Assembly (NCBI GenBank): GCA_036320915.1
Contig: JAXBDG010000002.1
Span: 3,500,001 to 3,564,000, forward strand
Length of the DNA stretch: 64,000 nt
Direction: 5' to 3'
From: Linnemannia elongata
Lineage: Eukaryota > Mortierellomycota > Mortierellomycetes > Mortierellales > Mortierellaceae
Shown in pieces: positions 1 to 64,000 of this stretch. Every line of letters starts with the position of its first letter. The first letter of the stretch is position 1. A program made the position numbers and the translations under genes. The notes below the pieces were generated by a model that was not told the DNA's origin, ran no database searches, and was given only the letters and a program-made list of their open reading frames with translations.

Positions 1-2830
1 TTTGTCAGGAGGTTGAAAGGTGAAGCTGAGGGCGGAAGAGTAAAATAAAAAAAAAGAATAATAAGTAATCAAACATACAAGAAACCGTTGATCATCAATC
101 ATTATGTTTAGTCACCAATAGAGCTCAAGACGGAAAGAAGGAAAAAGGAATCGGTATCCACCCTGGGATTCGAACCTTCTTGGTCTCTCTTCCTGCAGTC
201 GTTACTTTGATCAATCAATAATAAACATCCTATTCAATCTTTTTGAGTTGTTTGTTATTGGTAAACAGAATTTAACTCTTATTTTTTTACTTCTTTTCGC
301 GTCCTCCATTTTCCGGTTCAGTGGGATGGGGAAGGGAAAGGAAGGAAGCGATGAACGTTTATTTTTTTCTTTCTTTCTTTTTGTATCTCCCGCTAATGTC
401 GAGAGCACTTTTGGTCTTCTTTTCGTTCTTCTTTTTTCTTTTTCAGGCGTCTTTCTCTCTAATCTTTTCTTCTCTTCTATTCTCTTCGTTCTTCCTTTCA
501 TTCCGCCCCGTTATTCGTTGGCTTTCCTTGTCAAAGACGCGCGTACACAAAGAGGGTATAACGAAAAGAAGGTGAGAAGGCACCCTTTTGAACGACGGTT
601 ACTGTCCCACTGTGTTTCTTTACTTCAAAGTTCACATTTGAACTCTCCTCACCCTCCTCAGTTTTCTACGGACATGCAATGTGGTTCATCGACAATCCAT
701 TATTGATTGTCCTGTGAGTCTCTCCACCCCTTTTCCACACCCCCTTTTTTTGAGTTAACAATACACCGATTGAAAAGACAACGAGAGAGCTGATACAAAA
801 GCAAGAGTCGCCCAATTGCTCTTTTCCATGCACGGCTTGCTCTCCGCCTTCCTGGGTGCATAATGTATTCAGGACTAACTGATTGAATGATTGACAGGGC
901 TAACTTACTTTTCTTATATATGCTACCTGACCTGACGGACTCAATCGAACCTCTCTTCTCTCTCCTTCTTCCCTTCCTCCCTTCCTCCCCCCTTCCTTCA
1001 TTCTTATTCTCTCGTCTCTTTCCTTCTCTTCTCTACTCCTTTTCCCTTCTCTTTCCCTTCCCCTTCACGCCTTTGTTGATATTTCCCTCACTCCCCATTC
1101 CTTTTCTATTCCTCTTCCTTCTCTGAGCTCCACAGTCCTCTTGTACTTGTCCTGTCCCTTCCACTCTTTCCTTTTCAATCTATTGCTCTCCTCATACCTC
1201 ACATCTTGCCTGCCACTCCCTTCATTAATCCCTTGTCCCACACCGTGTATAAAAGGACCCTACTTCAGTCCCTCTCCCAGTCCAGCCGCCAATCGAATTT
1301 GTCCGCAACTTGATAGCTCATTCTCAACCTACATCCTTTCCAGAGCCAATACCGTCATTTACAAACGAAAAACAAGGCACGTTCAACCCTCCCTTCAATC
1401 TTCACCTTGGGTTCCCCGTTTTTCTTTCTCCTGAAATAGCAGTGCTTTGCTTCCTCCCTCGCCTGTAATGCCCACAATTGGCAATATTATCCCTTCGCTA
1501 AGCGTCTTCAGTCGCACGACCGCCATTCTCTCCTTTTGTTTCTCTCCTCGTTTATCCTTCCTTCGTCGCCTTCACCTCTTTCAAGCTTTTCAATCCTTAT
1601 TCATCAACCTTCCGTCTTCCTTTTCCCGGCGCATTCTGTTCAGCATTTCATCCTGTGTGCGGTTCCCTCGTCCTTCTTCCAAACTTTCCACCAACCCAGT
1701 TTTGAATCCATCTCCCCATCCTAAACAGAGATACTCTTTAGCCGGGAACTGTAAGGCACACAGCAAAAAAGCGAGGTAGGCGATCCTACCTTTGCATTTG
1801 CATCATACTTCTACCCCTCCTTCATCCCCTACTTTTTTTATTTTTTTATTTTTTTTTTTTATGTTGCCACATTGTCCCTTCAGCCCAACAAGCCTCACCT
1901 TTGCCGGTACCTCATTTTCATTTATGCTGAAAGTTGATTGATATGCTACCTTTCAAGGAGGAAGCAGCTATCGCATTCATACCCCCTGCTTCCTCGCATT
2001 TTTTTCCTTTATTCTTTTCATTTATGAACATTTCCATTCAAGCAGGCGGACGACTGAAGAAATATGGGGGCGCTAACGCCATCCCCTAATGACGACTGCG
2101 ATCGATGATTCGATGAATCTTTTCCTTCCTTTTTTGCCCTTGAAGGATGCATCGTTGAGATTGGATCGTTTCATTTTGCATTGCATGACCCAGTCCTGAC
2201 TTGGCTCAGATCCCACCCTTGCCAACCATATGTATGAAGAACTCGACTGACCTTCGTTTTTTTTTTGCATTGTCCGTTTACCCCCTGTTCGCCCTCGGTG
2301 TTGATTGCATACAGGGCCGTTATCAAGTACTGGGCAAGAATACCTCTACGAACGACAATTGAAAAAGCCGTTGTGAACGTACCGCCCCCTCCCCATATCA
2401 GCTGCAAAAAAGAAGGGGTTAACTCTGCGGTCTCAGATGAGCTCTTCACAAGACGAGAGTACACTCTCGATGTTCACCAGGTAAATAGGGTCGGGTAACT
2501 TTGCCCCAAGCTGGGAACTGAGTACTGTCCAAAAGTAATAGGGTAAATAGAGCGAGAAACAATTGTACGGAGGGCAAAAGAGAGTCCATGCCGATGGATG
2601 AAAAGAGCATGCATTCCAAGAGTGGAACAAGGAACAACTACGGCCGTCGATGGAGAAGAAAAATAATGCATCGGCGATTTTTTGGGTTGTTGTTGTTTAC
2701 GTTCGGCAATCGATTGTTATCCGGTGTACCTTGTTTATGTACTAACCATTGGATACAAACACCCAACAACAACATGTCTTTTTACATCTCCTGTTTGTAA
2801 TGCACCAATTGTAGCATCGTTGACTCTGCA
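1..2830. other. Gene-poor, C/T-rich upstream region
   Basis: No convincing protein-coding exon was found here. The plus strand is strongly pyrimidine-rich from about 400 to 1740 and has T runs at 1832-1860. Open frames in it are low-complexity Ser/Phe/Leu/Pro translations of CT-rich DNA and carry no recognisable domain. A TATA-like box at 1248 suggests that the far 5' end of the transcript of the large gene to the right may start here, with 5' UTR introns. That link is not proven. Confidence 0.5.
1248..1256 (+). promoter_or_regulatory. TATA-like box
   Basis: TATAAAAGG is a close match to the TATA consensus, followed about 30 bases later by CT-rich sequence typical of fungal transcription starts. 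The nearest plus-strand gene lies more than 1.5 kb downstream, so it would need a long or spliced 5' leader. It could be a chance match. Confidence 0.3.
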
Positions 2831-3287
2831 GTGAGCGCCAGACTCTCATTCACACGAGGTTCTGTGCCAGAGTCAATAAGATTTTTACAAGATGTCGAGC
2901 AAATGGCCAGGCATCTGGAAAAATGGTTGGCTGACCATCATCACGTACAGGTAAGTGCTAAAAACAAACCACCATGCGTGATAGCCACTGTATTCGCTTT
3001 AGCAAAGCATAATTGTAGCTTCTTTTTTTCTGTATTTTTTTATCTCCCTTGGAGTCGATTGTTGCATCAGAGACATCATCTCAACAGATGTTTTTTTTGC
3101 GTGGGCGGTTTTTATATTTCTCACTATCACTTTCGGCCGCTATTCTCACGCATCCAACCATACACATACACAAGTTACCCAAATTTCTTTCTTACAGCTT
3201 CACAGCGACGATCACGACTTTATGAGAGATGGCTCCATTCTTTGCGTTTTTAATAACCAGCTCGCACCACACAAACACAACCTATGA
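2831..3287 (+). other. Candidate small two-exon coding unit or 5' exons
   Basis: A TCTGCAG acceptor ends at 2830. The segment to 2950 reads open in one frame (including DVEQMARHLEKWLADHHHVQ) and ends at a perfect GTAAGT donor. The intron 2951-3197 ends in TTCTTACAG. The next exon continues in phase (LHSDDHDFMRDGSILCVFNN) to a TGA at 3285. The join keeps frame and both sides read like real protein, but no upstream start was placed. It may be a tiny gene starting at the Met near 2904, or 5' exons of the large gene whose first clear exon begins at 3888; that exon also starts in phase 0. The MRDGSILC stretch faintly recalls a calponin-homology helix, which is too weak to name. Confidence 0.3.
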
Positions 3288-3635
3288 GGCACTACTTCTT
3301 TGATTCCCCTATATTAGCCCTCTTTTGGGTATCCTAAGAATCATTCTGAAAGTAATTTGTTCTACATATCTAGTCCTTTTTTCATCCTACCAAACCCACA
3401 CGTATACACACAGACAAAAAAAGGAGCGATCTTCGTTCAGGGACACTCTCATTCACTACAGACGGACGGTAGTATGAAGAGCAATGTAATGAAGTGCTGC
3501 ACTGGAGTAGAAGGACGGACGAAGAACACCAAAGGATGTCCCCTCTTTTTCTTCTGCCAATGAATTTGAACTTTTCCCCATTGAGGATTTTCTTTGTGTT
3601 TGTGGCTCTTATGCATGCAATGCAAGCTGGTGTCT

Positions 3636-3639
<4 letters not shown>

Positions 3640-3668
<29 letters not shown>
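3640..3668. repeat. Poly(T) tract
   Basis: About 29 consecutive T on the plus strand, between the candidate 5' exons and the first firm exon of the downstream gene. Confidence 0.9.
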
Positions 3669-3887
3669 GTTGTGGTCTTTTCCTTCTAGTCCAATGCTTT
3701 CGCCTGTAATCATTCATCCGCGGGGATATTATATTCTATCAGCTACTCCTCTTCCATCTATCCGCCTCCTATTCCGCACCTTTATCTTACTTTTCCTTGT
3801 TCTTCAATCTCCACCATCCATCCACAAAACCTCGCTCACTCACGCACTTACGCCCCCCTTTTTTTTGCTTGTTGTTATTTCAAACAG

Positions 3888-6183
3888 CGCTCGCACACGA
3901 ATGGTCACGATGAAGCAGTTCAAGAAACCAGTTTATCTCCCGTCGGAAAGAATAGTCTTGAGCGCCAGCAGGAACAACAACAACACGGTCGAGGCTCAAT
4001 ATTCCCTCACTCTCCAATCGCGCCCATCTCTCCAACTCCTCGTTCTCAACCTGTCAGCAATACCCAATATACTTCCTTCCAAGGTCAATCGTCCCCAGGA
4101 CCAAATTCAACAGCTACTGCAGTAGATGGTGGAGCAGGAGCAGGAGCAGGAACAGGGAAAGGAGGACAGGGATATTTTCCAGGATCTTTCTCAGGATCCG
4201 TGTCAAGACCAGGATCCAGATCCAGTTCTGAAACCGGTTCAGCTTTCGTGCCAGCCTCCTCGACACCAACCTCAATAACATCAGCGACAACGGCAACAGT
4301 AGCACCAAGTCTTGAAAGAGGAAGTGAAGGCCCTTCGTCGTTGTCGGCATCGGGATCAGGAAAAGGGCATCAGCACCATTTGAAGGCAGGATTCGAGCCC
4401 CATGATTCACTGCCAGTCTCGGCGTCACATTCAAGTCCCGCTTCTGGCGCAGCTCTTCTCACTGGCCACAGCATCACTCGAACATATGCGCATGAGGGAA
4501 CAGCAGCAGACGATGACTCGAGGCGGTACCCTCACCATTCACATCCATCATCGTCGTCCTCGGCTTTGGGATATTCTGAACAAGGAGGACAACTGGAGCA
4601 TGGGGGCTCGCATATTGAAGAGTCATATTCATCTGCTGGTGAGGCGGGACCAATTGTTTCTCGCCAGAGACATACGTCTCTGCCCCAGGTTCTGAGCCAC
4701 CAGTCCTCAAACTATCCTCACCCACATCACCCACATTTGCAGCTCCCGCTACCAGAAGGACCGCAACAGCAGACAGTAGCAGCAGGATATCCCTTGAACC
4801 CTCATGACCGTCATCCACCATCGCCTTCACAATACCATTACCCTCACCCATCTCTCCATACCCCAGGAGCATCCATGGCATCGACGTCTTCGACATCGTC
4901 CACATTGTCGTCTTCGGCTTCGTACTTTGGCCTGCAAAATGCAAGTAGAGCACAGCAGCAGCGTCAGTACGAGCAACCAGGGACCAGCGGAAGTAGCAGT
5001 AATAGTGGCACACAGTCACCTTACTCGATGTACTATCGTCCGGAACATTACCGTGCGCGCTCGCCTTCATCCCCCTCCTCTTCTGGATACCCTTACGAAG
5101 GCCATCCTCACCATCCTCATCCTCACGGGCCTTACTCACACCCGCACCACAACCATGACAGGGTCCCACCACCACCGCCTCATCGACCGATCGATGAATG
5201 GTACGACGGACGATCATCTTATCATCATCAAGGACACCCATACTACTACGATGCAGCAGATCGGTACCAGCCACCTTACCCACCACCTCGCCTGTACACA
5301 CCACCACACCACCTCCAACACCATCATCATCATCACCAGGACCGGAGGCACCATACATCACTGCCGATCCGGCACCACTCTCGCTTCCCTCGACGCATGT
5401 CGCAGCCCTCAACTGCTCCTGGTGGTGGATCTGATCCTGAGAGTCGTTACATACCCTTCTTGAACGCCGATTTGGACGAACAGGATATTAGAGATCCCTA
5501 TGCGAAGCGGTTAGCGAACTCGGATAATCAGCTTCCTTTATCACCATCACCGGTGCCACAGCCCAGGAATGTCGGATCGTCCAAGACTTCTGCTATAGTG
5601 AGCTTTGTATCTTCGTCATCAGTAACGAAAACGGGTGCATCAGGATCAGGATCTACATCGGGCTCTCAGCCGATAGGAACAACAGGCGGAAATAATGGAG
5701 CGAACCTCCCAGTACGTGGAGGTCCGAGCACAGCATTCGGTGGGCTGGTAACAAACGCGTCCGGGGCGCCGACGGCAGCGATTCCTGGATTAGTGTTTTC
5801 GTCACGCGGAGATAATACGGGGTCTCGTACTCAGTTCCATGCGCCCTTGGAACCTGAGGTCGTTGCCAAGTTGGACGATATCTTCTTCAAGTTCCTCCAG
5901 CGCATCTGTTCCGACTGTAAGATATTTGTTTCAGTGGATTACATGATACTTGTGTATCTCGCATTCTTTTTTTGTATGCGTAGATCAATTGTTAACATTC
6001 GCATTTTTAACTTTTGTGTTCTAGTGAAAGCGTGCGATGCCAAAGGAGACCACATGTAGGTCCTTGTTGATTTTTTTTTGTGATTGAGAGAGAAGATTTG
6101 AGCTGAGGGGGATGAGAGAACGCCAAGAGGGACATTAATCTGTGTCAAATCGTACAAAAAGAAGGTTGAGAGTGAGCGACACA

Positions 6184-6229
<46 letters not shown>

Positions 6230-8543
6230 AAAACGAAACATCAGTCAGTTGATCGTCAAGTCACGTATTTGGAAAGGGAAGAATGATCTTCGATTCCGAT
6301 CTTCCGTCCGTGATCGCGATTGTTGATAGTCATCAATTACCGCGATGCACGGGGAGCGACAATCCCATTTAATTTTGTCTCCATCTGTACTAATGGCTCT
6401 TACAGACAACCAGAGAAGACACAGGTCAAGAGGAGGACAGCACAAAAAATTCAGGAGTGACCATCGGAAAGGGGTGTCAACACATCTCTTGCATCATGAG
6501 TGACTTGTTGGCTGGTCAATACAGCACGACAGACACAAAAAAAAAAAGGGGTACCCAGGCAAAAAAGAGTATAGAAATGTGCACCACAGTTTCCTTTCTT
6601 GTGCATATAGAAATAATGGTGTACTGCTTTTAATCTGACCTTGTCTTTCTTTCTTCTAACACACATCTCATTGACTTCCTCTTCGTCCTTGGAACAACAG
6701 ACACCAGCCGCTTATGGCCAAAAAAATGGAACGCCTCGAAGCCTCGACCGAATTCCGGCCCTTCAAATTCCGGATCCAAGCCTTCACCAACGCCTTCCAC
6801 GACTCCTTGATTCAACACGGTCTCACAGAGGATGTTCTCCCTCTTCGAAAAGTCAAACTCTACCTTTGGAAACATCGGTATATCTCGCGTTTTAATGAGG
6901 ATGGCAAGAAGCAAAAGTCGAAAGGGAACCATGTTTGGAATATTGAAGCGCGCAAGATCTCGAACGTCGTGCCTGTCTCTGGACCGGCTTCTGGGCCTGG
7001 AATAGAAGGGTCGGTTGCGTCGGCGACGCCTTCGGTTGCTACGCCCTCTACATCCTCAGCCGCATCAACACCCTCTATCAAAGCATCCACGACGACGACA
7101 GGATTCTATGACCTTCTACCACCAGACATGGACCCGAAGCAGATTGGACCTGAAGCGATTTCTGCAGCAGGAGGCGGATTGGGGATTATTCGGAGACCCA
7201 CGAGTCCTGTGCGGTGGGAGTTCCGAGAGTACTCTAGTCGGATCGCAGGACAAGTCATCAAGTATGCCCGTGTGGGAGTTCCTTATGTTTATTCGCCTCG
7301 CATCTGGGATGCTCAAATGTCTTGTAGGTTCTGCTCTGATTTGCATTGTTTGTTTTGGTTCACGCAACGAAGTTAAATAGTAGATGCGGAAAAATTATAC
7401 CACTCACTGACCTTTTCCCTCGCATAATCCAAAAATATTTCCACAAAATCAACAGGCCCAGCAGCAAAGTTCAGTAGCCCTTGGCTCCCCAGCTGGCTAA
7501 AATGGCACCGCGGAGAACTCAAGGGAATCCCAAGTGCGGGGGATGAATCCTGTACGATCGTGGTAGTCGCAGAGTACGTCAGGGAGGGCGAGGAATGTCG
7601 ACTGGAGATGTCGTTCCCCTTGACGGTTTGTGATCCTTCCAAGGAGATGCAGGAACCTCATGATCCCTCTGGTGTCTCTGCTGAGGATGATGGCAATGCT
7701 GATGGGTTGTATGGAGGTGATAGTGGGGGCAGCGCAGGCGCTGTCGGTCTTGATCCTTCTACTGGTCTTGGACAAGACGGTGCGGACTCTGTGAAGATGC
7801 AGACAGAGGAGTTTTCGTCCCTTCGACAACAACACTCACGTCGTGAGAACGATGGTGATGAGGAGATGATGATGGCGATGAAGGAGGACGAGGACATGGA
7901 AGGAGAAATGGAGCAAGAACATCACGAGCAGGTCTCGTCTTATAACCAGCATCAGTATCCTTATTACAGCAACTACCCCTCCTCCCACCATGGCCACCAA
8001 AACCAACAGCCTTCTCAACACGCCTTGCATACAACTTCGCCGCGTCAACAGGAACACCAGCGTGAGCAGCGACAAGCCCAGCAGCGGTTACAAAGACTCA
8101 ATCTTCAAGAAAACCATCAACATCAGCGACAGCAAGGGGAGGTGGACCAGAAGGCTCCCTTCTTCCAGCCAACAACTGCTCCTTCCTCCGCAGGGACGAC
8201 CGCCAGCTTCTATATGAACCCTCCTTCCAGCCGAGGCAGCATAAGTAGCAGCAACGGCAGCAGTGCCTACGTCGAGGAGGAAGAGTCCGATGAAGAGGAG
8301 GAGTCTGGCGATGATGATGATGATGATGATGAAAGCGACGGAGACGATGACGATGACGAGGGAGGTGAAGCCGGGAGGACAAGGAAGATGAAGACGAGGA
8401 CAAGTACCAGGACTACAACGTTTACGTCAGGAACGCGTCGAGGTCGTCCTCTTACCCACCGCCGGAAACCCTCTCGTGATCAGCGGTCAACTGTCCCTCA
8501 AGAAACCAACAAGCGGCGGAAACATGATTTAAACAATGAATAA
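3888..8543 (+). CDS. Large low-complexity protein with a conserved domain pair and acidic tail
   Basis: Exons 3888-5916, 6025-6055, 6701-7323 and 7456-8543 join into one open frame of about 1,256 residues. The true start is unresolved: 3888 follows a TTTCAAACAG acceptor and the frame is open on both sides, so an upstream exon must carry the ATG. Residues 1-650 are Ser/His/Pro/Tyr-rich disorder. A conserved-looking block spans about 650-765, from LDDIFFKFLQ through FRPFKFRIQAFTNAFHDSLI, LYLWKHRYISRF and KSKGNHVWNI. A second block, about 825-905, has VPYVYSPRIWDAQM and SSPWLPSWLKW, whose hydrophobic/Trp pattern resembles a He_PIG-type Ig-like fold. Similar blocks occur in uncharacterised fungal proteins as far as I recall. 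The tail has a long Glu/Asp run and a basic C-terminus with an AT-hook-like RRGRP core, suggesting a nuclear role. AATAAATAAAG follows the stop. No function is assigned. Confidence 0.75.
6187..6225. repeat. Poly(T) tract inside an intron
   Basis: 39 consecutive T in the 645-nt intron 6056-6700 of the large protein gene. It lies far upstream of the CAACAG acceptor, so it is not the acceptor's pyrimidine tract. Confidence 0.9.
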
Positions 8544-8724
8544 ATAAAGATATATCATGCTTCCTGAATTATTATTATTAATATTGTGATAGAAAAGAGT
8601 TGGTACATGGAATTGATTGGGTAGAGTCACTTCGGGAATATATATATGTTTTCAAACTTCGGTGTTATTACAATTGTGCAAAGATCAGGGCCGCTAATTC
8701 TTGGTTCCCCAAACAAAATGTTTC

Positions 8725-11700
8725 TCAGAGAACAGTGGCGGAGATCTCGTCATCTGATTCAGTATCGACACCACTGGCCCTTTCCAGCTGGGAAGAGTAC
8801 CCACGATCGTGTTGGTGCTGCGATGACCTCACAGGGTCATGCCCTCGAGAGACATGCGGGCCCGACGACGGCGACGATGAAGATGGTGGTCTAGGACCTC
8901 CACTGCCTCGCATCGACTGTTGCTGGTGCTTGAGTGGGGGGAGGACAGGCGGGGGTAAGCCATGCGATGGTGGAGGTGGACCTCCACGACTGCTGTACCC
9001 GCCGTTAGGGCTCGAGCCTGGGTGATGGGGCGATCGATGATGATGGCTGCCGAGGGGAGGTGGAGGTGCCAGGTGCGGGTGATGGCGGTCGTTAGGGAGC
9101 ATGTGCGGCTGCTGGTGCGCATGAGGGTGCTGGTGATGCTCACTAGATCCTAGCTGATGATGATGGTGCATGGAGGAATGAGGTGGAGGAGGAGGGTAGT
9201 GTCCTTGCACAGGTGCATAATGGGCCGAATCCCTTCCATCGCTGCCACCGTCAACTCGGCCTCTACCACCGCTGCTACTATAGGGCGGCAAACTCGTGCG
9301 TTCATGGCTTGACGGAGAATGCGAGTGAGACTGGGAACGCGAGTGAGGCGACGGAGGCGTCAAGGGTGGCCTACCATGAATCGGCGCCAGTTGGACGTGA
9401 TCTCTTGACGAAGGCTGGTATGGAGGCAAGTGCGTGCTGGAGGCAGAAGTCGAATGTCCATATCGTTGGTGGGACTGCGATAACGTTTGCTGTGGCGGCG
9501 GCGCGTGATATCTCGATGATTGGGATGGTGGCGGGTGATGAGAGTGAGAAGGATGGGGTGGTCCGTGCGAGTGAGGATAATGAGGCGACATCGAGTGAGA
9601 TCCTCCTGTTCTTGAATGCTGACTCGAGTGCGGATATGGCGCCGCCTGGTGAGAATGAGGGTGCGCGTGCGCATGCGAATGTTGTGGCGGTGACTGTTGC
9701 TGCGAATGTGAGTGTGGGTGCGAATGCTGATGAGGATGCGGGTGGGAAGGGTGAGGATGCGAGTGAGACGCATGTTGCTGATGCTGGTGTGAAACATGAG
9801 TATGAGCATGAGGATGTGGTTGTTGCTGCTGCTGTGGCGGCGGGGGGTGTGGGTGAGAATGAGAATGCGAGCGTGAGTGAGCTGGCTGTGAGGGATGAGA
9901 CGATGAAGGGTGATGAGACTGAAGTGGAGGAGGATGCGAGCGAGATGAAGAGTGTTGTTGAGGTGGTGGTCCATGAGAGTGAGAAGCTGGAGGTGGGCCG
10001 TGCGGGTGCTGTTGATGGAGACTGGGAAGTCGATCATGAGGACGTCTATCATGGGGCAATAGAAATCCTTCGCTGAAGGATGGAAGGACAGGGGTGACTG
10101 TCGATCCGGATCCGGAACCCGGTGCAGAAGGCGACGGTGGCATCGGTCCATTGGTTACAGCTGGGTGCATCGACTGGACAATCGACTTTCGGCGTTTCGG
10201 TTTGGGTTTGTCGCCATTCTCCGCTAGAGGATCGCGTTTCTTGTAAGGTCGTTTCTTCCTTTCCTCAACTGGTCCAGCCATTATTCCCATCGATGGCTTT
10301 GACCCAGCCCCCTGGTCACCTTCCGCTGCTGCGTGTGCAATAGCCGACAACTCGGGTTCATCCTTGCTTGACTTTCGTCGCTTCCGACGAAGCTCAGCCT
10401 GGTCCTTATTGTACTGAATCCGCTCAGCAGCTCTCGCTTGGACTATTATGAGATAAAAAATACAAAAGCAAGGTCAGCAAAAAAGGAATCCAAAGTACAC
10501 ATAGAGCAGCACAACACTTAACATAATAGCCTCGCAACATAGTAGCCTCATAGCACGATAGCCTCATTTCCTTACCTTCGTCATGGTATTCAAGCGCGCC
10601 GTATTGATACGTCTTCTTTCTCAGCACGGTGCAAACGGGGCAGTAAAACCTGTTGAGTCGCTGAGCCTGCTCCAAGTGAAGACCCACGCAGTGGATGTGG
10701 TGCCAATCCTGACAGCCTCCACATTGGACCAGAACAGCACCGTCGTTTCCTTTTGCCTCTGCCTCAACAAACGGTTTGCGGCAGAGACAGAGGTTAGAGA
10801 TGGTTGACATGGGAGGGGCCGTCGGGTAGTTGGACAGCATCACCACAGGAACTGGCATCGAGTCGGGGCAAAGTCGAAGAACATGGCCGCGAAGTGCCTC
10901 CCGCTCTTCCCGAAGCTCAATGTCCATTCCCTCAATCTTGCGAAGGTACGCCTTGACCTGTCCAATATCCTCCTCCATAATGGGTTTGTAGTGCAAAAAC
11001 CTATCCACCCTCTGCTGAAACCGTGCTGCCAGGTCAAAGATCTCGCCCAAGAGGGGGACTTCTGGAGTGTAGAACCGAAGACTTTGTCCTTCATGAAAGC
11101 ACCTCGCGAGCTCATCCAGAGTGGGGCGCGGACGGTCGCGTCGGATGACAAGGCTCAAGTTACACACTGGACAGATGTAGTTCGACTTCAAGCTGGCCTC
11201 CCTTTTGGTGACGCGCACACAGGTTCCATGGTACCATTCATGACATTCATCACACTCCACCATCATCCCAGACTCTGGGTTTCTGCACAGACAATAGATT
11301 GGCTCCTCGCGATCTGGATCCATGGTCTCAGACTTGGAGTACAAGAGGGTCTTGGTTGCCAGATTAGAGATTTGAGCGACCTCTTCCGCAGTCAGGGGTG
11401 CCTCATAGGATCGATGAGCGGATTCGGCGTTTCCATTCTTCGCAGGTGGCACTCCGTTGACTTCTCCGGAAGGACTGCCAGTGGGCTGAGCGAATCCAGA
11501 TTCCACCTCAACGTCGGGTGCTGCTGTATATCCCGCGCCGTTCTTGATTTTGTCAGCCTTTTGAGATTCCAATATCCCATTCGCCGTGACCAGTATCGGC
11601 GGAATCTTCTCCTCCATCGTACAAGTCTGCACATTTTCCTTCAGATCCTCCAAAGACTCCTCCAGTTCAAATCCTGACGACCTTCTGGAGCCTGGTTGTA

Positions 11701-14700
11701 AGAAAAGCGATTGGGTCCAGGCCATCCAGTCGTCAAACTTTCTAGACTCTTCCTCAAACAAGCTCTTATGAGCAATCTCAATCGGGACCGTCTCCGCGAG
11801 TTTCAGTGCACGCTTCAACTCTGAGACGGACGGCCGGTCTTCATACTCTGGTTCGCCGCTCCGTTCCACCAGCTGGTCCGATGACTTGGCCCAGTCCACC
11901 GACTTGTTGTAGAGGTGCTCTGCTTTGGAGAGAATAGCTCTTGACACGGGAATGTCCTGTCCACTCCTGATGACGTCTTGAAGCTCTACCAAGTCGACTG
12001 GGTTCCTATTCAATGCTGCCTGAGCCCTGTCCTCCCAGAAATGCCCCTCTTCCTCCTTTTCAATGAGATCTTTCAAAAGCGGGTTCGATAGTGAAACACC
12101 GCTCTTGCGAGCATCCGCAACGAGACTGCAGATCAAGTGGTAATCGTCCGTATCGACGCCCTTAGCATGTGCTCGCTCGATCCAAATGAGGTCCTTTACA
12201 ATCGTCTCCAGCTGGTCGATCTCGTCCATGCCAATGTTCATCGAAACACCGATCTCGTACAGTTCCCGACACTCATTGAGGTCATGCTCGGGTTTGTTGA
12301 GTGCCCTCCGAACGTCGTCGCGATATTCCAGAATGGTGTCGATCGAATCCTCCAGCTGCTTGATTTCAGGACAATCAAACCGCATCCTCTCCACTCTGCG
12401 AAGCATATCCTGAAGATCCTCCAGTCGCTTCCCGCTTGTTCCGTGAGCTCTCTCCAACAGTCGGCGACCCTGATGATGCTTGCGGACCAAAACCTTTGTT
12501 GTTGCCTCGACCCAGTCGTTCGCCTCGGCCACAAACTTTCTCAGGTGACCAGCTTCCTTGATAGGAAACGGGATGCGATCAGCTTCGGCGAGAAGTGACC
12601 GGAGGAGTTTCAAAGACGGCGTACGGGTTTCCATCATCATAGTCCTGTATTTCTGAGTCCATGCGTCAGGGATCGCAGCAGTCTCCACAATTTTGTCCCG
12701 AATCTCCTTGAGACGATCATCTGAGTACCGTAGACGAAAGAGCCGCTTCGACGAGTCGCATTTGCAGAGCTAAATGACACAATGTAAATCCAGAAATGTT
12801 AAACGTTGCTTCCTTGAAAAACAAAACGCAAGGCAGGTCTCATCAACTTCAGCAAACATACCTCGGAAATGTGGTCAGGGCATACGACCTTTGTCTGGCA
12901 TTGGCATCCGATCTGAGAAAGGTAGATGTAGGTGTTGCAGTGAAGACACTGAACCTCTTCCTCTGGCCGATCAGCCTCTTCCACAGAGACCTTGATGTTT
13001 GGACATTCCTTTTTCACGTCGCGGCGCTGAGAGATCTCCCGTTCGAAAAGGTCCTGTATTCCATCCTTCAGCCAGTAGGCCGTAGCGATGCTCGGGTCAT
13101 TTAAGGCAGTCGTAAGGATCAGTTCGTCATGTGAAAACACTGGGTGCTTCCGATGCTCCTTGTACCGCTGTACACATTCCAGCCCAAACTTGCACCAGTC
13201 AGGCGGCGCAAAATTGACCGCCTCAGCAAAGTTGAACTATAAAATGAAAAAGCCGGAGTTAGTATAATTCTCCCAAGGATTGTAAACCTTCGTCTTGTTC
13301 GAGAGCCTGGGCCACTTACTCCATGGTTGAATCCTGCATGATATGCCTGCGGGAAAGTGACTACAAATTGTCCAGGACGCTGATCAAGTGCTAAAACCTT
13401 GACTCCGTTGGCGACAAGTCGTTCAGGTGACAGCATGGTGACAAGTTGGAAGAGCAGGTCGGGTTGTTGTTCAAACAGTTCTGGAACAGCTCGTCTCATA
13501 GTGTCCTCAAACTTTAGCGCGTCCGATGCGGGGACGCCGTACCAGGTTTTCGTTTCGCCCCAATGCATGTAGTTGACCGAGTAAGTGTAATGATCCTCGT
13601 TGTGCCAACAGAATGTTGAGAAGCACATGCCGACATAGAGCCATGGGACCATCATGCCAGAGATATCCGATTTGATGTGGCAAAAGAGCGACTCTGGCAA
13701 TACTGGCATGTTGTTGAGGTTGGAGGGATGTGTCGAGTATTTGTCGTTGGGGTTTCGTTCCAGGGATGGAAATCCACTGTCAAGTCCAAATAAAAAGGGA
13801 AAAGGGTTAAGGTCCGTACTTCTTACAAAGCTAATATGGCATGGCCTTTTACAGCGTGATGACTGAGTTTCACAAACCTTCCGTGTTGGGTGGAGTGAAG
13901 ATCTGCGCCATACTCCACCTCCACGGTCTCAAATGTGCTTTCCACCAACCTCCAGAACTCACGCTCGACAGCGTCCTCTGGCACGCGCCCATCCGTGTAT
14001 CCTGCCTTCTCGAACCAGTTCTTCTTGAAGGTGTTACACTTCTGCTGGAAGCTGCTGAGGGAGTACTCTTCGCCTTCCTCGAATCCGAATTCATCTCCTG
14101 CAACAAGACATTTGGCACAATACCAGTCGGTCTTTGGGATACTGTTCAATGGCGGCGTCAAGCAGTACATGTGGTATCCCAGCTCACAACCGTCGCAGAT
14201 CAACATCTTGTCCAGGTCGCGTTCCGTGTGACATATCTCGCAGACATCCGATGACTCCTCAGCAGTGTCTTCTCTCTTGACGGATCCAGGTTCACTTGAC
14301 ATCCTGTCTGAGTGTGATGGCGACGAGGGTTCAGAATCTACAGTTTCAGTTCGATTTTGGTGACAAAGTGTTAATATGAAAAAGCTAAAACCATAGCAAA
14401 AGTCTATCTGGATCTGGGCGAGACTTGCCTGCATAAGAAACTGGATCCTTCTTGATGCGCTTCGACTTTCGAGTTTCCGGGGCGAGGCTGGTTGTTGGAG
14501 GTATACTGGGACTTGAACGTTTGCCGTTGGAGGAGGTGTCGAGTGGTTCTTTTTTGGCGTCCTGTGCTGGTGGTTCGGGAGCAAGCTTTGCTTGTTTTGA
14601 AAGATAAATCTCGTATGGAAGGATAACTTTGATGTATGCCGATTTGAGAGCGTTGGAAAGTGATGTGCACTGTTTCCTGGTGTAGTCGAGGCCTCGTCCG

Positions 14701-15606
14701 ATTTCTGCCCACTTTTTCCCCGAAGTGACCTATAGAAGTTAAGAAATAGGCGGTTAGTGGTGATTGTTGTTGTATCACAGGATTAAGGATCCGAGCAAAC
14801 GATGTTGCACCTGCTTAGCACATCACACTTGCTCTACCTTCTGATATCCTCCTCGGGCAGCAACCTCCTTCTTGAGGCGAAACAAGTCGATCGGACGCTT
14901 ATCGAGCTGCGGGATCTTCAAGACTGGCTGACCTTGCTGACTGTGAAATTTGTAGAGTTGTTCCAGATAGTTCAGGTTGGTCCTCGTTTCGCCCTCCATG
15001 CTGTTGAGTTTTTGAATCCTGGTCTTGAAGCGAAAGACCTATTGTAGTGCACATTGTAATATAGACCTGTTAGAAAAAGACGATCTGGGGGGGGGCAGGG
15101 TGGCTGGTTGACCCATGTTTAACAGTTAGCAACAGATGACCAAAAAGACGGCATTGGTCGCCCTTTCCCCCCTCCGCGTGAGAGTACTAAGTCGCTGTAT
15201 CAACTCAACTTTCGCATCTCATTTTCACCCTTGCTCGCTCTTTTCTCATCCTCGTTGATTCGTCTGAGATCGACAAGGAAACGACCCGGTCTATCCTGAA
15301 AACTTCGTCATTGATGTTTACCTCGGTATCAAGGGCAAATGTTGGCTTCCATCCAGCGGGTGGGATGATTTTGCAGATGCCAGCCTTCTCGGCCTCGGGT
15401 CGGATGCTTTCGATGTATTTGAGAGGCTCGATAAACTGCTCCGCTGTTGGATAGAAGCAAGGCGCTTCGACAAGACCAAAGATCCGTGTTGGGGGGTGAA
15501 TTGATGCGTTTTCTGGAGGGGTGTTTGTGGCGACTGTGGAGAGGTCGAGAGCAGGGGCCTTGTGGTGTGTGGCCTGGACAGGCCTGTGCTTGGCCTGTTT
15601 CATCAT
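8725..15606 (-). CDS. KDM5/JARID1-type histone H3K4 demethylase
   Basis: Eight exons (15606-15322, 15038-14838, 14729-14429, 14337-13878, 13776-13320, 13236-12862, 12769-10576, 10442-8725) total 5,991 nt, or 1,996 residues. Domain order is the full KDM5 set: JmjN (about 40-110, [13 protein letters not shown]), ARID (about 110-215, [16 protein letters not shown]), PHD1 (about 295-340, [19 protein letters not shown]), JmjC (about 440-590), C5HC2 zinc finger (about 655-705), PLU-1 helical region, PHD2 (about 1184-1235) and PHD3 (about 1350-1405). Fe(II) ligands are present: H474 and E476 in FCWHNEDHY, and H562 in [10 protein letters not shown], so activity on methylated H3K4 is expected by family. 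The last 570 residues are a His/Ser/Pro-rich disordered tail with basic clusters ([10 protein letters not shown]) that look like nuclear signals. The third intron uses a GC donor. The stop lies 182 bases from the 3' end of the convergent neighbour. Fungal relatives include S. pombe Lid2. Confidence 0.95.
14338..14428 (-). other. Probable GC-AG intron in the KDM5 gene
   Basis: On the minus strand the ARID exon ends in ...TATGCAG followed by GCAAGT, and the next exon begins after ACTGTAG. Only this boundary joins the ARID frame (phase 1) to the PHD1 frame. Reading through meets an in-frame TAG, and no GT donor of the right phase lies nearby. AG|GCAAGT is the classical GC-AG donor consensus. Confidence 0.75.
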
Positions 15607-17567
15607 ATTGTGGGTGTTGTTATTTCACAAAAGGGCGAGAGACGAGAGGCGAGGGTGGGGAGGCGAAGAAGAGAGGACCAAGGCGACTGTGAGGTATGAA
15701 AGTTAGAAATGGAGGGAAGGTGCGAGGTGAGGGATAAGGATGGGTTCAAATGGTCATCAGAGTGGGTATGAAGGGGACGTGAAAAAGTGGCGAGGAGAGA
15801 GAGCGAGAGAAAACGTAGAAGGGAGAAGTGATGAAGGAGTATAGAAGGAAGGGAGTGCTTGTGTGTTTGTCGTTCTCTTTTCTGTGTTTGCTAGTGTGGG
15901 GTGAGTGACCGACAGACTGACTGACAGACAGACAGACAGAATAAAATGGGAATAAAAAAGGAGAGACTGAGATAGAGAGAGGGAGAGTGAGCGGGAAAAA
16001 AAAAAGAGTTCATATTAGAAAAAAGACAGCCGACGTGAAAATGTCGTCACCGTATGACATAGCAGTCGCAATTGTTACATCTCAGGAACAAAAAAGAACG
16101 TTGGTGGCAAAAAATCAAAAAGGTTTTTTGTCTCATCATGCTGATCGAAAAAAATAAAATAAAAATCAACGGAGTAGTGGGGTAAGGTGTGGCTCTACAC
16201 AGCCATGCATGGGTACATAGACAGGTGTGGGAGTATAGGGGATCAATTGAGAGATAAAAAAAAATAGTGGGGGAGAGGAGGAAGAAGGGAGGAAATCGCC
16301 ACTCAACGGCGACACACAAAGGCGCCCATCTCATCTTGATCTGAGCTAGAGTTGGAAGGAAAACTTTACCAGTTTGTCCCTTCTTTTCTTTCCCCGTTGG
16401 GACCAACTGTCGAAAAAAAGAGGGTGTGGAGATGTCTCTCTCTCTTTATTTTTCGTGTTTTCGCATGTGACCAGCCCGTACCGCCACCTTCTCTTTAGAT
16501 ATTATTGTGTGCGCATGTTCGTTCGACTTTCTTCACAATTGGCATTTATGCTGTTTACGTTCATGGCATGGATCTCTGTTCTGTTGATTCCTGGTTGGAT
16601 TGGATCGAACTGGATTGTCTGTTTGGCCAGGACATTACAGGACAAAAGGCAAGAGCACATTTGATGCAGACATATGCCACCAAGACAAAAGCACTAGCAT
16701 GGCGAAAGGAATGGTGAGTACACAGCAGTGTTCGACGGGAGCATTTTCAATAACACACTCAGCATCATGGCTAAAAAAAGTTGCCCAATGATCCAATGAT
16801 AGCAATAGTATATGCATAGTGGGAAGAGCGAGGGGGAAAGGGAGAGGATGGGAAGAATGGAAGGGTTATTATGTTATCGCTCCCTTTTCTTTCCCGTGGG
16901 TCATTCTCTCTCCTCCGCCTGCATTGCTATGGGGAGGGGGAAGGGTTATTTCTTTTTTCTTCCTTTGGTCTGCTGGCTCTTTTGTGTCCTGTCTCTTGTT
17001 TGTCATTGTCCGTCGTACAAGAGGATGCATACGGCAACAAGGTTCACAGAGACAGGAGACAAGAAACAAATACTGGAGGACGAACGGACAGACAGAGAGC
17101 AAGAAGACAGGCAAAGGGAAAAAAAAAAAGACTAACCAGCCAGCAGCACCCCAACCTCTGTCGGCCTTTTTTGTTTTGTTGTTTGTTTTTCTCTTCAACA
17201 ACGCACATGGCCACTGGCGCACGTACGACCGAGACTTCCTTACCTTACCAGGCTCAATTGCCACGAGTTGCCTTTTCTTTCTTTTTTTTCAAGCGCATTC
17301 TTATTCCGCCCCACTTTGCCTTCTACCTCTTCTTCCACTTCCGCTTCCACTTTTTGTACTTCTTCTTGCCACTCCATCTTCTCTCTTTTTCTCCTCTTTC
17401 TTTCTTCCCCTTCTCTCTTGCCTCCACCCTCTACACTCCTCTCTACACCCTTCCTCTTCTTCACTTTACTCACTCCTATTTTGCCCTCTTTGCCACCCCT
17501 TTCTTTATACCTCACAAAACGAAAAAAACATAGCTCCCGCTTTACTCAACAAAAAGAACCAGACACA
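15607..17567. other. Divergent promoter region between KDM5 and BTB genes
   Basis: About 2 kb between two divergent starts. It is GA-rich next to the KDM5 start (15700-16020) and CT-rich before the BTB start (17270-17520). A short (GACA)n stretch lies near 15915-15940. Open frames here are low-complexity and I see no domain in them. Confidence 0.6.
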
Positions 17568-19807
17568 ATGAACAGGGAGTTCAGCTCATTCCTGCCCTCA
17601 TTCCCTCCCTCAAAGAGACTGTCGGCCCTGACCATCACCTCACCAACTCTTCTGAGCCCCAAGGGGGTCTCCAGTCCAAAAGGTTTCTCGAGCCCTGTCA
17701 TGACTCCAGAGCCCTTGCCCTCTCCTCCAACACCTATGCCGCACCTCAGTGCAAGTCGTGTCCTCTTCGAGGAGGGCCTCTACAGCGACGTTACTGTCGT
17801 CCTCCAGGTCCCTGGATCCTTCAAAAAGTCGCTCCACCTCCACTCCCGTATCCTCTCCAAGGAGAGTGAGGTCTTCTCTGCCCTTCTTGCTGGAAAGACG
17901 AATCTTGCCGACAAGGCCATCACTCTCCAGGAGGAGCGCGACAGCCAGGGGTCCCAGGTGATCGAGATTCAGTGCATGGATGCCCAAGAGCTCTATGCTT
18001 TCGAGTCCTCACTTCGTCTCCTCTACACAGGCAGCTGGTGTTCAGACCGCGATTTCCAGACAAGCTCCCTTGACGCTCGACTCCGCCGTGGGTTGGACGT
18101 CATGAGCCAGGCAGGCCGCCTCGTCCTGAAGGGCTCTACAACAGCATTGCTTCAGGAGGAGATCACACAGATGTGCCAGAGTCAGCCCGAGCTGTTGGAG
18201 AAGGTCTCTAAGTCGTTGCGAGTAGAAGACCGCGAAGATGACCAGGCGATCCTTCGGTTCGATCGAGATGCATTGCAGCAGATGTGTCGCGTTGCCGTCG
18301 TCAAGGTCGAGATCAGAGACCACTGCGAACTTGCCATTGCCCGGAACTTGTACGGGTCTAAAAAGTTCCGCGAACTCCGCATGGCCGAGGTCCAACTCTC
18401 TGAACTGCGTCCCGGGTACATCTTCCCACCAGGCGGTCAAGAGTCGATCTATCTCCTCAAGGGTGCCCCCTCCTTGCCTCTTCACCCCTGCAGAGCAACT
18501 AATGTCGAGGCCCTCCGCCACGTGGTTAACTACTATACTGCCTACAACTCCCAGCAGCCATTGAGGACCCGCGAGTTCTACGCCATCCCCAGCGACGAAG
18601 ACGATGACGATGATGACATGCGCAAGTCGACCGCCACCCTGCACGACGTGACGTTTTACAGAGTGGCCTTCTCAACAGGCTATCAATGGCTCATGGACCA
18701 AGTGATCAAGGTCAGGGCTCCCTTTGAGCTCATCATCCTCCTGCTCAAGGATGCTGTTGACGAAAACTCGGATCGAAACAACAATGTCACCTTTGGCGAG
18801 TTTGCATCGACCACAGACGGAGATGTGTACCTGCAGGGTGTCAGCTACATTGCTGATGGACTCCTTCATGCCTTCCAAGACCCTACTCTCGAATCTTTCC
18901 GCAACCCCGGTGCCTCGGGTTCGCTATTGAACATGATCTCGTATGGCATCAATTCGCTGACCGATCTGCCGCCCCTTCGCCCCCGACCAAAGTCCGTCAA
19001 TGCCGATGCGAACGCCGCTCATCATCATCAAGATTACCCTGCTCTTTCCACGTTGGTGATGGAGTTCTTCTGGCAGATCCTGGAGTTGGCCCTCAAGCGC
19101 CCGCATCACCTAGAGTTCATCCAGCTGTTGATGGATTCTATCACCAAGATCGCCCCACTATCACCTTTCGAAGTCGTCGATCGTATCGAGGAGCGTCTTG
19201 CGGAGCTTTTGGAGGAAACGCGCAAGAAGATTATGGAACAGCGCGGGGATGTTGGCGGTCAGAACGAGGACGAGGACGAGGCAGAGGACAAGAAGGTTGA
19301 CAGTGATGATGATGATGACATTGTCAGCCCAAGGGTCTCTGGAGGCAGAAGCGACGATGGATTCGCAAGCATCAAAGGAAGCTTCTCAGAAGGCCACCGT
19401 AGCGAAGTCTCCAGCCGATTTGACGACCCTGACGAGCGCCGATCGATGGTCAGCAGCGTTGTTCGGATCTCTGACCCACCAAGATCCTTGTCTGTTATTG
19501 GTACTCGCAAGGACATGGACGATGCCTCGTCCATCCAAGAGCCCGAGAACGATGATGAGGACGAGGAAGAGGAAGCCGAAGCAGAGACAGAACCCGCATG
19601 GATGAGGTATGTACAAGATTATGTAAATTCTAGCAGGGTTATGTTCGAAGATGTAACAAAGCAGCTGACCATGTCGATTTTGGTTCCTTTTGCTGCGCTT
19701 TTAGGCCAGAGTACTTGCAGCCCCTTTGTCTCCAGCTGTTGACCACTTTCCCCATGAACATCCAGTCGTCGCTGCTGTGGGCCATCCACGACCTTCAGCT
19801 CTTGTAA
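17568..19807 (+). CDS. BTB/POZ domain protein
   Basis: Exons 17568-19606 and 19705-19807 give 713 residues. The start is the ATG in CACAATGAAC. The frame is open another 300 bases upstream, but that part is a CT-rich leader that translates to Ser/Phe/Leu runs. A BTB/POZ fold spans about residues 65-190, starting FEEGLYSDVTVVL with LHLHSRILSKESEVF, and normally mediates dimerisation or Cullin-3 and repressor binding. The central 200-550 region is mixed helical without a recognised domain. An acidic disordered region (about 565-675) precedes a short conserved-looking C-terminus encoded by the last exon (PEYLQPLCLQLL). No kelch, zinc-finger or ankyrin repeats were seen, so the partner domain, and hence the role, is unknown. 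The intron has a GTATGT donor and a TTTTAG acceptor. Confidence 0.85.
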
Positions 19808-20151
19808 AAAACAGAGCCAAGGATGATATTGACCATACCCGCTCACCACCATACCCTCCCAACCCAACCCAACCAAACCTCCCCACTCAATTTGCTTTTA
19901 TACATAGTTTTCATTCATGCTTGCCCTTTAGATACGATACTCTCCATTCACAAACCATGCTGCCCATATCTTAGTTTTTTCAACAAAACAGAACTTCAAA
20001 TCTCCCAGCCTCCCAATCAAAGAAAAGTAACGTGACTGCTGGAAAGCATTTTGCCGTTGTCTCTGCTGCTTGTTTGCAGAGCGAAGCAAGAGGCGAAATA
20101 GAAGAGATAAAAAAAAGCGCTCTGCCCAACTTTGTGCACTTTTCCTCAAAG
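19808..20151. other. Short intergenic region
   Basis: 3' flank of the BTB gene and 5' leader of the phosphatase gene, both on the plus strand. No gene or clear site is seen. Confidence 0.6.
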
Positions 20152-23100
20152 ATGGATTCATTACCAGCCTGCATTCCACCCGACGACCCGCCCAGTTCAC
20201 GACAGGACGGCGACGACGACACTCACTTCAGTAATACTGTTCTACAGGCGCAGGAGCAGGAGTTACCAGAAATCACTACCATCACAGCGGACATTACCAA
20301 TAACAAGAACAAAAGCCCCAGGCACGACCCAGAACAACCACCACCCCAACAGGACATTGTCCTCGACGAATCCACGCCCGCCCAACTCGCAGACGCGTCT
20401 CATACCCCGCAGGAGTCTCTTCTCCACAACGACAACAGCATGAACAATAACACATCCGCCTCGGCTGCCGAAACATCCTCCTCAGAAAAGCTGGCTGCCC
20501 AAGGGTCATCATCATCATTCAGACAACCACTACCCCTGTTGACTCCTCGAGACGCACCATTACCGACAGTCTCGTCTTTCAACCTTTTCCCCCAGCAACT
20601 GAAACAGCCACTCTTTGTTGCCATAGCAAGAGTCCTCGTTGTCTATGGGAATGCCTGGCAGAGCGCACCAGAATTAGTTGGTAAGAAATGAATGCCACGA
20701 AATGCATGTCTCCATGTTCACTTCTTTATTACTCCTTTTACTCATGCTGACTCACTGTCTCCCATTCTTCTTTATGTGCTTTTATTAGACGGAATACGAC
20801 TATACGAGCTTGTCACTCTCCGGTAGGCAACGGAGAAGGATGCTTGGTCAGAGGGGCGCTTGTCCGAAAATAAGACAGAATAGCATGTCGTGTGGGCGCA
20901 CCCAGTTCCTAACACTTTTTATTATTTTTAACCTCTTGCATCATCCCTTCTCCCTCCAGCGGTAATACGCCCAAAAGCACGGTTCAGGGCGCAATTTCAA
21001 CGGCACTTTCGCTCTCACACACGCTCAAGACATTCGAACCGATTGAAAAGCGGCGAGCGCAAGGAACGACATACTACCGCATGTCCCCCAAGGCATTGGA
21101 TCCAGCACTTGCACAGAAAGTACTCGATTCTGATGCAACCGAGTCCGACTCTATATCCACTACAACAAGGAAAAGTAAGTATTCATCAAGACGATGCACG
21201 CGATGCCTTCAGATATCACCAGTCGAGATATTCTAGGATAGCAAAAGGTAAAATTGTATCAGCGCTGACTGAATCCTTTTGTTTTGGGATATATGGATGA
21301 TTCGTTTAGGACAGTCAGGATCATCATCCCTAGCACGGTCTGTCATGACGAGGCCAAAGGCGCGTGTAAAAGCACCAACAACCAACACCAAACGAAAACA
21401 AAAACTTTCAAGCGACACATCGATCAAAAGCAAGAAACGGAAACCAATAAGCGGATGGGCATCGGACACCCTCAGCTCAGGAAGCTCGGACGATGACTCT
21501 ATGGTTTCAGTAGATACTGACCGCCAGACGAACGGCCGGACTCGGCGGAAATCCACAACAGACACCAGGAAAGGCTCTTCGAGTTCAAACACTAGTCGCC
21601 CAAAACCACCTGCCAGAAAGGACTCTATCCCGAACGGACTCAAGAAGCTACCCAAGGGCTACGTCTACGATACTGAGATTAATCAATCCGCTCTCATGAA
21701 TCTGTCTGTCAACCCCTCACAGACAGGAGAGTACATGCAGCATCTCAAGTAAGCCTGCAGCCTCTCTTGGAAAAAAAGCTGTTGATTAATTATTCCATGC
21801 TTTATTGCTCGTATCTCATCTATTTTTTTCTCCGCCGAAAACTAAAACTCAATTTTCTTTTACCAATGCTTAACTGCAATTTAGAGGCAAAAACGCCTTG
21901 GAAAACAACTATCCAGACCGACGAGGCGAGTTCCGCGTGGATCTTACTCAAGAGCCTTCAACATTTGCCCATGAGCAGCAGACCGGCTACACATACCCAA
22001 GGCTCCGCAACAGCCGCCGAGAGCGACTCCCCAAGGCAGATTGCGAGGACGGCTATGCCATCACGGACCTGAAACACAATGGCGCTTTTTTGGGCCGGAT
22101 GTTTTGCTTAACGGACGGTCACGGTGGCCGTGCCTGCTCTTCGTTTGTGATTGCAACGATACCCGGCGCCATGCAAGTCATTTTCGAAAAGTACAGGCCC
22201 CAGGACCTTTCCCTGCCAAATGTACAGGAGCTTCTGAGGAGCCAGATTTCCGAGGCTGTGCGACTGATCGATAAGGAGTATCTGGAGTACAAAAAGCAGC
22301 AGTATCTGCTTTACAAGGAAAAGAAGATTACACAGGACCCAGGGAGCGATGGCACGACTCTTATCGTCAACATCTTTATCGACAAGTGGATCATCTGCCT
22401 GAACCTCGGCGACTCTAGATCGCTACTGTCCAGTCGAGATGGCCTTGGACGGTGGAATGTCGAGTTTCACAGCGAGGACCATACCCCAGCGCTCGAACGA
22501 CTTGCGCTGACCATCTACGCTAACGGAGGCGAGTTTGTCACGCACGACGACAAGGTGATCCGATTCGATCCTAACCTCCGAAACGACAAGAAGCATCGCC
22601 AATCGCTCAAGGAGGCCCGGATACGAGTCAGGGACGGCGCATCGAACGAGTATGGGATCCCTTATCGGACAAAGAACGGACAGGCTGCCTCGGTCAACCT
22701 CGGAGCATGTATCGGTGACGTCCTGTACAAACTAGATCCCGCGAACCCCGTCCTGAGCTGCAAGCCTGATATCACGTTCATCGACATTTCCAACATCCAG
22801 CAAGGATTCCTTCTCATGGCCTCGGACGGACTTTGGGATTATGTCCAGAAGAACCATCATCGAACGCAAGACCAGAACTTGACTGTCAGCCAGTTTGTTG
22901 GCGACAAGGTCGATCGCGGCTGGAACCACCAGAGGATTGTCCACACACTTGCGGATCGCGAGTCTTCGGCAGGTCTCTACTCCGATTCGATTCAAGAGTA
23001 CGACGATTTCACGGCGATTCTTGTGACATTTGGCAAGCAGCAGCTTCTCAAGCAACAGCAACAAAACCAAGAGCTCGAGGAAAGGCAATTATTATTACAG

Positions 23101-23586
23101 CAGCAGCGGCTACAGGAGCAGTTTCTTTTAGAGCAGAAGTTGCGGGATGTTGAGATGATCCGACTGGAACAAGCGAACCTTCTCAGACTCGAAGCCGCGG
23201 CGAATGGGAGCGGAGACGAGACACTCTCGGATTCGTCTCTTGTCAACAACGGCGTCGTCATTTCAACGGCACACTTGGCGACATCTGCTTCAGAGGTGGA
23301 GGCGATGATTGTGGAGGAGACGATCTTGGCACCTTCTACAAGCACGGGAGATTCATCGCTTTCAGCAACAACACCATCACCCTCATCACGGTTACGGACA
23401 CAACAACAGCCCGCCAAAATGGCCCAGCTGGTTGACACGACATTGGATGAACAGTCACCTTCATCTACGGCAACTGGTTCCACAGAGTCAACAGAGGGTG
23501 ACGACGCCGGGGCGCAGAACCAAGTGTCACCGGAAGGCGCCACTATGCAGGAGAACGATCGGGATGTCGATATGTTGCCTGCTTAG
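20152..23586 (+). CDS. Winged-helix (HARE/Gds1-like) plus PP2C phosphatase fusion
   Basis: Five exons (20152-20680, 20789-20822, 20960-21174, 21310-21748, 21885-23586) sum to 2,919 nt in one frame, 972 residues. The N-terminal 140 residues are Ser/Pro/Asn-rich. About 143-228 form a winged-helix-like domain (LKQPLFVAIARVL, then DGIRLYELVTLRGNTPKSTV and TTYYRMSPK), resembling HARE-HTH or yeast Gds1 domains. A basic Ser/Lys-rich linker (about 240-400) follows. A PP2C-type Ser/Thr phosphatase fold spans about 455-790 with the metal-binding motifs LTDGHGG, LNLGDSRSLLSS, MASDGLWD and YDDFTAILV, so catalysis should be intact. The C-terminus has a Gln-rich coiled-coil-like stretch and disorder. The linker exon joins to the phosphatase exon at a clean phase-2 intron with a GTAAGC donor and TTTAG acceptor, so this is one gene rather than two. 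A chromatin- or DNA-tethered phosphatase is an inference. Confidence 0.88.
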
Positions 23587-23812
23587 ACTTCGCAATCAAA
23601 CTCCCCACTCATGCGTACACACTTAAATATGTACACACGCCTGTACACCATCCCCTTTTCCTACCATGCCTCATACGACCATCACAATCTACTCTCTTAT
23701 TAGCGAACACAAAACATGATAACAAAAAAACACAGTACAACATCAGCCTTTTAAATTCTTATATTCTGCAGTCTGTGAAGAATGTCCTGGGAATTGTATT
23801 CCATTGGGGTGC

Positions 23813-25008
23813 CTATTGAGTCTTGACGGTCTTGTGCGCTGGAGCTTTGACGGATGGGATCACATAGATTGGGAGTGACACCAGCAGCATCACCAGGACC
23901 TCTACAATTTCAAGGCAGAAGAAGAAAGGGAAAGGAGAGTTAGTTGACCTGCAATAACACGACCGGTGGATATTACATGTTGGGTTTGTGTTTTCTTACC
24001 AGCAACCCAGAATCCGAGAAGAGGCGACCATTGACTGTTCCTGTCGAGGATGTTTCCATTGTCAAACAGTCTCCATGCGTTCTTGGACAGCGACTGTGAA
24101 GAGTCGTTCTTGAAATTGCTAATGTTGTATGTGGCGAACACTTGATAAAGAAAGAAAAATGAGTGTGGTGAGCTTCGGGGTGGAGTCCAAATAATTGGGC
24201 GGCAAAGGATCTTGTTTTTTCAGGTACACAATAGAACAAAGCAGACTTACGGGCAGAGATGGTGATCATGCCTTGAATGATGTAGGAGAGGCAGGAGAAG
24301 AACATGCGGGACTTGTCCCCTGCCGCCAGAAGAGTCTCGTTCTTCAGCCAGATGTATGCTGGGATGTATGCCGCCTGTTCAGAAGATCCGAACATGGTTC
24401 CCAATGTGAGTTTTCTTCTCAATAACAAATACATACACATGCATTCAAAACAAACACGAGAACCAAAAAAAAAAAAAACTTACAGGGAGAAGGACGACAC
24501 CCATGGCAAGAAGAGTAATCAACATCCTCGAGAACGCAAAATCCGTCAAATCAAATACCTTGCCCGCCCTCCAATCCTGATACCCCGAAGGGTACAAAAA
24601 CCGATTGTACCCCATCCCCAAAATCGCACAGAAACAAGTATAAGCATGGATCCAATACTTGTTCATCCCCATATATAACACGGTCTCCTCATGATGTCGA
24701 CGAATACTGCGATAGGTCACATAGTACCCAATGATTCCTAGGAGGACATTCGTGAATGCGAATACGGTAGGTAAGAGGGCATGGATTTCGTTCTTGTCAC
24801 CGAGAAGGTACATGGATTCCCAACCGGGATTGTCCCAGAGGAGATAGAGGCCTGAGGGGGCAAAGATGAGGGAGAGGAAGAGCAGGGTATAGACGAAGGA
24901 GGGGGTTGCCCAGAATTGGGATTCGGGGGTGTTTTTGAGCGTGCCAGCGGAGCAAGCTGCGAAGACTGCGCCGAAGGAGAAGCTCCAGAAGACGTCCACT
25001 TCTATCAT
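23813..25008 (-). CDS. Multi-pass membrane protein, unknown family
   Basis: Four exons (25008-24484, 24374-24251, 24140-24000, 23901-23813) sum to 879 nt, 292 residues, ending HKTVKTQ. I do not recognise the family. Hydrophobic segments fit about six or seven membrane spans: near residues 5-22, 36-57, 76-97, 118-135, 155-178, 200-218 and a last one encoded by the final exon (VLVMLLVSLPIYVI). Loops contain DNPGWESMYLLGDKN and NRFLYPSGYQDWRAG. There is no cleavable signal peptide; the first helix starts right after MIEVDVF. All introns are GT-AG and phases close perfectly. It lies convergent with the phosphatase gene, 226 bases apart. Transporter or lipid-enzyme roles are possible but unsupported. 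Confidence 0.85.
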
Positions 25009-26285
25009 TGTTGGTTGAAGGTGATGTTGTTTTTGCTAACTTGGCGTGTTGTGTTGTTTGTGTGATGGAGAGGGAAGGAGTGAGGGAGAACGGCCTTGGG
25101 GTATGTGGAGAAAAATGCTTTTGGCGTTGGGGGGGAGCAGCAGGGTTTTTATGTGAGCGTCTGATTTGTCTTTTCTTTATGGTTTGGTCGTTTTGTAATA
25201 CTTTGATCTTATCTGTCAAGAGAAAGTGAGGGAGATGGACGAACAAGGGGTGAAGAGAAGGGGTCAACGGGAAGGAAGGGGCCAACGGAAAAAAGGAAGG
25301 GGCATTTTTACAGGTAAAAAAAGCGGCGGCACGGGGAAAGGCAAGGCAGTGTGTTTGTTCAGCATGTGTTCTTGTTCGCGTGGGAGTATGCTGTAGGTGA
25401 GTGCGTAGGGGATGTAAATGGGACGCATGCAAAAGAAAAGTCCGCCCGAACCGACTCTGCTTCTCGTCGACAATCCACAAAGAAGGACGCGCTTGGTCCT
25501 CAACAGGCGTATTTAAATCATCCATAAGACCACGTCCACCTAAACAAAAGGCAGTGCGCGGGTTGGTTTTCTCTTTCTCACTCGTATCGATGAACGGCGC
25601 CAAGCAACGTTAATGAAAAAGTGACCAAGGAGTTGAATAAAAAAACCAACACTATAAGAATGTAAATACGCTGGCTCCGATCAATTGTCAGTATAAGAGC
25701 GAGGACAAACAAGAAGTACTCTGGTTTCCTTAATCATGACCCTCACAGCTGCCTACAAAACGCCCTTCACGTTCCTAGTTTCTCATCCTAACACTTTTCC
25801 CTGAACAAAAAATACTAGTGAGCAAAGCGACACGACCAAGCGATGCGGTGGTCTAAATCCCTCCGGCGGTCGACTCCTAATGAGGCTGAGTCCTCTACGA
25901 TAACATCATGAACAGACTCTCAACCTCAAAATAGATCTCCCATCACCTGGTCGAGTATGTCTTCTTCCTCTTCAGCGAAGTTGCCGCGTTGAAGGTTCCT
26001 GAATGGATTTTGGGCGAGAAGAGCGGTTGGGGGAATGTACCTTTGAATGAGAAGAGGATTGAGATTTTGATTGCTGCAGGTCGGTTTTTGACGACTGACT
26101 CTGTTGCTAGAGGATGTTGCTGTTCTAGCAGGTAATGAATGACACTTTGTAGGATGTGGAGTTGGAAGAAACACGTCGGTATTTTGTTGATGAAGTTGTA
26201 TTTTCTTATGCGAGCAATTGCTTGACGCTAATCTTTGAAGGTATGCGCAGTAGAATACATATCTAACTTGCTATTCTCGTTTTTA
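25009..26285. other. Intergenic region with possible coding remnants
   Basis: Promoter of the membrane-protein gene (GA-rich near 25200-25300), then gene-poor DNA. Around 25926-26174 both strands give readable stretches: on plus, KVPEWILGEKSGWGNVPLNE; on minus, an 82-residue open frame ending EEEEDILDQVMGDLF. Neither has a recognisable domain or a complete gene model. This may be a remnant connected to the dehydrogenase pseudogene just downstream. A GTATGC...TTTTTAG intron-like unit lies at about 26241-26286. Confidence 0.4.
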
Positions 26286-26975
26286 GGAGGAGCTGGAGGG
26301 CTGGGGTTTGTTACCACGACAGCTTTTGATGAAGCTGGTTTTAATCTCATCATCGGTAAGGCTCGGTGACAAACTTCTACAAAGGGCTAGGATGTTAACT
26401 GTATATTAGCTAAACATGTCACTCTCTTCATTCAGGCTACAGGGCAGGGGAGCTATAACCAAAGGCAGTGGATACTACCAAAACGCAGACTCGCAACCCT
26501 TTCAAAGACGTCCATCGCTTTGCCGAAGAGATTTTGACCTCCTTGTCAACAGTAAGAGAAAAACAAAGTAACCGTTCTTGACCTCCTGTCAATCAATTCA
26601 CCAAATGCCAAGTCATCTGCTCATTTTCATTTCGTGTTTAGTAGTGAATATACGCAGGGGTGAGGGACTTACCAAGTTTCAGATCAGCAGCGAAAGGGTT
26701 TGACAGCCAGTTCGGTATCAACCACATTAGCCACTACCTGCTCACCCACCTACTGTTGCCCCTGGTCAAGTAGTCATCCAAGGTTCGCATCGTGATGACA
26801 GCCTCTGCTATAACGACTCCAAACTGGCGACCGTAATGTTTGTGCGACACCTTGCCAGACTGCTTGCGCATACGCACCCAAGCACCACGGTCAATTGTCT
26901 GCACTCGGATCGTGCAACACCAATCTGTTCAAGAACTCGTTGCTTCTGAGCGTGTTGACGACGATCGGACTCTAG
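26286..26975 (+). pseudogene. Decayed short-chain dehydrogenase/reductase
   Basis: Pieces of an SDR (retinol-dehydrogenase-like) protein occur in order on the plus strand. They are the NAD(P)-binding glycine motif GGAGGLGFVTTTAF (26287-26330), NPFKDVHRFAEEIL (about 26493-26540), FDSQFGINHISHYLLTHLLL (about 26700-26756, the usual N-H-x-x-H region), KVRIVMTAS (after 26777) and VRHLARLLAH with a remnant of the segment after the active site (26840-26960). Introns with good GT/AG ends still separate the first parts (26356-26435, 26552-26657). The copy is dead: in-frame TAA at 26456, in-frame TAG at 26771, a one-base frame change near 26905-26915, and no trace of the catalytic YxxxK segment. Confidence 0.75.
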
Positions 26976-27980
26976 TATCTGTTGAGGCAACATGTTCGTG
27001 GAGCGAGGATGATTATTTATTTGTGTCTGAGCGAGAAAGTGAAGGATGAATGGAGAGTATTGGTTTGATGAGAGGATACGGCGTCGTAGTTCCGCTTCAA
27101 ATGATCCCAGCAAGCCGGGGGAGCTGATTCGTTGTGGCAATAAGGCTGTTGGCATCACTGAGCTGGGATCCTCGAACCTCTGAGAGCTTCTCCCTGTGAT
27201 CGACGTCTATTACACGAGAATAAAAATTACTTCACGCGCCGCAACAGGCCACCCGGCCTCCTCTTCTGTGACGTGATCATTTTCCGTTAAAGGTGGGCGC
27301 ACCTTTCGATTCGTTGCCTTTCGTTTCGTTTTTTCTCTTCTCCATTCACATCCAACAGACACACACATTGAATCTCATCCATTCCTTGCACTTTGCAACA
27401 AGTTGCTACATATAACAACGTATGTCTTCTCAACATGGCTCGCATGGCAGAACATTTTGGAGAGGGAATGCAGGATGCAACAGGATCTGGGCACTCGTCA
27501 TCTAGACAGGAAGTGGCACCACGCGACAACTCTTGTTTCTCCACAAACCCGCTTCGACTTCCCACGCCCTTGTGTCCAGTGAATCAGCGCTTCTAGAGTA
27601 TAGGAAGACTAGGAATAGAGGCAGCCTCGACCATAACAATCACGAAAGAAGGGCAGGACCATCTTTCCTCAGGAGCGTTTACTCTGATGAACTGGTGATG
27701 AATCCACTAACTCGGGAACAAACGACTGCCAGCAACGCCAGTGTCTTCACCTGACTGGCTGTGCAGTGATGCGCTTTGCTGATCAGAACAAAGGAACTCA
27801 TCTTCTCTCCTTTCGGTGCACTTTCCTCAGCCTAATAGAAAAACACTTTGCACAACACACAGTTTGCCTTTTGCAGCACTCAGGAACACACAACTTTCCC
27901 CCCCTCGACACCCTTTTGTTCAAACATAACCTTTTACCCCTTTCATCGACCAACCACGACACTTACTTACCTCTATAAAC
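26976..27980. other. Intergenic region
   Basis: About 1 kb before the eIF4E-like gene. Short open frames on both strands have no domain. The last 100 bases are CT-rich and probably the eIF4E leader. Confidence 0.55.
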
Positions 27981-29503
27981 ATGGATCCAGTTTGGGGCGC
28001 CTCTCGCAAGTCGTAAGTTCTTTTTATCTGTTTTGATTGCATGAATTAATGCTCACCCTCAATCAACTTTCTAAAACGAGACACACCGACTGTTCTTGAC
28101 ACAATCCACAATCAACCCTATCCTTGTCGAAACACCCACAGAACTCGTATGCAAGGCGACAACAGTGCGCCAGGAAGCGGTGGATCGAAACTAGTTCAAT
28201 TGCAACGACAGAGCTCAGGCATTGGATCTGGACTCCCGACACTTTCAACAAACTCTCTCTCTTCCATCTCCTCGGGTCCTCTCAGCAGCAGCAGTCTCAA
28301 CAGCCATAGCGCCAGCCTTCATGGATCTGGCATGACTCAACCAGGACTGTCGGCATTCCTGACTGGACCTAGTGCCTTGGATTCTCTAGAACTTAACAGC
28401 CACAGCAGTAGCAGCGGCACTGGCAGCAGAATCAACAGCGAGTATGGTCTTACGGGTTCAGGGGGACTTGGATCGAGAAACACCCCGCTCTCGGGAGGAA
28501 GTGGGTCTGCAGGAGTATCTGGATATATTGGATCAACTGGAGGCGGCGGTGGAGCGGGAGGAGTAGGACAGGCATCAGCTCATACGGCAGGATTGTCCCT
28601 CAATTCTGGAAACGCATCGAGTCTGGTGGCCTCGTCTGAGATCCACCCCTTGCACTTCAACTGGGTCTTTTGGTTCATGCACCGTCCACCTGGCAGCAAG
28701 ATCGTGAACTATGAGAGTGCCATGAAGAAGATTGCAACCTTTGGCTCGGTAATTTCTCTTTGTTTCATCTTTTGCCTTTTCCCTATTCACCTTGAGGGAA
28801 TGATCAGGTTCATGGACTAATGTCGATATGAAATTTCGTGGTATGACATGCATAGGTTGAGGACTTTTGGGCTGTATACTCGCATCTCCGTCGACCACAC
28901 GAGTTGCCGAATGTGAGCGACTACCATATGTTCAGACAGGGAGTCCGGCCTGTATGGGAGGATGCGGCCAACATTAACGGAGGCAAATGGATCGTGCGAC
29001 TCAAGAAGGGCTTGGCCAGCCGGTATTGGGAGAATTTGGTAAGGACTCGACTTTGTTTGTAGCTTTGTTGAGGACGACAAGGATGTCATCTCAGCGTCAA
29101 TTGGTTATCTTACTGACACCCGTTCACTTGCAATTAACTCTTACGTGTAGATCATGGCTGTCATAGGAGATCAGTTCGATGTGGGATCGGAGATTTGCGG
29201 CATTGTGTTGTCGATCCGCGGTGCAGAGGATATTCTGTCGATATGGAACCAGTCATCCCAGGGCGGGCGCACCAATCTGAAGATCAGGTACGAATGGGTT
29301 TGGATTTGTCGGACTTTAATTATGTCCACGGTCATGAACGTTTTCAGTTGCTAACGATGTGCGTTTTTGTAAAAATTGTCTTATGTAGGGATACCATGAA
29401 GAGAGTGCTGAGCTTGCCTGCTGATACCATTATGGAGTACAAGACCCACAATGACGCCTTGAAGGATAACAGCAGCTTCAGGAACACGGATGTCTTCAGG
29501 TGA
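27981..29503 (+). CDS. eIF4E class II (4EHP-like) cap-binding protein
   Basis: Five exons (27981-28012, 28142-28748, 28856-29038, 29151-29287, 29389-29503) sum to 1,074 nt, 357 residues. The start is the ATG in AAACATGGAT. The first 175 residues are Ser/Gly/Leu-rich disorder, much longer than in animal 4EHP. The core starts at HPLHFNWVFWFMHRPPG, with SVEDFWAVYSHL, RPVWEDAANINGGKW, GLASRYWENL and ILSIWN, and ends TIMEYKTHNDALKDNSSFRN, closely matching human eIF4E2/4EHP. The first cap-stacking Trp of eIF4E is replaced by Tyr (about residue 201, in VNYESAMKK) and the second Trp is kept (about W247), which is the class II signature. Such proteins bind the mRNA cap, usually as translational repressors. 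Its 3' end is convergent with the DUF4097-like gene, 329 bases away. Confidence 0.93.
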
Positions 29504-29832
29504 AAGGGCCTCGCCCCCTTTCCTCCTCCCTTCGGTTTCGAAGATCATGTACACCCGTTCCTAGCTCATCTTATCCGACCACCATTTTTTTTTTCTCTTT
29601 TCTTTTCTTTTTTGTTGTCCGGATAATCTGACTGTTCAGGAATAAAGGAAACAATGATTACAACAAAAAGATATGAAAAGGTTTATTGCTAATATGTAGG
29701 TGTTATGTTGAAGAACTGAAGAGTTTTGCAAAATGAGCCCACTTGTGCCAAGATAGAAAGTTCTCAAAATGAGCTAGTTTTCTTGATGTGTCGAAAGCGA
29801 GGTTGACTTGCAGGCATGGGTTTGATCAGACT
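29504..29832. other. Convergent 3' flanks
   Basis: 3' flanks of two convergent genes. It contains a T-rich run near 29585-29612 and an AATAAAGG near 29641, which could serve as a polyadenylation signal for the eIF4E-like gene. No gene seen. Confidence 0.5.
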
Positions 29833-31335
29833 TTAACCCTCCTTGGCAGCCAAGGACTCACCGGCAGGGTAGAAGCGCAAGGCGACGCTCGAGTTAGAGG
29901 AGGAGAGTTTGATCTGACTGGGACCCTCTGCGCCGCGGTAACCTTGCTTGGCAGACTTGTTGTTCTTTGTCAGAGTCAAGTCTGTGCCCTCGACGGTTGC
30001 ACTTGAGTGTGAGGTTGACAGGTCGAAAGAGCCCTGGAAAGCTTCCGTCTGGTGAAGGTGGAGGAGAGTGAAAAAAATGATATCGGTTAGTTGATTGATT
30101 GTTATTGGATCACAAGGATAATTGCGTATTTTGTGGTAAAAAGAACGAGAAAAGAAGACTTACGAGGTTGGCTTCGATGGAGCCGTTGGAGGTCTGGATG
30201 TGACCCTGGAAGGGCTGATCGACAGGGATCATGAGGTTGCTGCGAATAGCGCCATTAGAAGTCGACTGCTTGACCTCCAAAGGTTGGCCCGTTTGACTGG
30301 CATCAATATCAACCTCAACCTTCCCATTGTTGGTCGTCGAATGAATTACAGACGTGCGATCAGCCTTGTTCAACAACGCGCCCACAGTAACACGTCCATT
30401 CGTCGAGCTATTGTTCATCCACAATCCACGCGTCGTTTGAGTCGCCCGGGCATGGATATCCAGTCTTCCGTTAGTGGTTCGAGTGTTAATACGAGACTGG
30501 GACCCATCCTGGGCGTCGCGGACAGAAATCTTTGCGGTGATGGAACCATTGGTGGAATTGAGATCGATATGACCGGCATCGAAGGATCCCGAGACGGAGC
30601 CGTTGGAAGTTTGGAGATGTGTGATTTCGCCATTGAGGTCTTGCAGAGCAATGGATCCGTTAGACAGAGCGGTCTTGATGGATCCGAAGGCGAGCTTGGA
30701 CAGGTCACTGCCGGAGAGGGAGGTGTTGGGGAGGGAGAAGGAGAGGGAAGAGGTTGATGTTGTGGTCGAGGGGTATTGGACCATGGTCTCGTAGTAGATT
30801 GCGTTGAAGCATTGTTCCTTGGGCGTCTATTTCGATTGGAAGGGAAATTGGGTTTGTTAGTCAGTGTTACTTCATCCATGGCGAATTAGCTTTTTGCCAA
30901 GACCTTCCTTTTATTTCCCGCAGATTCTTCCCAGGATCCTTGCTTGACCCTTTTCCACTCAATGCTGCGCGTCGACTCCCCAAAAGCAAACACAACCACG
31001 CAAACAAACAAAACAAAGCAAACGAACAAAGAACGTACCTCCAAATGGTAAGTGTGGGTCTCCTTATCAAAGCTCGCAGAAATAACAACCTGCTCCTTAT
31101 CCGCCTCATTCACAACCCAAACCCTCGTCGAAATCAACCCCAGCCCCGTCTCGTCCGTCTCCGTGCCTCCATGGACAAGGAGTACTTTTCCCGACATCTT
31201 GCCCTCGGCAGAGACGATGACGTGGGGGTACTCTTTGGGGTTGAAGGACGTGTCGTCGTTGGGGATCCGGACGGGGATGTTGGGCTTTTGGGGGAAGCAA
31301 AAGGCTGAAGTGATGTTGGAGAACATGTTCTGCAT
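29833..31335 (-). CDS. DUF4097-like repetitive beta-rich protein
   Basis: Three exons (31335-31039, 30826-30164, 30048-29833) sum to 1,176 nt, 391 residues. The middle exon carries at least six short repeats of about 20-30 residues, each containing a (T/S)xNG motif (QTSNGSV, NSTNGSI, RTTNGRL, SSTNGRV, TTNNGKV, STSNGAI, QTSNGSI). This is typical of the beta-solenoid DUF4097/putative adhesin fold. The N-terminal exon (residues 1-99) looks globular, with a VIVSAEGKMSGKVLLVHGG stretch. There is no signal peptide, so it is probably cytosolic. A TTTAAATA element lies about 150 bases upstream. Function unknown; the fold call rests on repeat pattern only. Confidence 0.82.
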
Positions 31336-32159
31336 TTTCTTGTTGGTGTTTCGTTGGTGGTGTTTGTTGGTGAGAAAGGTGGAACGTAGGAAGAAGTCCT
31401 GTGTGCTTCGGTATGTTGTTCTTGTTGTGTTACTGTAGCTGTTGGTGGTGATGAGATAAGAAGAAAGAGAAAACTTCTGCCTTTAAATACTTGGCTTAAA
31501 ACTTGCCAAGGCTCCTTTGCCAGTGAGCAAAACGATGACACGCCTCTGTCGAGTAGGTTGGACAAGACTTATTGTTCGCACGGTTCCTCACTCGGCGGTC
31601 TTGGCCAGCCAAGACAGCTAGCCAGAATTGAAGGTGGGATAGATGGATACTTCCAGAAGGAGATGAGAAAAAGAGAGAGAGGGTGAAAAAAGGAGGACAA
31701 GAACGCGGCGCGATCTCCCTGCGGCGTACCTCATTTTCATTTTCTACTTCTTTGCGAGCAACTAAACCCACTGCACACATTTAAAGTCAGCACTGATGTT
31801 TAATTTTTTTTTTTTCTTTTATTCGACTTGCAAGTAAAAAGACTGAACCAAGGCTAATATGTAAACGCGAAACTTATTCGTACAGAGTGGGGTGAAAGAA
31901 GAAAGAAGAGAAAAATGAAATACTACAACAAAGGGCAACCGCGACCACGACAGGACCACACCAACAGTCTGCTTCCATTCAGGAACAACTACAACAGCCT
32001 GCTCCAAAGACCGCAATAAAATCCAGCAAAATACACTTCCTTTCACGTTCCCCTCTCTTACTTCACCTAGTCCTCCCTCACTCCTGCAGTGCCACACCGT
32101 TGCTTCTTGATCTCGCTCCTGTCTGATAGGGCTCGGTCTGTCCCTGAAAATCCGGTTAT
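31336..32159. other. Intergenic region
   Basis: Promoter of the DUF4097-like gene (TATTTAAA on minus near 31480-31487) and the 3' flank of the LisH gene. No coding evidence. Confidence 0.55.
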
Positions 32160-32366
32160 TCATTCCTGTTGTTGCTGCAATGAGGTCTTGGCGCTATCAA
32201 TGTTTATCGTGTTGTTGGCACAAATGTAGATGTGGTTGTAATGACTGTTGCAGGTGTTGCTTGTTGCTTGGCTGGTCAATTCATCTTTGTGGCAGTCGCA
32301 GTATCCCTTCTCGTTTCTACAAGGCTCATTCAACTCGACTCCTCCAGGAACGATGATAATCGCCAT
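32160..32366 (-). CDS. Alternative last exon of the LisH-CTLH gene, or a small Cys-containing ORF
   Basis: A 68-codon frame starting MAIIIVPGGVELNEPC and ending SLQQQQE has clearly coding-like codon use (GAG, AAG, AAC, ATC) and five Cys (CDC, NTC, YIC). It overlaps the predicted final exon of the LisH-CTLH gene in another frame. An AAG acceptor just before the ATG (11 bases after the stronger TCTCTAG) would fuse it in phase 0 after ...TKRVLK. That would lengthen the protein from 346 to 399 residues. It could also be a separate short gene. There is no signal peptide and no known family. Confidence 0.45.
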   Translation of the reverse strand: MAIIIVPGGVELNEPCRNEKGYCDCHKDELTSQATSNTCNSHYNHIYICANNTINIDSAKTSLQQQQE

Positions 32367-33232
32367 CTTGCCGGTGCCTAGAGAAAAGAGTTCATATCAG
32401 GAATCAATGATGTCAATACAGCAGCCTGCGGGCCAAAGCGACCAACCAGTCAACAATTGCAGTTTACAAAGAGTAAAGGGAAAAAGCTACGAGCAGTACC
32501 TTTAGTACGCGTTTAGTCTTGGAAGTGTCCAGAGCCAAGTACTCTCGCACCAGAGTTGCCTGCTTCACAATTGTCAACAGTGCAGGCTCGCAGGACATGC
32601 CATTGCATCCTAACATATCCCAAGGACACGCACGAAAGGAAAAAAAAGGATAATTTAAGTTAGCTATCTTGCCATTGACAGAAGGGATCAAACACACCTT
32701 CAAGACGGAGCACAATCGCCTTTCCGTATCAGCCCAGCTGGTTGAACATACCAAGAACTGCGCTGTTCATAATGTCGGCGAGGTGGTCCCGTGCTTCCTG
32801 CTTAAGGTGATGACTGTTGGGCGAGTCCTCTGGGTTGTTAAAAGCAATGACAGAGACAATCTCCTCCATGTGTCTGATATACTTATCCTTGCCCTGAGGG
32901 TCGAGTCGCGCGAAATCACTCAGGACCTGTTGGGCAAACATTAAAGCATCGGGGCCTCGCTCTGGATCCGATTTTACGATCTCAATGAACTTTTGGCACT
33001 GCAGCTTAAAGTTCATGTGAATAGAGCTGGGTGTGGTGAGAGGGCTGTGGGGGTCGATCGACAGCACTCCAGGAAACGCTGCGTTGCACATATCCATCGC
33101 TGGTCCAATGTCGCCCATCGAAATCAAAGATCGGATAGCTAGCGTGCAGAGAAAATCAAGGAGCCAAAAAATGGGTTAGTGTATTCTACATGCACAGTGG
33201 ATGGGATAAGCGGGGGAGAGAGAGAGAGAGAG

Positions 33233-33264
<32 letters not shown>

Positions 33265-34072
33265 AGGGAGAGAGCCGTAAAAGAGCGAGTGCTCCCGTGC
33301 ACGTACACGCAGAAACGCACACACGAACGGCATACAAAGGTAGACAGTCAGAGGCACATGGGTTTGGCATGTTTTCCCTTTCCATCCCCTCCTGCTCCTC
33401 CTCTTCTCCCACTTCCCCTGTTCCCCTTTATTCATGAACTCTTATCCTTTCTCCTCTTTCTCTTTCTCTTGTTTGTTGTGTAGTGCTTATTCTTGTTGTT
33501 GATGGCGAAAATGATGGTGGTCGTAATAGTCCTGGCAGTGGTTGCTCATATATGATATGTGTACGTGTATGCGTACCTTTGCGTATCTCCAGGTTCTTGA
33601 GTTGTTCGTCAATTTGGAGTGCGTGCGCCTTGTCAGCGGTAAAGGTACTGGTGCTGAGAGAATCCCTTGTATCCAAATAACCCTCACCCATGGGCGAGTC
33701 TCCTTCTTGATCAAGCTCCTCCTTCTCAGTGTCCATCATCAGCGATGCAGGATGGCGTGCTCTCCGGTGGTGAATATCGTCGTTGTCGAGGTTGTTGATG
33801 TTATTGTTGCTCTCAGAAGAAGCATTGCGGGTCATGGCACCTCCCTGTGGTACACCCACTGCAGAAGTTCCGTTAGTGGCCGATGCGACGCTGCCATTCT
33901 TTCGGCCATTGGCGGCAGAGTCGCTTGAGTCCTTGACTGCGTCGAGGTCGTCCTTCATGAAGGCACGGGCAGTTTCGCCATAGCAATTGTGGAGGAGGTA
34001 GTCGAGGACGAGCTGACGCGGGATTGCGGTGTCGATCTTGTTGGAGCTTTGTATCTCCGAGTCCAGGTCCAT
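32330..34072 (-). CDS. LisH-CTLH-CRA domain protein (GID/CTLH E3 ligase-type)
   Basis: Exons 34072-33577, 33138-32752, 32609-32500 and 32377-32330 give 346 residues, with the start in GCCATGGAC. A LisH motif lies at about residues 17-48 (PRQLVLDYLLHNCYGETARA). A Ser/Asn-rich disordered insert follows. CTLH/CRA helices run from about 150 to 330 (RSLISMGDIGPAMDMCNAAF, LQCQKFIEIVKSD, HMEEIVSVIAFNNPEDSPNS, HLADIMNSAVLG, then CEPALLTIVKQATLVREYL). This arrangement is that of RanBPM/Gid8-type subunits of the GID/CTLH ubiquitin ligase, but without a SPRY domain. The exon 2 boundary is the GTATGT in ...GTTCTTG|GTATGT; reading on would hit a stop within seven codons. The C-terminus is ambiguous: the TCTCTAG acceptor gives APARWRLSSFLEESS and a TGA, while an AAG 11 bases later opens a longer end. 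Confidence 0.85.
33215..33270. repeat. Compound (GA)n-(TG)n-(GA)n microsatellite
   Basis: Uninterrupted GA dinucleotides, then about six TG units, then GA again, inside the 438-nt first intron of the LisH-CTLH gene. Confidence 0.9.
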
Positions 34073-35061
34073 GGCCGTCAGGTTGTAAACTTGTTTGAGT
34101 GAGAAGTAGGTGTGTTGGTGTGGTTGTTACTTGTGTGTATTTTTTTTTTTCTTTTTTTTGGATGAATAAGAAGAATTAAAAAGGGAGGAGAAAAGTATGA
34201 ATGTGGGTTTGTTGGGGAAGGCAGAAGAAGAGTACGATTGGGAAGGAAGGGACGAAGGGAAGAAGGGAAGAAGGGAAGGGAAGAAAGTGAAAAAAGGGGG
34301 GAATGAGGGAAGAAGAAAAGTGAATGGGCAAAGAATGGGACTTGGGGTTAGGAAAGTCAAAAGTTAAATGCTACAGTGCACACACAGGCGGGGTGAGTGA
34401 GAGAGAAAGAGACAGGCAGAAAACAAAGAGGAGATAAAGAAAAGGCAAAGAAAAGGGGACAAGGAAGAACAGAAAAAAAAATCGAACAAATGAGTGAGGA
34501 ACGGGTGGAGAGGAGGTAAAGGACAACAGTGGGTATGAAAAAGGAAGGAGAGTGAGATGTGTGTCTTGGGTCAACATAACATTCGCTACAGAGGACGATC
34601 AATACCGGACATCATTGCTTGTACATCCTCCAGTTATCGTTGTTCGTATTGTCTTGTCCCTGCGGTCGATCGCTTCTTCTTGTACTTCTCTTATTCTTCA
34701 TTATTACACTCCTTGCCTGTCGTTTGGGTTGAAGACACGTACCCCTTTCCAGTTCGCCCCGTCTCTCGTTCCGTCCAGGGTCACGCCACCTCCTATTATT
34801 TGTTTGTTCGTAATCGCCACCTCGTCTAGGGAGCGCGCGGACGATAGTTGGTCAACAACCCGACCGGGAGTCGCTTATAGACACAGGAAGCACCCCAACC
34901 TTCGCCGTTGAAAAGCCGCACAACCATTGACAAAGGCAAGAAGAAGCTTGACATCCTTCGCCTGTTGGCACTCCTTTTCGAAAAAAAAGTGTTCTGGGAT
35001 CGAAATTACGCCACCAATAAAGCTTCGCAGTCACCTTGTAATGCCTTCGCACAAATTTATT
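34073..35061. other. Intergenic region, purine-rich
   Basis: Upstream of the LisH-CTLH start: (GGGAAGAA)n-like purine-rich sequence on plus at 34180-34330 and a T run at 34139-34160. Open frames around 34550-34910 lack any domain. The right end is the 3' flank of the LRR gene. Confidence 0.55.
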
Positions 35062-37686
35062 TCAAGAATCGGCAACGATTGTATCGTCGTCGCCATCTGC
35101 GAAAAGCTCGTCCCGCGGATCAAATCGAATAGTCTTGGTCGGCTCCTTGACGGCCTTCGCCATCATGATCTTGAAAGGATTACTCTTCTCTGTACTGACA
35201 GGCTTTGAGGCAATGGCACCACCGTCAGTTTTACCGCCAAGTACGCCAGGAGCACTAGTTCGAATCCACCTGTCCAGGTTGACGGTATCGCGCTTGGTGT
35301 CCTTGAATTGAAACTCACGGATCACCGAGGGTTGATTCTCCATCACCGCCGTTGACGAAGGAGTAGGTTTCTTATCCTGACTGCCAGCGCCTGCACTGCG
35401 CTTAGAGGGGCTCATTTTGGCCGGCGTGGGTGAAGGCAAAGGTGACGGTTTCACTTGCGGCTGCTGTCCCTGCTTGGCCCACTGCTGCATCATCGAAGAC
35501 CCGCCACCAACACCACCTCCTCCAATTCCGCTCTTCATCGGAAAAAATGTCGTCCGAGGCGTCGAAACAGGTTTTTTATCTGCACGGGTCTTGATCATCG
35601 TAATTGGCTTTGATGCTGGACGGCTTCCCTTCTCTTGTTGCTGTTGTTTCCCCTTTAGGGGAGATGACTGGGTAATAAAAATCGCGCTTGAGGTCTGTTC
35701 CGTCGCAGGTTTGATGAATGGCTGAAACTGGTAGCTGTTGCCAATGTCATGTCCAGCACGCCGGCGAGTTGGGAGGTTGCTGACAGGAAGACCCTGAGAC
35801 TGTTGATATGGTATTGGCTCCTGCTTACGAGGAGATGTGCTTGTCGAAAACACCCAGGACGATGTGCGTGATACCGGTGAGGTTGCTACCTTGGCGAATG
35901 GATTGGGGGGTGTCGCTATTGGTGCAAGGCGTAGGTCTTGTATATCCTCTTGCTCGTAGACGTTGCGCTTATGGTCCTCCTCAAACTTGGAATCTTTCTG
36001 CAGGTGGTCCTGGGGCTCATACTTGACATCCTCCTGCTTGATGGGCCGAACTGTGAAAGATTTCTGAGGAGCCGAGTCGTAGCGGTCTGTGTCGTCTGGT
36101 TCAACTGGTGGTGGTCGATGTCGAGTCTTGAGTCGGGCAATAGTAGAAACCTCAACGCCATTAGGACCCATCCCTGCCGACCATCCTTGACTGGCAACTC
36201 CCTGTCGCTCCTGCTGCTGGGAGGTAGAACGAGGTTCCTCCATCTCGACATCTTCCTTCTGCAGGAAGGTCAATTGCCTTTCTACCACACTCCGGACCCG
36301 AACAAACGCCAGACCTTCATGATGACCTGACGACTTCCCGTTCGAGGCGACAGATCGAGTCCGAGTACCGAACGTGAGCCGAACATAGGATAATACCTTT
36401 TGGTACATGTTGAGGTTAAACATGTGGTCGAGTCCGTTCTCACCAATAATCACGTTCGTTTCACTGCTGGTGAGGCCGGTGGTGGTACTCTGTTGCTTGT
36501 TGAGAGGTCGCCATCTTCCCGCTGGTATAGTGGTCCTGCTGTCGCTGCCATCATCCTGACCTCGGCTATATTTTGTTCTCTTCTTGGACCGCTTCCGATT
36601 CTCTCGCTCCTCGGCAAAAGTCCTCCTCATCTCTTCTCCTCGTCGGTTGTACTCCGCTTGATGGGGCGCAAGTGGTTCCGGGAGAGGGAGGAAATGCACT
36701 TGACCTAGTTTGGACAGCGCCAAACACTCTGACAGCCCCAATCCATCCTCTCCACCTAGGTCAGGTTTCTGTCCAAAGGTGAGCTTGTAGGTCCGGTTCA
36801 ATCGATCTACCCATTTCTGCATGGGGTTCATCCCGTTCTCTTGTTCAAAGTAGCTGTTGGGGTGGTTGACATAGGTTGCCGACTGCTGCTCCTGTAGTGT
36901 CTGACTTGGGAAAAGTTCGACGTTGCGCCCGAGTTTTGTCCAGCCCCCTTCCTCTGGAGCCAAGGTCTGTTCTTGAAATAGCGTCTCCGCCAGACTCGGA
37001 AGAACCGCCGTTCCGGACAAATCAATGCCCAATAGATGCTGAAACACCAACTGTTTCTGAAGGTGGTGCTGTTGCTGCTTCTGGAAAGACCACAGCCGAG
37101 CGATCCCCCTGTGAGATACGTCCGTACCTGCTAGGTTTAGGTACTCCAGCAAAGTTGGTCCTGACGATCCAAAAGTGACACTGCGGATCAGATGGCTCAA
37201 TCCTGTATCGCCGATTTTTAGTCCAGCAAGATTCAGGACCTTGAGGCGAGAGAGTCCCGACAGAAACGCCATATCCTTGTCCTCCAAACCAGGCGAGTTC
37301 CCCGCTACACAACCGCCCGACAGATCCAAGTAGACCAGACACTCTGCAAAGGCCCCCAGGTACGGTATGTCGTCCTGAAGCGAACATCGGATTCCTGTGT
37401 ACTCAGAGCCCAAGAAATCTTCACCATAGGACTCGGAGAAGAGAATAATCCCTGCTTGGCGTTGTTCGGTAGTGAGTCGCCATTGACTGGCTCGCTTGAC
37501 AAACTCTTCAAAGAGCGGTTGACCAAAGGGGTGGAAGGGGAGACCTTCGAAGCTCCCATAGATCTCGAGGTGAGAGATGCAGGTCTGGATGGCGATGTCG
37601 AAGAGGGAAGGGAAGTTGGATGAGTTGTTCTTTTTCCGCTGATGTGTGAGATCTTGGAGGGCTCGTTTCCGGGACAGGGATGTCAT
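35062..37686 (-). CDS. Intronless leucine-rich-repeat protein with long disordered tail
   Basis: Single 874-residue frame from MTSLSRKRALQDL to TIVADS. The N-terminal half (about 25-260) is globular, with leucine-rich-repeat units: AECLVYLDLSGG, RLKVLNLAGLKIGDTGLSHL, TLLEYLNLAGTDVSHRGIARL and HLLGIDLSGTAVLPSL. This is similar in style to AMN1/Zyg-11-like LRRs used as adaptor surfaces. The C-terminal 500 residues are disordered, with many Ser/Thr-Pro sites (KPSPLPSPTPAKMSPSKR) and an acidic end (PRDELFADGDDDT). No F-box was recognised, although the first 25 residues are basic. Having no intron is unusual among its neighbours. Function unknown; adaptor or scaffold is a guess. Confidence 0.85.
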   Translation of the reverse strand: MTSLSRKRALQDLTHQRKKNNSSNFPSLFDIAIQTCISHLEIYGSFEGLPFHPFGQPLFEEFVKRASQWRLTTEQRQAGIILFSESYGEDFLGSEYTGIRCSLQDDIPYLGAFAECLVYLDLSGGCVAGNSPGLEDKDMAFLSGLSRLKVLNLAGLKIGDTGLSHLIRSVTFGSSGPTLLEYLNLAGTDVSHRGIARLWSFQKQQQHHLQKQLVFQHLLGIDLSGTAVLPSLAETLFQEQTLAPEEGGWTKLGRNVELFPSQTLQEQQSATYVNHPNSYFEQENGMNPMQKWVDRLNRTYKLTFGQKPDLGGEDGLGLSECLALSKLGQVHFLPLPEPLAPHQAEYNRRGEEMRRTFAEERENRKRSKKRTKYSRGQDDGSDSRTTIPAGRWRPLNKQQSTTTGLTSSETNVIIGENGLDHMFNLNMYQKVLSYVRLTFGTRTRSVASNGKSSGHHEGLAFVRVRSVVERQLTFLQKEDVEMEEPRSTSQQQERQGVASQGWSAGMGPNGVEVSTIARLKTRHRPPPVEPDDTDRYDSAPQKSFTVRPIKQEDVKYEPQDHLQKDSKFEEDHKRNVYEQEDIQDLRLAPIATPPNPFAKVATSPVSRTSSWVFSTSTSPRKQEPIPYQQSQGLPVSNLPTRRRAGHDIGNSYQFQPFIKPATEQTSSAIFITQSSPLKGKQQQQEKGSRPASKPITMIKTRADKKPVSTPRTTFFPMKSGIGGGGVGGGSSMMQQWAKQGQQPQVKPSPLPSPTPAKMSPSKRSAGAGSQDKKPTPSSTAVMENQPSVIREFQFKDTKRDTVNLDRWIRTSAPGVLGGKTDGGAIASKPVSTEKSNPFKIMMAKAVKEPTKTIRFDPRDELFADGDDDTIVADS

Positions 37687-38253
37687 GGTTCTGTGTTGTC
37701 CATGGAAAGTATGAAGGAGAAGGCGTGGGAGTGAATGAAAATAGTGATGTTACTCGTTGCTGGCAAGTAAACAAAAAATAAATATCTGATAGCGCGTTAG
37801 CAGTCGCCATGTTTCGCCACCAACCGCATCTGATAAACATGGTTGATCACTTCAAGAACTATAAAACCCTGATGGTCGCAAACATGAAAAAGACACTGGA
37901 GAGACCCCAGAAAAAGCGCTCGTGTTTGAGTTTTTGTAAAGTAATAGTAGAGACCACTCTCACATACCCGGTTCAGGCTAGCCCCTCAGTAGACAGAGAA
38001 AGCACACAGTACATGGCCCAAAAGAGGAACAATGATTGACCAGCCCAAAAACAAAGCTCAGCCCAGCCAGCCCAGCCAGCCTCAACCTAATTCTCCCTCC
38101 CTTGTCCCTTTTTTCTCTCTTCTAATCCAACTTTTCGTTCGTTTCTTTTTTTCTTCCTCAATATCTTTCATCCCTTACTCATCCATCCTTCCCCCAGCTT
38201 TTTTCTTTAATTCCTTTTCTTACGTTCTACATATCTATCCCTGTATTCTTATA
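37687..38253. other. Divergent promoter region
   Basis: Between the LRR gene (minus) and the secreted protein gene (plus). CT-rich leader sequence lies at 38090-38230. A short CAGCC-type repeat (AGCCCAGCCAGCCCAGCCAG) lies near 38055-38075. Confidence 0.55.
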
Positions 38254-39074
38254 ATGGCTCGTCTTCGCCTATTCCTTCTCGCCATCATCCTCAGCTGCGT
38301 AAGCCTCACCTTTGTGCAAGCCTGTGGTAAGGCGCCCGCCCTCCCATTCACTCACCACTCGTCCACAATTGACTTTGACCTCAAGGACACAGCAATTACA
38401 GTCGCCCCCCAGGAACAGCGCTACCCCTATCGTCGAAACCTTTGTCCATGTCCATTCATTCAGCCATCAACAGCACACGCACAAGCGGCCCACTAAATAC
38501 CCTCCCAATCAACCTTTGCTTGTTCTCTTCAACAAAAAACATCATAATAGAGGAGGCATGTCGTGCCGATCCTGTCAAATTCCTCACAAAGAAGTACGAG
38601 GCAATCCTGGAACACCAGGCAACAAAGCTCACAGGCGTCAACGCCGTCAACGCCAAGAAGCTGATCAAGCCCACAGTCGACAAACTCATCGGACGGAACA
38701 ATGTCATCGACAAGACCATCTTTGACAAGTTTCGTGGCAACTGCCCCGCCAAACCAGGACAGCGAAGTCCCGACGAGTTTTGCGGATCTGCGAAATCGAT
38801 TGCTTGCTTTGCAGCCTGGGGTCATAAGAACAGCGTCTTTGATCTTGTCCACGCCAAGGTTGTGGAGTCTGTGAGAAACTCTTATAGGAAGCAGTCGGCA
38901 GAGGTCAGGGCTGTCATGGTCGATGGATTGGACAAGTTTTGTCCTGTGAACTGCATGGAAGACTGGATCGAGCCGTAAGTGTCGTTTCTCTTCCTTTTTT
39001 TCTGTGTGCTTGTGTGTCTGTGTTTTTTGTGGGTTAGGACAAAGCAAGAAAAGGCCTTTGGAACTATCAAATGA
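38254..39074 (+). CDS. Small secreted Cys-rich protein
   Basis: Exons 38254-38326, 38551-38974 and 39038-39074 sum to 534 nt, 177 residues. The N-terminus MARLRLFLLAIILSCVSLTF, followed by VQA, is a clear signal peptide, with cleavage after VQA expected. The mature chain has seven Cys (ACEEAC, GNC, EFC, IAC, KFC, VNC) and is mostly helical and Lys-rich. The second intron is chosen because GCC|GTAAGT is a perfect donor inside the apparent TAA stop. Splicing to GGGTTAG|G restores the Pro codon and adds TKQEKAFGTIK. No known family. Candidate secreted or apoplastic protein. Confidence 0.82.
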
Positions 39075-39864
39075 CTCTTCAGACTCGTTCGAATATCGAG
39101 GAATGTGCACTGGGATGGGATGATCTATTTTAGGGACATGGGAATTTCCTTGCGCCTTTGTCTGCAATACACTGAACACTCACAAATGCCTCTTTTTCTT
39201 TTTATATTTATATCCATTCGGTTGCATGCATGCATATGTACCTCCTTCGCCTTTGTTTCTTCTCTCGCCACTGCCACATTTGGACAACAACTTCGGGATC
39301 CCACCGAAATCAACGACGCCAACAACAAATATACAGCTTTCAGCTCATCATGCTCACCTGGGAACAACGGGAACACCCGCACCAATACCGCCAAACACCC
39401 AACTGCCTTCCTCTGGGCCATGGCGGCATCTAATTTTCTCTCGCGCCTCCTCTTTTCAACCTTGCTCCTCCTGTCTTTTATTCTGGAAACAGGATTGGGA
39501 CTAGAGTATCATCTTTTTCATCGTCTACTCCTTCACATTATTCCCTTCTTCTTGCTCCCCCTTTATCAACCCGTGTCGCTGTTTTATCACTACTGTTTGA
39601 ATAAACATTTTCTTCGCTTCGTGCCCATTCGCAAGAAAGTAAAAGAAACGAGGCGCTCTTTGTGTGAATGAATGATTGCCTTAACAGGTCGGCAACCTTT
39701 TTTTGTCCGTGTGTACGCAATTATATCAGGAACAGGAACAATGCTGGTGTCGAGAGGGACCTCCTGGGTCTCTCGTCATCTCCTCTACCATGTGCCTGAC
39801 CCATTCGTCCTTGAGCACCTCCTTGTTTTTTTAGTGACCGAGACTAGCAGTGGGCTCCTTCACT

Positions 39865-39866
<2 letters not shown>
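39075..39866. other. Intergenic region
   Basis: 3' flank of the secreted protein gene. A 188-codon open frame at 39105-39671 has no start context or domain and looks like chance. Nothing else seen. Confidence 0.5.

Positions 39867-39908
<42 letters not shown>
39867..39908. repeat. Poly(T) tract, about 42 nt
   Basis: Uninterrupted T run, the longest homopolymer in the window, at the left edge of an AT-rich stretch of broken frames. Read from the minus strand it is a poly(A) tract at the end of that stretch. Confidence 0.9.
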
Positions 39909-39911
<3 letters not shown>

Positions 39912-41560
39912 CTGTGAAGCGTTTGTCAAACAAAAATTGCTAACGGGACAACGATGTCGCGTCGATTAATGAGGATAAGCTGTTTGTATCTCGTAATGTC
40001 CACTCGACGTCTTTCGTTTGCCTTCAAAACAGGAACAGAGGCTATCTGTGGAGCTATTATACCAGGCCCTGAGTAAATTGCTAGCTGAACGACACAATTT
40101 TCTCTATTAGATAGCCACAGATCATACTCGATCTTTTGTACCGAAAATATTGATGCGACGTTGATGAAGACTCGGATTAACAAGTACTTTTGTGTGGTTT
40201 GTTGATATTGAATGAAGAGGATGAACGCTTTGCTAGCCACTACTTGAAGCCTCGTTCTCCTGTCGCAGAGAACTTGGCAACGACGTTGTATTCGCGGGAT
40301 GTTGTGTCGAATTTGTATTCGCTGAACACTTTGACGATGGTTGTGGTGTGGAGTTAGAACGACATTGTGGATCTTTAGTGGCAACTTCTTATAAAAAGAG
40401 AGACACAGATCGATACCGATCCAACATTCCGTTCTTTGCTGTATTGGTGTTTTCCTTCTCTTGCACAAATTCACGGTAGACGAATAGAAAAATGAACATC
40501 TTTCATGTTTTTCGTATGCCGGACTTTTGGACTGCTATGACGCTCTGGTACGTTTTAAAATAAGTACTCTATGAAGACTCCGTCCGGGGTTTGAGGATTT
40601 TTCTTCAAACGCGCTTTGCCTGCATACTTGCGTGTCTGTTCTTGAGATTGAAGTTGGGCTACATTTTGCGAATTTTGTCGGCCTCAGCAAGTATAAAGTT
40701 GTCCATATTGAGACTTGATGAGACAGATAACCCGTTAGCCAGTCGTAAGCAGATGAAAGTCTTTGAAGTCGTTACCAATGTATCGCGATATCGCATCGTG
40801 CCTTGACTGTGTTTTCTGTCGACAGCAGGCTAACCTTTGAAACTGCTGTAATACCTGTGTTGACTTTGGCGAGAGCAGTGCATCTGAAGCGATTGAAGGA
40901 GAGAGAAATTGTTGTTCATGCTTGGTGACGGAATTGGTTGTTACGAAAGGGTGTCTGCAACTTTACTTGTTCTTCATGCCACGGGCGATTTATCCGATCC
41001 ATTGGCGAATTGTTATTCCCCTTCTTTGCGCAAATACAAGCAATTGTGGCGCTGGTCCTTTCATGCGATAGATCGATCACCCACGCCTCGTTTCAATATG
41101 GCATTGTTGATTCAAATACACGATGCAATTGAACGTCCTATGAAGAACCGCTAAACGTTTGAAGGTAAATAGATCAGGCTGCCATGAGTAAACTCTTTGC
41201 GTGACGATACTACGCCTCGAACTCTTCTAACATTTTCCGTGTCTCTTAGAGGGACCGAATTGCGTGGCTATTGAGATGCTTCTTTCATATGCGCTATGCT
41301 TGTTGTGATCGCGTGCCTTTTACTGTTCTTAAAGGTTGTTCTGAACACCTTTGGAGAATCTTCTCTGGTTTTTTTCTTCTCACGAGCTGTTACCTTTGTC
41401 TAATCTGGATGAGGATTCGCATTGTAGATCTTGCGAGTCCAAGTACGCCTCTTCGTCGTTTCCTTATCTTGTGTTCCATATTTTCAACCTGTAAGGAAAT
41501 GCGATAAAGGCACGCTTTTCTCGCCATCACTCCATTATAGTCCTTTCATAGTACGAAAAT
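39909..41560 (-). pseudogene. AT-richer stretch with broken reading frames, possible decayed gene or element
   Basis: Base composition differs from flanking genes. Several stretches on the minus strand read like protein but are cut by stops and frame changes: about 41080-40930 (WVIDLSHERTSATIACI), about 40900-40810 (NRFRCTALAKVNTGITAVSK), about 40640-40560 (KARLKKNPQTPDGVFIEYL) and about 40330-40240 (FSEYKFDTTSREYNVVAKFS). A 182-codon open frame covers 40474-39926 in another frame. With a poly(A) run on the same strand at its downstream end, it could be an old retrocopy. I cannot identify the parent family, and no terminal repeats or target-site duplication were found. Confidence 0.3.
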
Positions 41561-43022
41561 CATCCACCCTATGTCTTTGAGGGTCTATTTGATGTTTTTG
41601 CTACATAGCACATATAAAAGGAAAAGTATATACTGATGCCCTCCGCAACGGATGCTCAATTTATTTTTCCTGGTTTGAAGGTTTCTCTTCGGACGATACA
41701 AGAAAAGTTTTTGAGCAGACAAGACGTTGTAGAATGCGGCGGCTCGAGGATTTGAACAACATGTTGGTAGAGCAGTGGGAAGCATGAGGGACGAAAACAA
41801 AAATGTGTCAAAAAAGGCAGTTCTTATGTTTTCATTACTTGCTGGGACATGTGTGCAATTTTTTTTCCTCTTTGTAGATGATGCCATCACTGAATCATGT
41901 ATCTCGTGAACAATTTCTTTCAACGCGTCTTGTTATTCTGACTTGAAGATAACGCGTCCTTGACACGCGATGGGGCACACCATGAAAATTGTTCTTCCCC
42001 ATCACACACTCGTTCATGGAAAAGTGACGGTAAGAGGTGCATTTTTCTACATTTTTATTTTTCAGTGTCTCTTCGTCCTACCTGATGCAACACTAATTGA
42101 AAAAATGACATTACTCATTCTACGCCATTCGCACAACTCCCTGTTCCCTTTCTCGCTCTCTGTCGACTCTCAATAGCCCAATGTCACCCCTCACATAATG
42201 CAAAGAAGAAGAAAAAAAACCAAACCGCTGCCTGCAAAACACCCGTTAATTTTCCATCCATCCCCCTTCCCTTATTCTCCCTCAAAAGGTCCCCACGCCC
42301 TCGTCCATTTCGAAATTGCGTTTCACAAAGACAGAAAAAAAAACACAAGCCGAACAAACTACCTGTTTGTGTATTTTTTTGAGCATTCCTCACCTCCTCT
42401 GCTTCACTCTCACCATTCCCGCATCCCAATCTCCAATTCAAGTATTTTTTTTATGTCCCTCCGCCCACTCTTTGTCGCTCGGTTGTTTTGTTTATCATTT
42501 GCGCCCTATAGCTCACCATCCATCACTCTCTTATCCACAACCGTAACACATGCCAAGGGCAACTACGTGTTCCTGTGCTTGTGGAATTGCAGCGAGGGGT
42601 GTAGGGTAGGGGGGAAGGGGGGGGGGGGGGAATGGATGCATGCCGACAGTTGAGTTGCGCACAGAAGGTTTTCTCTGTCTCCTTGTTATTTTCACCTCAT
42701 GCATTTTGCGTGCCATTTTGTGCGATGGATGGTGCGAGGAAAGGAGGAGTAATTGTCACTTTAAGGTACCAAAGTAGCTAGTTGACTGGTTTGCTTGTCG
42801 TGTTACTAGTGGAGGGGTCGAAGCGCAAGAGGAAAAAGAGGCAAGGGTCAAGGGGGCTACATAGACCTGAGTCTGGGTCTGCGTATGTTTGCGCGTGAGT
42901 ATATGGGAAGGGCTGGAATGAGTAAAAAAAAATGCGAGCTGTAGTCTCTCCTTCCTCCTCGTCGATTTCCCCCCAAATATCACTTTGCGCAAAAACGCAG
43001 AGAAATGCAATTGGCGCCCACG

Positions 43023-43054
<32 letters not shown>

Positions 43055-43321
43055 AAGCTGCAACAACTCTGTTTCTCCACAACCGCAAAATACTCAGGAA
43101 CAAGGTGAACATACAAAACGATAGAGAGAAGAGATGCCAGATAAACAAGACTCTCAAATAGTGACGAAAGATGTGTATATGTACAAGTTCTTTGTGCGTT
43201 TGTTTTATTGTGCTGTTTGGGTATTATCGGTGGGCGCAGATTGGGTATCGACAATGAAAGAATATCGAATTCCTTGTCGCATCCATGTCTGTCACACAAT
43301 GCCTTAAAGAAGAACGACGAT
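41561..43321. other. Intergenic region with homopolymer runs
   Basis: No coding evidence. It has a CT-rich stretch at 42230-42540, a G run of 14 at 42617-42630 and an A run of 29 at 43023-43051. The right end is the 3' flank of a secreted-protein gene. Confidence 0.55.
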
Positions 43322-43660
43322 TTAAGCAGTAGCGGGAGTGAAGGAAGCCTGGCCGTTGGAGCCACAGGTCAGTCCGGCAGCCCTCATGTTAGGGGCATAC
43401 GAGCTCTTGAAAGCAGATATGGTAGAGCCGCACTTGTCAGCAGTGGCGCAAGAGTCGATCCAGGAGCCACTGAGGGACGAGCAAAGGCAAGCAGCATAAG
43501 CGGGCGAGACTGAACCGGCGGTCGCCTCGACATTGGCGCAGGCGGGGAGTTGCTTGAGGGATTCTTGGAGGCACAGGGTGCAGGCCGAGGGGTCTGCTTG
43601 TGCCGAGGCGGTGGAGGCGACGAGGGCGACAAAGGTGGCGGCGAGGATTGTGAACTTCAT
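43322..43660 (-). CDS. Small secreted eight-Cys protein
   Basis: Single exon, 112 residues. MKFTILAATFVALVASTASA is a textbook signal peptide. The mature 92 residues hold eight Cys arranged C-x2-C-x10-C-x17-C-x-C-x10-C-x5-C-x20-C (ACTLC, LPAC, AACLC, DSC, DKC, LTC), so four disulfides are likely. The spacing resembles CFEM-like or other fungal eight-Cys secreted proteins, but the match to the CFEM consensus is not exact and there is no GPI-type tail. It is probably a wall-associated or effector-like protein, with function unknown. Confidence 0.85.
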   Translation of the reverse strand: MKFTILAATFVALVASTASAQADPSACTLCLQESLKQLPACANVEATAGSVSPAYAACLCSSLSGSWIDSCATADKCGSTISAFKSSYAPNMRAAGLTCGSNGQASFTPATA

Positions 43661-45067
43661 GATTGAAGGCAGAGTGTGTGTAGGAGTGAGGTAGAAAGAG
43701 AGGAGGGACGGCGAAAAGGCTAGCTATAGGAAGATTGGGACGGGAGTTGTAAAGAAGAAAGAAAGAAAGAGAGAGAGTAACATGAAAGGAAGAGGTGGTT
43801 GCTTTAATACATGTCCGAAGGTGAGTATGCTGACAACACAAAGGGTCAGGGTAAGCAGGATGAGGGATGGGGGACCCTTGAAGCGAAACCTCGGTGGCCT
43901 GTTGTTGTTGTTGTCAATGATCGAGAAGGACAACGATGTGGAGGCGAATGCATAGTTGCTCTCAACCTCAAACCACGGCATCCTGGTCCGTTTGTTATTT
44001 CTCCCCCACAAAAGTAAGGGCGACAGAGATGAAATAAGACTCCATGTAAACAAACAGTAGGGCGAGCGTCTTTCAGTACGCTGTATAACCAACAGACCTG
44101 AAAGGATGCTAAAGAAGGTTGGGGAGGAGGCCATCAGGGCGCATAAAACGAACGAGACAGAATACAGTCATTGGAGTGGGATAGATAGATTGCATGTGCA
44201 TCCTCCAGTCTTAATTTCGTTTATTATCGCTTTTCTACTTTTGACTGTTCGTGTTCACTAGTTCTTGGTGCTACATTAGGAGAAGAGCAGGGGAAAGGCA
44301 TTGGAGGCAGAGAAGAGAACAAAGCAAGGGCTCTTATTTGTTTGTTGTTCATGTGTATTTCGTGAATTGGCGACGCGGGGATGGATGGACACGGCATGTT
44401 TCCGCTCAAGCGGGTGAGGTCTAAGGGAGGGAGCACAGAGGTCTGACCGACCGTTCAGGGATAAAGATGACAAAGCGAGCTTCTCTCTTCATCGATGGAC
44501 TCGTTTATACCGTAGATAGAGCAAAAACATACAACAACAATCTTTACAGCATGATTTAGCGTATGGTCACATATTTACTACTGTAGGATCATTCGTTTGA
44601 CATACTGGGGTTGGTTTGAAGTGAACATATCGAGGTTTGAAGTGAACAACAGAACAGTGTTTATGGATGCAGGCGATGATTTTTCTTGCCATTGGAAGGT
44701 GAACGGTCGAATAAGAACGACCAATGCCAAGTAAAATAAAAAGATTTTTCTTACGAACTTTTCACAGTAAGTGTATTTGATATTGGCGAGCCTCGCACTG
44801 CAGACCATATCCAGTTTTGTTCAGTACAAGTACGAAAAATGGTCCACTCAACATTTCTGATCAAAATGGACCCTGGAACAGCATGCTTCGCCCAATTCAT
44901 CTTGAAGCCAAAAAACAAGTGACAACTGAAGCAAAAAACACGTTTGTGAATGCAGTGTTTAAGACTCGATTGTAAATAGCCAAGCAAAAGGTTCAATGAA
45001 AAATGCTGATGCACATTTTTTATTCAGGAGAAGAGTTTTTGATACAGTGGTCCTTGGCAACGAGAAT
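43661..45067. other. Intergenic region
   Basis: Promoter of the eight-Cys protein gene, including (GAAA)n near 43755-43775, and the 3' flank of the ribosomal protein gene. No coding evidence. Confidence 0.55.
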
Positions 45068-45721
45068 TTACTTCTTGTTGGTAAGGATACTATTCGATTA
45101 CAAGTAAAATAAAATAAAAGGTGGTTAGTGAATTGTGCCTGCGAAAAATGCGTCCAAAAGACCCTACTAGCCTGAAGAAACGTGCCAAAAAAAGAAAACT
45201 TACCCATCGTAACGCTGCTTGAACCAGTTCATGGTCTCCTCCTTGTTGACACGGTGGTTGGCACCAACCTTGGCAACGCAGCGGCGACGCTTGGTAATAC
45301 GGTTACCGGGACGGTTCATGCAGACGAAGAAATCCATACCGTAAATACCGATGGAGGGGTCGTACTTGATACCCAAATCGATGTGCTCCTGGATACCGAA
45401 GCCAAAGTTGCCGGTCTCGGAGAAGTTGGACTTCTTCAACTCGTACTCCTTGACCTTGAGGCCACGCTCGAGAATCTCCTCGGCCTTGGGGCCACGGACG
45501 GTGACGTGGACGGCGATCTTCTCGTTACGACGGATACCGAAGGTACGGACGGTGTAGCGAGCCTTGGAGTAGACGGGGGTCTGACCGGTCAACTGCTCGA
45601 GAACCTTGGCGGCACGGGTAAGTCTGTCTCCGGACTCACCGACGCAAATGTTGAGAACGAGCTTCTCGAGGCGCAACTCGCGCATGGCGTTGGTGGACTT
45701 TTGGGTCTGGTCTTCAGCGGA
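45068..45721 (-). CDS. RPL11: Ribosomal protein uL5 (RPL11), start exon not placed
   Basis: Exons 45721-45204 and 45089-45068 give [20 protein letters not shown] through to YDGILTNKK, the entire uL5/RPL11 chain of the large ribosomal subunit apart from the initiator. Signatures include [40 protein letters not shown] and [16 protein letters not shown]. The coding part follows a TATAATAG acceptor in phase 0, so the ATG lies in an upstream exon, perhaps consisting of little more than the ATG as in many ribosomal-protein genes. Candidates are an ATG followed by GTACAT at 46496, and MAVSG ending before GTAGAG at 46064-46050. Neither is strong. Because of the intron before residue 2, a start at the internal Met of MRELRLEK is less likely. 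Confidence 0.93.
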
Positions 45722-46719
45722 CTATTATACACATGGTTTTTTAAGATAAGATATAGAGAGTACAAAATAAGACGAAGTTATTAAGACCGCAACTCTTATC
45801 GAAAAAATTGTGTGTATGCCCGCTTCGGAACCGCCCTCTCCAAGTTTTGTGAATGTTCTTTGTCGGTATGTTGATAAAGGACGATAAAAAAAAGAGGAAA
45901 GGGTGGGTCCTTTGGATCCTGTGTAGGTGAAGGTGTAGAGCACTTGGAGCGTCCTGCGAAGAATTGGGTCGCGACGTGTCCTGCTTCCCGCTCTTAGAGA
46001 CAACGACAACTCCGTTTGAAGAGGCGATCCCGTTCCCGTCCAACTCTACCCCAGAAACCGCCATCCATTAAAACAGTCAACGAAAACACGACAAGGGTAC
46101 GCCCTCCCCCTCAGCTTAGGCCAAAGAAAAAAACGTACTCGGCCAGTCTTCGAACGACTCCTTTTCTGACGGACAGTTCCAGAGATGTCGTTGTTATAAG
46201 ACGTATCTGGCAACAGCAGCGAAGGTGATCTCGGTGCTTTGGGTGAGGACGGGTGGTGAATCAGAGTTTGACCATGATTTTTTGCTGATGGCCTGGTTCA
46301 GAGGTGTGATGGTGATGTCGATATCGGGTGCCCAAAATATTAGCAAAAGTTGGGATTCCTGCAGAACCGGTTGCGTGCACCAGACGGGTAGACGATGGTG
46401 CTGGCGATGGTTGTCGATGGAGTCGATAGATGAATGGATGGGTGTGTCAATCGATCGATGAATGGATCGCATCGATATGGTTCGTCAATGTACCATAGTG
46501 AAAAAGTCTCGATTAAGCGAAAGAAGGATCCCTGTCTCGCACGTTGCTCAAAATTAATCATCTCTCCTGTTCGGACACAAGCCACTGGAAATGATCCAGC
46601 TCAGATCTACTACGCCCAAGGGAAAGGAAGAAAAAATGGCGGCAAGACGTCCTGTTTGCACGGAGATTATATAGTGTCAATCGTAACATTTATATAGAAA
46701 ATAGGCATCATAAATATAA
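45722..46719. other. 5' intron/leader of RPL11 and 3' flank of the next gene
   Basis: It contains the first intron of RPL11 and its still unplaced ATG exon. A minus-strand segment near 46185-46130 (SGTVRQKRSRSKTGRVRF in one frame) reads protein-like but fits no model. Confidence 0.45.
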
Positions 46720-47580
46720 CTAGAAGAACCAAGCGAAAGCTCCAAGGGTAGCTCCGGCAACACTGGCGGTCAACTTGCGGGCATCACTTTTGGCGACAGG
46801 AGTTTCAGCCGTCTTCGGGTCAGCCTTGGTGCTGTCGGCAGAAACATTCTCTGCCAAAAGTGCACCCTTGGGCTCAGCAGGGGGAGAGGCAGAAGGCGGG
46901 AGGTGAACAACATCTGCGGGGGAGGCTGTATTGATATCCAGCACAGAGGCGACAGGCTGAGCATTGCTGTTGCCGACAGTAGTGCCACTGACGGACATCT
47001 TTTCCTTCTCTGCAACTCCTCCTTCAAGGATGCTCTCGACCGTGATACCCGACTTCAATTCATCGAGCGATACATGGGATCCTTGATCAGCAAGCTGTTT
47101 GGCCAAGTCCTTCAACGAGCCTTGCCCGAGTTCCTTATAGGAAATGACGCGAGGCAGGTCTTGTTGATCCAATATGCTATCGTAAGAAGTTGAGTATGAA
47201 AAAAAAACTACATGTCAGGGGTATTCTCGCGCGTGAGGGGTTTGTATCAAAGACGACTTCAAAAAGATATGTAATGTGCGTACACGACACCGCAAGTGCC
47301 TTTGAGCTCGTTGCATCCAAACGAGTAGCTGCAGTGTAGTGTCGATCGACCACAGAATCCACTATATATGAATGACAAAAAAAAGATGTTAATTTGGGTT
47401 AGCGATCGTGTGGTGCCTGAACTGCAGGGGAAAAAAAATAAATAAGCCATGAACGTACTGGCTTGAGCAGCAGTATCCTTCGTCACAGGACAGGGTACCG
47501 GTGCACACTTCAGCAGTGTCCTCGCGAGCCAGGACGACAGTGCAAACCATAGCCAGCAGTGCAAGGGATTGATAACGCAT
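46720..47580 (-). CDS. Secreted chitin-binding (hevein-like) protein, probably GPI-anchored
   Basis: Exons 47580-47459, 47361-47284 and 47176-46720 sum to 657 nt, 218 residues. A signal peptide (MRYQSLALLAMVCTVVLA) leads into a Cys-rich domain split by the first intron: CTGTLSCDEGYCCSS, then GFCGRSTLHC, FGCNELKGTCG. The CC-(x)-GxCG core matches the type 1 chitin-binding (hevein) pattern. The rest is a Ser/Thr/Pro/Ala-rich stalk ending in a short hydrophobic tail (TASVAGATLGAFAWFF), typical of a GPI-anchor signal. Expected location is the plasma membrane or cell wall. The second intron donor (GT|GTACGC) was chosen as the only one that keeps frame. A CATAAAAAG element lies about 100 bases upstream. 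Confidence 0.82.
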
Positions 47581-48736
47581 CTTGTGTAGTGATCAAAGGT
47601 TAAGGAATGAGAAGAGGGGTTGGAGTAAAGTGTACGGGAGGAGGAAGAATACAAGAATAAAGGGATGGAGTGTCCAGCTTTTTATGTGGATGTGAACCAG
47701 AGTGTCCGTATCCGTTTTTTTGTCATCGGCAGTGATTATTCACAATGATTCTCAAGTTCTGATGGTCTCTGAAGCAGTGCGCTTGAGTGAGTTGAATCGT
47801 TTGTATGGAAAAGGAGTTTGCCATGTTGCTTTCGAGGATAACCTGTCGTTTGATTCCGGTTCTTGAAAATGGACACGGAGGAAATGGAAGGGGACGAGGA
47901 AAAAGAAAGAGGAAAGAGAAACTCTCTAACCTGTCGACCCGGCTCCCATTTGTTGATAGCGAGTGTAGTTTTTTTTTTCTTCATATTGTTTTGATGTCCA
48001 TTGCGCCTGGTTTCGATTGCTTGGCAGCGAAGTCGTTTTTACTTCACTAATTGCTTGAGGAGTTGTTATGATGCTGAATCGATCGTATTGTTGTATTGGA
48101 GCGCCAGACAAGTTAGAATTGTGTGGTGGAGGAAGGTTAAAACTTATCGAAAGACGTCTTTCTTGTATCCTGTCTATTCCAATGACCAGCCTGGATACCC
48201 TTCTATCGAACCAATGGCCTGTTTTGCCACGTAGGATGAGCAAAAATGAATAGTAGCCAGACAGGTAGGTCCGAGCTCAATCAAAGGTATATTGAGAACG
48301 GGAGAAAAAGGTATTTTTGTCGACGGTGATATCAAGAGAGGGCTGTTGTGTGCCAATGTGTATGTATTGCTTTGCAGCTGGTTCATTGCCAAGAGCTTGT
48401 TTGATCTCAGCCAAGAGTCGAACGACGAAGGGTCTGAACTCAATGTATAGATTTTCCCTTTCTTTGAACTGTAAGGGACACAAGTGTTGGAAGATAGACA
48501 GAGATGAGCAGCAGCATCAGATGCCAGTCTGTTGTTGTACGTGGCAAGGGGTCGTGCCTGCTCCCATCATTCTCCCCCCCTGTCTGACTTCCCACTCGTG
48601 CAGAGGTACAAAAAAAAATAAAAAGAGGCCCACGCTCCGACTTCTTTTCTCCTCTTCCTTCTTCTCTACTCACATACCCATCACCGTCAACCACCAACCA
48701 TAGACAACTACAGACGAATATACATATCGAACAATA
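47581..48736. other. Divergent promoter region
   Basis: Between the chitin-binding gene (minus) and PRA1 (plus). No domain is seen in any open frame. AATAAAAAGAGG near 48617 could act as a TATA element for PRA1, with a CT-rich leader after it. Confidence 0.5.
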
Positions 48737-49773
48737 ATGGCCGCTCCAGCTTACACCCCCGTTGCCACCAACCCCTTCACAGGCGGATTCCCCTCATCCG
48801 ACGAGGCCTCTGCCGCCGCCTCATCCGCCGCCAACTTTGGTCTCGGATACCTCCAGAAGCTGCGTGAGGAGCGTCTCTCATCCCTCAGACCCGCTGGAGA
48901 GTTCTTTGACCGGAATCGTTTCTCCCTGCCTTCTGGATTCGCCAGTACGTCTTCTACTTGTTCCTCTTTCGTTTCCTAACAAGAGCGAAGGCGAAGTGAG
49001 ATGGCGGAGCAAGATGACCTCAGGACGAACCTGCTAGTGCTGTAAAACTAACGCCTTTTTCTCATCGTGCCTCAACTAGATGTCACCTCAAGATTCAACT
49101 ACAACCTCAACTACTTCCAGGGCAACTACCTCCTGATGTTCCTCGCCATCACCGCCTACAGCTTGTACGTTTACTGAACACATACAGAACAAACATACGC
49201 ACACAATACACTGGAAAATAACTCAAGGATGCAAAAGCTGAACTGATGTGCACACAACCACAACAACATGCACTAACAAACAAACCACTTCCTCCCTCCT
49301 CTGTTGTCCTGTTCCTATTCGACCAAAATCACTCTTTCTTTGTCACACACACAACATACACAGGATCACAAATCTCTTGTTGATGTTCAGCGTGGCCTTT
49401 GTGATCGGAGGCATGTACTTTATCAACAGGATCCCCCCAGAGGGTGTCAGGATCGGATCTAACACATACCAGACCGGTCAATTGAAGACCGTCCTCATCG
49501 GTATCTCTGTCGTCCTCTTCTTCTTCAGCTCCACCATCGGCACCGTCTTCTGGGTCGTCGGTATGTCATCGCACTTTATCATTTTTATTTATATCATTTT
49601 GTTTTGCCACAACGTTTGTCTTATTTGCCCTCCGCCCACCCTGCCACAATTACTCACACTTTTGCTCTTCGTTCGTCCTTTGATCTCATGTAGGTGCCAG
49701 CGCTGTCACGATCCTCGGACACGCTGCAGTGATGCAGGAGGGTGTCGAGGGCGAATTCGCTTCTGTCGTCTAA
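48737..49773 (+). CDS. PRA1/Yip3 family Rab acceptor
   Basis: Exons 48737-48944, 49080-49164, 49364-49560 and 49694-49773 sum to 570 nt, 189 residues, the usual PRA1 length. The family core LRPAGEFFDRNRFSLPSGFA, then SRFNYNLNYFQGNYLLM, is clear. It is followed by two hydrophobic hairpins (residues about 87-120 and 145-172). The first 40 residues are Ala/Ser-rich and cytosolic. PRA1/Yip3 proteins sit in ER and Golgi membranes, bind prenylated Rab GTPases and release them from GDI. The start ATAATGGCC has good context. Its 3' end faces that of the Rab GAP gene, 385 bases away. Confidence 0.93.
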
Positions 49774-50158
49774 AGGAAGAAGTGCTCTTTCTCAGTTCAC
49801 TTATAATATCACCCACCCTGTGTAATAAATCCCCCCACTCATTCATCTTTTCTTATTTTTCAAGGGTTCTGGTTGGGTCCAGGGTACTGGGGTCCGGGCT
49901 TTCGTGTTTCAAAATATGTCGTTATCATTAGATAGTAGTCAGAGGTTACTACATTACGTTGTTCTAATTTTGTTCCGCGTTTCGAGTTGTGTGCAACATA
50001 GACTCCCCTTTAACGAAGCCCCGAGTTGGCTAACCACTCCCTACAACACGACAAAACATGTAAAAGAAGTAAAAGAAGTGAAGGTTAAAGACTTTGGGGT
50101 ATGAAGCAAAAGCTGGCAGTACAGCAAACTCAACAATCCCTGATCAAGCATCTGTAGG
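49774..50158. other. Convergent 3' flanks
   Basis: 3' ends of PRA1 and the Rab GAP gene. AATAAATC near 49823 is a possible polyadenylation signal for PRA1. No gene seen. Confidence 0.5.
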
Positions 50159-52032
50159 TTACCTGAACATGGCAGAGTTCAAGAGAAGGAGCGCGGCAGT
50201 GCCCATAGAAGCAGCTGAGAAGGCTAACATGGCCGCCATGTTGCGACGGTAAAGCTGTAGTGAGTTCTTGGGGTATTTTGACAATGCTGAGGCATCCTTT
50301 TCCTTTTTGATCCTGGGTTTGCTCAGCAGTTCGTCGATTGGAGTGAAATCAATGGGCGTGGATGCTATCTTTTCGTCCGCGCTATCGTAGAGGTGCATCC
50401 CCGGCCGACTGAACGTATTGACACAGGAACTAGTACAAACACAAGGGTTTCCAGCAGCAGGGTGAGTTGCCTGTTAGGGAGAAACTTAGTGAAATTGAAA
50501 AATAGCCCAAAGATAGCTGTAAAAGTCCTTACTTTTCATCTAACCAATTTTCGGAGCGCTTCTGGAGCGCTTCTGGTGGGTACGTCGTGTAGAGTTGGTG
50601 GGCGTGCGAGATGATCAACTCCAGATCGACGCTCTTGGGGAACTTGGTCAAAAACGTATGGACCATTGCGTTGTCGCATTCGACCTCCAGCAATTCTTCC
50701 CGCCGTGACATGACAACCTATATCATGATTATAGCCGTCCGAGTAATTAGTAAAGTTGCCATCACATATCCAGAACGGACATTCTGCAGATCGACAACAA
50801 CGATGATCTCCAGTAGTTCTTACAGCGGCGGCCATGTAGACGGACATGAGAGGGTTGAAGCAGATCAAAAAGTCGTAAAGTCGAGCAATCTTGTTGAAGT
50901 CCTGAAGGTCGTGAGCGCACCATGTGATAACCCAGCTCAGCGGGAAGAACGGGAGCGTTTCCGATCTATGTTGATTTTCAGCAAGAGAGATGTAAGCGAA
51001 TGTGCTTTTAGATCTATACAGTCCATCTTGCCTTTTCAGCTCGCTCGTACTCCTGGTGTGGTTATTACCTGTCCAGGAACTCTTGGACCTCTGGGTCCTC
51101 CAGCTTCAAGAGAGCTGTCATCAGGGAGAGCTGCTCCAGCACTGGCTCAAGATTATCCAGCATGCAGTCCCTGAAAAAGAACATCGCCAAGGTCTCCGCC
51201 GCCAACGTTGCGGCCTCCTTGCCCAGGACCACAATCAGGCATGTACAGACATCGTGGAATCCCTATGACCGACATTGACAACGACAACACGACCTAAGTA
51301 TCAAAGCACTTGCATTTGCTTCTGCATGACATGAAATGTTGGCCTATGTACCTGGTAGTAGGAGAGTTTTGGGTGTCGCTGCAAGACATCTAGGATCACA
51401 TGCAAAAGCTCGTCCTGTTTCTGCTTCTTGTAGGCTTGTTGACTCTCTATTCCATGTTTAAAAGTAGACAAGAGATTATTATGAGTCCTCTACGCCTTCT
51501 CCTGTTTTCTTTTGCTCTTTTTTTCTCTCCCGAATATGAGGCTCGTTCTCCTGAATATGAGGCTCGTCTTACTTGTCTCGCTGCTGAGATGAGTAAAGGA
51601 TCGGATCACGTCCAGACGGACTTGGCTGTCGTCTTTGTGTGGTACTGATGTATCAACAGCGGCTTGTCGTCTTGGGACATGTGTGCGCAACAACAGCGGC
51701 CTATTCATAAAGATGATCCAGCAAATGTTACTTTACATGGTGCCATTCAAAAGCAACGAAACAAACACGCGATGAGATTATGGAACATATGTGTACCATG
51801 CTCGGCGACGGATGCCGTCTGTTACAAAGCCGGGCCCGGTGACGGAAAGTTTACGAAGTTCATCAATGTTTCCTGTCACAATGGCCTCGTCCAATCTGCG
51901 AACACGTTTCTCTTTATCAAGAGAGTCCTTGGTCTTGGGCCGTCGGTTTCGAAGCGATCCTCCTCCGGACGAGGAGTAGCTGGAGGACCTGGGACTATGG
52001 AAGCCTGCGTGAAGCTGTCTAGCGCGCGTCAT
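50159..52032 (-). CDS. TBC1D20/Gyp8-type Rab GTPase-activating protein
   Basis: Seven exons (52032-51797, 51700-51573, 51446-51352, 51262-51069, 50965-50824, 50717-50533, 50408-50159) sum to 1,230 nt, 409 residues (human TBC1D20 is about 400). The TBC domain runs from GPGFVTDGIRRRAW through the arginine-finger motif VRLDVIRSF and the glutamine-finger motif SYYQGFHDV, then FPLSWVITWCAHDL and ARLYDFLICFNPLMSVYMAA, and ends YTTYPPEALQKR. A single membrane span near the C-terminus (AAMLAFSAASMGTAALLLLN) anchors it to the ER, as in TBC1D20 and Gyp8, which act on Rab1/Ypt1. Both catalytic fingers are present. The frame is open upstream of the chosen Met, but that part is a low-quality leader. It is divergent from clathrin heavy chain. 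Confidence 0.92.
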
Positions 52033-52851
52033 GACCAGGATAACGGCGACGACGGCAAGGAGTGTTCGTGGTTTGAGAGAAGGAATGGTGACTGAAGTTG
52101 CTGTCGTATTGTGTGTGTTTTGCAATGAAAGGAATGAATGAATGAATGAATGAAAAGAAGGGAGATGCAAGGCGTATGAGAGTGAAGTAAGTAAAAGATA
52201 GAAAAAAGAAGCATGAGCCTTTTCTTGAGCCCTGACATCACGTGTAGGATGGCCGTTGCACGTTGGCCATGCCACGTACAAAATGTCCACAGTGCGAGCA
52301 TCTGCAACCTTCAAAGTGTGAATGCGTGTGTTCCAATCTGCTCGCGACACTACCCCCGCCGATAATTTCGATAAGGCTCCCCCTGCACAGTTGTTTTGGT
52401 CCCTTTTTCCTTCTTGTTCTTCTTTCTTCCCTCCACTTCTCCCCTCACTCACTCACCCACTCTCTCACACTACCCTCGACTCCAACACTCTTTCTCTACA
52501 ACTACTCATAACCATCGCCACCCATCAACCACAATACAACTACCTTCCACTTCCGCCCACACTTACATCAACGTCTTACAAAAGGAAACACACTTGTCTG
52601 TCTGTCTGTCTGAGGGTCACTCTCCGTCTTGGTATTTCATCACACACCCACCTCCCATCTTATTTCCTTACTCACACCACACCCTTCTCGGTATGATATC
52701 CCATACAACCCTTATTGTTATTTATGTTCCTATTGTTAGTTGCATCGCTTGTTCGTCCTTTTGTTTCTTTCGCTTGGCACAACCTGTCCTTACTACGTAA
52801 TAACCTGGCTTTGGCTACCTTGTTCTATGAATAGAATAAAACACATACATA
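52033..52851. other. Divergent promoter shared by the Rab GAP and clathrin genes
   Basis: About 820 bases between two divergent starts. It holds a GAAT repeat close to the GAP start and a CT-rich leader (52390-52700) with CTGTCTGTCTGT near 52598 on the clathrin side. Confidence 0.6.
52132..52154. repeat. (GAAT)n microsatellite
   Basis: Five to six perfect GAAT units in the upstream leader of the Rab GAP gene. Confidence 0.85.
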
Positions 52852-55800
52852 ATGGCGGAACCCCTGCCCATTCGCTTCCAGGAACACTGCCAGGTACAAA
52901 ACCACAACTGTCGCAATGTCGCGTGAGGAGAAGCGGATGCAGTTGCACACATTAGTTATTCTTTTTGCGGCCTGCGTGTGTGCCTGCAGCAGAAAGTAGG
53001 AGAAGGACCTTCTACAACGACACTTCAAGGACGACAGCTTCTTTTTCTCTAACGAACCACTCTCTATTCTATTCTTTCGACTTTGTGCTTTTATTTTGAC
53101 TCTCCGTCGGACACGTAATGATATAATGATAGCTCCAAAACTTGGGCGTCAACGCAGCAAGTATCGGCTTCAACACTCTCACGCTGGAATCAGACCGCTT
53201 CATCTGTGTCCGGGATACGACGGGCGAACAGAACCTGGTCGTGATTATCGACCTCACCGACCCCACTAATGTGATCCGTAGACCCATCACAGCCGACTCG
53301 GCTATCATGCACCCCGCCAGCAAAGTCATTGCCCTCAAAGGTACTAATTGCCTTTTTTTTTTTTTTTTTGTGTTGTTTTTGAGCTTAACGTATTCAAACA
53401 AAGCCGTACGAACTGATATTTACAATATGTGTTACGTCTTTCCCATCCCTTGCGACCCATCTATAACTGCCATCAGCCGGACGACAGCTGCAGATTTTCA
53501 ACTTGGAGATGAAGACCAAAGTAAAGTCACACCTGATGCACGACGACGTTGAGTTCTGGAAATGGATCTCTCTCAAATCGCTTGCCCTTGTCACCGGCAC
53601 CGCCGTCTACCACTGGTCCATGGAGGGCGACTCCCAACCCATCAAGGTCTTTGACCGCCACCCCAGTATGAGTGGAACCCAGATTATCAACTACCGCATC
53701 AACTCGGACGAAAAGTGGATGGTCCTCGTCGGAATTTCGTCCAGGGTGAGTCTCAGTCGATTATGACGCACAGGATGTGGAGTAGCAGGCTCTCAATACA
53801 AAGGACCAGGACTAACAAGACTTGTCACTTTTCATCTTTTAGGAGGGACGCGTTGCTGGCTCAATGCAGCTTTATTCCAAAGAGCGTGGTGTCAGCCAGC
53901 CTATCGAGGGTCACGCTGCTGCTTTTGCTGAGCTTACGTTGGATGGTGGCAACTCTCCTACAAAGCTGTTTGCCTTTGCCGTTCGTACCGCAGTTGGAGC
54001 CAAGGTAAAATGACCACAGGCTTTTTCGTGGGCGTCATATTTGCCGATACGAAAAACATATATTTTCTGGATAGGCATTGACAACGAACCATTTACACCG
54101 AATACTTTGTAGCTGCACGTTGTTGAGGTTGATCACAAGGATGGCAACCCAGTATACGCAAAGAAGGCCGTCGACGTCTTCTTCCCTCCAGAGGCCAGCG
54201 GTGACTTCCCTGTCGCCATGCAGATCAGTCAAAAGTACGGCATCATCTTCTTGGTCACCAAGTTTGGATTCATCCACCTCTACGACCTTGAGACGGGAAC
54301 CTGCATCTACATGAACCGTATCAGCGGCGAGACAATCTTTGTGACAGCAGAGCATGAAGCAACAAGTGGAGTCATTGGTGTCAACCGCAAGGGTCAGGTC
54401 CTCTCCGTCAGTGTTGATGAGACCAACCTTGTTCCTTACATTGTCAACACTCTTCGCAACTCTGAGTTGGCCCTTAAGGTCGCCTCCCGTGGTGGTTTAC
54501 CCGGCGCTGATGACCTCTACGTTCAGCGTTTCCAGCAGCTCTTCCAGTCTGGAGATTTCAGCCAGGCCGCCAAAATCGCTGCCACCTCACCAAGGGTAAG
54601 CTCATCTCACAAGCTCGCACGACAATGCCAGGGATTATTTGCTTGATTCTAATGTTATGATTTGATTTTGGCAAACAGGGAATCCTCCGCACACCTCAGA
54701 CTATTGAGCGCTTCAAGGCGATCCCCACACAGGCTGGCCAGGTCCCTCCAATTCTGCAGTACTTTGTGACTTTGTTGGAGAAGGGAGAGTTGAACAAGTA
54801 CGAATCTCTTGAGCTTGCCAAGCCCGTTCTCGCACAGGGCCGCAAGCAGCTTTTGGAGAAGTGGCTCAAGGAGGACAAGCTGGAGTGCAGCGAGGAGTTG
54901 GGTGATATCGTCAAGCAGCACGACTTGAACCTCGCTCTTTCCGTGTACCTTCGTGCTAATGTCCCCAACAAGGTCATTGCTTGCTTTGCCGAGACAAAGC
55001 AGTATCCCAAGATCATCTTGTACGCCAACAAGGTCGGCTATACCCCTGATTACGCCATGCTCCTTCAGCACATCATGCGCATGGATCCCGACAATGGCGC
55101 CGAGTTTGCTACTCTTCTCGCCAACAACGAAGGCGGACCCTTGGTCGACTTGGAGAAGGTATGATTTCACGGAGAATGTTGGCTCCTGGTGCGAACTGAT
55201 GTTTCAAGATATGATGACCTGATGAACAATTTTATTCACAACATTCAAATCTTTACCCGTTCAAACATTAGGTCGTTGATGTGTTCATGTCGCAGAACAT
55301 GATCCAGCAAGCTACCGCGTTCTTGTTGGAGGCTCTCAAGGATAACTTGCCCCAGCACGCTCACCTCCAGACCCGTTTGCTCGAGATGAACCTCATGCAC
55401 GCCCCTCAGGTTGCTGATGCGATCTTAGGCAACGAGATGTTCACCCACTACGACCGTGCTTCGATCGCCAGCATGTGCGAGAAGGCTGGTCTCTACCAGA
55501 GAGCTTTGGAGCACTACACCGAGAACGCTGACATTAAGCGCGTCTTGGTTCACACTCACCTTTTGCAGCCAGACTGGGTCATTGCCTACTTTGGTCGTCT
55601 CTCTGTCGAGCAGTCGCTGGAGTGCTTGCGTGAAATGTTGAGCTCTAACATGCGCCAGAACTTGCAGATCGTTGTCCAGGTCGCCACAAAGTACTCTGAT
55701 CAGTTGGGCGCCTCCAATTTGATCGAGCTTTTCGAATCCTTCAACACCTTTGAGGGTCTTTACCACTACTTGGGCTCTATCGTCAACCTGAGCCAGGATC

Positions 55801-58661
55801 CCGAGGTCATCTACAAGTACATTGAGGCTGCCTGCAAGACTGGTCAGATCAAAGAGGTCGAGCGCATCTGTCGCGAGTCCAACTACTACAACCCCGAGAA
55901 GGTCAAGAATTTCCTCAAGGACGCCAAGTTGACCGACCAGCTTCCTTTGATCATTGTCTGCGACCGCTTCGACTTTGTCCACGACCTGGTCCTCTACTTG
56001 TACCAGAACAACTTGTCAAAGTACATTGAGACCTATGTCCAGAAGGTCAATCCCTCCAGAACCCCTGCCGTCATCGGTGCGCTGTTGGACGTTGGTTGTG
56101 ACGAGTCTGTTATCAAGAGCTTGTTGATGACCGTTCGTGGTGATATGCCCGTTGGAGAGTTGGTGGACCAGACCGAGAAGCGCAACCGCTTGAAGCTCCT
56201 CCTACCCTGGTTGGAGGTCAAAGTCAACGAGAGCAGCCAGGACCCCGAGGTCTATAACGCCATTGCCAAGATTTACATCGACAGCAACAACAACCCTGAG
56301 CCTTTCCTCAGGAACAACGCCTTTTACGACTCCAGGACCATTGGAAAGTACTGCGAGAAGCGCGACCCCTACCTTGCCTTTATTGCCTACGAGCGTGGAC
56401 AGTGCGATGTCGAATTGGTCGAAATCACCAACAACAACTCGATGTTCAAGCACCAGGCCCGCTACCTAGTCAAGCGTCGCGATGCCAACCTGTGGGCTCA
56501 TGTCTTGAGCAACGACAACCCTAGCCGCCGCGCATTGATTGATCAGATCGTGTCAACGGCTCTTCCCGAGACCCAGGACCCCGAGGATGTCTCGATCACC
56601 GTCAAGGCTTTCATGGCTGCCTACCTTCCCAACGAGTTGATTGAGCTACTTGAGAAGATCATCCTCGAGGCCTCTGCCTTTAGCGATAACCGCAACCTTC
56701 AGAACCTTTTGATCTTGACCGCCATCCAAGCTGACAAGTCCAAGGTCATGGACTACATCAACCGTCTGGACAACTTTGATGCCCCCGATATCGCCGATCA
56801 CGCCATCCGCAACGGATTGTTCGAGGAGGCCTTTGTCATCTACCAGCGCCACGATGTACATGCCAGCGCCATCAACGTGCTCATTGAGCACATTGGCAGT
56901 ATCGACCGCGCCTACGAGTACGCTGAGAAAACCGACACCCCCGAGGTCTGGAGCCGTCTCGGTAAGGCTCAGTTGGATGGCATGCGTATCAAGGAGGCCA
57001 TCGACTCGTACATCCGTGCCAACGACCCCAGCAACCATGTCGAGGTTGTTTCGCTCGCCTCGCGTGCTGACAAGTACGAGGATTTGGTCCGTTATTTGCA
57101 GATGGCTCGTAAGATCTCGCGTGAGCCTTTGATAGAGTCTGAGCTGCTGTTTGCTTATGCCAAAACTGACCGCTTGGTCGACATGGAGGAGATTCTCAAC
57201 GGCTCCCCCAATGCTGCCCAGGTCCAAGTTATCGGAGACCGCTGTTTCGAGGAGAAGATGTACGCCCCCGCCAAGCTCCTCTACTCGAGCATTTCAAACT
57301 GGGCCCGCCTTTCGACCACTTTGGTTCACTTAGGCGAATACCAGGCTGCTGTTGACGGTGCCCGCAAGGCCAATAGCACCAAGGTCTGGAAGGATGTTCA
57401 TGCGGCGTGTATTGAGCGCAAGGAGTTCCGTCTGGCCCAGGTCTGTGGACTGTCGTTGGTTGTCCATCCCGAGGAGTTGGAGGAGTTGATGCGGTTGTAC
57501 ATCAGCCAGGGCTACTTTGAGGAGTTGATGGCGCTGTTGGAGTCTGGTCTGGGTCTGGAGCGTGCTCATATGGGCATGTTCACCGAGTTGGCGATCTTGT
57601 ATGCACGTTACCGTCCCGAGCGGATGATGGAGCACCTCAAGATTTTCTGGTCTCGCATCAACATCCCCAAGGTCATCTCTGCTTGCGAGGAGGCACATTT
57701 GTGGACGGAGCTGGTATTCTTGTATGTCCACTACGATGAGTACGACAACGCGGCGATTACGATGATGAAGCGGTCACCCGATGCTTGGGAGCACAGTGCG
57801 TTCAAGGATGTGGTGGTCAAGGTGTCGAACCTCGAGATCTACTACAAGGCCCTCCGCTTCTACTTGGATGAGCAGCCAATGTTGTTGAATGACTTGTTGG
57901 CGGTTCTTGTTCCCAGGATCGACCACAACCGCGTGATCCAGATGTTCCAAAAGTCGGACAACATGCCGCTGATTAAGAACTACCTGGTCTCTGTCCAGAG
58001 CGTCAACAACTTGGCGGTCAACACGGCGTATCACGATCTGTTGATTGAGGAGGAGGATTACGTCCGCCTGCGCAAGTCGATCGATACGAACACCAACTTT
58101 GACAATCTGGCGTTGGCAGGACGATTGGAGTCGCACGAGCTGTTGGAGTTCCGTCGGATTGCTGCACACCTGTACAAGCGTAACAAGAAATGGAGACAGT
58201 CGATGACGCTCTCGAAGCAGGACCGCCTCTACAAGGACGCCATGGACACTGCAGCCGAATCGAGGGATACGTCTGTCGCCGAGGAATTGCTGCAGTACTT
58301 TGTCGAGTCTGGTCACAAGGAGTGCTTTGCGGCTTGTCTGTATATCTGCTACGACTTGGTCCGGCCCGACAGGGTGATGGAGCTCGCATGGAGACACCAG
58401 TTGACGGACTTTTCGATGCCCTACATGGTTCAGTTCACGCGGGAGTATGTTGAAAAAGTCGACAAGCTGAACAAGGCCCATGAGGAGCGCGAGGCCAAGG
58501 AGACCAAAGAGCGGTCAGGAGAGACCCCCATCTTGGGACCAGGTGGATTAGGCAACAGCAGGATGATCACAGCCGGCCCTGGTGTGGGTATGATCCCACC
58601 CCAGCAGACTGGCATGGGAGGCATGGCCATGGGATACGGCCAGAGCGGATACGGATTTTAA
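52852..58661 (+). CDS. CHC1: Clathrin heavy chain
   Basis: Seven exons (52852-52893, 53133-53340, 53477-53745, 53843-54004, 54113-54595, 54679-55158, 55272-58661) sum to 5,034 nt, 1,677 residues, almost exactly the family length. The start [14 protein letters not shown] matches the conserved N-terminus. The beta-propeller terminal domain is about residues 1-330 ([52 protein letters not shown]). It is followed by the linker and a long alpha-solenoid of CHC repeats forming the leg ([32 protein letters not shown]) and the trimerisation region near 1,560-1,620. The Gly/Met/Gln-rich tail ends QSGYGF. Clathrin coats endocytic and TGN/endosomal vesicles. Six introns lie in the first half, and a 3.4-kb exon encodes the rest. 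No truncation or frameshift seen. Confidence 0.98.
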
Positions 58662-58931
58662 ACGAGCGCTGGTTAGCAGTTTCGACTTCGTGAAAAAAAA
58701 ATGCTCGAGTAATCGAGGACTTTGTGTACAATATTGCGTTTTATTAGCGTTGCTTTTTGAGTAACTTCTGTGTTTTACTTTTGTGGGATATGTGTGCGTT
58801 TGGAACAAAACTTGGAAGATGGACTTGGGACGTTAAAAAAGGTATGATTGAGTGAAGGCATTATTAGGTGTTTCGTTTTTGAGAGTGAATGGAATGGGTA
58901 GAGACAAAAATATGAAAATAAGTAAGAAGAA

Positions 58932-61900
58932 TTAGGAGATAGTACTGCGAGCTGCTTCGTCATACAGTGCCTCGAATTCAGAACCGCCAGTGTTCTGGGC
59001 TTGCATTCTTGAAGGTGCAGGCTGCTGCTGCTGTTGTTGTTGGTGGGACATGCTTGGAGATGATGCAGGTTGGAAGGTTGAGGCACCGTTTCCAATCTTG
59101 GGAGAGCGGCCTACTGAGCCATTGCTGTTAGGTGGTGGTGGTGGGCGAGGAGAGCCCTTGGGGGGTTGGCCCGAGGGTGGGGCGGGGAGACTGCCAGTGG
59201 GTTGACCTGAGGGGATGGCTCCGCCCAACAGGGGCGAGGACGTGATACCCATAGAGCGGACGGGTCCTGAAGTGATGCTAATAGCAGCAACAGGGCTTGG
59301 TGCTGCAGCGGAGGCCGAGATGGGAGCGGAAGAAGGGGCGGCAGGGGCGGCGGCGGCGGCAGCGTCGTTAGGGAAGCGAGCACGAATAGACTCGAACATC
59401 AGGACGATCTTGTCTTCGTTTCCATTAAAGATGTCCTTGACAGTGTAACCCTCAGTCGAGACACCGACCCGATCCATGAACTTGAAGGCTGTGAGAAGGT
59501 TCTCGAGCATCTGGAGAGTGTAGGTTGCGTTGGGGATGCGCTTATCGACTTGTTCGCCCGAGAGCTGTTCGATCAGACGGACGAGGACAACGCCGGATCT
59601 GAGCGAGCCTGTCATGTCACTCACGGGCTCGACGGTTGAAGGCAAATTGCGGTTCATCCAGCTAACGTACTGCTCCTGTGTCTATGAAGGTAGGGTATAA
59701 TTCAAGCAAGAATGATTAGTGAACAACGTCAAGACCACTGAGGCGAGGCAAAGCCTTTGAACGACGAAGAGAGGAGACTTACCCAGCGGCCGTTGGTGTT
59801 TTCCTGGGCCTTTTCGGTGTGCTGATGGAAGGAATCAAGCTCACTATCGGGGCGCAAGTTCTTCACCTGCTGCTGCTGAGGAGGCTGGGAAGGTGGGGCC
59901 AAAGTCTGGCCGTTGGCAGCCTTGCGCTGGCTGAAACCCTCATCATCCTCATTCCTCCAAGGATCGTCATCGCCGTTCTGCTGGTCACCAACAAAGCTAA
60001 GACGCTGTTGTTGACCGACGGATGACTGAACAGGTGGCGACTGGAGGATAGGACTCTCAGGCTGGACCTGGACATGTGCCTGGTCATGGCTCATGCTTGT
60101 CGAGTTGCTATTACTACTCAAGTTGTTGGCGTCGTTCATGATCTTGTTGTTGAGCGCGCTGGCGGGGCCGTTGAGGATGTTGAATTTGCTACCGTTGGGG
60201 CCGCCGTACTCGTTGGGGAGGTAATCTTCACCGTCAGAGTCCTGGTCATCATAGTCGAGTAGTCGTTGCTGGAACGACTTTTGCTGCTGCATCTGAAGTT
60301 CCTGCTTCTGCTGCTGCAATTGGTGTTGTTGCTGAAGCTGTTGTTGTTGCTGGAGCTTTTGGTCGTATTGCTGTTGGTGCTGCTGCTGTTGAGGGTGCAT
60401 AAGCTGGCCATTAGGTCCCAAACCACGGTTGCGCTTTGAGGGCGAAGGAGGACGGGGCGCCATCTGACGGGCGACATGGAGAGGGATGGTCGGGATATTG
60501 CTCGATGAGATGACTGGAGCCGTAGGGTCACGACCGATGGTGACCTTCATCAAAGCCTTAAGCCAGCCCTTCATTTCACTCTCGCTCTCCGTGTAAAAGT
60601 AAAAGTTGCGGAGCTCATCATGCACTGCCTTGAAACAGTACTTGCCAGCATAGATGTTCTCGTCCTGGATAATCTTGTAGCCGATCAGGTTGATATAGTC
60701 CTTGCTCGCGTTATCCTTGGGCGAGTTCATGTAGTAGAGTGTCACACCCTTCAACATGAACCAGCGTGACTTCCAGGTCCGGTAGGTGTCGCCTCGCTTC
60801 TTGAGCCATCCTGCATAGTCGGGCTTGCCAATCAGGTCCAAGGGCACGACCTTGTCGCTCGGGTCGGCCTTACCGTTCAACTGCCGGTTGGTGCTATCGG
60901 GATTATGGAATTTGCGTTGCTTGGGGATCGGCTGTTGGAAGGGCTCTGATTGGTAGACCATCTGATGTGGGGTCATATCCGGGTTGAGTAGTCCATTGTT
61001 ACCGCGGTCCAATCCACTCGAGTACGGGTCCATTACTGGCTGCTGCTGCTCCAGGGATCGGCCGTACGATAAATCTTCAAAGTCGCGCTGCTGGGGGAGA
61101 GCAGGGTTGGGAACCTGTGGAGGGCGAGGTGTGTTGCGCTCCCAGGGGTTGCGGTTGGGGTTTGAGTTGGCAGAGTAAGCCGAGGTGACACTCTGACGCT
61201 GGGCGCCACGACCAGAGTTAGTATCGCCAATGCTTCCACCGCTGAGGACTGAGCCAATAGTGTCTGAGCGCGCCAGCGACTGCGCCTGCTGGTGAAGGTT
61301 GAGTTGTTGAGGTTGCTGTAATGGAGTTCGCACGTTTGGGGGCTGAACAGAGGCGGGAGCTGGCGGTGGAGGCACGGTAGGTCCGTTTCGGGGATCATGG
61401 AGATCCTGACGTGGGTCCCGCATGTATTCTGCCCGTGGGTCGTATGAGGTGCGAGTGGTGTTAGGAACGATAATAGGCGCGGAAGTCATGCGAGGAGGAA
61501 TATTAGGGCCCATTCCATACATCGAGGTCGGGTTGGACATGACACCATAGAGACTTTTGGAGGATTGCTCACCCTTAGTGATCTGCTTCAAGGTCGTGAT
61601 GGCGTTCATGATGTTGAAACGCTTTCCAAACGAGTTGATGTCCAGTTCCTTCAGGTTGTTCAAGTTCAACTCCAACAAGATTGCTCCCGAGATTTCGTTA
61701 TCTAGAGCACGTTTGTCGGCGAATTACTGCATGTAAGTTATTTGGCTCGGAGAAATATTAAATTCTGCAATGATAACCAACAATAATAAATACACCAAGA
61801 GAACTTACCAACAAAGCTGCCAACAACACTGTCAAACCCGCACCAGCGTAGCCAGTAGGCGACTTGCTCGATTGACCAAGCAGCAGGGTGTCCAGCTAAC

Positions 61901-63560
61901 TGCGGCTCGTTCAAACTATCCTCAACGGTCTGGGCAAGGACCTTGCTATTGGGGACACCGCCATTCGAGCCGACGTTACCGGAGGATCCTCCGTAAGTGG
62001 TCCGGGTTCCTTGTCCCCCCATAGAAGGACTAGCAATCGTAGGGTTCTGGTGGATATGCATGTTGTTCAGGGTGTTGGTGACGTTATTACTGTGGCTGTT
62101 CTGTTGTTGTTGTTGGCCCATCACGCGACTGGAATTGCTGTTGTTGATGTCGAGACCATACTGGATGTGGTTGTTGGGATTTGAGGCAGTGTTGGGATTT
62201 GACATGGTGGCGGACCCAGTAGCTCCGTATTTGGCCATGCCGTTGCTAGCAAGAGCCTTGCTATCTCCGCCGTTGTAGATATTGGGGGCCGCTGTCTGAG
62301 CCTTCTCCGGTGGGTCTAAAAGGATATGCAGTTTAGACAAGGATGTCAATGTAAGCAAACGTGTGAGCATTGACATCAAAATGTCCTGAGAGTTTTCTTT
62401 TCTTGCCCCAGTTTTCTTCCTCTGCAGCCTGCTGCTTTGACATGGCCTAGGCACCTCTCGCTCCTCCTCCAGGTATGATGTAGTCGGCCATGAGTACCCT
62501 TATAAAAAGCACTTATTTTTCGACTCATTTTTCATGTTCTGCTCTCCAAGGGTTAAAAAACGTCTTGTTTTCTTATGCCCTCATGCAAAGAAAGAAACAA
62601 CGAAGCGACATGCTCTCGGTATCTCATGGGGGGCTCTCTGACCTCTGTCTTTTTCCCTCGTATTTCTTCGCTCTCAGGGAACACAAAACTCATTGCGTTT
62701 TGCTGTTGACGTTGGTGGTGTTGCTGTTCAGTTTTGAATACCCTGCTAAACGCCGTTTCAACTTACTTTTAACGGTGTAGTTCTGGGGGAAGAGTCCGGT
62801 CTCTCCTCGTGTGTTGATACCCTGGCATTTCGGAAGAGGAAGGGTGAAAGTTGTTGGTTAGATTAATGGGTACATGGAACAGGTTTCTTCGTGGGTAGGT
62901 GGGAGTAAGAGGTAGGCGATGAGGCGCAGGGGAGTGTCGATATGTCAAGGAGACAAAGGTGGTCAAGCATTGACATAATAATGTTGGTACGCATAGGTAT
63001 TAGTCGCCTCAATCGATGACCACATCGGGAGTAGAGCAAAAAATCATGGTTGGTCTCATATTTCTCAGCCGTTTGAGAGAGAGAGAGAGAGGGTGAGCAA
63101 AGAGTCGGGCTCCACTCTGTTGTCCTGCTACAAAAGTCAAAAGCGATGTTGCAAGGTGCAGGCATCCAAGCTGTCGCTTTGTCCATCTTTTTGCTTGACA
63201 TGGTTGATAGTGGAAGTAGGAGAAGAAAGAAAGGAATAAAAATAAAGGAGCCAAGGAGGAGTTGTAATAGGGTTCCCGACCGTCATGGTTTATCCTGCCG
63301 AGTATCGTAAGCAATGCATGCCCTTGCTTTTCCTTGCCCTTGCGCCCAATTTCCTTTTTTTTATCTTCCGTTTGGAGTTACAGGTTGATGTAGAATCGCG
63401 AATATAAAACTTCTTTTTTTTTTATGTTGCTTACCTCCCACCAGCCATCTTGATATAACTCGTCCTTCTGGAGTACGATAATCGGCTCGTCAATATGGAA
63501 AGAGATCTCATCGTCGGCCTCGGCCTCAAAGTTGTGGATCGCCCACACAGTTTCGGTCAT
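58932..63560 (-). CDS. Boi1/Boi2-type SH3-SAM-PH scaffold with C-terminal CH domain
   Basis: Exons 63560-63435, 62821-62767, 62315-61809, 61701-59783 and 59681-58932 sum to 3,357 nt, 1,118 residues. An SH3 domain (about 4-60: WAIHNFEAEADDEISF, YQDGWWE, GINTRGETGLFPQNY) is split by a 613-nt intron. A SAM domain follows (about 190-260: WSIEQVAYWLRWCGFD, then DNEISGAILLELNLNNLKEL). A PH domain lies at about 525-635 (DYAGWLKKRGDTYRTWKSRW). Gln-rich disorder follows. A calponin-homology domain sits at about 870-975 (TQEQYVSWMNRNLPS, LRSGVVLVRLIEQLSG, MLENLLTAFKFMDRVGV, IVLMFESIRARF), before a Pro/Gly/Ser-rich tail. SH3-SAM-PH is the Boi1/Boi2 layout: polarity scaffolds at bud or hyphal tips that bind acidic lipids and Cdc42/formin partners. 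The CH domain is an addition that could bind actin. The SAM exon joins through a CTCTAG acceptor at 61702, chosen to keep frame. Confidence 0.9.
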
Positions 63561-64000
63561 GGTTCAGAGTCTCGCTTTGTCGCCCTTGGAGGCGATGGCG
63601 TATGTCTGTGTACGTGTCGGTCTAGGAAAAAAAAAGTGAAGGAGTAACGGCTGCTCGTCTAAAGAAAATAATAATAATGAAAGAACAAAGGTTAGAGGTT
63701 ATGCGCGCCAAGAACACAACTTCGGAGATGGAGCATTCGGCAGGACAAGAGTGGAAGTGATGCCCGAAATGGAGTGAAATGACTGTCCGGGTTAGGTTGT
63801 TGTTGTGGGGTTGTCCGGTTCGTTTGTCAGTGTGGAGGATAGATAAAGATGACTTTGTGTGTTCCCTTATGGTTCTCTATCACTTTTACCAAGAGTTGTT
63901 CTCGTTCCCTTTGCAGTGTTAAGTTAAAGTACGAAAAGAAGCCAAATCGAGTTCCCGCTCTCTTCTCGGGCGGTGATAGGCGAAATAAAAAGGTGGGATG
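63561..64000. other. 5' flank of the SH3-SAM-PH-CH gene
   Basis: Upstream leader and promoter. A-rich runs lie near 63630 and 63664. No gene seen up to the window edge. Confidence 0.55.

What the first reader, a model, noticed from the sequence alone, without database searches (positions are those of the whole stretch)
20152..23586. Winged-helix domain fused to a PP2C phosphatase
One continuous spliced frame links a HARE/Gds1-like winged helix (about residues 143-228) through a basic Ser/Lys linker to a catalytically intact PP2C (DGHGG, GDSR, SDGLWD). I know of no characterised phosphatase with this layout. It would place a Ser/Thr phosphatase on DNA, chromatin or a winged-helix partner.
Basis: partly seen in the sequence, partly recalled or inferred. 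Interest (0 to 1): 0.75.

Follow-up and report, generated by a model that had tools for sequence, protein, structure and literature searches.

The report
Winged-helix-tethered fungal PP2C phosphatase
This fungal gene joins a GDS1-type winged-helix domain, a fold that often binds DNA, to a protein phosphatase in one protein, and the same combination recurs across three large groups of early-branching fungi, so it is probably an old nuclear phosphatase that still needs a bench test.

Summary
A five-exon gene (20152-23586, +) encodes 972 aa: disordered N-terminus, winged helix (about 138-234), Ser/Lys-rich linker with NLS-like motifs, PP2C domain with its metal ligands (about 430-787), Gln/Glu-rich tail. 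It is not a gene-model accident: the order winged helix then PP2C occurs in 107 of 131 named Mortierello-, Glomero- and Mucoromycotina homologues found here and in 0 of 12 chytrid-type/Neocallimastigomycota ones, and a paralogue in the same genome has the same layout with four introns at equivalent places and phases. The N-terminal domain is GDS1-like: Pfam WH_GDS1 passes its cut-off in two Glomeromycotina orthologues but not in the window protein; AlphaFold gives a winged helix; a GDS1 homologue in the same genome aligns (hhalign 97.5%) and appears to share an intron position and phase. Most likely it is a nuclear PPM phosphatase aimed by the winged helix. DNA binding is inferred only, and the window protein's recognition helix is poor in basic residues. 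Plant DNA-binding PP2Cs (DBPs) are a functional precedent. New variant of a known kind.

The parts
20152..20680 (+). exon 1: disordered Ser/Thr/Pro/Gln-rich N-terminus and first part of the winged helix (residues 1-177, codon 177 split)
   Evidence: AF2 pLDDT mostly under 50 over residues 1-120 of P0001
20789..20822 (+). exon 2: 34-nt microexon coding the middle of the winged helix (DGIRLYELVTL)
   Evidence: the paralogue has an exon of the same place and size, L011 1772-1805
20960..21174 (+). exon 3: recognition-helix region and wing strands (GNTPKSTVQGAISTALS...TTYYRM), start of linker
   Evidence: secondary structure H193-209, E216-221, E224-229 in the P0001 model
21310..21748 (+). exon 4: Ser/Lys-rich linker with KRK and KKRK motifs, and the conserved NGLKKLPKGYVYDTEINQ segment
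   Evidence: segment 371-429 is 79.7% identical to the paralogue protein P0023 against 39.2% for linker 235-370 (aligned positions)
21885..23586 (+). exon 5: PP2C (PPM) catalytic domain, residues about 430-787, then Gln/Glu-rich helical tail to residue 972
20823..20959 (+). intron 2, phase 2, in the codon before G-x-T-P; same codon and phase as the inferred intron of the GDS1 homologue in this genome
20681..20788 (+). intron 1, phase 1
21175..21309 (+). intron 3, phase 1
21749..21884 (+). intron 4, phase 2

Best explanation
A nuclear PPM/PP2C serine/threonine phosphatase with a built-in targeting domain. The N-terminal GDS1-type winged helix docks on DNA, chromatin or a nuclear protein partner. 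A long flexible linker with NLS-like basic motifs brings the enzyme into the nucleus and lets the catalytic domain reach phosphoproteins near the docking site, which it dephosphorylates in a Mn/Mg-dependent way. Shown: the gene structure, the fused architecture, its conservation, the winged-helix relation to GDS1, and the conserved metal ligands. Inferred: nuclear location, catalytic activity, the docking target and the substrates. I put about 0.97 on the architecture, 0.75 on nuclear location and 0.5 on direct DNA binding.
For: One spliced frame of 972 aa. Paralogue at C14 with the same layout and all four introns at equivalent places and phases. Winged helix (E under 1e-5), always N-terminal to PP2C, in 51 of 66 named Mortierellomycotina, 10 of 12 Glomeromycotina and 46 of 53 Mucoromycotina hits, and in 0 of 9 chytrid-type and 0 of 3 Neocallimastigomycota hits. 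WH_GDS1 above its cut-off in P0073 (36.5 bits) and P0076 (36.0 bits), cut-off 27. AF2 block pLDDT 75-88 over residues 141-230 of P0001 and 86-96 over 11-110 of P0073, three main helices then two strands in both. hhalign 97.5%, E 5.1e-12, to the GDS1 homologue of the same genome, with an apparently shared phase-2 intron. K[KR]x[KR] in 101 of 106 linkers against 23.0 expected from shuffles. Presumed metal ligands E460, D483, D720, D780 kept in 107, 108, 105 and 98 of 108 proteins; the exceptions are one Val, one Arg and 12 gaps.
Against: No transcript, localisation or activity data. The recognition helix of the window protein is nearly neutral (+1 over 19 residues), and the SSRISQHFKR stretch of the GDS1 homologue is QGAISTALSL here. 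Median linker net charge across the family is -1, so a basic linker is not general, although basic motifs are. The WH_GDS1 score of the window's domain is below the curated cut-off; only 2 of 24 mostly Mortierella members at E up to 10 and 10 of 40 broad members at E up to 1 match WH_GDS1. 24 of 131 named Mucoromycota-type models have no detected winged helix. The linkers are related sequences, so 101 of 106 are not independent events. The GDS1 intron is inferred from splice consensus only and would be about 1.8 kb long.
Confidence: 0.6

Rival explanations
1. The winged helix does not bind DNA. It is a protein-protein or dimerisation module that recruits substrates or regulates the phosphatase, for instance by docking on the PP2C domain or its conserved NGLKKLPKGYVYDTEINQ segment.
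For: The recognition helix is nearly uncharged in the window protein. Where the GDS1 homologue has SS, the nine compared members have an invariant QG pair (Q61, G62 of alignment A6). Segment 371-429 next to the PP2C is 79.7% identical between paralogues.
Against: The whole winged helix is net +6, and some members keep Arg/Lys in or just after this helix (P0084 and P0073). The linker between the domains is predicted disordered (pLDDT under 50), which gives no sign of a fixed contact; interdomain confidence was not shown.
Confidence: 0.33
2. A gene-model artefact: two adjacent genes, a winged-helix protein and a PP2C, wrongly joined.
For: No RNA reads were available. 15 of 66 named Mortierellomycotina annotations have no detected winged helix.
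Against: Paralogue with equivalent intron positions and phases; the fused order in 107 named proteins; Paraglomus, Diversispora and Phycomyces proteins fused with shorter linkers, about 116-159 residues against about 196 here; 9 of the 15 models without the domain start at a Met in or just after the wing, and 3 more inside the linker, as truncated models would.
Confidence: 0.02
3. A pseudophosphatase: the PP2C domain serves as a binding scaffold, as in TAB1, while the winged helix gives the targeting.
For: The residue four before the motif-1 Glu, which I take from recalled numbering to be the phosphate-binding Arg33 of human PPM1A, is Lys in 107 of 108 fused proteins. TAB1, a pseudophosphatase by recall, is among the structural matches, as are many active PP2Cs. 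One family member, P0070, has lost the Asp720 equivalent.
Against: The presumed metal ligands are kept in nearly all members, and Lys for Arg is a conservative change.
Confidence: 0.1

Closest known systems
GDS1 family winged helix (Pfam PF25318 WH_GDS1), with the wider HARE-HTH group (PF05066)
   Same: Same domain family by profile in Diversispora and Acaulospora orthologues, hhalign 97.5% to the GDS1 homologue of this genome, and an apparently shared intron position and phase.
   Different: The GDS1 homologue at C31 has no PP2C match nearby (none of the 20 PF00481 matches lies there; its 840-aa open frame was not scanned on its own). The recognition helix differs (QGAIST against SSRISQ). The window's domain is below the Pfam cut-off.
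PPM/PP2C metal-dependent Ser/Thr phosphatases (PF00481; human PPM1A/PPM1B, PPM1H, plant HAB1/TAP38)
   Different: N-terminal winged helix; Lys in place of the presumed Arg33; 14-24% identity in the structural alignments listed.
Plant DNA-binding protein phosphatases (DBP1 family)
   Same: Works alike in principle: C-terminal PP2C, N-terminal extension that binds DNA (PMC3942490, passages).
   Different: Called plant-specific by that paper, with an extension barely conserved beyond one motif. No winged helix is mentioned in the passages I saw, and I did not compare sequences. If the present protein binds DNA, it is probably a separate invention.

Membership tests
PPM/PP2C phosphatases | PF00481 match over its curated cut-off | tested here: met
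   58.6 bits against 20.3, residues 475-729
PPM/PP2C phosphatases | PP2C alpha-beta-beta-alpha fold | tested here: met
PPM/PP2C phosphatases | acidic metal ligands (E/D of motif 1, D of DGHGG, D of SDGLWD, D near the C-terminal end) | tested here: met
   E460, D461, D483, D720 and D780 present in the window protein and conserved in the family; roles recalled from PPM1A
PPM/PP2C phosphatases | phosphate-binding Arg (PPM1A Arg33 by recall); common but not strictly defining | tested here: inconclusive
   Lys456 at this spacing, 107 of 108 fused proteins; the equivalence rests on recalled numbering
PPM/PP2C phosphatases | Mn/Mg-dependent phosphatase activity | not testable with these tools
   needs enzyme assay
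GDS1 winged helix (PF25318) | profile match over its cut-off | tested here: inconclusive
   window domain 15.5 bits and Paraglomus 19.5 bits, both below 27; Diversispora 36.5 and Acaulospora 36.0, above 27
GDS1 winged helix (PF25318) | winged helix-turn-helix topology | tested here: met
   helices 153-164, 172-181, 193-209 and strands 216-221, 224-229 in the P0001 model; same order at block pLDDT 86-96 in P0073. Predicted models only; the structure searches did not test this part because PP2C fills the lists
GDS1 winged helix (PF25318) | common ancestry with a GDS1 gene | tested here: met
   hhalign 97.5%, 39% identity over 69 columns; intron at the same codon and phase, the GDS1 one inferred from splice consensus
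HARE-HTH (PF05066) | profile match over its cut-off (25.9 bits) | tested here: not met
   13.9 and 16.7 bits in P0073 and P0076; 3 of 40 members at E up to 1; no hit for the window domain. A remote relation only
Plant DBP phosphatases | DNA-binding N-terminal extension with its conserved motif | not tested
   no DBP sequence was compared; passages of PMC3942490 only

The most novel reading that the evidence does not exclude
Mucoromycota-type fungi, including arbuscular mycorrhizal fungi, carry an ancient transcription-factor-like phosphatase: a GDS1-derived winged helix binds particular DNA or chromatin sites and delivers a PP2C that strips phosphates from the transcription machinery or histones there. 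It would have arisen by capture of a GDS1 winged-helix exon pair in front of a PP2C after the split from the chytrid-type lineages, independently of plant DBPs.
Probability: 0.4. Interest if true: 0.7.

Novelty: new variant of a known kind. Interest (0 to 1): 0.52.

Why it matters
PP2C phosphatases usually gain specificity from extensions or partners (general knowledge). A phosphatase that carries its own winged helix, kept across Mortierello-, Glomero- and Mucoromycotina, suggests direct dephosphorylation control in the nucleus of fungi that include plant symbionts. Database names ('Protein phosphatase 1L', 'PPM-type phosphatase domain-containing') hide the second domain. The claim is directly testable with a small domain, a deletion strain and DAP-seq.

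Tried and rejected
Gene fusion by annotation error: rejected (paralogue, orthologues, intron phases). A winged-helix-only profile against PDB sequences gave no credible hit (2 hits up to E 10, best E 0.76, an RNA-dependent RNA polymerase). HARE-HTH as the precise family: below its cut-off.

Literature, seen as listings unless said otherwise: winged helix with PP2C or DNA-binding protein phosphatase (16 of 16 listed), PP2C with Mucoromycota or domain architecture (12 of 115 listed), Mortierella or Linnemannia with PP2C (12 of 2,618 listed), PP2C with HARE-HTH, WH_GDS1 or PF25318 (none), Rhizophagus, PP2C and winged helix (2 listed): no listed title or abstract start describes this architecture. 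A fungal phosphatase review (PMC12963243, term search) has no 'winged' or 'DNA-binding'. GDS1 (3 listed) and HARE/ASXL searches gave only the HARE passages of PMC7660087. The Aravind and Iyer HARE-HTH paper is not held; I know it only as cited there. The library holds only CC-licensed papers and the lists were capped, so absence in print is not shown.

Limits: my lineage labels come from organism names in the search listings plus recalled taxonomy, not looked up. Protein searches score only candidates sharing 5-residue words (one search scored 7993), so absence from Dikarya or other groups is not shown. The chytrid-type result depends on an HMM from 9 Mucoromycota-type sequences. In the tree long branches meet and the root is a midpoint, so one gain of the winged helix is only weakly favoured over loss. 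My first junction script for the paralogue returned no path because its look-ahead was longer than the 34-nt exon; the corrected one is.

Full report
Gene. The finding's coordinates are exact. From the ATG at 20152 to the stop at 23586, five exons with GT..AG junctions give one frame of 972 aa. Introns are 20681-20788, 20823-20959, 21175-21309 and 21749-21884. Exon 2 is a 34-nt microexon. The nearest database protein is 99% identical over residues 140-830 and is called 'Protein phosphatase 1L' of Linnemannia elongata (P0001); it is 850 aa and ends earlier in the tail.

Relation to GDS1. The window's genome holds a separate GDS1 homologue. Its winged helix aligns with the family profile at 97.5% probability, 39% identity over 69 columns. 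By splice consensus its intron splits the codon before G-A-T-P in phase 2, the same place and phase as intron 2 of the window gene, before G-N-T-P. The implied GDS1 intron is about 1.8 kb, long beside the 108-137 bases of the window gene, and has no transcript support. With the sequence match it points to common descent of the domain from a GDS1-type gene.

One gene, not two. A paralogue at contig C14 (locus L011) encodes P0023 with one mismatch, and its four introns lie at equivalent places with phases 1, 2, 1, 2, as in the window gene; the third lies in the poorly alignable linker. Between the window protein and P0023, identity is 64.9% in the winged helix, 39.2% in linker 235-370, 79.7% in segment 371-429 and 81.8% in PP2C (aligned positions).

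Distribution. Three protein searches returned 192 different proteins (counted). With an HMM from nine members, the winged helix (E under 1e-5) lies N-terminal to PP2C in 51 of 66 named Mortierellomycotina, 10 of 12 Glomeromycotina, 46 of 53 Mucoromycotina, 0 of 9 chytrid-type, 0 of 3 Neocallimastigomycota and 1 of 49 unnamed proteins. Unnamed proteins come mostly from metagenome-type sources, where calls without introns would miss it (my inference). Of the 15 Mortierella models without it, 9 begin at a Met in or just after the last strand of the wing and 3 inside the linker, as truncated models would; P0034 starts with other sequence; P0061 and P0063 are long and may truly lack it. In the PP2C tree the 44 Mucoromycota-type rows, four of them without a detected winged helix (P0061, P0063, P0081, P0082), form one side of a branch with 100/100 support against the 10 chytrid-type and Neocallimastigomycota rows. 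The root is a midpoint and long branches are flagged.

Catalytic site. In 108 proteins with both domains, the presumed metal ligands are nearly invariant: E460 107 (one Val), D461 108, D483 108, D720 105 (two gaps, one Arg), D780 98 (ten gaps). The residue four before E460, which I take by recalled numbering to be PPM1A Arg33, is Lys in 107 of 108. In 12 chytrid-type and Neocallimastigomycota proteins without a detected winged helix it is His in 8, other in 3 and a gap in 1, never Lys. This is a hallmark of the fused subfamily and the one hint of altered chemistry.

Nuclear targeting. K[KR]x[KR] occurs in 101 of 106 linkers against 23.0 expected from shuffles. One of 107 named fused proteins had a linker under 30 aa and was dropped. 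The linkers are related, so this is not 101 independent events, and the median linker net charge is -1. The window's own linker 235-370 is +15 with KRK and KKRK motifs.

Does it bind DNA? Unknown. The winged helix is +6 overall, but the recognition helix is only +1 over 19 residues, and the GDS1 SSRISQHFKR stretch is QGAISTALSL here. HARE domains are described as putative DNA-binding domains (PMC7660087, passages). I keep protein docking as a serious rival.

Precedent and novelty. Plant DBP phosphatases combine a C-terminal PP2C with a DNA-binding N-terminal extension (PMC3942490, passages), so the principle exists. A GDS1-type winged helix in this role was not seen in the listings of my searches, which were capped and cover only CC-licensed papers. 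The PF25318 + PF00481 pair is already precomputed for two proteins in the database (P0073, P0076), so automatic annotation has the pieces. I rate it a new variant of a known kind.

Noticed in passing
window 20789-20822: Exon 2 is a 34-nt microexon inside the winged-helix coding region. Several database models (P0014, P0051, P0056, P0057) have a shortened winged-helix match, probably from mis-splicing around it.
   Followed up: partly
P0061 and P0063 (Entomortierella, Gryganskiella): A further Mortierella paralogue type, grouped in the tree, is annotated at about 1000 aa without a winged helix. It may have lost the domain or be mis-annotated.
   Followed up: no
P0070 (Gamsiella): A diverged copy lacks the metal-binding Asp of SDGLWD (it reads SRGLWD): a possible pseudophosphatase that keeps the winged helix.
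   Followed up: no
window about 21630-21748, protein residues about 366-405: The segment NGLKKLPKGYVYDTEINQSALMNLS is strongly conserved in most aligned Mortierella relatives although predicted with low confidence: a possible docking or regulatory motif.
   Followed up: partly
window 17586-19742: The upstream neighbour on the same strand encodes a BTB/POZ domain protein (25.6 bits against cut-off 20.5).
   Followed up: no
window 24445-25035, minus strand: The downstream convergent open frame gives a membrane-like protein piece with a weak, sub-cut-off match to PF18179 (20.4 bits against 25), probably not meaningful.
   Followed up: no
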